Below the pieces are notes generated by a model, which did no database searches, was not told where the DNA came from, and saw only the letters and a program-made list of their open reading frames with translations. The position numbers were made by a program, and so were the translations under genes. A DNA stretch of 36,980 nucleotides from an uncultured Sphingomonadales bacterium (GTDB lineage Bacteria; Pseudomonadota; Alphaproteobacteria; Sphingomonadales; Sphingomonadaceae): assembly GCA_937870585.1 (NCBI GenBank), contig CALMZE010000131.1, forward strand, positions 1-36,980, given 5' to 3'. Below are positions 1-36,980 of this stretch, piece by piece; position 1 is the first letter of the stretch, and every line of letters starts with the position of its first letter.

Positions 1-5
1 TAACA

Positions 6-30
6 GCTCCATCTACTCAAGAGTTGGAGC
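6..30 (-). terminator. Possible stem-loop after the NACHT gene
   Basis: GCTCCA at 6-11 and TGGAGC at 25-30 can form a 6-bp stem with a 13-nt loop, about 20 bases past the stop codon of the minus-strand gene. There is no clear U tract, so termination activity is uncertain. Confidence 0.25.
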
Positions 31-51
31 CTCCGACAATCCCGGGGCGGT

Positions 52-3000
52 TCAATATGCCTGACGGACGAGCCTGAAGAGCAGCTCGGGCGTAAATCGT
101 GAGTCAGAAAGATCAGGGCAAAAGCGCGCACCCCGCCGATCGCTGAATGTCGCGAATAGTGCCTCGCTCAGATTGTAACGCGACACTGGATCCAGCTTGC
201 CGATTTGCCCTTCCATCAGCTCTAGGCCCCGATCCGGCGCAATGCTGAGCAATGCCATCAGCCAAAGCAAAGCATTCGGGCAATCCAAACCGCGCTCAAG
301 CATCTTGGTCGCAAGTGCAGCAAGTGCAGCCTTCTCGCGCGCGCTATGCAGAACATAGTCGATGGCCCGCTCGACATGATCATTCAAGCGGGTCTGCTGC
401 TGTTCATCCTCACAATCCGGTCGAGGGCGATTGAGCCACGACCACACTCTAGGCTCAAAGAAGTCGGCAACCTGTCTGTCAGCGCGGGCAAAATCCGCAA
501 TTAGCCCCGGAAATGCAAAGCTTACCGCATCGTCCAACTGAGCGGAAAGCTCGCAACCAAGCGTTGCGTCGACAATTTCGGGTTGGGCAACGACAAGATC
601 TTTGACCCAAGGCGGGACGCCGTCCATTTCTACAGGCGCGAGCCGAGCGGCCCGTTCAGCCTCGTTTGCCATTAGCCCTTCTGCCCATCCTGATGTCTCG
701 GCTTCTGCATAAACGCCTGCCAGTGCATGAACCCAGTGTGTCCATATGCTGTTCCGCTCGTCATCAGCTCGCTCACTTCGCAAAGGCACACTGATCGTCC
801 GCCAATATGCATAAAAGGCGGTTGAAGCACGTGCGACAATGTCGGGCGTGAAATGCTCTTCAAGCGTCGCACGATTCCAATGGGCTCGCCAGCCTTGTGC
901 TTCAGGTGACTGCTCCAGCACCTTGGAGAAATCCCAAACGATCTGAGCCGTGTCAGTCCTCGCAAAATAGGCATCGGGGTCCCGCAATACCTCGTCCCGC
1001 CATGAGACCCAGGATTCGATGTCCGCTTGCTTTTTGGCCTTGGCCTCCTCTGCTTGCTTTTTCCATTTTGCTTCGCGCGCCTCAAACTCCGCATCGCGCT
1101 TGGGAACCTGTAAACGGGATTCGAGTTTTTCGGTCCAACCTGGTTCGGTCACAGCAAGGTCACGCAATGCCGAAATCCTCTCCTCAGCGCGCACGCCGTC
1201 GCGTTGGAGGAAAGACATGGCATCCCAGAACGCTGAAGCACGGGTCCGCAGATCGATCTCTGGGTCGCTGCCAATTTCGAACAGCCAGTCAAAATCGCCA
1301 TAGTCCAGCGGCGCGACCAAAGTGCCATAAGCCAAATCTACCGCGAACTCGTCCGCTTTGCTGTTAGGAACATATGCCGCGCAGAATCGACCTTCCGCGA
1401 TATACACGGCCCTTTGCCAGCTTCGCGGCGCACGATGAAAGTGCTCTGCCAATCGCTTAATCGGCTTTTCGTCACCATATTCGGATTGGCGAAAGCGTGT
1501 TGCGAGCACGGCCGCGTCGATGAGATCATCTGGCGGGACACGGTCTGAAACCAGTTCCTGCATACACAGCACCGCCAGTGCTGAGGAATAATGACTGAAC
1601 CGGCTGCCAAAGCGCGGCCATTGTTCAACGGTCTCAATTCCCGAGCGAATCAATTGCGCAAGGGCCAAACGAAACCGCGACGCCTGTTCCATATTGAGCT
1701 GCATAGAAGGAATCAGTCGTGGTAACGTCCACTCAACTCCGCCAATCCTGTTCTCATCGGACTCGATTTGACCGAGCAGTCCGACGAACTTTCCTTCCCT
1801 CATATGTTTCGGAAACAGGACGCCAACAACGCCTTCTTTGACGGTAGATGGCCAATGGGGGTCCGAAATGAGAGAAGTGGTCAGAGGATCAAGGTCACCT
1901 GCCGCGCTCATCTCGGCCAGTGCCGTGACAGCTGTCACCCGGTCAGCGTGAGAGGCTGCGACATCATTTGCGACCGCGCTGGCAATGTCGAGACAGTCGG
2001 CCATGCGCCCAGCCTGAATGAGGTCGATCAGCAATTCGCACACCTCAGGGCTGGTGGCTCCGGTCTCCCACAGCCGACGAACTGTTGGCGACAAATCGGG
2101 CGAAGCAAAACGAAGAACCTGGGGATAGGGTATCCGCACACCGCGCCAGTCATCTTTGCCATATCGGGCCACATATTCGGAGAGGATTTGGCTGCGTGTG
2201 CTGATCGCAAAACTCTCTGGATCGCCGTCATCCATAAGTGCCTCGGGCTCACGCCGCAGCACTTCATCGCGCACGTTTTCATTCCATATGGCAAGCCAGG
2301 CAGCAACCGCGCGCATCGATGGAAAAAGGAGAGTCTGACCGTAGCACTCGCCAAAAAACAGCCGGAATAGAGCTCGTCTGGGCATATGCCCTTTGCTGTT
2401 CAAACGATGAAGCCGTCGTGCGGCCAGGAACTCCGAAGCCGACCTGTGCTGAAAGCGCACCCGCCCATAGCTGGCTGGCCCGAACAAGGGGCGTTGCAGA
2501 AGCTCGGCGCGCTCACTCGGAGACCAGTCTTCCAAGATGACAGTCGGATCAATGGCCGCTTCCGTTTCGATGGTATCGAGCGAGAGGTCCGAGAAGCGGA
2601 TGGTGCGTTTGCGCGTAAGCACCTGCGCCAGCGCCAATCGCTCCGCACCCTCAAGTGCCTTGGCCTCGGACAGGCGCATGTGGCGCGTGCGGTTTCCGGT
2701 CTCCCGCAATTTTCTTCGTATGTCTTCGGTTACCTGCTCGGATCGCGTGCCAAGCCTGCCATGCTCCGTCCAATAAGAGCATATCTCGATCAATTCCTGC
2801 GGTCGCCGTGCAAAATCCCATGCGCGCTTCCGATCAATTTCTGTGATCAACGCCGGAACATTAGTGACGCCACGCAAGGCAGCCAGTGCCTCGACCTGGG
2901 GTCGATCGAGTGACGTCAGACCAACGAGACGCACGCCATCATAAAGGCCGTCATCATCCGGCTTCTTTTTCGCTTCGTGATGCTCTCTTCGGGTATGACC

Positions 3001-3591
3001 GCTGATCAGCCGCCTGAAAGGCTCATTGGGGTCATCCATAATCTTGGGGGCGGGAGGCGGCGGAACATAAGGGAGTTCGTGCGAAAAGGCCTCGATATCC
3101 AATCCTATCGGCCGACTGGTTACGACAATTCGCGCCCGATGAAGATTCCCATCAATGGCAAGTGCGAGTGTGCGCAGCGCCTGCCGAAAATTCCCATGTG
3201 AGAGCAGGAGTTCATCAGCTGAATCAAGGAAGAAGTAGGCTACAGAATGCCCATCTAACATCCACTGACGAAACCTCTCAAACTGGGCTCGATCGAGGAG
3301 GAGCTGCAATTCCGTCGCGGCCACGCCCTCCAGCGTCAGGAAGAAGGCTGCTTTGCCTTCCACAAACAACCGATTGGCTTGTGTCCTGCACTCGTGTGTC
3401 TTTCCCGCGCCAGCTGCCGAGATGATCAAAACGCGCGGTGCCTCGAGCAATTCATCCCAACCAATCTGACCACCGAGCCCCATGGACTCAAATACATCAA
3501 GCTGATCAGGGTCTGCGATTTGCTCAGGCGTCAGATTGCGAAATTTGCGACTCAGCGCTGATTTATCCGTTAGTTGTTGTGCGTGTGACAT
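52..3591 (-). CDS. NACHT/STAND-type NTPase, probable defence protein
   Basis: A protein of about 1179 residues. A P-loop (AGAGKT, residues about 60-65) is followed by a Walker B segment ending in acidic residues (FFLDSADE, about 120-127) and a sensor-like VVTSRP (about 157-162). This order and the D-x-x-D-E Walker B fit the NACHT group of STAND ATPases. Only about 60 residues precede the P-loop, so there is no obvious N-terminal effector. The remaining roughly 800 residues look alpha-helical and repeat-like, as in sensor domains of bacterial NLR-like antiphage proteins. A Lys/Ala/Glu-rich stretch near residue 860 may be coiled coil. The ATG at 3591 is preferred; a TTG at 3627 in the same frame would add 12 residues, and neither has a good Shine-Dalgarno. 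The gene is divergent from the HEPN gene and inside an integrase-bearing island. The NTPase fold is well supported; the defence role is inferred. Confidence 0.75.
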   Translation of the reverse strand: MSHAQQLTDKSALSRKFRNLTPEQIADPDQLDVFESMGLGGQIGWDELLEAPRVLIISAAGAGKTHECRTQANRLFVEGKAAFFLTLEGVAATELQLLLDRAQFERFRQWMLDGHSVAYFFLDSADELLLSHGNFRQALRTLALAIDGNLHRARIVVTSRPIGLDIEAFSHELPYVPPPPAPKIMDDPNEPFRRLISGHTRREHHEAKKKPDDDGLYDGVRLVGLTSLDRPQVEALAALRGVTNVPALITEIDRKRAWDFARRPQELIEICSYWTEHGRLGTRSEQVTEDIRRKLRETGNRTRHMRLSEAKALEGAERLALAQVLTRKRTIRFSDLSLDTIETEAAIDPTVILEDWSPSERAELLQRPLFGPASYGRVRFQHRSASEFLAARRLHRLNSKGHMPRRALFRLFFGECYGQTLLFPSMRAVAAWLAIWNENVRDEVLRREPEALMDDGDPESFAISTRSQILSEYVARYGKDDWRGVRIPYPQVLRFASPDLSPTVRRLWETGATSPEVCELLIDLIQAGRMADCLDIASAVANDVAASHADRVTAVTALAEMSAAGDLDPLTTSLISDPHWPSTVKEGVVGVLFPKHMREGKFVGLLGQIESDENRIGGVEWTLPRLIPSMQLNMEQASRFRLALAQLIRSGIETVEQWPRFGSRFSHYSSALAVLCMQELVSDRVPPDDLIDAAVLATRFRQSEYGDEKPIKRLAEHFHRAPRSWQRAVYIAEGRFCAAYVPNSKADEFAVDLAYGTLVAPLDYGDFDWLFEIGSDPEIDLRTRASAFWDAMSFLQRDGVRAEERISALRDLAVTEPGWTEKLESRLQVPKRDAEFEAREAKWKKQAEEAKAKKQADIESWVSWRDEVLRDPDAYFARTDTAQIVWDFSKVLEQSPEAQGWRAHWNRATLEEHFTPDIVARASTAFYAYWRTISVPLRSERADDERNSIWTHWVHALAGVYAEAETSGWAEGLMANEAERAARLAPVEMDGVPPWVKDLVVAQPEIVDATLGCELSAQLDDAVSFAFPGLIADFARADRQVADFFEPRVWSWLNRPRPDCEDEQQQTRLNDHVERAIDYVLHSAREKAALAALATKMLERGLDCPNALLWLMALLSIAPDRGLELMEGQIGKLDPVSRYNLSEALFATFSDRRGARFCPDLSDSRFTPELLFRLVRQAY

Positions 3592-3868
3592 TGCCCAATA
3601 GTTCCGTGATCCCGAGAGGTGACGCAAGGATTAAGTCGTGCTGTCTCTTTGGATTTGGGCGAGATGGAGACTACTGCGATCTCTGGAGCACAAACACCTC
3701 GCCGACATAGCCATTGGTAAAGGCTGAGGCTGACGCCTTCCAAACTTCCCTTACGTTCATCGATTAATGGGTGGCCTGATTGACTTATCTCGGCCACGAT
3801 ATGCCGAATACAGGGTTGTTAGAGTATTTCGCCCGCCGTCGATGTCGAAGTGTGCTAGCCCGCGCCTC

Positions 3869-5212
3869 ATGTCAACGAAGTCCACAGCACAGCATGTCGG
3901 CGTCTTTCTGGACGAATGGCAGGCTACGACGGTGATGGTGCAGGAACGCGTCGGCCGCGGCGACAGCGAGTTCCTAAAGGAAATCGCGTTGCTGGAAGGC
4001 ATGGATCGCGCCAATTGTGTAAGCAAGCTCGGCAATTCGCACCTTGATGCCGCCGCGGAAAAGCTCCTGTTACGCGAGGGCTTGGCCGCCAAGCTCTCGC
4101 GGCAGACCGCGCGCAAGGCGCTAATCCGCGGCCTCTCCGAGCACCTGCCCAAAGCACTCAAGACCCGTCGGCTATCCGAGCACGCCATTGTCGAGAAAGC
4201 ACGCGACTTCCTCGCGGCGCATCCGCGCGACGATGGTCTCTATCTGTTTCCAGTCGTGTTCGCCCACCGCGCGAAGGAAACCGATTTCCGGGTTGGCGCC
4301 GCGCGAATCGTGGCACGGCCGATCCTTGAAGCAGAACTTGCGGATGCCTGGGTTCGGCATGACGCGCGCAACGACAAGTGGGCGCAGCGTCTCGGCGACG
4401 ACTGGAAAACGCACGCGCAATCCTTCGATCACTTCATCACCGTGGAGGTTGTAGGGCACGAGGAGCGCATGGCTTGGCCGGTGGCACGTGACGCAGCGGA
4501 ATGCCTCCTCAATCTGATCCGGATGTACTTTGGGTACGACGCGATGGACGATGTCCGGATCGGCGATGGGTACCTTTGGCAAGAGACCCGCTCTGCTATG
4601 AGGCTCACTTCGGACGGGCACATCTGCCTGTCGACGTCCTTAGGAGGCGGACGCTCGCACTTAGAAGATGGCTGGACCGAACCCTTCGATCGCCATCTCG
4701 GTCATTTCTCGCGTCTGCTCAGCGACCTTGTCACTTGGCACACGGTGCAGGACGGCAAGCCTGACGCGCTGTTCGAGAGGCTCACCTACTTCAATCGACT
4801 CATTTCGGAAGCCTATGCCGAACCGCATCACCCAATTCGATTGGTGCGGCTGGTGGCAGCCCTCGAAGCGCTCACCCTTGTTGGAGACAAGGACAAGGCG
4901 CACAATCTCGCGCATCGTTGCGGATGCACGGGGGGCAGTGGCGACCCTGCGGCGTATTGCCGGATCTACGACGCTGTGCGCGAAGCCTATCGCTGGCGCA
5001 ACGCGGTAGTCCATGGCGACGCGCCGCGGGATGGCGAAATCATGCGCGCATTCCGCAAGCTCGAGCGTGATATCCTCGACATCTATCTTGGTCTGCTCTC
5101 GCTGCATGCCGGCATCGCCAACGCAGCTCGACCACGGTCGATTGAGGCGCTGCGGCGGGAATTCGGCGCCCGCGTCGATATGTTCTTCTGGTCGCCGAGC
5201 TTAGCGACCTGA
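3869..5212 (+). CDS. Protein with C-terminal Apea-like HEPN domain
   Basis: A protein of 447 residues from the ATG at 3869. Upstream in-frame ATGs at 3842 and 3767 would extend it to 456 or 481; no start has a convincing ribosome site, and the extra N-terminus looks unconserved. The C-terminal third has the helical pattern of Apea-like HEPN domains: an RLVxxxxALEAL helix, then YRWRNAVVHG, whose RNxxxH (codons at 4997-5014) matches the Rx4-6H RNase motif of HEPN proteins. The N-terminal about 300 residues are not recognised. HEPN proteins of this type (for example ApeA) act as RNase effectors in antiphage defence or abortive infection. The divergent NACHT NTPase and nearby integrase fit that role. 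Catalytic activity and the link to the NACHT protein are inferences. Confidence 0.65.
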   Translation: MSTKSTAQHVGVFLDEWQATTVMVQERVGRGDSEFLKEIALLEGMDRANCVSKLGNSHLDAAAEKLLLREGLAAKLSRQTARKALIRGLSEHLPKALKTRRLSEHAIVEKARDFLAAHPRDDGLYLFPVVFAHRAKETDFRVGAARIVARPILEAELADAWVRHDARNDKWAQRLGDDWKTHAQSFDHFITVEVVGHEERMAWPVARDAAECLLNLIRMYFGYDAMDDVRIGDGYLWQETRSAMRLTSDGHICLSTSLGGGRSHLEDGWTEPFDRHLGHFSRLLSDLVTWHTVQDGKPDALFERLTYFNRLISEAYAEPHHPIRLVRLVAALEALTLVGDKDKAHNLAHRCGCTGGSGDPAAYCRIYDAVREAYRWRNAVVHGDAPRDGEIMRAFRKLERDILDIYLGLLSLHAGIANAARPRSIEALRREFGARVDMFFWSPSLAT

Positions 5213-5357
5213 GGCGCCGCATTCGTAAAGGTCAAAACGATTTGTGGAAAAGGCGGAAACCGCACGATTCAAAAGGCTTGGCTCGAACCGCTATCAAGAC
5301 AGTCGCACCCATTCATCGCACTTGAAATCGGCACTTTGGGATACCGGTCTTGGCGCG

Positions 5358-5681
5358 TCAGCCCACTTCCACCCCATGAGCTTCAAAGGTCAAACCCAAT
5401 CGCCTGCGGACCGCGTCAAAAATGGCGGCAAGATTGTCCATGCTGGGATTGCCCTTTTCGGACAGCATCCTGTGCAAGCTCTTGCTCGGGCGCTTGGTCT
5501 CGGCGGCGAGGTCTTCGAAGCCGACCGAGGCGTTGACCAGATCGCGCAGGATCAGGCGCGCAACATGGGGCTCGCCGTTGAGAAAGGCGGTTGCCGCTTC
5601 GTCGAGCATGGCCTTGGCGAACGCCGGGTCGCGCGCCGCGCGGTCCTTCACCGTTTCCTTGAAATCGCGGGTCAGCGCCAC
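5358..5681 (-). CDS. HigA-like antitoxin, HTH addiction-module antidote
   Basis: A protein of 107 residues with a GTG start. Its N-terminal half is helical, and its C-terminal half (from about residue 55) reads as a helix-turn-helix (FEDLAAETKRPSKSLHRML), matching the family of probable addiction-module antidote proteins paired with RelE-like killers. It should bind and neutralise the toxin encoded just upstream and repress the operon. It starts 5 nt after the toxin stop, so the two are surely co-transcribed. The order toxin-then-antitoxin is that of HigBA-type modules rather than classical RelBE. It is the last gene of the integrase-toxin-antitoxin run and presumably stabilises the island. 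Confidence 0.85.
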   Translation of the reverse strand: MALTRDFKETVKDRAARDPAFAKAMLDEAATAFLNGEPHVARLILRDLVNASVGFEDLAAETKRPSKSLHRMLSEKGNPSMDNLAAIFDAVRRRLGLTFEAHGVEVG

Positions 5682-5686
5682 TTTGC

Positions 5687-6025
5687 CTAATCCCTTGCCT
5701 TCTTCGCCTTGGCCTTGCGGCCCTTGTATTCATCAAGCAGCGCACTTGCCCGCCTGATATCGGACTGCTGCCGCTTCTTCGTCCCCCCGACAAACAGGAT
5801 GACGAGTTGATCGCCGTCCTGGGTCAGATAGAGCCGGTATCCCGGACCCCAATCGATCCGGTATTCACCCAGCCCGCCGCCGATCCATTTGACGTTCGAC
5901 AGGTTGCCGAGTTCCATGCGCACGATGGCGATAGCCACCTTGGCCGCAGCCTGGACATCGAGATCATCGAACCATGCCCGAAACGGGCAGGTGCCATCCT
6001 CGCGGACATACTCCTCAATAATCAC
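5687..6025 (-). CDS. RelE/HigB-type toxin, addiction-module killer protein
   Basis: A protein of 112 residues. The core YRLYLTQDGDQLVILFVGG followed by TKKRQQSDIRRA is typical of the RelE-superfamily killer family, with basic residues at the C-terminus likely contacting RNA on the ribosome. Members of this fold usually cleave mRNA in a translation-dependent way. The start is a GTG whose bases overlap the integrase stop as GTGA (6022-6025), which suggests translational coupling to the integrase. The cognate antitoxin follows after 5 nt. The family assignment is firm; the exact cleavage activity is not visible. Confidence 0.87.
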   Translation of the reverse strand: MIIEEYVREDGTCPFRAWFDDLDVQAAAKVAIAIVRMELGNLSNVKWIGGGLGEYRIDWGPGYRLYLTQDGDQLVILFVGGTKKRQQSDIRRASALLDEYKGRKAKAKKARD

Positions 6026-7314
6026 ATTACGCCGCCATCGGTAACATATTCGTTACTATAAGTCAATGCGTTAGAAGCCGGAAATGCCTCATCATCCAGC
6101 ATTTCCCCGAGACGCTTGCCCCAAGCCTCGAGCGCCGCCCGTTTCTCGGGCTCATATTTGTAGCGGTTGTAGATTCCTGCAATGCCCGCCCGAGTACCGC
6201 TGATATGGTTGAGGACAGCCTCCGTCACCTCAATCGGGATGCCAAGCGCTTGCAGGTTGGTTGCACCAGTCCGCCGCAGGTCGTGCAGACGCCAGTCATC
6301 GATCTTGACGCTACGGGGATCACAGCCCCTCTCCTTTTGACGGCGCTGCATGATCTTCAGCATGCGCTCGTCGAGCAGGCGCTTCGCTTTTGAGTATCCC
6401 GAAACGGGCGTGGTGCCGGTCGTGCTGAAGACAAAGCCCCGCTCCAGGGGATGAAGAGCCTTGAGTTCGGCCACTGCCATGTCAGTCAGTGGGATGATAT
6501 GCGCTTCATCATTCTTGGCGCGCTCCGCAGGCAAGGTCCACGTTCTGGCCTCAAGGTCGATCTCTGACCAGTCCATCTCGGCAACTTCCTGACGTCGCTG
6601 CATGGTCAGGAGCAGCAGACGCACAAATGGCCCCCAAGGCCAACTTGTCTGCCCGGTGGCTTGCCACAGGCAGATCAGTTCCTCCTGTCCCAACACGCGG
6701 CGGCGCGACGGACAGGCTTTGGGTGCCTTCATCCCTGCGAGCGGCGAGATTTCGATGTCCTCGCGATCGACGGCCCAGTTGAACAGCTTGCGCAGAAGCG
6801 AGTGGATGCACTTACGGCTGCCGGGGCGGTCGGCATAATCGTCCATCAACTTGACCATGTCCGCACGCTTGAGCGCCGTTAGCGGCTTCTTGCCCCATCG
6901 CGGCTTGAGCACATTTTCGAGGATCCGCAATTGTTCGGGCCACGTGTCGGGCCAGTTCGACTGCAAATAGAGTTCGACAAACTGGTCGCAATAGGAGGAG
7001 AAATTGAGCACTTTCTCGCGGCGCTTTGCATCCCGCGCCTCTTCCACTGGATCGACACCTTGCTTCACGAGCATGAGCAGGCGCTCGGCTTCCCGGCGCG
7101 CTGTCAGCGTCGTCCACGGGCTTCCATGAATCCCGATTGTGGTGCGGCGAGCCGGACCGCCGTTCGTTCTGTATTGCAGAACATAGGATTTGACGCCCTT
7201 CGGCGTGACTCTCAGGCCGAACCCTTTGAGGCTGTTATCCCATGTGTAGACATCACGGTCAGAAGATGGTCTTGCTGCCTCGATGGTCCGAATTGTGATC
7301 GACTGATTGGCCAT
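6022..7314 (-). CDS. Tyrosine recombinase/integrase of the island
   Basis: A protein of about 430 residues, normal for P4-type island integrases. The N-terminal about 90 residues (DNSLKGFGLRVTPKG, YVLQYR) are the DUF4102-type arm-binding domain. A core-binding SAM-like domain follows, then the catalytic domain with Arg in MQRRQEV, HDLRRT (H-x-x-R), a second His in LNHISG, and the nucleophile Tyr in IYNRYKY. It should catalyse integration and excision at the adjacent tRNA-Thr att site. The ATG at 7314 with an upstream GGA is preferred over an in-frame TTG at 7344. Its 3' end overlaps the toxin gene by 4 nt, so integrase, toxin and antitoxin form one transcription unit pointing away from att. 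All catalytic residues appear present. Confidence 0.93.
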   Translation of the reverse strand: MANQSITIRTIEAARPSSDRDVYTWDNSLKGFGLRVTPKGVKSYVLQYRTNGGPARRTTIGIHGSPWTTLTARREAERLLMLVKQGVDPVEEARDAKRREKVLNFSSYCDQFVELYLQSNWPDTWPEQLRILENVLKPRWGKKPLTALKRADMVKLMDDYADRPGSRKCIHSLLRKLFNWAVDREDIEISPLAGMKAPKACPSRRRVLGQEELICLWQATGQTSWPWGPFVRLLLLTMQRRQEVAEMDWSEIDLEARTWTLPAERAKNDEAHIIPLTDMAVAELKALHPLERGFVFSTTGTTPVSGYSKAKRLLDERMLKIMQRRQKERGCDPRSVKIDDWRLHDLRRTGATNLQALGIPIEVTEAVLNHISGTRAGIAGIYNRYKYEPEKRAALEAWGKRLGEMLDDEAFPASNALTYSNEYVTDGGVM

Positions 7315-7325
7315 GTTTCCAAGTC

Positions 7326-7387
7326 CCACGTAATCGCCACGCAATCATTTGCGGGAAAACCGTGGCGTAGGTTAAGGTAATCCACGG
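7326..7387. promoter_or_regulatory. Cluster of CCACG repeats between integrase and att
   Basis: CCACGTAATC (7326-7335) and CCACGCAATC (7337-7346) are direct repeats 11 bp apart. CGCCACG (7335-7341) is inverted as CGTGGCG (7361-7367), and CCACGG recurs at 7382-7387. Their position between the integrase start and the att fragment suggests integrase arm-type or excisionase sites, or an operator for the integrase promoter. The function is inferred. Confidence 0.4.
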
Positions 7388-7467
7388 CGGATTTATTCCA
7401 ACCGTTTCAAGGCCTTAATCGTAGGTTTGGCTACAGTTGCGCAGCATTGGAAAGGCTGCTAAATGCA

Positions 7468-7513
7468 ATTTGTAATCAGGGGGCCGCGGGTTCGAATCCT
7501 GCAGCCGGCACCA
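7468..7513 (+). other. attR: 3' half of tRNA-Thr(UGU)
   Basis: The sequence reads as a tRNA from the anticodon loop onward: loop TTTGTAA with anticodon TGT (7471-7473), 3' anticodon stem strand TCAGG, 5-nt variable loop, T arm GCGGG/TTCGAAT/CCTGC (7486-7502), acceptor strand AGCCGGC (7503-7509), discriminator A and encoded CCA (7511-7513). The upstream bases do not supply the matching 5' anticodon strand, D arm or GCCGGCT acceptor strand, so this is not a complete tRNA. Such a 3' fragment beside an integrase is the typical attachment site of a tRNA-targeted element. Confidence 0.85.
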
Positions 7514-7729
7514 TATTTCGCGAGGGCTGAGCGAAAATTTCCATTTCTTCTGCGGATCGTCTTGCGAGCCTTGTCGCCAAGCGCATCGCCCTGCTCGCTT
7601 GCGTGGATAAAGATCTGGACCAATGCCCAAGACAGACACGCGCAGGAGAGGGTGATCGAACTGAAAGCGCCCGAGCCAGCCTTGCCAAGCCTCCTAATCT
7701 TCTGGAATTCTGAGTTGTTCAGCTGGCTG
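7514..7729. other. Intergenic stretch, island edge to ADH gene
   Basis: No gene or clear signal is seen here. Open frames that cross it run through the tRNA fragment and have no ribosome site. GGCTGCTAAAT occurs both at 7454-7464 and next to the end of the dehydrogenase gene near 7725-7735; this may be chance. Confidence 0.4.
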
Positions 7730-8746
7730 CTAAATCTTGACCATAACCTTTACCTGATCAGCCTGCATCTGGATGCTGAACGCTTCGCTGATCTGTTCGA
7801 TCATGCAGCTCTCGGTGATCAAGCAACGCCGATCGATTGCACCGCGCTGCATCAAATCGAGCGCTTCCACCAATTCCTCTGCCGCATAGCCGTTTGAGCC
7901 CATGATAACCGGCTCCTTTTGGATGATCGGCCCCAAGTCGATGGTCATGGCCCCTTCAAAGCCGCCGAAGCAGATGATGCGACCTCCCCTGGAGCTGACC
8001 AGCTTCAAGGCAGTTTCCAGTGGCGGCGGGCCTTTCATGTGCGCGATGTAACCGGCGCAATCGAACACAGCGTCGATCCGGGCTGAACGTCCGCGATATC
8101 CATCCTCGATGCCCGTTATGGCGGAAACCTGATCGAACACATCGCCGTCCATGGCAGAAACGGCGTGCGTGGCGCCTATCTCCAACGCCTTGTCCAATCG
8201 TGCCTTGTGAACGTCCACAGCGATGATCGCGGCGACATCAATGCCACGCGCGCGGATGGCCTGAATGACGCCCAGCCCGATGATGCCCACGCCGAACACG
8301 ACGACAGCCTCACCAGCGGAGAGCTCTGCCTTGCGGACCATTTGCAGGCCGTCTGCCATGGGTTCTGTGGTGGCGGCTTCGGCATCGCTCACGCCATCGG
8401 GAATGCGGACGAGCTGAAAGGGGTTTACGGGCACGGCTACCAGTTCCGCCATGCCTCCCCCCATTCCGGTTACGCCGACGACACGTTCGCCCACCGACCA
8501 GCCGGACACACCTTCGCCCAGTGCCGCAATTGTACCTGCAAACTCATGACCGGGAACCGAGTAGCCATCGGGGGTGTGCCGCACGAGATGGTCACGGTAG
8601 GAATCGTTTCTGAACATGTGCAGATCTGACCCGCAAATGCCGCAGGCGGACACGCGAACCAGTACTTCACCTTCAGCTGCAACGGGGTCGGTCGCGTCGT
8701 TGCGGAAGGCAATTTTGCTAGGCTGAATATAGTCGGCACATTTCAT
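7730..8746 (-). CDS. Zinc-dependent alcohol dehydrogenase (MDR family)
   Basis: A protein of 338 residues that oxidises an alcohol with NAD(P)+. The catalytic zinc site is visible as CGICGSD (Cys38) and GHEFAG (His67, Glu68), with a later TTEP likely giving the Glu ligand. The Rossmann fold has VVFGVGIIGLG. The usual four-cysteine structural zinc lobe is replaced by a short GVTGMGGG turn, so only one zinc is expected. It resembles threonine/sorbitol-dehydrogenase-like MDRs, but the substrate is unknown. Its ATG overlaps the stop of the MFS gene (ATGA), so it is the last gene of the leftward TonB receptor-MFS-ADH unit and may oxidise the imported compound or an early product. Confidence 0.88.
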   Translation of the reverse strand: MKCADYIQPSKIAFRNDATDPVAAEGEVLVRVSACGICGSDLHMFRNDSYRDHLVRHTPDGYSVPGHEFAGTIAALGEGVSGWSVGERVVGVTGMGGGMAELVAVPVNPFQLVRIPDGVSDAEAATTEPMADGLQMVRKAELSAGEAVVVFGVGIIGLGVIQAIRARGIDVAAIIAVDVHKARLDKALEIGATHAVSAMDGDVFDQVSAITGIEDGYRGRSARIDAVFDCAGYIAHMKGPPPLETALKLVSSRGGRIICFGGFEGAMTIDLGPIIQKEPVIMGSNGYAAEELVEALDLMQRGAIDRRCLITESCMIEQISEAFSIQMQADQVKVMVKI

Positions 8747-9960
8747 ATTGAACTCCCGGACCGAAAGGTGGCCCGCATTTCAGGGCGCGCGAAAAAGGCC
8801 GCGCCCAGCGCCGCGAGCAGGAATGCGCCGATTTGCAGCGAAATCGGCAAATGATATCCCCCCGTCCGCACATAGAGCATCCCTGCGATCCAGGGCAGGC
8901 CGAACAGGAAGGGCAGGGTCAGCAAGCTCATAAGGCCATAAGCCCGCGCGAAATTCTGTTGGCCGTAGAGCCGTCCAAGAAGCGCCCCGATCGTCGCTTG
9001 AAGCCCACCGCCGCACAGGCCCACCACAATGGCATCGATGACAAGCAGGCCATAAGAGACCGGGCTCAGCAGGATCACCCAGCTGAGTGCCTGAAGAACG
9101 GCGTTCAGTGCCAAGGCACGGGCACCACCCATCCGGTCTGACAAGGCACCGAATAGCAGCGATCCAACTATGCCAGTCAGGCCCGAGATTGACATGAGCA
9201 GGTTCGCTTGACCGAAACTATGGCCCTGCCCGGTCACCAAGGGGATCAGGTGAGACACTTTGAGCAGCCCACCTCCAGAAATCGTCCCGATCACGAACAC
9301 CAGCCCAGCAAAGCCCCACCCCAGCAGAGATGTAGCACGCGGTCCGGCACCAGTCGCATTTTCGGAAGTTTCCGGAGCGGCTTCCTGTACCATCAGCAGC
9401 AAAGGCAGCATGGCGACATGCGTGACGGCCAGCATCGCAAACACACCATCCAGCCCCCCATGCTTCAGCATGACTTCGCAAATCAACGGTGTTGCCGTCA
9501 CCAGAATCGGCGCATTGACCCAGCCGAGAGCCCGTCCGCGCGTTTCGGGCGGGCACCAGCCCGAAACCAGCGCGTTGGCTGCGAGCACACCCGCTAGCCC
9601 AGCGCCAGGCCCCAGGAGCAGCAGGTAAATCGCCCAGAGTTGCCAGAGCGATGTCGCGAAGATCAGCAAGAGGAATCCAAGCGCGGACAGCACGGATCCT
9701 GCCATCATCAATGGCTTGAGGGGTTGCCGACCAATGCGTGTCCCAAGCCATGCTGCAACAAGACTGATCGTGACCACAGCCAGCGACATGGTGAGCGTGG
9801 ACTGTCCGCGATCAGCTTGGAACCGATCTTCAATGGCAAACAGGATCGTGCCAAATGATCCAAAGAGCAGGCCCGTTGCAACGTTCTGCGCAAGACCCGC
9901 GATCATGACAATGCGAGTCAGGCCCATGCCTTCTGCCCTGATTGGGATGCCATTTGCCAT
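8743..9960 (-). CDS. MFS transporter
   Basis: A protein of about 405 residues from the ATG at 9960, which has AGAAGGA about 9 nt upstream; an upstream in-frame start would add an unconvincing polar tail. About 12 hydrophobic segments are visible, with the MFS loop 2-3 signature as WLGTRIGRQPLKPLM and a second-half copy near GALSDRMGGARAL. This is a typical inner-membrane secondary transporter, probably importing an organic acid or related substrate by proton symport. It lies 66 nt downstream of the TonB receptor gene and overlaps the dehydrogenase gene, which suggests one operon for outer- and inner-membrane uptake. The substrate is not readable. Confidence 0.9.
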   Translation of the reverse strand: MANGIPIRAEGMGLTRIVMIAGLAQNVATGLLFGSFGTILFAIEDRFQADRGQSTLTMSLAVVTISLVAAWLGTRIGRQPLKPLMMAGSVLSALGFLLLIFATSLWQLWAIYLLLLGPGAGLAGVLAANALVSGWCPPETRGRALGWVNAPILVTATPLICEVMLKHGGLDGVFAMLAVTHVAMLPLLLMVQEAAPETSENATGAGPRATSLLGWGFAGLVFVIGTISGGGLLKVSHLIPLVTGQGHSFGQANLLMSISGLTGIVGSLLFGALSDRMGGARALALNAVLQALSWVILLSPVSYGLLVIDAIVVGLCGGGLQATIGALLGRLYGQQNFARAYGLMSLLTLPFLFGLPWIAGMLYVRTGGYHLPISLQIGAFLLAALGAAFFARPEMRATFRSGSSI

Positions 9961-10026
9961 CTCATGATGTCCTTCTGGCGGAAGGGGGCCGCATCTGCGC
10001 CCGCCGTCCGCCAAAATGCTGGATCA

Positions 10027-12321
10027 TCAGAACTGGAAGCCCAAGTCCAGACCAAAGGTGCGCGGAACCTGGAATGTGCCGATGACATTGGTGGTCAGAT
10101 TGCGGGCAAATTCCAGCTCATGATTGTTCGTCAAATTCTGTACCCATGCAGACACCTTCACCTTCGTTCCACCAAGCGGCAGATCGACCAGAGATACTCG
10201 CGCATTGATGTCAAAGCGGGAGGGCAAGGTGGTCAGATTGGCCGTTGCCGCATTCCGGATCGGGTCGGAGAGACGCTTGTCCTTCAGAAATCCATCGACG
10301 CGAAACTGGACGTAACTGTCGTTCGAGAAATGGTTGGAATCGAACTGCGCGCCCACACTCACCGTGTTCTTTGGGGCGAGAGAGTTGACCGGCCCATTGA
10401 CAGGATCATCCGACAAACGCTGCTTGAGATAGCCATAGCTGGCATTGAACGAGAAATTGTCAGACGGCTTGGCGGTCAACTCGATTTCAAAGCCATTTTC
10501 CTTGCCCTTGGGAGACGAGAAAAGGAACGTCCCGCTGGCCGCAGAAAAGCCGATGGTCTGGACATTGCTGCGACGGCTCATGAAATAGGCCGCGTTGATG
10601 CGCAGCGCATTGTCCAGAAGGTCCGCCTTCACGCCCGCTTCATAGCTTTTGACAGTTTCCGGCTTGAACACGGTGCCGCCCAGCACACCGCCAGACAGAT
10701 AGCCTGTCGCAAAGCGCAGATAGGCACGGACATCCTTGTTGGCGATATAGGTCGCGGTTGCATCGAAATCCCAATGGTCCGAACTGGCCTTGTAAGTGCC
10801 GCCCGGAAGGAAAGTCGGCACCAGACCTGCGGCCCGGATCGTTTCTTGGCGGTTGTCCTTGGAGTAGCGCACGCCGCCCGCCAGCTCGAACGCGTCGGCT
10901 TTGTAGCCCAGATGCGCATAGCCTGCGACCGAACGGTTGCGGACAGACGCATCAGAGCCGGCCAGATAGTCGCTCGGCACGCCAAAAATGTTGATGGTGT
11001 TGCCGCTCGTCGCCGTTGTTACCGGCACGATTGTCACACCGGTCGGGAAGAGCGCGCCAATGAACACCGGATTGTTGTCGCGGCCTGTTTCCTTGAAATA
11101 GAAGCCGCCCAGCACCCAGTCGAGACCACCGGCATTGCCGAGCAGCTGCACTTCCTGCGTGAACTGCTTCTGGTGGCGATCCTGCACGGACGAGATGTTG
11201 GTGAAGGGCAGCGCAGGGCCGCCGATGCTGAACAGATAGGCGCCACCGTCAATATCATTGCCGCCCACGAACTCATCGAGCTTGCGATAGCCCGAGATGC
11301 TCTTGAGCGTTATAGCTTCGTTCACATCAAAGGCCAGCGTCAGGCTGTGCCCCTGAATCTTGAGGTGCGAAGGCGAGGTGAAATCGAGCGCCAACGCCTT
11401 CTGCCGCACGGTCGTGGCCGGAACAAAGGTGCCGGGCGCACCGGTATAGAAGGGCGGATTGCCGACGCCTGCGGCAAAACCGGGATCATAGCCCAGAAGC
11501 TGCTGCCCCAGCTGCGTGCTCACCTTGTCGGTATAGTCAAACTTGTAGTCCGCCTTGAAGGCATCCAGATCCAGCCGGACGGCCACCGCAAAGGCATCCG
11601 TATTCTCGGCACCAAATGTCTTGGCGGATTTGATCGTGCCGAATGGCGCCGCAAAGGTGAAGGTGCGGCCCGGCGTCAGGTTCTTCACATAACCCCTATT
11701 CTGGTCATGCAGATATGACACGCGCGCCGAAAAGGGGCCAAATGCAGGCAGGTTTACCGTGACCTGCCCCTTGTAACGATCATAATTGCCAACGGTGCCT
11801 GACGCCTTGACGCCCAATTCTCCTGAGGGAGCCGCCGTCACAAAGTTGATGGCCCCGCCTGTCGAGTTGCGGCCAAACAATGTGCCCTGCGGACCACGCA
11901 GCACTTCTACGCGCTCGATATCCGCCAGATCGAATGCCGTGCCCGCCGGGCGACCGAGGTAAATGCCATCGATATAGAGGCCGATGCCTGCGTCCGCCTC
12001 GAACTTGAGTGTGCCAGTGGAGACGCCGCGCAAATAATATTGCGGGGCACTCGCCGAACCGAACTGACGCTGCACATCAAGGTTGGGAACCGTCTTGCCG
12101 ATATCGCCGAACCCGTTGATGTCGAGCGCTTCAAGCTGCGCGGAATCATACCCCGTTACGGCAACCGGCACATCCTGCAAACTTTCTTCAGTGCGGCGCG
12201 CGGTCACCAGGATTTCGCCCAGGCCTGAGGCCTCTTCACCCTGCGCGGCCTGAGCCATCGCGGCGGTCCCGTGCGCTGAAACCAGAGCAGAGCAGGCCAG
12301 CAAAACCAAACGAACTTTCAT
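10027..12321 (-). CDS. TonB-dependent outer-membrane receptor
   Basis: A protein of 764 residues. It has a Sec signal peptide (MKVRLVLLACSALVSAHG, cleavage likely after AMA near residue 24), a TonB-box-like EILVTARR at about 36-43, a plug domain with VEVLRGPQGTLFGRNSTGG, and a long beta-barrel ending in the C-terminal aromatic LDLGFQF. Length and order are those of sphingomonad receptors that import hydrophobic or complex organics rather than only siderophores. Start is supported by GGGGAGATGAAAC before the ATG. It is divergent from the PhyH-led operon and sits upstream of the MFS and ADH genes. The likely substrate is that of the neighbouring catabolic genes; this is inferred from context. 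Confidence 0.95.
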   Translation of the reverse strand: MKVRLVLLACSALVSAHGTAAMAQAAQGEEASGLGEILVTARRTEESLQDVPVAVTGYDSAQLEALDINGFGDIGKTVPNLDVQRQFGSASAPQYYLRGVSTGTLKFEADAGIGLYIDGIYLGRPAGTAFDLADIERVEVLRGPQGTLFGRNSTGGAINFVTAAPSGELGVKASGTVGNYDRYKGQVTVNLPAFGPFSARVSYLHDQNRGYVKNLTPGRTFTFAAPFGTIKSAKTFGAENTDAFAVAVRLDLDAFKADYKFDYTDKVSTQLGQQLLGYDPGFAAGVGNPPFYTGAPGTFVPATTVRQKALALDFTSPSHLKIQGHSLTLAFDVNEAITLKSISGYRKLDEFVGGNDIDGGAYLFSIGGPALPFTNISSVQDRHQKQFTQEVQLLGNAGGLDWVLGGFYFKETGRDNNPVFIGALFPTGVTIVPVTTATSGNTINIFGVPSDYLAGSDASVRNRSVAGYAHLGYKADAFELAGGVRYSKDNRQETIRAAGLVPTFLPGGTYKASSDHWDFDATATYIANKDVRAYLRFATGYLSGGVLGGTVFKPETVKSYEAGVKADLLDNALRINAAYFMSRRSNVQTIGFSAASGTFLFSSPKGKENGFEIELTAKPSDNFSFNASYGYLKQRLSDDPVNGPVNSLAPKNTVSVGAQFDSNHFSNDSYVQFRVDGFLKDKRLSDPIRNAATANLTTLPSRFDINARVSLVDLPLGGTKVKVSAWVQNLTNNHELEFARNLTTNVIGTFQVPRTFGLDLGFQF

Positions 12322-12377
12322 GTTTCATCTCCCCTACCGAGCGGCAGCCGATATCCTTCGAACGCCTCACCGCGTCG

Positions 12378-12424
12378 CCTATAATCCTATATGCACGAAC
12401 ATTCAAGAGTTTTTCTACGAACAT
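12378..12424. promoter_or_regulatory. Divergent promoters with paired ACGAACAT repeats
   Basis: Rightward: TATAAT at 12380-12385, with a weak -35 (TTCGAA, 12357-12362) 17 bp upstream. Leftward: TTGAAT (complement of 12401-12406) and TATAGG (complement of 12378-12383) with a 17-bp spacer. The two promoters would overlap. ACGAACAT occurs at 12395-12402 and 12417-12424, 22 bp apart (two helical turns), a plausible operator controlling both directions. No regulator gene lies in the cluster. All of this is pattern-based. Confidence 0.4.
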
Positions 12425-12540
12425 CGTCACTATGGTGATTTGAATTGACGTTTTGCGTAGTGCGCTGCATGAGACGCAGAACGATGCAGACATGGCACGT
12501 CCGCAAAATGAAACTCTCGGGAGAAGGATGGATCCCGCCC

Positions 12541-13392
12541 ATGGCAGTTCATGATTATGCTTATCCGCAACCCTGGGCGGTCTCGCCGACTCTGGAGCCT
12601 GCGCTGAACCAACTGGGTCTATTGCCGAATGCCGATCAGCTGCGCGACGAAGGCTATACGATCGTTCATGATGCCTATGATCCCGCGCTGTGCGCGGCGA
12701 TCCGCGCTGATGTGCTGGCCGCAGCGCGTGCCGAGAAGGGGCATTATTTTGACATCAAGCCCGGCGAGGGCATCTCTGCTTATCATCTGCTCGGCAAGAG
12801 TGATCACTTCGCCCAGGCCTTGCTCAATCCCAAATTGCTGGCGCTCGCCGAATATCTGTGCGGCGGTGATTTTCTGTTGAGCCAGTTGGCAGCATCGGTT
12901 CGCTTTGAAGGCGCTACCGCGATGGGGCTCCACATCGATTCACAATGGATTCCGCCAACGCCCTATAATCCCATGTTCACCGCGTGCCTGGCGCTGGATG
13001 ATCTCAGCGAAGAAGCCGGCACCACGCTCGTCATTCCCGAATCGCACACGCTGATGTGCAATCCGGGTCCGGAGGAAGATCAGGCGCGCGCCCAAGCCGT
13101 GCCGATGGCCTGCAAGGTGGGCGGCTTCGCGATCTGGACCGGCTATGCTTGGCACGCCAACTATCCGCGTACGCTGCCCGGTGAACGCGTGATGCTGCAC
13201 ATGACCTTCTGTCGCCTCGCCTACCGCCCGGTCGAGGATTATTCGCACCTGGGTGATGATTTCCTCGCCAAATGGCCGCCGGTGATGGCCACAATGCTCG
13301 GTCGTGATGCGTGGATGGGGCTCGCCGGTCGCAACGGCGGCGCGTGCGACATGCGCCACTATAGCCGGATGTGGGATGCGGCGCGGCGATGA
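12541..13392 (+). CDS. Phytanoyl-CoA dioxygenase (PhyH) family oxygenase
   Basis: A protein of about 283 residues from the ATG at 12541, which has GGGAGAAGGAT upstream; earlier in-frame starts (ATG 12508, TTG 12445) are possible. It is a Fe(II)/2-oxoglutarate oxygenase of the PhyH family: LHIDSQW supplies the His131-x-Asp133 pair, GYAWHANY the distal His (about 205), and the following PGER the 2-oxoglutarate-binding Arg (about 215). It should hydroxylate an unactivated carbon, as in alpha-hydroxylation of branched acyl chains, in the cytoplasm. It is the first gene of the rightward unit and overlaps the next SDR gene by ATGA. With a CoA-transferase and HSD10-like enzyme downstream, a role in oxidising an acyl or isoprenoid substrate is likely but unproven. 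Confidence 0.85.
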   Translation: MAVHDYAYPQPWAVSPTLEPALNQLGLLPNADQLRDEGYTIVHDAYDPALCAAIRADVLAAARAEKGHYFDIKPGEGISAYHLLGKSDHFAQALLNPKLLALAEYLCGGDFLLSQLAASVRFEGATAMGLHIDSQWIPPTPYNPMFTACLALDDLSEEAGTTLVIPESHTLMCNPGPEEDQARAQAVPMACKVGGFAIWTGYAWHANYPRTLPGERVMLHMTFCRLAYRPVEDYSHLGDDFLAKWPPVMATMLGRDAWMGLAGRNGGACDMRHYSRMWDAARR

Positions 13393-14165
13393 CGGGAGTG
13401 GGAATGATGGACTATCGCGGCAAGATCGCGCTCGTCACTGGCGGCGGAAGTGGCATTGGAGCCGCAACCGCCCGCTTGTTTGCTGAGGCAGGTGCAAGCG
13501 TGATCATCGCGGACCGCAACGGAGCGGCCGCAAAGGCATTGGCGGACATGTTGCCGCGCGCCACTGCCATTGAAGTTGATGTGAAGGATGCGCAGGCCTG
13601 TATCGACATGATCGCGCATATCCGCGCGCGCCATGGACGGCTCGATTGTGCATTCAACAATGCCGGCATCACCGAAGTGACGGCTCTCCAAGGTGCGCCG
13701 ATGCCTGAAACGCATGATCTGCCGCTTGATGTGTGGCGGCAGGTGCTGGGCGTCGATCTGGATGGCGTGTTCCACTGCCTGCGCGCCGAACTGCCGCTGA
13801 TGCTGGAGAGCGGCGGCGGGGCCATCGTCAACACCACCTCGCTTCAGGCGCATATCAGCTATCCCCGGACAGCGGCCTATACCGCAGCCAAACACGGCGT
13901 GCTGGGCCTCACCAAGACCATCGCCAAGGAATATGGCGGGCGGAACATTCGCTGCAACGCCGTTTCCCCCGGCGTGGTTGATACACCGCTGACCGCAGGC
14001 GTAATCCACTCCGATGAATATCGCGACATGCTCCTCGCCCCGATCCCGCTCGGACGCTTTGCGCAGCCGGAAGATGTCGCAAAGGCGGTGCTGTGGCTGT
14101 GCTCGGAAGGGGCAGGCTATATCAACGGCGCAGTCATCGCAGCAGATGGGGGGTATCTGGCGTGA
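13389..14165 (+). CDS. SDR-family oxidoreductase
   Basis: A protein of about 258 residues, a classical short-chain dehydrogenase. Visible motifs are TGGGSGIG (cofactor loop), NNAG, the catalytic Ser in VNTTS, and YTAAK (Y-x3-K). An acidic residue after the second strand (IIADRN) suggests NAD(H). The ATG at 13389 overlaps the PhyH stop (ATGA), and an ATG at 13404 preceded by GGGAGTGGGA is an equally good start. It probably oxidises the hydroxyl introduced by the preceding oxygenase or another secondary alcohol in the pathway; the substrate is not evident. Confidence 0.92.
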   Translation: MTGVGMMDYRGKIALVTGGGSGIGAATARLFAEAGASVIIADRNGAAAKALADMLPRATAIEVDVKDAQACIDMIAHIRARHGRLDCAFNNAGITEVTALQGAPMPETHDLPLDVWRQVLGVDLDGVFHCLRAELPLMLESGGGAIVNTTSLQAHISYPRTAAYTAAKHGVLGLTKTIAKEYGGRNIRCNAVSPGVVDTPLTAGVIHSDEYRDMLLAPIPLGRFAQPEDVAKAVLWLCSEGAGYINGAVIAADGGYLA

Positions 14166-14342
14166 TTTATGCACACAGTTGGCGTGTGCAGCACCCCCCC
14201 CCGATCAATGCTATCTCGCTTGTCGATTATGGCCTGAACTATTGTAAGCCCTCGTAGCGCTTGATCCGCCTGCCTGCTCTGCCCATAGGGAATGGACAGC
14301 GGGGCGCCTGAACCCGCCCGCAGACAAGAGGAGACGATATCC
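14166..14342 (+). other. Spacer with small hairpin and C9 tract
   Basis: TGCACAC and GTGTGCA (about 14169-14190) form a 7-bp stem, followed closely by an uninterrupted run of nine C (14193-14201). A weak promoter-like pair (TTGATC then CATAGG with 17-bp spacing, about 14260-14290) lies before the CoA-transferase ribosome site. The next gene may therefore have its own promoter. No gene is seen here. Confidence 0.3.
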
Positions 14343-15503
14343 GTGGCCATGCTGGACGGCATCCGCATCATCGATATGACCACCGTGATTTTTGGCCCCT
14401 ATGCCACGCAGATGCTGGCTGATCTGGGCGCGGACGTGATCAAGGTTGAAGCGCCCGAAGGCGATGTCTCGCGCTTACTGGGCATGGCCCGCACCACGCC
14501 AGACATGGGCTCCACCCATATGACCGTCAATCGTGGCAAACGTTCCATCGTGCTTGATCTGAAGAAGGCTGAGGATGCAGAGGTGATGCGCCGCCTGCTC
14601 GCCAGTGCGGACGTGTTTATCCACAATGTCCGGGCCGAAGCGATCAACCGTCTGGGCTTTGGCTATGATGCGGCCAAGGCGCTGAAGCCTGATATCATCT
14701 ATGTTCATGGCACCGGCTTTGGGCAGAATGGGCCGTACAAGGATTTGCAGGCCTATGACGATGTGATTCAGGCGGCAACAGGCACGGCGTCCATCCTGCC
14801 GCGCGTCGATGGCAATCCGCAGTTGCGCTACTTCCCCTCGCTCATCGCGGACAAGGTGGCCGGCACCTATGGCGCGCAAGCAATGCTCGCGGCGCTCGTC
14901 CACAAATTGCGGACGGGAGAGGGGCAGCATGTCGAAGTGCCGATGTTTGAGGCCTTCGCCAACTTCATGCTGACCGAGCATCTGCGCGACGCGACCTTTG
15001 AGCCGCCGATTGGCCCCATCGGCTATCCGCGCCAGCTTGATCCCGAACGCCAGCCTTTCCCGACCAAGGACGGCTATATTTCGATTGTGCCCTATACCGA
15101 TCCGAAGATCCGGCAATTGTTCGATCTGATGGATGCGCGCGCATTTCTGGAGCAGGACGCGTTCAACACACAGCTCAAGCGGTTCCTAGGGATGACGCAA
15201 ATCTATGCCGAGATCGCGCGGCTGACCCCGCAAAAGACGACCGCCGAGTGGATGGAGATATTCGCACGCGAAGGGATGCCCGCCATTCCCGCCAAGGATC
15301 TGAGCGAAGTGATCGACGATCCGCATTTCAAGGCGACCAATTTCTTCCGGATGCGCGACCATCCTGATGCCGGGCTGTTCCGCGAAATGGCCCCGCCCGT
15401 GCGCTATTCGGCAGACCCGGACCGGACTTTGGGCTTTGCGCCCAAGCTGGGTGAGCATGGTGAGGAAATCCGTCGCGAACTGGGGCTTGATCCCGCCGGG
15501 TGA
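14343..15503 (+). CDS. CaiB/BaiF class III CoA-transferase
   Basis: A protein of about 386 residues from the GTG at 14343, chosen because AAGAGGAG lies 9 nt before it; the ATG two codons later is the alternative, and the upstream ATG at 14292 has no properly spaced ribosome site. The fold is that of formyl-CoA/carnitine CoA-transferases: an N-terminal Rossmann-like part (LADLGADVIKVEAPEGD) and RGKRSIVLDLK. The usual catalytic Asp of the family (in a V-x-M-x-D context) appears here as Glu in VPMFEAF (about residue 203). It would transfer CoA between acyl donors and a carboxylic acid, activating a pathway intermediate. It lies between two SDRs in the catabolic unit. Confidence 0.9.
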   Translation: MAMLDGIRIIDMTTVIFGPYATQMLADLGADVIKVEAPEGDVSRLLGMARTTPDMGSTHMTVNRGKRSIVLDLKKAEDAEVMRRLLASADVFIHNVRAEAINRLGFGYDAAKALKPDIIYVHGTGFGQNGPYKDLQAYDDVIQAATGTASILPRVDGNPQLRYFPSLIADKVAGTYGAQAMLAALVHKLRTGEGQHVEVPMFEAFANFMLTEHLRDATFEPPIGPIGYPRQLDPERQPFPTKDGYISIVPYTDPKIRQLFDLMDARAFLEQDAFNTQLKRFLGMTQIYAEIARLTPQKTTAEWMEIFAREGMPAIPAKDLSEVIDDPHFKATNFFRMRDHPDAGLFREMAPPVRYSADPDRTLGFAPKLGEHGEEIRRELGLDPAG

Positions 15504-15550
15504 GGCGTCCATCGGAACGGCACTGAATTTCTGACAAAGGAGAGACTTGA

Positions 15551-16333
15551 ATGAAGGTAGACAGCAGCATTTCCGCCGTCGTGACGGGCGGCGCGTCTGG
15601 TCTTGGCAAGGCAAGCGCGCAGGCACTGGCAGCCGCCGGGGCCAAGGTGGCGATTTTCGACATCAATGAAGAACAGGGCGAAGCCGTCGCCAAGGAAATT
15701 GGTGGCATCTTCTGCAACGTCAATATCATGAGCGAAGAGAGCGTGGTTGCCGGTTTTGAAAAGGCGCGTGCGGCCCATGGTCAGGAACGCATCATGGTGC
15801 ATTGCGCCATGGCGTCGAAGCGCGGCAAGACGCTGTCATTCGACAAGGCGACCGGCGGCTATAAGCGCACTTCGACCGAGGATTATGAATTCGGCGTGCA
15901 GGGCATTCTGGTTGCCTCCTACCGCATGGCCTCGATCGCCGCGCTCGGCATGTCGACGCTCGAACCGCTGGAAGATGGCGAACGCGGACTGCTGGTGCTG
16001 ACGGCGTCTGTAGCAGCGCAGGATGCGCAGATCGGGCAGGTGATTTACGGTTCGGCGAAGGCGGGCGTGAATGGCTTGGTGCTCCCGCTGGCGCGCGACC
16101 TGATGGATGTGGGCATCCGCTGCAACTCGATCATGCCGGGCATCTTTGCGACGCCGCTGATGCTGGGTGCGCCGCAGAATGTGCTGGATAGCCTTGCTGC
16201 GTCGGTGCCCTTCCCCAAGCGCCTTGGCAAGCCGGAGGAGTTTGGCAGCCTGGTGATGGAATTTGCGCGCAACACCTATTTCAACGGCCAGACCATCCGT
16301 CTGGACGGCGCCATCCGCATGGCGCCGCGTTGA
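15551..16333 (+). CDS. SDR, 3-hydroxyacyl-CoA dehydrogenase type-2-like
   Basis: A protein of 260 residues with AAGGAGAG before the ATG. TGGASGLG, AIFDIN (acidic NAD-selecting residue), the catalytic Ser in LTASVAA, and YGSAK are present. The overall pattern resembles HSD10/HADH2-type enzymes, which oxidise 3-hydroxyacyl-CoA or hydroxysteroids. The usual (N/C)AG tetrapeptide is changed to VHCAMA, so the Gly there is Met. It ends the rightward catabolic unit and probably handles a CoA-thioester produced after the CoA-transferase step. Function is by family only. Confidence 0.9.
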   Translation: MKVDSSISAVVTGGASGLGKASAQALAAAGAKVAIFDINEEQGEAVAKEIGGIFCNVNIMSEESVVAGFEKARAAHGQERIMVHCAMASKRGKTLSFDKATGGYKRTSTEDYEFGVQGILVASYRMASIAALGMSTLEPLEDGERGLLVLTASVAAQDAQIGQVIYGSAKAGVNGLVLPLARDLMDVGIRCNSIMPGIFATPLMLGAPQNVLDSLAASVPFPKRLGKPEEFGSLVMEFARNTYFNGQTIRLDGAIRMAPR

Positions 16334-16352
16334 TTTCAACCCGATAGGGTGA

Positions 16353-16377
16353 AGGCGTCAGCTTTCGGCTGACGCCT
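16353..16377. terminator. Bidirectional hairpin between convergent genes
   Basis: AGGCGTCAGC (16353-16362) and GCTGACGCCT (16368-16377) form a perfect 10-bp stem with loop TTTCG. It follows the HSD10-like gene and overlaps the final codons of the opposing DUF4167 gene, so it can serve both strands. Only a short pyrimidine run follows. Confidence 0.65.
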
Positions 16378-17086
16378 CTTCCACCACAACCTTGCGCGGG
16401 CGACCACGCTTGCGCGGCGTCGGCGCGGGCTCATCGTCCAGATCGGGGATGGGGTCCGCCGTTACGCCCAGAGCGGGCGGCAGCACAGCAACATCGATGC
16501 CAGAGGCGGTCGTAACCGGCTCCACGCCATCAGCGACGCCTTCGGGGACGGGGGCATAGCCTGCATCGTCGCCCATATCATCACGCTGATCGCGCGCGCG
16601 GCCTTCGCGGCGCGAATCACGCTGGCGATTGCCGTTGCGGTCGCCGCGCTCATTGCGTTCGGCGCGGTCTCCCCGGTCATTGCGGTCACTGCGCTGGCGA
16701 TTATTGTTGCGCGGCTGGGCCTGTGCCTCTTCGGCTTCATCTTCGCTGGCATCTTCAGAGCCACGGGGCAGATCGTCACCCTCATCGCCCTCATAGCCTT
16801 CTTCGCGCCAGTCATCGCGCGGGCGGCGCTGCTGCTGTTCTTCAAAGCGGGCGCGGCTTTCTGCGACGATCCGGAAATAATGATCCGCGAATTGCAGATA
16901 ATATTCGGTCATCACACGATCACCGGACAATTGGGCGTCGCGGGCCATATTCTTGTATTTTTCGAGCAGTTGCGGGGCGTTGCCACGTGCCCGGCTGTCA
17001 ATCCGCGATTCATTTCCGCGCGGACCACCAGGATTGGGGCCGCGACCACGACCGCGACGGCGGCCGTTCTGACGGTTATTGAGCAA
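16358..17086 (-). CDS. DUF4167 domain protein
   Basis: A protein of 242 residues. The N-terminal about 85 residues (MLNNRQNGRRRGRGRG, then a helical stretch around YKNMARDAQLSGDR and YYLQFADHYFRI) are the DUF4167 domain, conserved in Alphaproteobacteria and of unknown function; the basic Arg/Gly start suggests nucleic-acid binding. The middle is low-complexity and rich in Arg, Asp, Asn and Gly, and the C-terminus has an AT-hook-like RKRGRPRK. The start is a TTG with GAGGA 9 nt upstream, which decides it. The promoter is not evident in the long upstream gap. Confidence 0.88.
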   Translation of the reverse strand: MLNNRQNGRRRGRGRGPNPGGPRGNESRIDSRARGNAPQLLEKYKNMARDAQLSGDRVMTEYYLQFADHYFRIVAESRARFEEQQQRRPRDDWREEGYEGDEGDDLPRGSEDASEDEAEEAQAQPRNNNRQRSDRNDRGDRAERNERGDRNGNRQRDSRREGRARDQRDDMGDDAGYAPVPEGVADGVEPVTTASGIDVAVLPPALGVTADPIPDLDDEPAPTPRKRGRPRKVVVEEASAES

Positions 17087-17503
17087 TGGAGTAAATCCTC
17101 AAGTTCAAGCCTGGGTCCGTTTCTGTCCGCATCGGCTGAAATCAGCCAGCGTGGGGGCCTGCTATCCCGGCAAGCTGCAAAGCCGCGCGCTCTGGGTGGC
17201 GGCCAGCAATTTGAAGGGGATCAGCACCAGCCGCTGCCCCATGCAGCGAAAAGCCATCGTGCCTCTCGCGGGGCGGGTTAGCAGCTTTTGCGCGCTTGCC
17301 AAGCGAAAAAGTGCATGAATCAGTCTGATCGCTGTCATTGCGAGCGGTCTGGGGACTGAGGGGATTTGCTGAACTCCCGTCATTCCCGCGAAGGCGGGAA
17401 TCCATGAGCACTGTGATAATCGGATGAACTCAACGACGACATGCCTGTTCTTGGATTTCCGCCTTCGCGGAAATGACGAAATCTGGCAGGTACGAACGAC
17501 TCC
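17087..17503. other. 417-bp intergenic region with repeats
   Basis: No convincing gene is seen. The left part (17087-17330) is presumably the leader of the DUF4167 gene, but no promoter stands out. The right part carries a GTCATTGCGAGCG motif near 17334-17346 and two palindromic repeat units described separately. Confidence 0.5.
17378..17479. repeat. Inverted pair of REP-like palindromes
   Basis: Unit one (17378-17405) contains TTCCCGCGAAGGCGGGAA, and unit two (17451-17479) contains TTTCCGCCTTCGCGGAAA. Each is itself a hairpin, and the two are related in inverted orientation with GTCATT flanks and about 45 nt between. This is the usual form of interspersed REP doublets found in many proteobacterial intergenic regions. 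They lie past the stop of the minus-strand pabB-pabC gene and could help end its transcript. Confidence 0.7.
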
Positions 17504-19258
17504 CTAGGGGTCCTTATCCAACCGAGCCGGGATCAGTCCGCGCAGCGCGTTGCCGATGAAGAAGCCGTTCGCCAGATCCTCCGCACGCAGATCCTGTTCG
17601 ATGGCGCGTCCGCTCTCGATCAGTTCGGCGCGCAACACGCTGGGCAACAGGCCGCGCGCCAAGGGAGGCGTGAGCAGCACACCATCGCGTTCGACGAACA
17701 GCGCGGTGAAGCTCCCCTCGGTTAGCCAGCCCTCTCCATCGCTGAACACGACTTCGAACGCGCCGCCAGCCGCGCGCGCGGCGTCGTAAAAGGCGCGGTC
17801 ACTGGTCTTGTGGAGCAGCCGGAAGTCATCGGATGAAACGGGCAAGGCAGCCAGCGCGACGGGCACAGGGCTATCTGGCGCGGCGGGCAGCTCGCCAATC
17901 TCGATTGCTATCTGGCCACTGCGTGCGAGCATCAGGCGGATGCGGTGCGGCCCATCGAGCCGGAAAGTGGCAGCGTGGAGATCGTTGCGCGCAGCATGGC
18001 GATCAAATTCGAAATCGAGCGCGCGGGCGCTCTCCTTCATCCGCAGCAAATGGCGTTCGAGCAGGGGAATGCCCTCATGCGGATCGAAGCGCATCGTTTC
18101 GATCAGGTCGAACGGGCGCGGATCAGCCACGAAACGGCCCTTGGCCCGGCATTCGTCCCATTCATCCCCCAATTGACTGTCAGCGACAATGCCGCCCCCC
18201 AATCCCAATCTGGCGCGATTATCTCCATCACGCAAATGGAGCGTGCGAATGGCGACATTGAAGGCCGCATCGCCATTGGGGTCAATCCGCCCGATCGAGC
18301 CGGTGTAAATGCCACGCGGGGCCGCTTCCACCGCGTCGATAATCTCCATCGCGCGAATTTTGGGTGCGCCTGTGACGGAGCCACAAGGGAAGATCGCCTT
18401 GAGCACATCGGGTACACCAAGCCCGGGCTGGAGTTCGCCGGTCACGACCGAAATCATGGTGTGAATGGTGGGATAGGTCTCCACTTCAAACAGCTTGGGC
18501 ACGCGCACGCTGCCAGCCTGCGCGACGCGGGAGAGATCGTTGCGCAGCAGATCGACGATCATCAGATTTTCCGCACGCTGCTTGGGGTGCGCGCGCAGCT
18601 CGGCCTTGGCGGTTTCATCGTCCTTGGGGTCGCTGCGGCGGCGCGTGGTGCCCTTCATCGGTTTGGTGGTCAGATGCCCGTCATGCAGCGCGAAGAAGAG
18701 TTCCGGGGAGAGCGACAGGAACCAGTCCTCTCTCGTCCAGATCACGCCGCCATAGCCGGCCTTGGCACGGGCTCTCATCCCCGCATAGAGCGCCAGCGGA
18801 TGACCAGCGGTAGAGACCGAAGCGCGCAGCGTGAGATTGGCCTGATAAATATCACCCGCGCTGATCCACTCCTTCACGCGGGTCAGCACTTGGGCATAAT
18901 CGTCAAAGCTGATGTCCGGGCGCGGACGCCCCAACCAGCCGCCTGCGGGATCGGGCAGGAGGGCGGCAACATCGGCTGCCGCAATCACCTGATAGTCCTC
19001 GAACCGCCCGAACCAGAGCAAGGGCTCTGTGGGCAGGCGCGGCGGCCCCAGCCGGGGTTCCAATGCATGACCCGCTTCATAGGCGATGAAGCCTGCCCAA
19101 TGGCCATCGGTCAGGCGCTCCAGCAGGGCGGGCACCTCGTCGGCATTGCGCGTGGTGATGATTTCGACCGGATCGGCATAGAGACGCGCGGGCGATGCGT
19201 CCCGATCACGCGCGTCATCGAGCAGGACAAAAGGCCGGGATGGGTCGATCCGCGTCAT
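17504..19258 (-). CDS. pabB: Fused aminodeoxychorismate synthase I / ADC lyase
   Basis: A protein of 584 residues from the ATG at 19258 (AAAGGGG upstream). The N-terminal about 380 residues are a chorismate-utilising synthase: an Ile-Tyr-Gln-rich ISAGDIYQANLT, KGTTRRR, IVDLLRNDLSRV and PCGSVTGAPK are PabB/TrpE signatures. The C-terminal about 190 residues are a fold-type IV PLP enzyme (HKTSDR with the likely Schiff-base Lys, EVVFSDGEGWLTEGSFTALF, then RGLLPSVLRAELI), corresponding to PabC. The fusion would convert chorismate and ammonia (from a separate PabA amidase) to 4-aminobenzoate for folate synthesis. The two-domain form is known in several bacteria. The gene is divergent from the ATP-grasp gene with a gap of 64 nt. 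Confidence 0.93.
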   Translation of the reverse strand: MTRIDPSRPFVLLDDARDRDASPARLYADPVEIITTRNADEVPALLERLTDGHWAGFIAYEAGHALEPRLGPPRLPTEPLLWFGRFEDYQVIAAADVAALLPDPAGGWLGRPRPDISFDDYAQVLTRVKEWISAGDIYQANLTLRASVSTAGHPLALYAGMRARAKAGYGGVIWTREDWFLSLSPELFFALHDGHLTTKPMKGTTRRRSDPKDDETAKAELRAHPKQRAENLMIVDLLRNDLSRVAQAGSVRVPKLFEVETYPTIHTMISVVTGELQPGLGVPDVLKAIFPCGSVTGAPKIRAMEIIDAVEAAPRGIYTGSIGRIDPNGDAAFNVAIRTLHLRDGDNRARLGLGGGIVADSQLGDEWDECRAKGRFVADPRPFDLIETMRFDPHEGIPLLERHLLRMKESARALDFEFDRHAARNDLHAATFRLDGPHRIRLMLARSGQIAIEIGELPAAPDSPVPVALAALPVSSDDFRLLHKTSDRAFYDAARAAGGAFEVVFSDGEGWLTEGSFTALFVERDGVLLTPPLARGLLPSVLRAELIESGRAIEQDLRAEDLANGFFIGNALRGLIPARLDKDP

Positions 19259-19322
19259 CGCGGCCCCTTTGGCAGGCCGCGAGCCTCTGGACAAGCGCGC
19301 CGAGCTTGGACAGGAGCATGGC

Positions 19323-20165
19323 ATGGCAGACATTATGATCCTGGGGCCGGATGCAAGCTGGTCCACTCACCCCGAAGACATACAAGAGCAGCTCAACGTG
19401 CTGCGCGGCCTAGGGCTGGAATTTGACGTGCAGGTGTGGACCGATCCCGCGCCGTTGGATGGATACCGCCTGATCCTGCCGCTTGTGACATGGGGCTATC
19501 ACCTCATCCCGGATCAGTGGCAGGCCGCGCTCGACCGGTGGGAGGGGCTGCCCTTTGCCAATCCGCTCTCCGTGTTGCGCTGGAATACGGACAAAGCCTA
19601 TCTGATGGACGTGCAGGCCAAAGGTGTGGCCGTGGTGCCGACGCGGATGACAGACGCGCTGACGCCTGCTGATCTGGATGCGGCGTGCGTGGCATTTGGC
19701 ACCGAGAGTCTGGTCATCAAGCCGCCCGTCTCCGCTGGATCAGAAGGCACGCATTTGCTGCGCAATGGCGCGGCGGCACCGGCTTCGGCGCTGGGGCAGC
19801 GCATGATGATCCAGCCTGAGATGCCTGCCATTTCCAGCGAAGGCGAATATTCGCTTTTCTATTTTGACGGCGTGTTCAGCCATGCCATCCTCAAATCCTG
19901 CGCCAGCGGCGAGTTTCGCGTGCAGCCGCAATTTGGCGGGCAATCCCGCACGGTTGAGGCTGAACCGGCGATGCGCGCGCTGGCGGAAGCGGCCCTTGCG
20001 GCAGCGCCGGGCGCGATCACCTATGCGCGCGTGGATATGGTGCGCGACGGCGATGCCTTCCGCCTGATGGAACTCGAACTGATCGAGCCCTTCCTGTTCC
20101 TCCATGCTGCGCCCGATGGCGGCCGCGCCTTTGTGGCGGCAGTTCAGCGCGCCAGCGCGGGGTAG
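19323..20165 (+). CDS. ATP-grasp domain protein, unknown ligase
   Basis: A protein of 280 residues from the ATG at 19323, preceded by AGGAG with 7-nt spacing. It shows an ATP-grasp outline: an N-terminal about 85-residue Rossmann-like part, then WNTDKAYLMD, SLVIKPPVSAGSEG (nucleotide-binding strand-loop), MMIQPEMP, EYSLFYFDG and a metal-binding RLMELELIEPF. It resembles glutathione-synthetase/RimK-like ligases of uncertain substrate that form amide bonds through acyl-phosphates. There is no partner gene suggesting its product. Its last 22 bases overlap the convergent msrA gene. Confidence 0.7.
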   Translation: MADIMILGPDASWSTHPEDIQEQLNVLRGLGLEFDVQVWTDPAPLDGYRLILPLVTWGYHLIPDQWQAALDRWEGLPFANPLSVLRWNTDKAYLMDVQAKGVAVVPTRMTDALTPADLDAACVAFGTESLVIKPPVSAGSEGTHLLRNGAAAPASALGQRMMIQPEMPAISSEGEYSLFYFDGVFSHAILKSCASGEFRVQPQFGGQSRTVEAEPAMRALAEAALAAAPGAITYARVDMVRDGDAFRLMELELIEPFLFLHAAPDGGRAFVAAVQRASAG

Positions 20166-20782
20166 GTGGCGCGAAAGCTGGCGAGCTTGGGCTTATCCCA
20201 TCGCACAATATAGCCGTGGTTGGGGTTCCGGCGCATGAAATCCTGATGATAGTCCTCAGCGGGGAAGAACGGACCGCTCTCCAATTTCGTCACGATGGGG
20301 GCGGGAAACGCCTTCGCCTTGCCCAGTTGCGCGATATAAGCCGCTGCAATCTGGCGCTGCGCCGGGCTTTGCGGGAAAATGGCGGAGCGGTAACTGGTGC
20401 CGCTGTCAGGCCCTTGGCGGTTGAGTTGCGTTGGATCATGCGCCGCGCCAAAATAGATTTGCAGCAGCGTGCCATAGCTGATGATGCGCGGATCATAGAC
20501 GATACGCACCGCTTCTGCATGGCGCGTCCGCTCGCTCGACACATCGGTATAGTTGGCGGTCTGTGCGCTGCCGCCTGCATAGCCGGAGGTGACGCTCTTC
20601 ACGCCCTTTACCGCTTCGAACACACCTTCCATGCCCCAGAAGCAGCCGCCTGCAAAAACGGCGACGCGGCTCTTTTCAGTGTCGATCACATCATAGGTGG
20701 GGGCGGGCAGGCGCACGGCCTGTTCGGCAGACGCGCAAGCGGGCATGAGCGCGCAGGCCAGGATAGGGAGAAGGCGCTTCAT
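20144..20782 (-). CDS. msrA: Peptide methionine sulfoxide reductase A, exported
   Basis: A protein of 212 residues from the ATG at 20782, which overlaps the msrB stop as ATGA. The catalytic motif GGCFWGMEG and downstream GYAGG, SYRSAIF and EDYHQDF are MsrA hallmarks; it reduces the S-form of methionine sulfoxide. An N-terminal signal (MKRLLPILACALMPACAS) points to the periplasm; MPAC is a weak lipobox candidate, so a lipoprotein is possible. It pairs with the exported MsrB as a periplasmic protein-repair system. Recycling Cys residues near the C-terminus are not seen, so a different resolving mechanism is likely. Confidence 0.93.
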   Translation of the reverse strand: MKRLLPILACALMPACASAEQAVRLPAPTYDVIDTEKSRVAVFAGGCFWGMEGVFEAVKGVKSVTSGYAGGSAQTANYTDVSSERTRHAEAVRIVYDPRIISYGTLLQIYFGAAHDPTQLNRQGPDSGTSYRSAIFPQSPAQRQIAAAYIAQLGKAKAFPAPIVTKLESGPFFPAEDYHQDFMRRNPNHGYIVRWDKPKLASFRATYPALAR

Positions 20783-21273
20783 GCCGCAACAAACTTCAAC
20801 GCGACGCCATTGATGCAATAGCGTTTGCCCGTAGGCGGCGGCCCATCATCGAACACATGGCCCTGATGGCCGCCGCAATTGCTGCAATGCACTTCGGTGC
20901 GGGCATAGCCCAGCAGATGATCGGTGCTGGTGCCGATCGCCTTGGGCAAAGGTCGCCAGAAGCTCGGCCAGCCGGTGCCACTGTCAAACTTGGTGGCGGA
21001 GGAGAACAGCGCCTGCCCGCATCCGGCGCAGGCGAACGTGCCTTTGCGCTTTTCATGGTTGAGCGGGCTGGTGAACGCCCGCTCGGTGGCTTCATGGCGA
21101 AGCGTGGCATACGACGCAGGAGAGAGCCGCGCGCGCCACTGCGCATCGGAGAGAGCGAAGGGAAAGGCAGGCTTCGGCTTCGCGCTGTTGCTCGCAAATG
21201 CCCATCCGCCAAGCCCCGCTACGGCCAGTCCGCCCAATGCCATGCGCCGGGAAAGATGCACCCCGTCTGCCAT
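20779..21273 (-). CDS. msrB: Peptide methionine sulfoxide reductase B with Tat signal
   Basis: A protein of 164 residues from the ATG at 21273, chosen because GAGGAG lies 7 nt upstream. The N-terminus HLSRRMALGGLAVAGLGGWA is a twin-arginine signal, so export in folded form is expected, fitting a zinc protein. The zinc ligands are two CxxC pairs (CAGC, CSNC). DSGTGWPSFW and the catalytic RYCING are present; it reduces the R-form of methionine sulfoxide. It is translated with msrA by a 4-nt overlap. An in-frame earlier start at 21348 has no ribosome site. Confidence 0.93.
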   Translation of the reverse strand: MADGVHLSRRMALGGLAVAGLGGWAFASNSAKPKPAFPFALSDAQWRARLSPASYATLRHEATERAFTSPLNHEKRKGTFACAGCGQALFSSATKFDSGTGWPSFWRPLPKAIGTSTDHLLGYARTEVHCSNCGGHQGHVFDDGPPPTGKRYCINGVALKFVAA

Positions 21274-21417
21274 TGCCAGTCTCCTCGGATATTTTCTGTT
21301 GGCAACCATATAGGAATTGCCGAACCGGAATGGAATGATCCGCCTCACACCCTATGCAAGCGCGCGCCGGGCGATTATGGGCGCGGCCAGAGATTTCAAC
21401 CGACAGGAAGTAAGACC

Positions 21418-22707
21418 ATGGCCGCACCGCTGAAGATTGCGATTGCCGGATTGGGCACCGTTGGCGCGGGCGTGATCAAGCTGATCGACGCCAACCGTGA
21501 TCTGATTGCACGCCGGGCTGGCCGGGCCGTGGAGGTCGTCGCCGTCTCCGCGCGCGACCGCAACCGGGATCGCGGTGTGGACCTGTCCCGCTTTCAATGG
21601 GTGGAAAACACCGCTGATCTGGCGGACGTGGATGCGGACGTGATCGTTGAACTGATCGGCGGCAGTGAAGGCACGGCGCTCAGCTTGGCCGAGCGCGCCA
21701 TGGCCAACGGCAAGGCGTTCGTGACCGCCAACAAGGCGATGATTGCGCATCATGGCCTCAAACTCGCGCAGACGGCGGAAACCAAGGGCGTGGCGCTCAA
21801 ATATGAAGCGGCCGTTGCAGGTGGCATTCCCGTCATCAAGGGTCTGCGCGAAGGCGCTGCCGCGAACGAGATCAGCCGCGTCTATGGCATCCTCAACGGC
21901 ACCTGCAATTACATCCTGACGACGATGGAAGCCGAAGGCCGCAGCTTTGACGATGTGCTCGCGGACGCGCAGGGGCTGGGCTATGCGGAAGCCGATCCGA
22001 GCTTTGACGTGGACGGCATCGACGCTGCGCACAAGCTCTCGATCCTCGCCTCACTTTCCTTTGGCACGCGCATTGATTTCGGTGCGGTGGCGACAACTGG
22101 CATCCGGCAGGTGCTCGCCGGAGACATCGCGCAGGCCAAGGCGCTGGGTTATCGCGTGCGTCTGGTCGGTCGCGCGGAAAATGGCGCGGGTGGCCTGCTG
22201 CAATCGGTCCAGCCTTGCCTTGTGCCTGTCACGCATCCGCTCGCGCATGTCGCCGGTGCGATGAATGCCGTGGTGGCGGAAGGCAATTTCGTCGGCCGCC
22301 TGTTCTTTGAAGGGCGTGGCGCGGGTGAAGGGCCGACGGCGTCTGCGGTTGTCGCCGACCTGATCGACATTGCGCGCGGCGAACTTGGCCCGGCCTTTGC
22401 GATGCCGGTTGCGGCGCTGGCGGACCCCGGTTCGGCTGATGCGGGTGCGCGGGTGGGGGCCTCCTATCTGCGCTTCACCGTGGCGGATCGCCCCGGCGTG
22501 CTCGCCGAAATTACGGCGGCGATGCGCGATGCGAATGTCTCGATCGAAAGCCTCATCCAGCGCGGCGAAGCGCCCGATGGTGGCGTGCTTTTGGTGATGA
22601 CCACGCACGCTTGCCCTGAACGTCAGGTCACAGCAGCGCTCAAGGCACTCGACGGGGCCGACTTCATGGTTGGTGCGCCGATGCTGATGCCTATTCTGGA
22701 TATGTGA
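21418..22707 (+). CDS. hom: Homoserine dehydrogenase
   Basis: A protein of 429 residues, the usual length. It has an N-terminal NAD(P)-binding AGLGTVGAGV, the substrate-domain signature LNGTCNYILT and EADPSFDVDGIDAAHKL, with catalytic Lys and Asp positions retained. A C-terminal ACT domain (about residues 350-429, from RFTVADRPGVLAEI) suggests feedback control by threonine. It reduces aspartate semialdehyde to homoserine for threonine and methionine synthesis. The ATG at 21418 follows GGAAG. Standing alone here, it is divergent from msrB-msrA. Confidence 0.97.
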   Translation: MAAPLKIAIAGLGTVGAGVIKLIDANRDLIARRAGRAVEVVAVSARDRNRDRGVDLSRFQWVENTADLADVDADVIVELIGGSEGTALSLAERAMANGKAFVTANKAMIAHHGLKLAQTAETKGVALKYEAAVAGGIPVIKGLREGAAANEISRVYGILNGTCNYILTTMEAEGRSFDDVLADAQGLGYAEADPSFDVDGIDAAHKLSILASLSFGTRIDFGAVATTGIRQVLAGDIAQAKALGYRVRLVGRAENGAGGLLQSVQPCLVPVTHPLAHVAGAMNAVVAEGNFVGRLFFEGRGAGEGPTASAVVADLIDIARGELGPAFAMPVAALADPGSADAGARVGASYLRFTVADRPGVLAEITAAMRDANVSIESLIQRGEAPDGGVLLVMTTHACPERQVTAALKALDGADFMVGAPMLMPILDM

Positions 22708-22736
22708 AGCAGGGCAAAAGCCAATCCCCACACCGC

Positions 22737-22818
22737 TCGTGCTGAGCGTGTCGAAGCACTGTCTTTCTCTGGACAATTAGGCATCAAGAAAAGCAGTGCT
22801 TCGACACGCTCAGCACGA
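22737..22818. repeat. Palindromic repeat with perfect 25-bp arms
   Basis: The arm TCGTGCTGAGCGTGTCGAAG... (22737-22761) is exactly complementary to 22794-22818, giving a 25-bp stem. The arms and parts of the loop (CTGGAC, GGCATCAAGAAA) match the repeats inside the nuo operon, so this is a member of the same dispersed family. Placed between the convergent hom and sulfotransferase genes, it may act as a two-way terminator. Confidence 0.85.
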
Positions 22819-22845
22819 ACGAGGAAGAGGACTCATTTTGCCCTC

Positions 22846-24441
22846 TCAGCGATAGGCCAAAGCCTCCCCCAGCGCAGCCTTCAATGGCCCCAGCCAAGCC
22901 TCATAGGGCTTCCACGCGCCCGCGCCGTCGCGGTTGATCGGGCGGCGGACCTGTTCTGAGCTGGCGGTGCGCACCGCGCGGTCATTTTCGTGGAAGCGCA
23001 GGCACGCCTCTTCGAAGGGGAGGTGCAGGGCATCGAGCAGGCCCCTTATGCCGCCTTCCGCATCGTCGAGCAGATCCTCATGGATCACGCGCACCACCGC
23101 GCCGGGCTGTGCGGTGTCCATCTGCGCCATCAGCCGCACATAATCGCGGTAATAGGTGCCCATCCAGTCAAGCGCGTAGCTGAACGCCTGTCCGCGCGCG
23201 AAATGCTGGCGAAAGTTGGAGAAGCAGCAATCGAGCGGATGCCGCCGCGCATCGATGATCCGCGCGTTGGGCAGGATCAGGCGGATGAAGCCGGTATGCA
23301 GCCAGTTGTTGGGCAGCTTGTCGATGAAGAAGGGCTTGTCCGTCTTGCGCTGAATGCGAGTGCGGTTGAGATAGTCTTCACCCAGCGCGCGCGCTTCATC
23401 GGCGGAGAGAGCCGCCACGCGTTCTGCCCATTGGCCGGGACCGCCCATCGTTTTGAAGAGGGCAGGCAGGTCCGGCAATTCCATCGTGCCTTCCACCAGC
23501 GAGTGGCTGGAGAGAATCTGCTCGATCAGTGTGGAGCCCGCGCGCGGCATCCCCAGAATGAAGACTGGATCAGGCGCATCGCAGCCCCAGCCTTTCCGCG
23601 CGGCGAAGAATTCAGGGGTGAAAAGCGCGGATGCGGTTTCCACCTGATGCGTGGTGTCGGCTGGATCATAGCCCAGTTCCTCGCCACGCATCCGGTTTCC
23701 GGATTCGAAATGGGAGAATGCTGGTTCGTGCTCGCCGCGCTCATCGCGCGCCTTGCCCAGTGCGAAATGCAGATGAAAGCGGTCTTCATGGCTGATGTCA
23801 TCGCGTGCCAGCGCTGCATCCATTTCTGCGAGATCATCGTCGCTGAACCGCACGGTCTTCAAATTGGCGAGACTCCACCAGACCTCACCAAAGCCCGGTG
23901 CATGATAAAGCGCGTGGCGATAAGCCGCGATGGAGTCGGTCTGTCGGCCCACTGTCTTGAGGATATGCCCGTAAGACATCCACACCTTGGGCTGTGCAGC
24001 GTTGCGCGCCAGCACCTGGTCATAAATCGCCAGCGCTTCCTGATAGTCGCCGATCCGGCCCAAGGCCGCCGCGCGCAAATTGTCGCTGCCGCTACCGTCC
24101 GGATCAAGCTCCGCCATCGCACCGAGCGTTGCCAGCGCCTCAACCGGCCGGTTCTGGCGATATTGCAATATGGCGAGATTGGAGCGGGCAGGCACCCAGT
24201 TGGGTGCGAGTTCCAGCGCCCGGGTCAGCAATTTTTCCGCATCGCCATAGCGCCCGATCCGCCCGGCCAGTTCGGCAAGCATCCGGATCGCTGCCACGTC
24301 GAAAGGGTCGCGCTTCAGATGGTTTTTGAGCAAAGGCTCCGCGTCATGCAGCCGGTTTTCAGCCAGGGCCAGCGCGGCCTCCATGAGCTGCGGATTGCGC
24401 AACTGGCGGGAAAAATCGGGCTGGGGAACGGTGGCGGCCAT
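22846..24441 (-). CDS. TPR-repeat sulfotransferase
   Basis: A protein of 531 residues. The first about 240 residues form TPR-like helical pairs (for example EALAIYDQVLARNAAQPKVW). The second half is a PAPS-dependent sulfotransferase: the 5'-phosphosulfate loop GMPRAGST (about residues 297-304) and a 3'-phosphate site RHPLDCCFSNF near 400 are present. It would transfer sulfate from PAPS to an unknown acceptor. Domain order is common in Alphaproteobacteria. Convergent to hom, it is separate from the leftward ybaN-rsh unit by about 50 nt. It has no signal peptide. Confidence 0.9.
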   Translation of the reverse strand: MAATVPQPDFSRQLRNPQLMEAALALAENRLHDAEPLLKNHLKRDPFDVAAIRMLAELAGRIGRYGDAEKLLTRALELAPNWVPARSNLAILQYRQNRPVEALATLGAMAELDPDGSGSDNLRAAALGRIGDYQEALAIYDQVLARNAAQPKVWMSYGHILKTVGRQTDSIAAYRHALYHAPGFGEVWWSLANLKTVRFSDDDLAEMDAALARDDISHEDRFHLHFALGKARDERGEHEPAFSHFESGNRMRGEELGYDPADTTHQVETASALFTPEFFAARKGWGCDAPDPVFILGMPRAGSTLIEQILSSHSLVEGTMELPDLPALFKTMGGPGQWAERVAALSADEARALGEDYLNRTRIQRKTDKPFFIDKLPNNWLHTGFIRLILPNARIIDARRHPLDCCFSNFRQHFARGQAFSYALDWMGTYYRDYVRLMAQMDTAQPGAVVRVIHEDLLDDAEGGIRGLLDALHLPFEEACLRFHENDRAVRTASSEQVRRPINRDGAGAWKPYEAWLGPLKAALGEALAYR

Positions 24442-24490
24442 GGCGGCGGGATAGCGGCGGGCGGGGGAGGGGGCAATGCCGTTCGGCGCG

Positions 24491-24844
24491 TCACGCCTCC
24501 GGGCGCATCCACAGCCAGCTGCCGCAAGTCAGCGCTACGGCCAGCGGGATAAGCGAGAGCGGCCATTTCAGCATCAGAAACCCCAGCGCAATGCTGATCG
24601 CGAACGCACCCGATGCTGCCAGCTTGGCCTTGCGGCTGACCACGCCCTTTTCCCGCCACTGACGCAGCGTGGCCCCGTAGCGCGGATGGGTCAGCAGCTT
24701 TTCCTCCCAAACCGGATTGCTGCGCGCAAAACAGAAGGCGGCTAGAATGAGGAAAGGCACGGTGGGCAGGAGTGGCAGGAACGCGCCGACCGCTCCGAGT
24801 GCGACCGAGATCAGCCCGGCAGCCAGATAGAGCGTGCGCTTCAA
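24491..24844 (-). CDS. YbaN/DUF454 family inner-membrane protein
   Basis: A protein of 117 residues with two or three hydrophobic segments, the first spanning LISVALGAVGAFLPLLPTVP, which is the DUF454 signature along with FARSNPVWEEKLLTHPRYG. Function is unknown for the family. The start is a TTG overlapping the rsh stop (TTGA), so it is probably translated by coupling to the upstream (p)ppGpp enzyme gene. Confidence 0.85.
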   Translation of the reverse strand: MKRTLYLAAGLISVALGAVGAFLPLLPTVPFLILAAFCFARSNPVWEEKLLTHPRYGATLRQWREKGVVSRKAKLAASGAFAISIALGFLMLKWPLSLIPLAVALTCGSWLWMRPEA

Positions 24845-26925
24845 CTCCGCTCGGCCTGAACAACGGCGTCTGCCGCGCGCAATGCCGCAAGGATGCGCAT
24901 CACATGTTGGCGGTCATGCACTTCAATATCCGCCACGAAAGTGTGGAATGCGGTATCCCGCGCTTCCAGCTTGAGATTGACGATATTGGCATTGTGGCTG
25001 GCGAAAATACCCGCCATTGCTGCGAGCGCACCGGGCTCATTCTGCACGATCACGCTTATGCGCGCAGTGCCCCCATCCGATCCGTCTCCCCATGCCACGT
25101 CCATCCAGTCGGCATCATGGCCGTCGATCAGGCTGTTGCAATCAATGGTGTGGATCACGATGGGTTCATCGGCGCGGCGCAGGCCGACGATGCGGTCGCC
25201 CGGAACGGGGTGGCAGCAGGGGGCCATGTCATAGGCAACGCCCGGGGTCAGGCCCTTGATCGAAATCGCCTCGCGCTGTTCGGGCACCGCAGCCTTGGCC
25301 CCGCCGGTTGAGCCTGGCATCAATGCTTCCATCACCTGAAGATCGGTCACAGTGCGGCGGGCGATGGCTTGCATCAGGCTCGCTTCGTCGGGCTGTTTCA
25401 AGCGCTTCATGGCCTCGGCGAGCGCATTCTTGCCAAGTTTGGCCGGGATACGGCGGGCGATTTCATCGTAAATCTTGCGACCGAGCGCGATCAGTTCGTC
25501 CCGCTCCTTATGGCGCACGAAGCGACGGATGGCGGCGCGCGCCTTACCCGTGGTTGCGAAGTTGAGCCAGACCGGCTGCGGCTCCTGCGCGCGGGACTGA
25601 AGGATGGCGACCTGATCGCCATTTTCAATCTGCGTGCGCAAGGGAACAACGCGGCCGTTGATCTTCGCGCCCACCGCCTGATCGCCCAGTCTGGTGTGGA
25701 CGGCATAGGCAAAGTCGATGGGCGTTGCGCCTTTGGGCAGCTGGATCAGTTCGCCCTTGGGCGTGAAGGCAAAGATGCGATCCTGATACATCGCCATGCG
25801 GGTGTGCTCCAGCACCTCCTCCGCCGTGTCGGCATGTTCCAGAATCTCGACCAGATCCTTCATCAGCCCCGGTCCATCGGGCACCTGAACCGATTGTTTG
25901 TACATCCAGTGCGCGGCGTAGCCATGTTCGGCCTGCGCGTGCATGTCTTCACTGCGCAACTGGATTTCGATGCGGCGGTTCTCACTGTGGATCACGGATG
26001 TGTGGAGCGAGCGATAGCCGTTGCGCTTGGGGGTGGAGACATAATCCTTGAACCGGCCCGGCACCATCGGCCAGCGGCGGTGGATGATGCCCAGCCCGCG
26101 ATAGCAATCCTCCACCGTGGGCACGACCGCGCGGAATGCCATGATGTCGGAGAGCTGTTCAAAGCTGATGTGACGCTCCTGCATCTTGCGCCAGATCGAA
26201 TAGGGATGCTTTTCGCGGCCAGAGACCTGCGCGTCGATGCCTGAGCGGGTCAGCAGCAGTTTGATGCCAGAACTGATGCGGGCGATGCGGTCTCCGCCGC
26301 CTTCATTCAGTTGCTCGATCCGTTTGGTGATCGACTCATACGCTTCGGGCTCCAACTCCCGAAAGGCGAGCGTCTGCATCTCCTGCATGAATTCATACAT
26401 GCCGATCCGCTCTGCCAGCGGGGCATAGATATCCATCGTTTCCTTGGCGATGCGGCGGCGCTTCTCTTCATTCTTGATGTAATGGAGCGTGCGCATATTG
26501 TGCAGCCGGTCCGCCAGCTTGACGAGCAGGACGCGCAGATCATCTGAGGTGGCGAGCAGGAACTTGCGCAGATTTTCCGCCGCGCGCTGGTTCTCGCTCA
26601 TCGCCTCGATCTTGGAGAGCTTGGTGACGCCATCCACCATGCGGGCGACATTGGGGCCGAACCGCGCCTCAATATCCTCCATCGTGGTCAGCGTATCTTC
26701 AATCGTGTCGTGCAGAATCGCGGTGACGATGGTCTCATCATCCAGATGCAGATCGGTCAGGATGCCTGCGACTTCGATGGGATGGCTGTAATAGGGATCG
26801 CCGCTGGCACGCGTCTGGGTGCCATGTTTTTGCACTGAATAGACATAGGCGCGGTTGAGCATGTCCTCATCCGCATCCGGATCATATCCTTTGACTTTTT
26901 CAACGAGTTGGAACTGGCGCAGCAT
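24841..26925 (-). CDS. rsh: Bifunctional (p)ppGpp synthetase/hydrolase
   Basis: A protein of 694 residues from the ATG at 26925 (RefSeq-like start MLRQFQLVEK); an upstream in-frame start is less likely. The hydrolase HD domain has HDTIED (about residue 72). The synthetase domain has GRFKDYVSTPK, and its RxKD motif marks a bifunctional Rel/SpoT rather than a RelA. EIQLRSEDMHAQAEHG follows. TGS and C-terminal ACT domains complete the protein. It controls the stringent response. As the only such gene here it is likely the single long Rsh of the cell. It is divergent from the nuo operon. Confidence 0.96.
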   Translation of the reverse strand: MLRQFQLVEKVKGYDPDADEDMLNRAYVYSVQKHGTQTRASGDPYYSHPIEVAGILTDLHLDDETIVTAILHDTIEDTLTTMEDIEARFGPNVARMVDGVTKLSKIEAMSENQRAAENLRKFLLATSDDLRVLLVKLADRLHNMRTLHYIKNEEKRRRIAKETMDIYAPLAERIGMYEFMQEMQTLAFRELEPEAYESITKRIEQLNEGGGDRIARISSGIKLLLTRSGIDAQVSGREKHPYSIWRKMQERHISFEQLSDIMAFRAVVPTVEDCYRGLGIIHRRWPMVPGRFKDYVSTPKRNGYRSLHTSVIHSENRRIEIQLRSEDMHAQAEHGYAAHWMYKQSVQVPDGPGLMKDLVEILEHADTAEEVLEHTRMAMYQDRIFAFTPKGELIQLPKGATPIDFAYAVHTRLGDQAVGAKINGRVVPLRTQIENGDQVAILQSRAQEPQPVWLNFATTGKARAAIRRFVRHKERDELIALGRKIYDEIARRIPAKLGKNALAEAMKRLKQPDEASLMQAIARRTVTDLQVMEALMPGSTGGAKAAVPEQREAISIKGLTPGVAYDMAPCCHPVPGDRIVGLRRADEPIVIHTIDCNSLIDGHDADWMDVAWGDGSDGGTARISVIVQNEPGALAAMAGIFASHNANIVNLKLEARDTAFHTFVADIEVHDRQHVMRILAALRAADAVVQAERS

Positions 26926-27060
26926 AAGCTCTGGTTTGGGTGGAGTGAGAGTGATTTGCAAGCGGAGAAAAGGCCATTCCAAGGGTTGCCGTTGGGTTAA
27001 AGCGGGCCTAAAGCGCGGCCACGAATCCCGCCTTTCGTGCGGGCAAGGGAGCTTGATCGC
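26926..27060. promoter_or_regulatory. Divergent region between rsh and nuoA
   Basis: This 135-bp gap must hold the promoters for rsh and for the nuo operon. A weak rightward match is TTGCCG then TAAAGC with 17-bp spacing (about 26990-27018). The nuoA ribosome site AAGGGAG ends about 9 nt before its ATG. No regulator site is recognised. Confidence 0.3.
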
Positions 27061-27450
27061 ATGAGTTCGATCGATTTCGGGGTGGCAGCGGGGTATCTGC
27101 CGATCCTGCTGTTCATGGGGATCGCACTGATCCTCTCCAGCGCGTTTGTTTTTCTGCCGATGCTAGTGTCTCGCCTCACCGGTACGCACAACCCAACGCC
27201 CGAAAAGCTGACCGAATATGAATGCGGCTTTCCCGCATTCGAAGGCAGCCGTGCGCAGTTTGACGTGCGCTTCTACCTTGTTGCGATTCTTTTCATCATC
27301 TTCGATCTGGAAGCGGCCTTCCTCTTCCCCTGGGCGGTCAGCCTGGATGATACCGGCTGGACCGGCTGGATCGGCATGATGGTGTTCCTTGGGGAGCTTG
27401 TGCTCGGCCTTGTCTATGCCTGGAAGAAGGGAGCGCTCGAATGGGAGTAG
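27061..27450 (+). CDS. nuoA: Complex I subunit NuoA
   Basis: A protein of 129 residues, usual length. Three membrane helices are seen with the conserved YECGFPAF and [22 protein letters not shown], typical of ND3/NuoA, which lines the quinone-site region of NADH:quinone oxidoreductase. The ATG at 27061 is supported by AAGGGAG. It overlaps nuoB by 10 nt and opens the operon. Confidence 0.97.
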
Positions 27451-27980
27451 AACTCATCACCGCACCCCCGCCGGGCACGCCCGCCGATGCGAGCTTTTTC
27501 AACGGCCTGAATGACGAGCTGTCAAACAAGGGGTTTCTTGTCACCAGTACCGAAGAGCTGTTCCAATGGGCGCGCACCGGCTCGCTCTGGTGGATGACCT
27601 TTGGTCTCGCTTGCTGCGCGGTTGAAATGATCCATGTGAACATGCCGCGCTATGACATGGAGCGCTTCGGTGCCGCCCCGCGCGCCTCTCCGCGCCAGTC
27701 GGACGTAATGATCGTGGCGGGTACGCTCTGCAACAAGATGGCGCCTGCACTCCGCAAGGTCTATGACCAGATGAGCGAGCCGAAATACGTCATTTCGATG
27801 GGCAGCTGCGCCAATGGCGGCGGCTATTACCATTATAGCTATTCGGTTGTGCGTGGCTGTGACCGCATCGTGCCGGTGGATATCTATGTGCCCGGTTGCC
27901 CGCCGACCGCTGAGGCCCTGCTCTATGGCATCATGCAGTTGCAGCGGAAAATCCGCCGCGTTGGCACGGTGGAGCGTTGA
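27441..27980 (+). CDS. nuoB: Complex I subunit NuoB
   Basis: A protein of 179 residues. It holds cluster N2: adjacent cysteines in LACCAVEM, then Cys in MGSCANGGG and [12 protein letters not shown]. It passes electrons to quinone at the junction with NuoD. Overlap with nuoA suggests translational coupling; a palindromic repeat follows before nuoC. Confidence 0.98.
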
Positions 27981-28007
27981 GCGTTATGACGAAGCTTCAC
28001 AACCTCA

Positions 28008-28098
28008 CCGTTCGTCCTGAGCTTGTCGAAGGACTGTCCTTTTCTGGACGCAGCGGCATCAAGAAAGGGCAGGGCTTCGACAAGCTCAGCCCGAACGG
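28008..28098. repeat. Palindromic repeat in the nuoB-nuoC spacer
   Basis: The left arm starts CCGTTCGTCCTGAGCTTGTC (28008), and the right arm ends GACAAGCTCAGCCCGAACGG (28098). Arms of 29 nt match at 25 positions, so the transcript forms a long hairpin. The nuoC ribosome site begins just past it. It belongs to the same family as the copies at 28752, 35110 and 22737. Confidence 0.85.
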
Positions 28099-28113
28099 GT
28101 TTGGGGTGGCAAA

Positions 28114-28734
28114 ATGACACAGCACTCCGCTCCCAAATTCGCTGACAATGCGGCCCCTGCCGAAGCAATCCGCGCGGCACTGGGCACAGTTCTGGTCGAT
28201 CTGGTCGATAGCCATGGCGAGATCGCCGTGCATGTCGCGGGGCAGGATTTGCTGACCGCCATGAACGCGCTGCGCGAGGTGTGCGAATATCAGCAGCTGA
28301 TGGAAATCGCAGGTGTCGACTGGCCGGATCGTGATCCGCGCTTCGAAGTCGTTTACTGCTTGCTTTCTGTCACCAAGAACCACCGCATCCGCGTGCATGT
28401 GGCGACGAATGAGGACCAGCCAGTCCCCAGCGTCACGGGCATCTGGCCGGTGGCAGGTTGGCTCGAACGCGAAGTGTTCGACATGTATGGCGTGCTGTTT
28501 GAAGGCAATACGGACCTGCGCCGCATCCTCACGGACTATGGCTTTCAGGGCCATCCGCAGCGCAAGGATTTCCCGCTCTCCGGCCATGTTGAGCTGCGCT
28601 ATTCCGAAGAGCATAAGCGCGTCATGTATCAGCCGGTCACGCTGACGCAGGACTTCCGCAATTTCGACTTCATGAGCCCATGGGAAGGCGCGGACTACGT
28701 CCTGCCTGAGGCGGACAAGGGAGAGGCGAAGTGA
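28114..28734 (+). CDS. nuoC: Complex I subunit NuoC
   Basis: A protein of 206 residues, the 30-kDa subunit. [40 protein letters not shown] spans the family signature; ERE-x-x-DM-x-G and HP-x-RKDFPL are diagnostic. It is a separate protein, unlike the NuoCD fusion of enterobacteria. Start ATG follows GGGGTGG. It sits in the peripheral arm beside NuoD. Confidence 0.97.
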
Positions 28735-28751
28735 GCATGTTCACATATTCT

Positions 28752-28843
28752 CCGTTCGCCCTGAGCTTGTCGAAGGGCTGCCTTTCTCTTGCCTCTGCTT
28801 CAAAGAAGGAAAGACAGGGCTTCGACAAGCTCAGCCCGAACGG
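28752..28843. repeat. Palindromic repeat in the nuoC-nuoD spacer
   Basis: Left arm CCGTTCGCCCTGAGCTTGTC (from 28752) and right arm ending CAAGCTCAGCCCGAACGG (28843) pair over 29 nt with four mismatches. The orientation is the same as the nuoB-nuoC copy, and the nuoD ribosome site GGGGAG follows directly. Confidence 0.85.
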
Positions 28844-28861
28844 TTTCGGGGAGATCAAACG

Positions 28862-30073
28862 ATGAGCATGACTCCCGAACTTTCGCCCACCACCGGCGAT
28901 GAAACGATCCAGAACTATACGATCAACTTCGGCCCGCAGCACCCGGCGGCGCACGGCGTGCTGCGTCTGGTGATGGAACTGGACGGCGAAATCGTCGAAC
29001 GGCTCGATCCGCATGTAGGCCTGCTGCATCGCGGCACGGAAAAGCTGATCGAATACAAGACTTACGCGCAGGCTTTGCCCTATTTCGACCGGCTTGATTA
29101 CTGCTCGCCGCTCGGCATGGAGTATAGCTATGTGCTCGCCTGCGAGAAGCTGCTCAACCTCGAAGTGCCGTTGCGGGGCCAGTATCTGCGCGTGATGTTC
29201 GCGGAGCTGACGCGCATCTGCAACCACATGCTCAACCTCGGTTCGCATGTGATGGACGTGGGCGCGATGACGCCCAACCTGTGGATGTTCGAACTGCGCG
29301 AGGATTGCCTCAACTTCTTCGAACGCGCGTCGGGCGCGCGGATGCACTCGGCCTGGTTCCGCGTGGGCGGTGTCCATCAGGATGTGCCGCTCAAGCTGCT
29401 GACGGACATTGGCGATTGGGTCGATGGCCGTCTGCCCGAACTGTTTGCCGATGCGATCAGCCTTGTGGCGGACAACCGCATCTTCAAGCAGCGCAATGTC
29501 GATATTGCGATTGTGAGCAAGGAAGACGCGCTAAAATGGGGCTTTTCCGGCCCGATGATCCGCGCGGCGGGCATCCCGTGGGACATCCGCAAGTCGCAGC
29601 CTTATGACGTGTATGATCGTGTCGATTTCGACATTCCGGTCGGCACCAAGGGCGATTGCTATGACCGCTTCATGGTCCGCGTGGCCGAGGTCTATCAGTC
29701 TGCGCGCATCATCAAGCAGTGCCTGCGCGACATGCCCGAAGGCCCGGTGGCAAGCGAAGACCGCAAGGTCGTTCCGCCCAAGCGCGCCGCGATGAAGACG
29801 GACATGGAAGCCCTGATCCACCACTTCAAGCTCTACACCGAAGGCTTCCACGTGCCCGCAGGCAGCGTCTATGTGGCAACCGAAAGCCCCAAGGGCGAAT
29901 TCGGCGTTTATCTGGTGAGCGACGGCACCAACAAGCCCTATCGCTGCAAGATCCGCCCGACGGCCTTTTCGCACTTGCAGGCGATGGACTTCATGTCGCG
30001 CGGCCACATGCTCGCGGACACCACCGCCATTCTCGGCGCGATGGACATTGTGTTTGGGGAGTGTGACCGGTGA
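28862..30073 (+). CDS. nuoD: Complex I subunit NuoD
   Basis: A protein of 403 residues, the 49-kDa subunit. [14 protein letters not shown] holds the quinone-binding His; [14 protein letters not shown] and the C-terminal [10 protein letters not shown] are conserved. It forms the quinone cavity with NuoB. Start ATG follows GGGGAGATC. After its stop come two non-nuo genes before nuoE, which is unusual. Confidence 0.98.
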
Positions 30074-30104
30074 TTTCGTGCTGGAAATACAAGGAGATAG
30101 AGAG

Positions 30105-30329
30105 ATGGCAGAATTTCTAAAAGTCAACGTGATTGATGGATGGTCAGATTGGGTTTTAGGAGAAACCATGATCAATGTTTCGACGATCATTACCGTCAAG
30201 CCACGGGATGGCAATGAAAATGGCAGCGCACTAATTTATGTGCCGACTAGCATGAGATGTCAGGGTGTCCTCACGGTCAAAGAATCTTATAAGGACGTGA
30301 TGAGACGTTTAAACGCGAATTTTTTGTAA
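30105..30329 (+). CDS. Small hypothetical protein inserted in nuo operon
   Basis: A protein of 74 residues from an ATG with a strong AAGGAG ribosome site 8 nt upstream. No cysteines apart from one in SMRCQG. The pattern INVSTIITVKPRD, ALIYVPTS, VLTVKESYKDVMRRL suggests beta strands followed by a helix, faintly like small FlbD-type proteins, but no function is recognised. The segment is A+T-rich: a hand count gives about 45% G+C over 30121-30300 against about 65% over 30421-30480. The different composition and position between nuoD and nuoE suggest a late insertion. Confidence 0.65.
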   Translation: MAEFLKVNVIDGWSDWVLGETMINVSTIITVKPRDGNENGSALIYVPTSMRCQGVLTVKESYKDVMRRLNANFL

Positions 30330-30363
30330 TTGCCTAATTTAAGGTTGAGTGAACTACTGCGAA

Positions 30364-30699
30364 ATGATTGACCGTCTCGCCATCGCCACGCAGATGATCG
30401 CGCACTACAATGCGCAGGATGCGGACGCCTATGTGTCGCTGATGACCGATGATGCCTGTGAAGCGGGCTATCGCGGCGCCGTGGTGCGGGAAGGCAAGGA
30501 AGGCACGCGGGCGGGGCTGAAGGCTATGTTCGCGGAATTTCCTGAAAACCGTGCCGAAATCGTGACCGGCTATGCGCTGGGTGAGTATGCGGTGCTGCAC
30601 GAACGCGTGTTCCGCTCCTCAACCGCAGAGCCGTTCGACGTGATGACGATCTATTCCTTTGAAGGCGACAAGGTGTCGCGCGTGGAGTTTGTCCGCTAA
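30364..30699 (+). CDS. NTF2/SnoaL-like fold protein
   Basis: A protein of 111 residues from the ATG at 30364; a GTG at 30349 preceded by AAGG is the other choice (116 residues). DRLAIATQMIAHYNAQDADAY is the opening helix pair, and later strands (EIVTGYALGEYAVLHERVF, IYSFEGDKVSRVEFVR) fit the NTF2-like/SnoaL cone fold, used by isomerases, dehydratases or ligand-binding proteins. Its stop and the nuoE start share one base (TAATG), so it is translated with nuoE. The role in or near complex I is unknown. Confidence 0.75.
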   Translation: MIDRLAIATQMIAHYNAQDADAYVSLMTDDACEAGYRGAVVREGKEGTRAGLKAMFAEFPENRAEIVTGYALGEYAVLHERVFRSSTAEPFDVMTIYSFEGDKVSRVEFVR

Positions 30700-31367
30700 T
30701 GGCTGACGCACCCAATATCCCGTCCGAAGCCGAAGTCCGCGCCAAATGGGGCGACTTCAAGTGGACGAAAGAGAATGCCAAAACGGCGGCGATGTATGTT
30801 GGCCGCTATCCCGAAGGCCGTCAGCGGTCTGCGGTGATGGCGCTGCTCGATCTCGCCCAGCGTCAGGTTGGCACAGACACAAAAACACAGGGCTGGTTGC
30901 CGGTTCCGGTGATCGAATATGTCGCGGCCTATCTCGATATGCCCTATATGCGCGCTTACGAGGTGGCGACCTTCTACACCATGTATAATCTGGCTCCGGT
31001 CGGTCGTTACCATGTGCAGGTGTGCGGCACGACGCCGTGCATGTTGCGCGGGTCTGACGATGTGATGAAGGCGTGCAAGAACCGGGGCCTTGTGAAGGGC
31101 GCGACCACGCCGGACGGGCTGTTCACTCTGAACGAAGTCGAATGTCTGGGGGCCTGCACCAATGCACCGATGGTCCAGATCAACGACGATAATTTCGAAG
31201 ACCTGACCTATGACAGCATGTCCGCGCTGCTCGAAGCCTTGGCGACCGACAAGCCGGTGAAGATCGGCCCGCAGATCGACCGCCAGACGAGCTGCCCGGA
31301 AGGTGGGCCGACCACGCTGAAAGAGATGGTCAGCGCCAATCATGATTACCGGAAGGACCGGAAATGA
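30699..31367 (+). CDS. nuoE: Complex I subunit NuoE
   Basis: A protein of 222 residues, usual for Alphaproteobacteria. The [2Fe-2S] cluster ligands are Cys in [11 protein letters not shown] and in [11 protein letters not shown]. It belongs to the NADH dehydrogenase module. The start overlaps the preceding gene by one base and its stop overlaps nuoF by ATGA. Confidence 0.97.
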
Positions 31368-32662
31368 GCCTTCAGGATAAAGACCGCATTTTCACCAACC
31401 TCTACGGTTTCCAGCCATGGACGCTGGATGCCGCCAAGAAGCGCGGCGCATGGGATGGCACCAAGAAGCTGCTGGAACTCGGCGCGGATGAAATCGTCGA
31501 GCGCATCAAGGCGTCTGGCCTCAGGGGTCGGGGCGGGGCGGGCTTCCCCACGGGGATGAAGTGGAGCTTCATGCCGAAGAACCCCACGCCCGAACGCCCC
31601 AACTTCCTCGTCATCAATGCCGACGAATCCGAACCCGGTTCGTGCAAGGATCGCGAGATTATCCGCCACGATCCGCATCTGCTGGTCGAAGGCGCGCTGG
31701 TCGCGGGCTTCGCCATGCGTGCGCGGGCGGCGTACATCTATATTCGCGGCGAGTTTATTTACGAAGCCAAGGTGCTCGAAGCGGCAGTGGCAGAAGCCTA
31801 TGCAGCGGGTCTGATCGGCAAGAATGCCTGCAAGTCCGGCTATGATTTTGATGTGTTCGTCCATCGCGGCGCTGGCGCGTATATTTGCGGTGAAGAAACC
31901 GCGATGATTGAAAGCCTCGAAGGCAAGAAGGGCCAGCCGCGCCTCAAGCCGCCGTTTCCGGCGGGTGCGGGCCTTTATGGCTGCCCGACCACGGTCAACA
32001 ATGTGGAGAGCATCTCCGTTTCGCCGACGATCCTGCGGCGCGGTGCGGACTGGTTCAAGAGCTTCGGGCGCGAAGGTAATGCCGGCACCAAGCTGTTCCA
32101 GATATCCGGCCATGTGAACACGCCCTGCACCGTGGAAGAGGCGATGAGCATCCCCTTCAAGGAGCTGATCGAAAAGCACGCAGGCGGCATTCGCGGCGGG
32201 TGGGACAATCTGCTGGCGGTGATCCCGGGCGGCTCTTCGGTGCCGATGGTGCCCGCCGCGCAGATCATGGACGCGCCGATGGATTTTGACGGGCTGAAGG
32301 CGCTCGGCTCCGGCCTTGGCACGGCGGCGGTGATCGTGATGGACAAATCCACCGATGTCGTCCGCGCCATCTCGCGCCTGTCCTACTTCTACAAGCATGA
32401 GTCATGCGGCCAGTGTACGCCCTGCCGCGAAGGAACCGGCTGGATGTGGCGCGTGATGGAGCGCCTGCGCACGGGTGATGCGGACGTATCCGAAATCGAC
32501 ACGCTGTTCGAAGTCACCAAACAGGTTGAAGGCCACACCATCTGCGCGCTCGGCGACGCGGCGGCCTGGCCGATCCAGGGCCTGATCCGCCACTTCCGCC
32601 CGGAAATCGAACGCCGGATCGCGGAAAAGAATGGCGGCGAGATGCTGGAGGCTGCGGAGTAA
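31364..32662 (+). CDS. nuoF: Complex I subunit NuoF
   Basis: A protein of 432 residues, the NADH-binding 51-kDa subunit. [13 protein letters not shown] is the NADH/FMN loop. [14 protein letters not shown] and [10 protein letters not shown] are FMN contacts, and [13 protein letters not shown] plus a later HTICALGD give the [4Fe-4S] N3 ligands. A retropepsin-like gene begins one base after its stop. Confidence 0.98.
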
Positions 32663-32663
32663 G

Positions 32664-33074
32664 ATGGGCTTGGTCTATCAGAAAATCCGCATCTTCAATG
32701 CGGCGCGGCCCGAATTGGAGGAGGTCGAAGCGAAGGCGCTTGTCGATTCCGGCGCGATTGACCTTTGCATTCCCAAACACGTCGTCAATCAGCTGAAGTT
32801 GCAGACGCTGGAACAGCGCGAAGTGACGACGGCTGATGGCAACAAGCAGGTGGTCGATTATGTCGGCCCGATCATGGTCGAAGTTTTTGGTCGCAAAGCC
32901 TTTACCGGGGCCATGGTGATGGGTGACGTGGTTCTGTTGGGTGCAATCCCGATGGAATCGATGGACGTCCTCATCGACCCACGTCGCCAGATTCTCGTCC
33001 CCAACCCTGAAAATCCGAACATACCCGGCGCAATGGCGATGGGTGTTCGTCATCCGCGAAAGGCGGCGGACTAA
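32664..33074 (+). CDS. Retropepsin-like (clan AA) aspartic protease
   Basis: A protein of 136 residues. ALVDSGAIDLCIP has the D-[ST]-G-A active-site motif of retroviral-type aspartic proteases (Asp28, Ser29, Gly30), and VLLGAIPMESMDVLIDP matches the hydrophobic-hydrophobic-Gly second motif and C-terminal strand of bacterial clan AA proteins; as such proteins are half-size they should act as homodimers. There is no signal peptide or membrane helix. A GCGGAG ribosome site precedes the ATG. It starts 1 nt after nuoF and its stop shares a base with the nuoG start (TAATG). A fused or embedded protease in a respiratory operon is odd; whether it acts on complex I is unknown. Confidence 0.8.
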   Translation: MGLVYQKIRIFNAARPELEEVEAKALVDSGAIDLCIPKHVVNQLKLQTLEQREVTTADGNKQVVDYVGPIMVEVFGRKAFTGAMVMGDVVLLGAIPMESMDVLIDPRRQILVPNPENPNIPGAMAMGVRHPRKAAD

Positions 33075-35086
33075 TGCCTAAAGTCACCGTAGACGGCCTC
33101 GAACTTGAAGTTCCCGCTGGTGCCACTGTGCTCCAGGCGTGCGAGCTTGCGGGCAAGGAAATTCCGCGCTTCTGCTATCATGAGCGCCTCTCCATTGCGG
33201 GCAATTGTCGCATGTGTCTGGTCGAGGTGGCTCCGGGGCCGCCCAAGCCGCAGGCGTCTTGCGCGCTGCCCGCTTCGGAAGGTCAGGTCATCAAGACCGA
33301 CAGCCCGATGGTGAAGAAGGCGCGCGAAGGGGTGATGGAGTTTCTCCTCATCAACCACCCGCTTGATTGCCCGATTTGCGATCAGGGCGGCGAGTGCGAT
33401 TTGCAGGACCAGTCGGTCGCTTATGGGCGCGGCACCTCTCGCTATGATGAGAATAAGCGCGCGGTGACCGAGAAATATATGGGCCCCATCGTCAAGACGG
33501 TGATGACCCGCTGCATCCAGTGCACGCGCTGCGTCCGCTTTGCCGAGGAAGTGGCGGGCGTGGAAGAAATCGGTGCGGTGTTCCGTGGCGAAAATATGCA
33601 GATCACCAGCTACCTTGAAAAGGCGGTGACGAGCGAACTTTCAGGCAATGTCGTGGATCTCTGCCCGGTTGGTGCGCTGACCGCGCGGCCTTATGCGTTT
33701 GAAGCGCGGCCTTGGGAGCTGAAGAAGACGCCCGCGATTGACGTGATGGATGCGGTGGGCACCAACATCCGACTGGATGCCCGGGGCCGTGCCGTGCTGC
33801 GCGCCGTGCCGCGCATCAACGAAGATGTGAATGAGGAATGGGCGCACGACAAGACGCGCTGGGCGGTTGATGGCCTGCTCCATCGTCGCCTCGATCAGCC
33901 CTATGTCCGCTCGGGTGGCAAGCTGGCTCCGGCGAGCTGGGAAGAGGCGTTTGCGGCGATTGCGGCTGTGAAGCATGGCGGCTCGGTCGCTGCGATTGCG
34001 GGCGACATGCAAGACTGCGAAACCATGTTCGCCGCGCGCGAACTGGTGAGCGCACTCGGCGGTTCGCTGCTCGAAGGGCGTCAGACTGGTCTGGCTTATG
34101 ACGTGTCGAGCCTTGCCGCTGTCGCGTTCAACACGCCGATTGCGCAGATCGAAAATGCCGATGTGATCCTGCTCGTCGGCTCCGACCTGCGCCATGAAGC
34201 GCCGCTGATCAACACGCGCGTGCAAAAGGCCGTGCGCAAGAAGGGCGCGAAGGTTTTCGCCATCGGCCCCGAAGTCGACTTGACCTACAAGACCGAGTGG
34301 CTGGGCGATGCGCTGAACCTGCTCACCCGCAGCCCCAAGGCGCTGACCGATGCGCTCAAGAGCGCCGAACGCCCGGTGATCATCCTCGGCGGTGGTGCCC
34401 TGCGTTATGCCGGTGCGCATGGCGCGGCGCTGGCCTTTGCCAAGAAGCACAAGATCGTGCGGGATGGCTGGAACGGCTTCAACGTCACGCACTTTGCAGC
34501 GGCCCGCATGGGCGGGCTGATGCTCGGCTATGCGCATGAAGGCGGCATCAAGGCGCTGGCGGAAAAAGCCCCCAAGCTGGCCTTCTTCCTCGGCGCGGAC
34601 GAGGTGGATTACAGCCTCTTTGCCAAGAGCTTCAAAGTCTATGTCGGCCATCATGGCGATGCCGGGGCGCACGCGGCGGACGTGATCCTGCCGGGCGCAG
34701 CCTACACCGAAAAGGCAGGCACTTACGTCAACAATGAAGGCCGGGTGCAACGCGGCGAGCGCGCCGTCTTCCCGCCGGGCGATGCCCGCGAAGACTGGGC
34801 GATCTTCCGCGCTTTGTCTCAGGTGCTGGGCCAGACGCTGCCGTTTGACAGCTTCGACGCGCTGCGCGCCGCAATGGCTGCATCCGTCCCCGCGCTGGGC
34901 GTGGAAGGCCTCGCCGGTTACGCTTGGAACCCGCCCGCGCTCGATGCCAAGCCCGATGGCGTGATCGCCGACTATCCGATCAAGGATTTCTACCTGACCA
35001 ACGCCATCTGCCGCGCATCCCCCACGATGCAGCGTTGCTCCAGCGAACTGGTGCATGGCGAAGAGTGGCTGGAGGCTGCGGAATGA
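33074..35086 (+). CDS. nuoG: Complex I subunit NuoG
   Basis: A protein of 670 residues, the short alphaproteobacterial form. Ligands for N1b (FCYHERLSIAGNCRMC and later CALP), the His-plus-Cys cluster N5 (DCPICDQGGECDLQD) and N4 (CIQCTRCVRF) are visible, followed by a molybdopterin-oxidoreductase-like domain. It carries electrons between NuoF and the quinone arm. The TAATG junction suggests its translation is coupled to the protease gene. Confidence 0.98.
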   Translation: MPKVTVDGLELEVPAGATVLQACELAGKEIPRFCYHERLSIAGNCRMCLVEVAPGPPKPQASCALPASEGQVIKTDSPMVKKAREGVMEFLLINHPLDCPICDQGGECDLQDQSVAYGRGTSRYDENKRAVTEKYMGPIVKTVMTRCIQCTRCVRFAEEVAGVEEIGAVFRGENMQITSYLEKAVTSELSGNVVDLCPVGALTARPYAFEARPWELKKTPAIDVMDAVGTNIRLDARGRAVLRAVPRINEDVNEEWAHDKTRWAVDGLLHRRLDQPYVRSGGKLAPASWEEAFAAIAAVKHGGSVAAIAGDMQDCETMFAARELVSALGGSLLEGRQTGLAYDVSSLAAVAFNTPIAQIENADVILLVGSDLRHEAPLINTRVQKAVRKKGAKVFAIGPEVDLTYKTEWLGDALNLLTRSPKALTDALKSAERPVIILGGGALRYAGAHGAALAFAKKHKIVRDGWNGFNVTHFAAARMGGLMLGYAHEGGIKALAEKAPKLAFFLGADEVDYSLFAKSFKVYVGHHGDAGAHAADVILPGAAYTEKAGTYVNNEGRVQRGERAVFPPGDAREDWAIFRALSQVLGQTLPFDSFDALRAAMAASVPALGVEGLAGYAWNPPALDAKPDGVIADYPIKDFYLTNAICRASPTMQRCSSELVHGEEWLEAAE

Positions 35087-35109
35087 GGCTGCAACTTTGG
35101 ACCCCCGCA

Positions 35110-35201
35110 CCGTTCGTCCTGGGCTTGTCGAAGGACTGTTTTTCTTCTGGGTGCCGCGCTGAAAAGGGAGGGCAGGGCTTCGACAAGCTCAGCCCGAACG
35201 G
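35110..35201. repeat. Palindromic repeat in the nuoG-nuoH spacer
   Basis: Left arm CCGTTCGTCCTGGGCTTGTC (from 35110) pairs with a right arm ending CAAGCTCAGCCCGAACGG (35201). This is the third member in the operon, again in the same orientation and again just before a ribosome site (AAGGAG of nuoH). Confidence 0.85.
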
Positions 35202-35228
35202 TGATGTGGGCGGGCAAGGAGTGAACCA

Positions 35229-36710
35229 ATGACCTATACCCAATGGTTCCAGTCCTGGGCCGGTGAGAATCTCGGCTGGCTGATTAGCCATATCACGCTG
35301 ATCCTGCTGATCGCCCTGCCGTTGATGCTGGCCGTGGCCATGATCATTTACGCCGATCGCAAGATCTGGGCGGCGATGGCGCTGCGGCGCGGGCCGAACG
35401 TGGTGGGGCCGCTGGGCCTGCTGCAATCCTTCGCGGATGGCCTGAAGGTCATGTTGCAGGAAACGATCATCCCCTCTGCCGCGAACCGGGGCCTGTTCCT
35501 GCTCGCGCCGATCATCACCTTCACGGTGGCGCAGATTGTGTGGGCGGTGATCCCGTTCGGCACCAAGATGGTGCTGGCGGATATCAATGTTGGCCTGCTC
35601 TACATTCTCGCGGCGTCCTCGCTCGGCGTGTACGGCGTGATCATTGCGGGCTGGGCGTCCAACTCCAAATACCCCTTTTATTCGGCGCTCCGTGCGGCGG
35701 CGCAGATGGTGTCTTATGAAGTCTCGATCGGCTTCATCATCATCGGCGTGGTGCTGTGGGCAGACAGCTTCAACCTGTCGACCATTGTCGAGGCGCAGAA
35801 GGGTGCGGGCGTGCTGCCCTTCCTCAACGGCTTTGGCTTCAACCCTTTGCTGTTTCCGCTGGCGGTGATGTTCCTTATCTCGGCGCTCGCTGAAACGGCG
35901 CGTCCGCCGTTCGACCTCACCGAGGCGGAGAGTGAGTTGGTCGCGGGCTATCAGACCGAATACAGCTCGATGGCGTTCGCGCTCTACTGGCTGGGCGAAT
36001 ATGCCAATGTCATCCTGATGTGCGCGCTCAATGCCGTGCTGTTCTGGGGTGGCTATCTGCCGCCGGTCGATTGGGCACCGCTCTATGCCGTGCCGGGCAT
36101 CGTCTGGCTGTTTGTGAAGATCCTGATCTTCTTCTTCATCTTCTCATGGATCAAGGCGACGGTCCCGCGTTACCGCTATGACCAGCTGATGCGGCTGGGC
36201 TGGAAGGTGTTCCTGCCGCTGTCTCTGCTGTTCGTCTTCCTGATTTCGGGCTGGCTCATGTATACGAGGTACGGCAAAGCTGCCCCTGCGAGCACGGCTG
36301 AAGAAGCAATCGTCTACAAATGTACGTATGGGCAGGATGGTCAACATAACGACCCAAACGCTCTGACCCTTCTCGCCAAGGTTGTACTTCCGGTAGAGTC
36401 AGGCGTTACGAATTTTAGGAATGGAAATCGGTGGAATTTGACACTGCCGGACGGTCGGGATGTCACGGCTGACCCATTTGAATATAATGCGGGTGGTCTG
36501 GGCGGTTCCCAAGGCATCCAGTGGAAAGATAATTCTGGAGCTATCAAGAAGGCCTACATCTTCTACAGCGATGCCATCGCCAACGGCGGGTGGTCTAACG
36601 TAGCAATTTCTCTTGATGCAGTGCCTCAGGATGGACAGCCATTCTACCCGTCAAAGGGCTATTTTTGCCTCCCTACGAAGAACAATGATGGACGGACCAT
36701 TTTGAAATGA
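35229..36710 (+). CDS. nuoH: Complex I subunit NuoH with C-terminal extension
   Basis: A protein of 493 residues; NuoH is usually about 340-350. Residues 1 to about 349 are a standard ND1/NuoH: eight hydrophobic helices with conserved cytoplasmic loops ([54 protein letters not shown]). Placing those loops inside puts helix 8 ([14 protein letters not shown]) running out, so residues 350-493 should be periplasmic. This tail is soluble, Asn/Gly-rich, has exactly two Cys (365 and 480) that could pair, and is encoded by A+T-richer DNA (hand count about 50% over 36301-36480, about 65% over 35401-35460). No known domain is recognised. The stop overlaps nuoI by ATGA. Start supported by AAGGAG. Confidence 0.95.
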
Positions 36711-36980
36711 GCACCATCGCCCACCTCATCAAGACCTTCACCCTGTGGGAGTTTGTGAAGGCCCACGCCCTCACCTTGAAGTATTTTTTCAAGCCCAAGG
36801 TGACGATCAACTATCCTTACGAAAAGAACCCGATTTCGCCGCGATTCCGGGGGGAACATGCGTTGCGCCGTTATCCCAATGGCGAGGAACGCTGCATTGC
36901 GTGCAAGCTGTGCGAGGCGATTTGTCCGGCGCAGGCGATCACCATCGAGGCCGAACCGCGTGAGGATGGCAGCCGCCGCA
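36707..36980 (+). CDS. nuoI: Complex I subunit NuoI, truncated by window end
   Basis: The first 91 codons are present. They read [16 protein letters not shown], then [20 protein letters not shown] and the first [4Fe-4S] motif [15 protein letters not shown]. This is the 23-kDa ferredoxin-like subunit carrying N6a and N6b. Its ATG overlaps the end of the extended nuoH (ATGA), so the nuoH extension is followed in the normal way. The rest lies past the window. Confidence 0.96.

Follow-up and report, generated by a model that had tools for sequence, protein, structure and literature searches.

The nuoH locus of the window

The window, by which the whole stretch of DNA analysed here is meant, is the complete contig C131 of genome G000 (36,980 bp) and carries much of the nuo operon; its genes other than nuoH bear the names that we presume for them from the sequence. 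The nuoH open reading frame (ORF), located at 35229-36710, encodes 493 amino acids. Its core is complete to residue 349 (..GWLMYTRYG) and is followed in frame by KAAPAST...GRTILK, which bears out the proposal of an earlier note that the frame reads through the usual end of NuoH into a soluble extension, here of 144 residues. Pfam NADHdh (PF00146) covers residues 25-339 (E 7e-116, 387 bits against a cut-off of 27) and the NCBIfam NuoH equivalog NF004745 covers residues 14-347 (486 bits against a cut-off of 450); by this full-length profile match above the cut-off the protein is assigned to the NuoH family. The features of the region are as follows:

35229..36275, + strand: NuoH core, residues 1-349, complete (Pfam NADHdh and NCBIfam NF004745)
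36207..36266, + strand: last hydrophobic segment of NuoH, about residues 327-346, anchor of the tail, taken as transmembrane (TM) helix 8 (sequence; homology to ND1 as given in an excerpt of PMC9696053)
36276..36707, + strand: C-terminal tail, residues 350-493, soluble, with two Cys, predicted periplasmic, strand-rich in a low-confidence model (sequence and model)
36321-36323, + strand: TGT codon of Cys365, first of the proposed disulfide pair, position 18 of 146
36666-36668, + strand: TGC codon of Cys480, second of the proposed pair, position 133 of 146, 13 residues from the C-terminus
36707..36979, + strand: 5' part of nuoI, running off the contig end; its ATG overlaps the tail stop (ATGA)

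The contig ends 270 bp past the tail, within nuoI, whose first 91 residues are open up to that end; the tail is therefore flanked by nuo sequence on both sides. The TGA of the tail overlaps the ATG of nuoI in AAATGAGC (36705-36712), giving a nuoH/nuoI gap of -4.

Counted from residue 350 the tail has 144 residues, and 146 when counted from residue 348. It contains exactly two Cys, at 365 and 480 as previously reported and now read directly from their codons, spaced 115 apart and with 13 residues after the last one. There are 13 K/R and 14 D/E in the 146 residues, and on inspection the tail shows no hydrophobic stretch long enough for a TM helix. The lower G+C content noticed earlier is also found, at 0.51 in the tail vs 0.60 in the NuoH body (third position, 0.52 vs 0.84). 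Both alternative frames of the tail contain many stops. Since there is no in-frame ATG, GTG, or TTG between the end of NuoH and the first Cys of the tail, a separate start hidden before this Cys is ruled out.

NuoH tails at the nuoH/nuoI junction of related genomes

The genus sample comprises 13 genomes. In nine besides that of the window, NuoH stops after about 347-350 residues and the junction is tight, with the stop on the nuoI start; one more (G008) yielded only a NuoH fragment. The genome G004 encodes a fused NuoH tail of different sequence, again with two Cys, and in G001 a separate ORF of 152 residues, with a hydrophobic start and two Cys, extends from the nuoH stop to the nuoI start. 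The survey was built from 11 genus loci including the window, 44 loci of named relatives (L018-L060 and L072, from 80), and 134 of 139 family loci outside the genus (G106, G167, G318, G341, and G361 were left out). The latter come from a family search in which 378 of 397 genomes matched and the best 150, 139 of them outside the genus, were used, so that the survey leans towards NuoH proteins most like that of the window. A script classified 190 loci, 186 of them distinct, as tight (gap below 60 bp and a tail of up to 25 residues), as having a gap of at least 60 bp, or as having a NuoH tail of more than 25 residues. The family is called sphingomonad here because, among its junctions, three are identical to Sphingomonas records and one to a Sphingomonadales record.

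The 186 distinct junctions comprise 140 tight ones, 31 with a gap of at least 60 bp, and 15 with a tail of more than 25 residues. Exactly two Cys are present in each of the 15 tails (30 Cys in 900 residues), and past about residue 347 no Cys occurs in any of the 140 tight NuoH proteins. A Poisson model with the Cys rate of the tails themselves puts two Cys in all 15 tails at about 10^-10, a value that ignores shared ancestry, and some tails are clearly related (L186 with L188, L037 with L045). This constancy makes the disulfide suggested in the earlier note likely. Three tails are long when counted from residue 348, namely those of the window (146 residues), G004 (137 residues; Cys spacing 103, 10 residues after the last Cys), and G286 (128 residues; spacing 99, 12 residues after the last Cys). 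The other 12 are short, with 32-50 residues, and may be a separate phenomenon. Longer NuoH open frames were also met outside the family (G464, G527, G471, and G516); their tails are only 1-5 residues long, so the extra length lies upstream. The same applies to the 989-residue NuoH frame of G210, which has no tail.

These data bear on whether the window tail arose by an assembly or sequencing frameshift that joined NuoH to an unrelated downstream gene. The nine genus relatives that end NuoH near residue 349 with a tight junction, and the nearby contig end, are what such an artefact would lead one to expect. However, no start is hidden before the first Cys, nuoI is found in its usual overlap, and fused tails recur, long in G004 and G286 and short at 12 loci, which leaves a frameshift extremely improbable. 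The alignment with related genomes proposed in the earlier note thus excludes an isolated frameshift, even though the NuoH of most relatives ends near residue 349.

Separate genes at the same junction

The 31 gaps fall into five of 121-124 bp and 26 of 371 bp or more. In all 26 gaps above 300 bp, an ORF of at least 90 amino acids starts between -10 and +4 relative to the nuoH stop (at -3 in 21 gaps), the ORF taken by the script at each locus being the longest one that starts near this stop. A hydrophobic start, defined by a Kyte-Doolittle value of at least 1.8 in a 12-residue window, is present in 24 of the 26, with L127 (1.1) and L213 (1.4) below this value. Exactly two Cys are encoded by 23 of the 26, and four each by L019, L025, and L148. 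Both features are combined in 21 ORFs, with the two Cys spaced 94-119 apart and 6-21 residues after the last Cys. In some stand-alone proteins the first Cys is close to the hydrophobic start or inside it (in L117, position 13, inside).

The junction two-Cys module is a class defined in this analysis, its spacing range being taken from these 21 stand-alone ORFs. The window tail is enclosed by the NuoH core and nuoI, with its stop overlapping the start of nuoI, and it fits the stand-alone architecture because its values of 115 and 13 fall within 94-119 and 6-21. In the window protein, the last TM segment of NuoH would take the place of the export signal, given the topology expected by homology.

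Other ORFs were observed in the gaps as well. Four of the short gaps (L033, L036, L043, and L219) contain an ORF of 43 residues that lacks Cys and has one hydrophobic segment, and L042 is similar. In L033 it reads MSRASEWM..LRPQALRDRALAGVGIGLMVVLIDRMMG; it starts on the nuoH stop, has no Pfam match, and is a different, tiny membrane protein of the nuoH/nuoI junction. At L025, L026, L123, and L294, where the gaps measure 909-1664 bp, two or more ORFs for exported proteins with Cys seem to follow one another.

Restriction to nuoH/nuoI

Gaps of at least 200 bp were counted at 10 of 58 nuoH/nuoI loci (G001 counted twice), 2 of 58 nuoG/nuoH loci, 3 of 191 nuoI/nuoJ loci, and 0 of 186 nuoJ/nuoK loci. 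Gaps of 60-200 bp occur at nuoI/nuoJ (57/191), nuoG/nuoH (12/58), and nuoJ/nuoK (19/186). No exported two-Cys ORF was found among the two longest ORFs in each of the five gaps of at least 200 bp at these other junctions; one 75-residue ORF in a large gap there has two Cys and no hydrophobic start. Tails of more than 25 residues beyond the query are likewise absent from NuoG (0/58 loci), NuoI (0/192), NuoJ (0/186), and NuoK (0/183).

A profile of family A1, built from eight junction proteins (L006, L058, L059, L110, L202, L163, L135, and L200), matched 10 times in 394 genomes, always between nuoH and nuoI; seven of these matches are seeds or copies and three are new. A profile of family A6 gave seven matches in 249 genomes, two copies of a seed and five new ones, all at nuoH/nuoI. 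Because both searches score only part of the first candidates, they may have overlooked distant copies elsewhere. Of the four junctions and five subunits compared, only nuoH/nuoI and NuoH have the modules.

In 36 further named alphaproteobacterial loci (L061-L071 and L073-L097), no NuoH exceeds 354 residues and no gap exceeds 124 bp. All 28 loci of a class-wide sample of other families (L254-L281) lack a tail of more than 8 residues and a gap above 124 bp, and three more loci outside the family with longer open frames have NuoH tails of only 1-2 residues, their gaps measuring 14, 67, and 173 bp. Of the 120 matching genomes outside the family, 89 were judged by open-frame length alone, which is uninformative on inserted genes.

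Relatives and predicted fold of the window tail

The tail has no significant match in Pfam or NCBIfam (the best Pfam entry is Cloacin, E 0.11) or among PHROGs profiles (E 0.2), no match to PADLOC defence profiles, and no sequence match in the PDB up to E 10. Structure prediction and a fold search, as the earlier note proposed, gave a strand-rich model and no fold: AlphaFold2 predicted eight strands for the tail alone (mean pLDDT 44) and seven for L058 with L059 (mean pLDDT 52). Both models are too weak to use, and Foldseek found no PDB match for them at E 0.001 or better. Both of these low-confidence models place the two Cys on the first and last strands.

When searched against 397 genomes, the tail gave two weak matches besides itself, in G057 and G210. 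The first lies within a long frame, which we take to resemble an outer-membrane receptor, and was dismissed as chance. The second we take as a true relative, because a separate stretch with the first-Cys motif of the tail sits across an insertion element; by then both stretches were already rows of the query profile. It appears as follows:

L236, 932-3990: gene of G210 related to the tail, standing alone and interrupted by an insertion element

The gene encodes an N-terminal hydrophobic stretch and the matching first-Cys motif and is split in two by the element, which is presumably of the IS21 type, the adjoining gene being, we assume, lexA-like. It lies about 28 kb from nuoH in a genome that encodes a tailless NuoH. 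When the window tail, the G286 tail, and the two separate G210 pieces were combined in a profile and searched against 394 genomes, no further members came up, so the relatives found are the NuoH tail of G286 and the unlinked G210 gene. The domain of the window tail seems to be movable and to have been joined to NuoH in at least two lineages, since the window and G286 tails have an unlinked relative in a genome with tailless NuoH. The capture of a gene, one of the origins considered in the earlier note, is supported by this relative with its hydrophobic N-terminus and by the stand-alone genes of the same architecture at the junction in relatives. Alignment of the three long tails with family A1 (hhalign) indicated no similarity (probability 0.1 percent); among junction proteins searched with phmmer, no row of the window tail stood in the best 80, and in these two comparisons no significant link to the junction families was found.

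Selection on the modules and the rival readings

The tails of the pair L186/L188 have a low dN/dS (dS 0.69, dN 0.06), as does one stand-alone pair, L291/L292 (dS 0.40, dN 0.02). The sign is weaker in the tail pair L037/L045 (dS 0.28, dN 0.07). With dN of 0.43-0.82, the tails of L176, L217, and L228 change fast, their two Cys being kept. High values were also obtained for the stand-alone pairs L290/L293 (dS 1.46, dN 0.47) and L058/L059 (dS 0.91, dN 0.48); L288 and L289 are nearly identical.

The main rival to a role in complex I is that the modules are only cargo. It assumes that the junction tolerates small exported proteins working elsewhere in the envelope and that the fusions are near-neutral accidents which persist because they are harmless. 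Such hitchhiking would agree with the hypervariable sequences and their patchy presence (46 of 186 junctions with a tail or a gap of at least 60 bp), with the unlinked relative in G210, and with the high dN in several pairs. It does not agree with the restriction to nuoH/nuoI and NuoH among the four junctions and five subunits, with the occurrence of A1 and A6 nowhere else in the genomes searched, or with the low dN/dS of one tail pair and the Cys pair kept in 15 of 15 tails. We consider cargo an unlikely explanation, yet one to be taken seriously.

It could also be assumed that the modules form a fast-changing cap which protects complex I on its periplasmic face, or the cell as a whole, from attackers such as phage, bacteriocin, or a rival's toxin, their diversity resulting from an arms race. 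A hypervariable sequence in a fixed site and architecture, present patchily and with high dN in several pairs, is the pattern expected from such a shield. However, the window tail does not match defence profiles, the closest pairs (L186/L188 and L291/L292) have low dN/dS, and we know of no attacker. We regard the shield as improbable.

Topology and comparison with known complex I subunits

Within its core (PF00146) the window protein resembles an ordinary NuoH/ND1 over residues 25-339, and chain 8qby_H, which we take to be from Paracoccus denitrificans, aligns with window residues 15-345. This chain differs in being 345 residues long; it is aligned up to its residue 331. Other members of the family are longer and also have extra C-terminal sequence (8e9g_H, 408 residues; Thermus Nqo8, 4he8_H, 365 residues; NCBIfam NF004743, 433 positions), but their alignments end at window residue 340-353. 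In Thermus Nqo8 the addition is a ninth TM helix, according to an excerpt of PMC8762328, whereas the window tail is soluble and lacks a hydrophobic stretch of TM length.

The excerpt available of PMC9696053 gives ND1 eight TM helices, with L285 in the eighth and last, near the matrix side. The C-terminus of NuoH should therefore face the intermembrane space, which corresponds here to the periplasm. The periplasmic side assigned to the tail in the earlier note gains support from this homology, and it fits the export-type starts of most stand-alone junction ORFs. A cytoplasmic tail touching NuoI or NuoB could be considered, as the side of NuoH in the window organism is given by homology; the eight helices of ND1, the last of which has a residue close to the matrix side (same excerpt, PMC9696053), the export-type starts of most stand-alone counterparts, and the recurrent Cys pairs all argue against it, and we judge it very improbable.

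A parallel in place is found in mitochondria. An excerpt of PMC8762328 describes the CX9C subunits NDUFA8, NDUFS5, NDUFB10, and NDUFB7 as accessory subunits that contain disulfide bonds and sit on the outer face of the membrane arm, with NDUFA8 making up the base of the heel and touching ND1. They are separate helical proteins with CX9C motifs, whereas the window tail, with a strand-rich low-confidence prediction, has no CX9C motif and a single Cys pair 115 apart. The resemblance is one of place and chemistry, not of family.

In bacteria, lineage-specific extensions of core subunits are described, in the parts of PMC8357420 and PMC11522691 used here, for the C-termini of E. coli NuoB, NuoI, and NuoF and of Paracoccus ND6. 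The same parts place bacterial accessory subunits on the peripheral arm (as in Paracoccus) or at the domain interface, and mention nothing but core-subunit loops and hairpins on the periplasmic side, in Paracoccus the ND4/ND5 hairpins and a loop insertion of ND5. The C-terminal extensions given there have 22-45 residues and lie in the peripheral arm or at the domain interface, and the periplasmic ones are loops, unlike the tail of about 144 residues with one Cys pair in the window NuoH. Among the titles listed in a literature search, none deals with a periplasmic NuoH module or an insertion between nuoH and nuoI.

Proposed role of the junction modules

It is proposed that the window tail originated as an extracytoplasmic domain with two Cys, which was captured and became fused in frame to NuoH, and that the nuoH/nuoI junction serves in sphingomonads as a fixed site for such modules, occupied by a separate gene or by a NuoH tail. 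The separate gene would start on or near the nuoH stop, begin with an export-type hydrophobic segment, and end on the nuoI start; in the fused form, the last TM helix of NuoH would replace the signal. The module would come to lie below NuoH on the periplasmic side, where the membrane arm has its heel, and a single disulfide would close it by joining its first and last parts. Its production might be kept in step with that of NuoH by translational coupling. As a lineage-specific accessory piece, the module may help to assemble or stabilise the corner of complex I formed by NuoH, or it may contact a periplasmic partner.

We hold with moderate confidence that the junction modules are probably lineage-specific periplasmic accessory parts of complex I, coupled to NuoH and in some lineages fused to it. 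Against this reading stand the 140 of 186 junctions without a module, the several fast-diverging pairs, the position of the first Cys at or in the hydrophobic start of some stand-alone proteins, and, for the window tail, the lack of significant similarity to the junction families in the comparisons made and an unlinked gene as one of its two relatives. The wider proposal is that sphingomonads have many times evolved a periplasmic, disulfide-stapled module of complex I at one operon position, as a coupled exported protein or, in several lineages, fused to NuoH, and that it is a hypervariable parallel to the intermembrane-space subunits under ND1; this we consider possible rather than probable. 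If the proposed role is correct, then a periplasmic module on NuoH, the quinone-site subunit, would be a new handle on the stabilisation or regulation of the heel of complex I, and a single junction at which such modules were captured and fused again and again would be a case of complex I gaining accessory parts within one bacterial group.

Other features of the nuo operon in the window

Two extra ORFs are located between nuoD and nuoE, at 30048-30329 and 30349-30699. The one of 93 residues has no Pfam match at E 0.01 and the second encodes a SnoaL_2-like protein (Pfam E 3e-13); the nuo operon of the window therefore carries further cargo. The sequence TTCGACAAGCTCAG occurs in four inverted pairs with a spacing of about 60 bp and at most one mismatch (8 matches vs 0.02 expected), one pair lying between nuoG and nuoH and another between nuoC and nuoD:

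22742-22813, 28017-28089, 28761-28834, and 35119-35192: inverted pairs of TTCGACAAGCTCAG, with up to one mismatch
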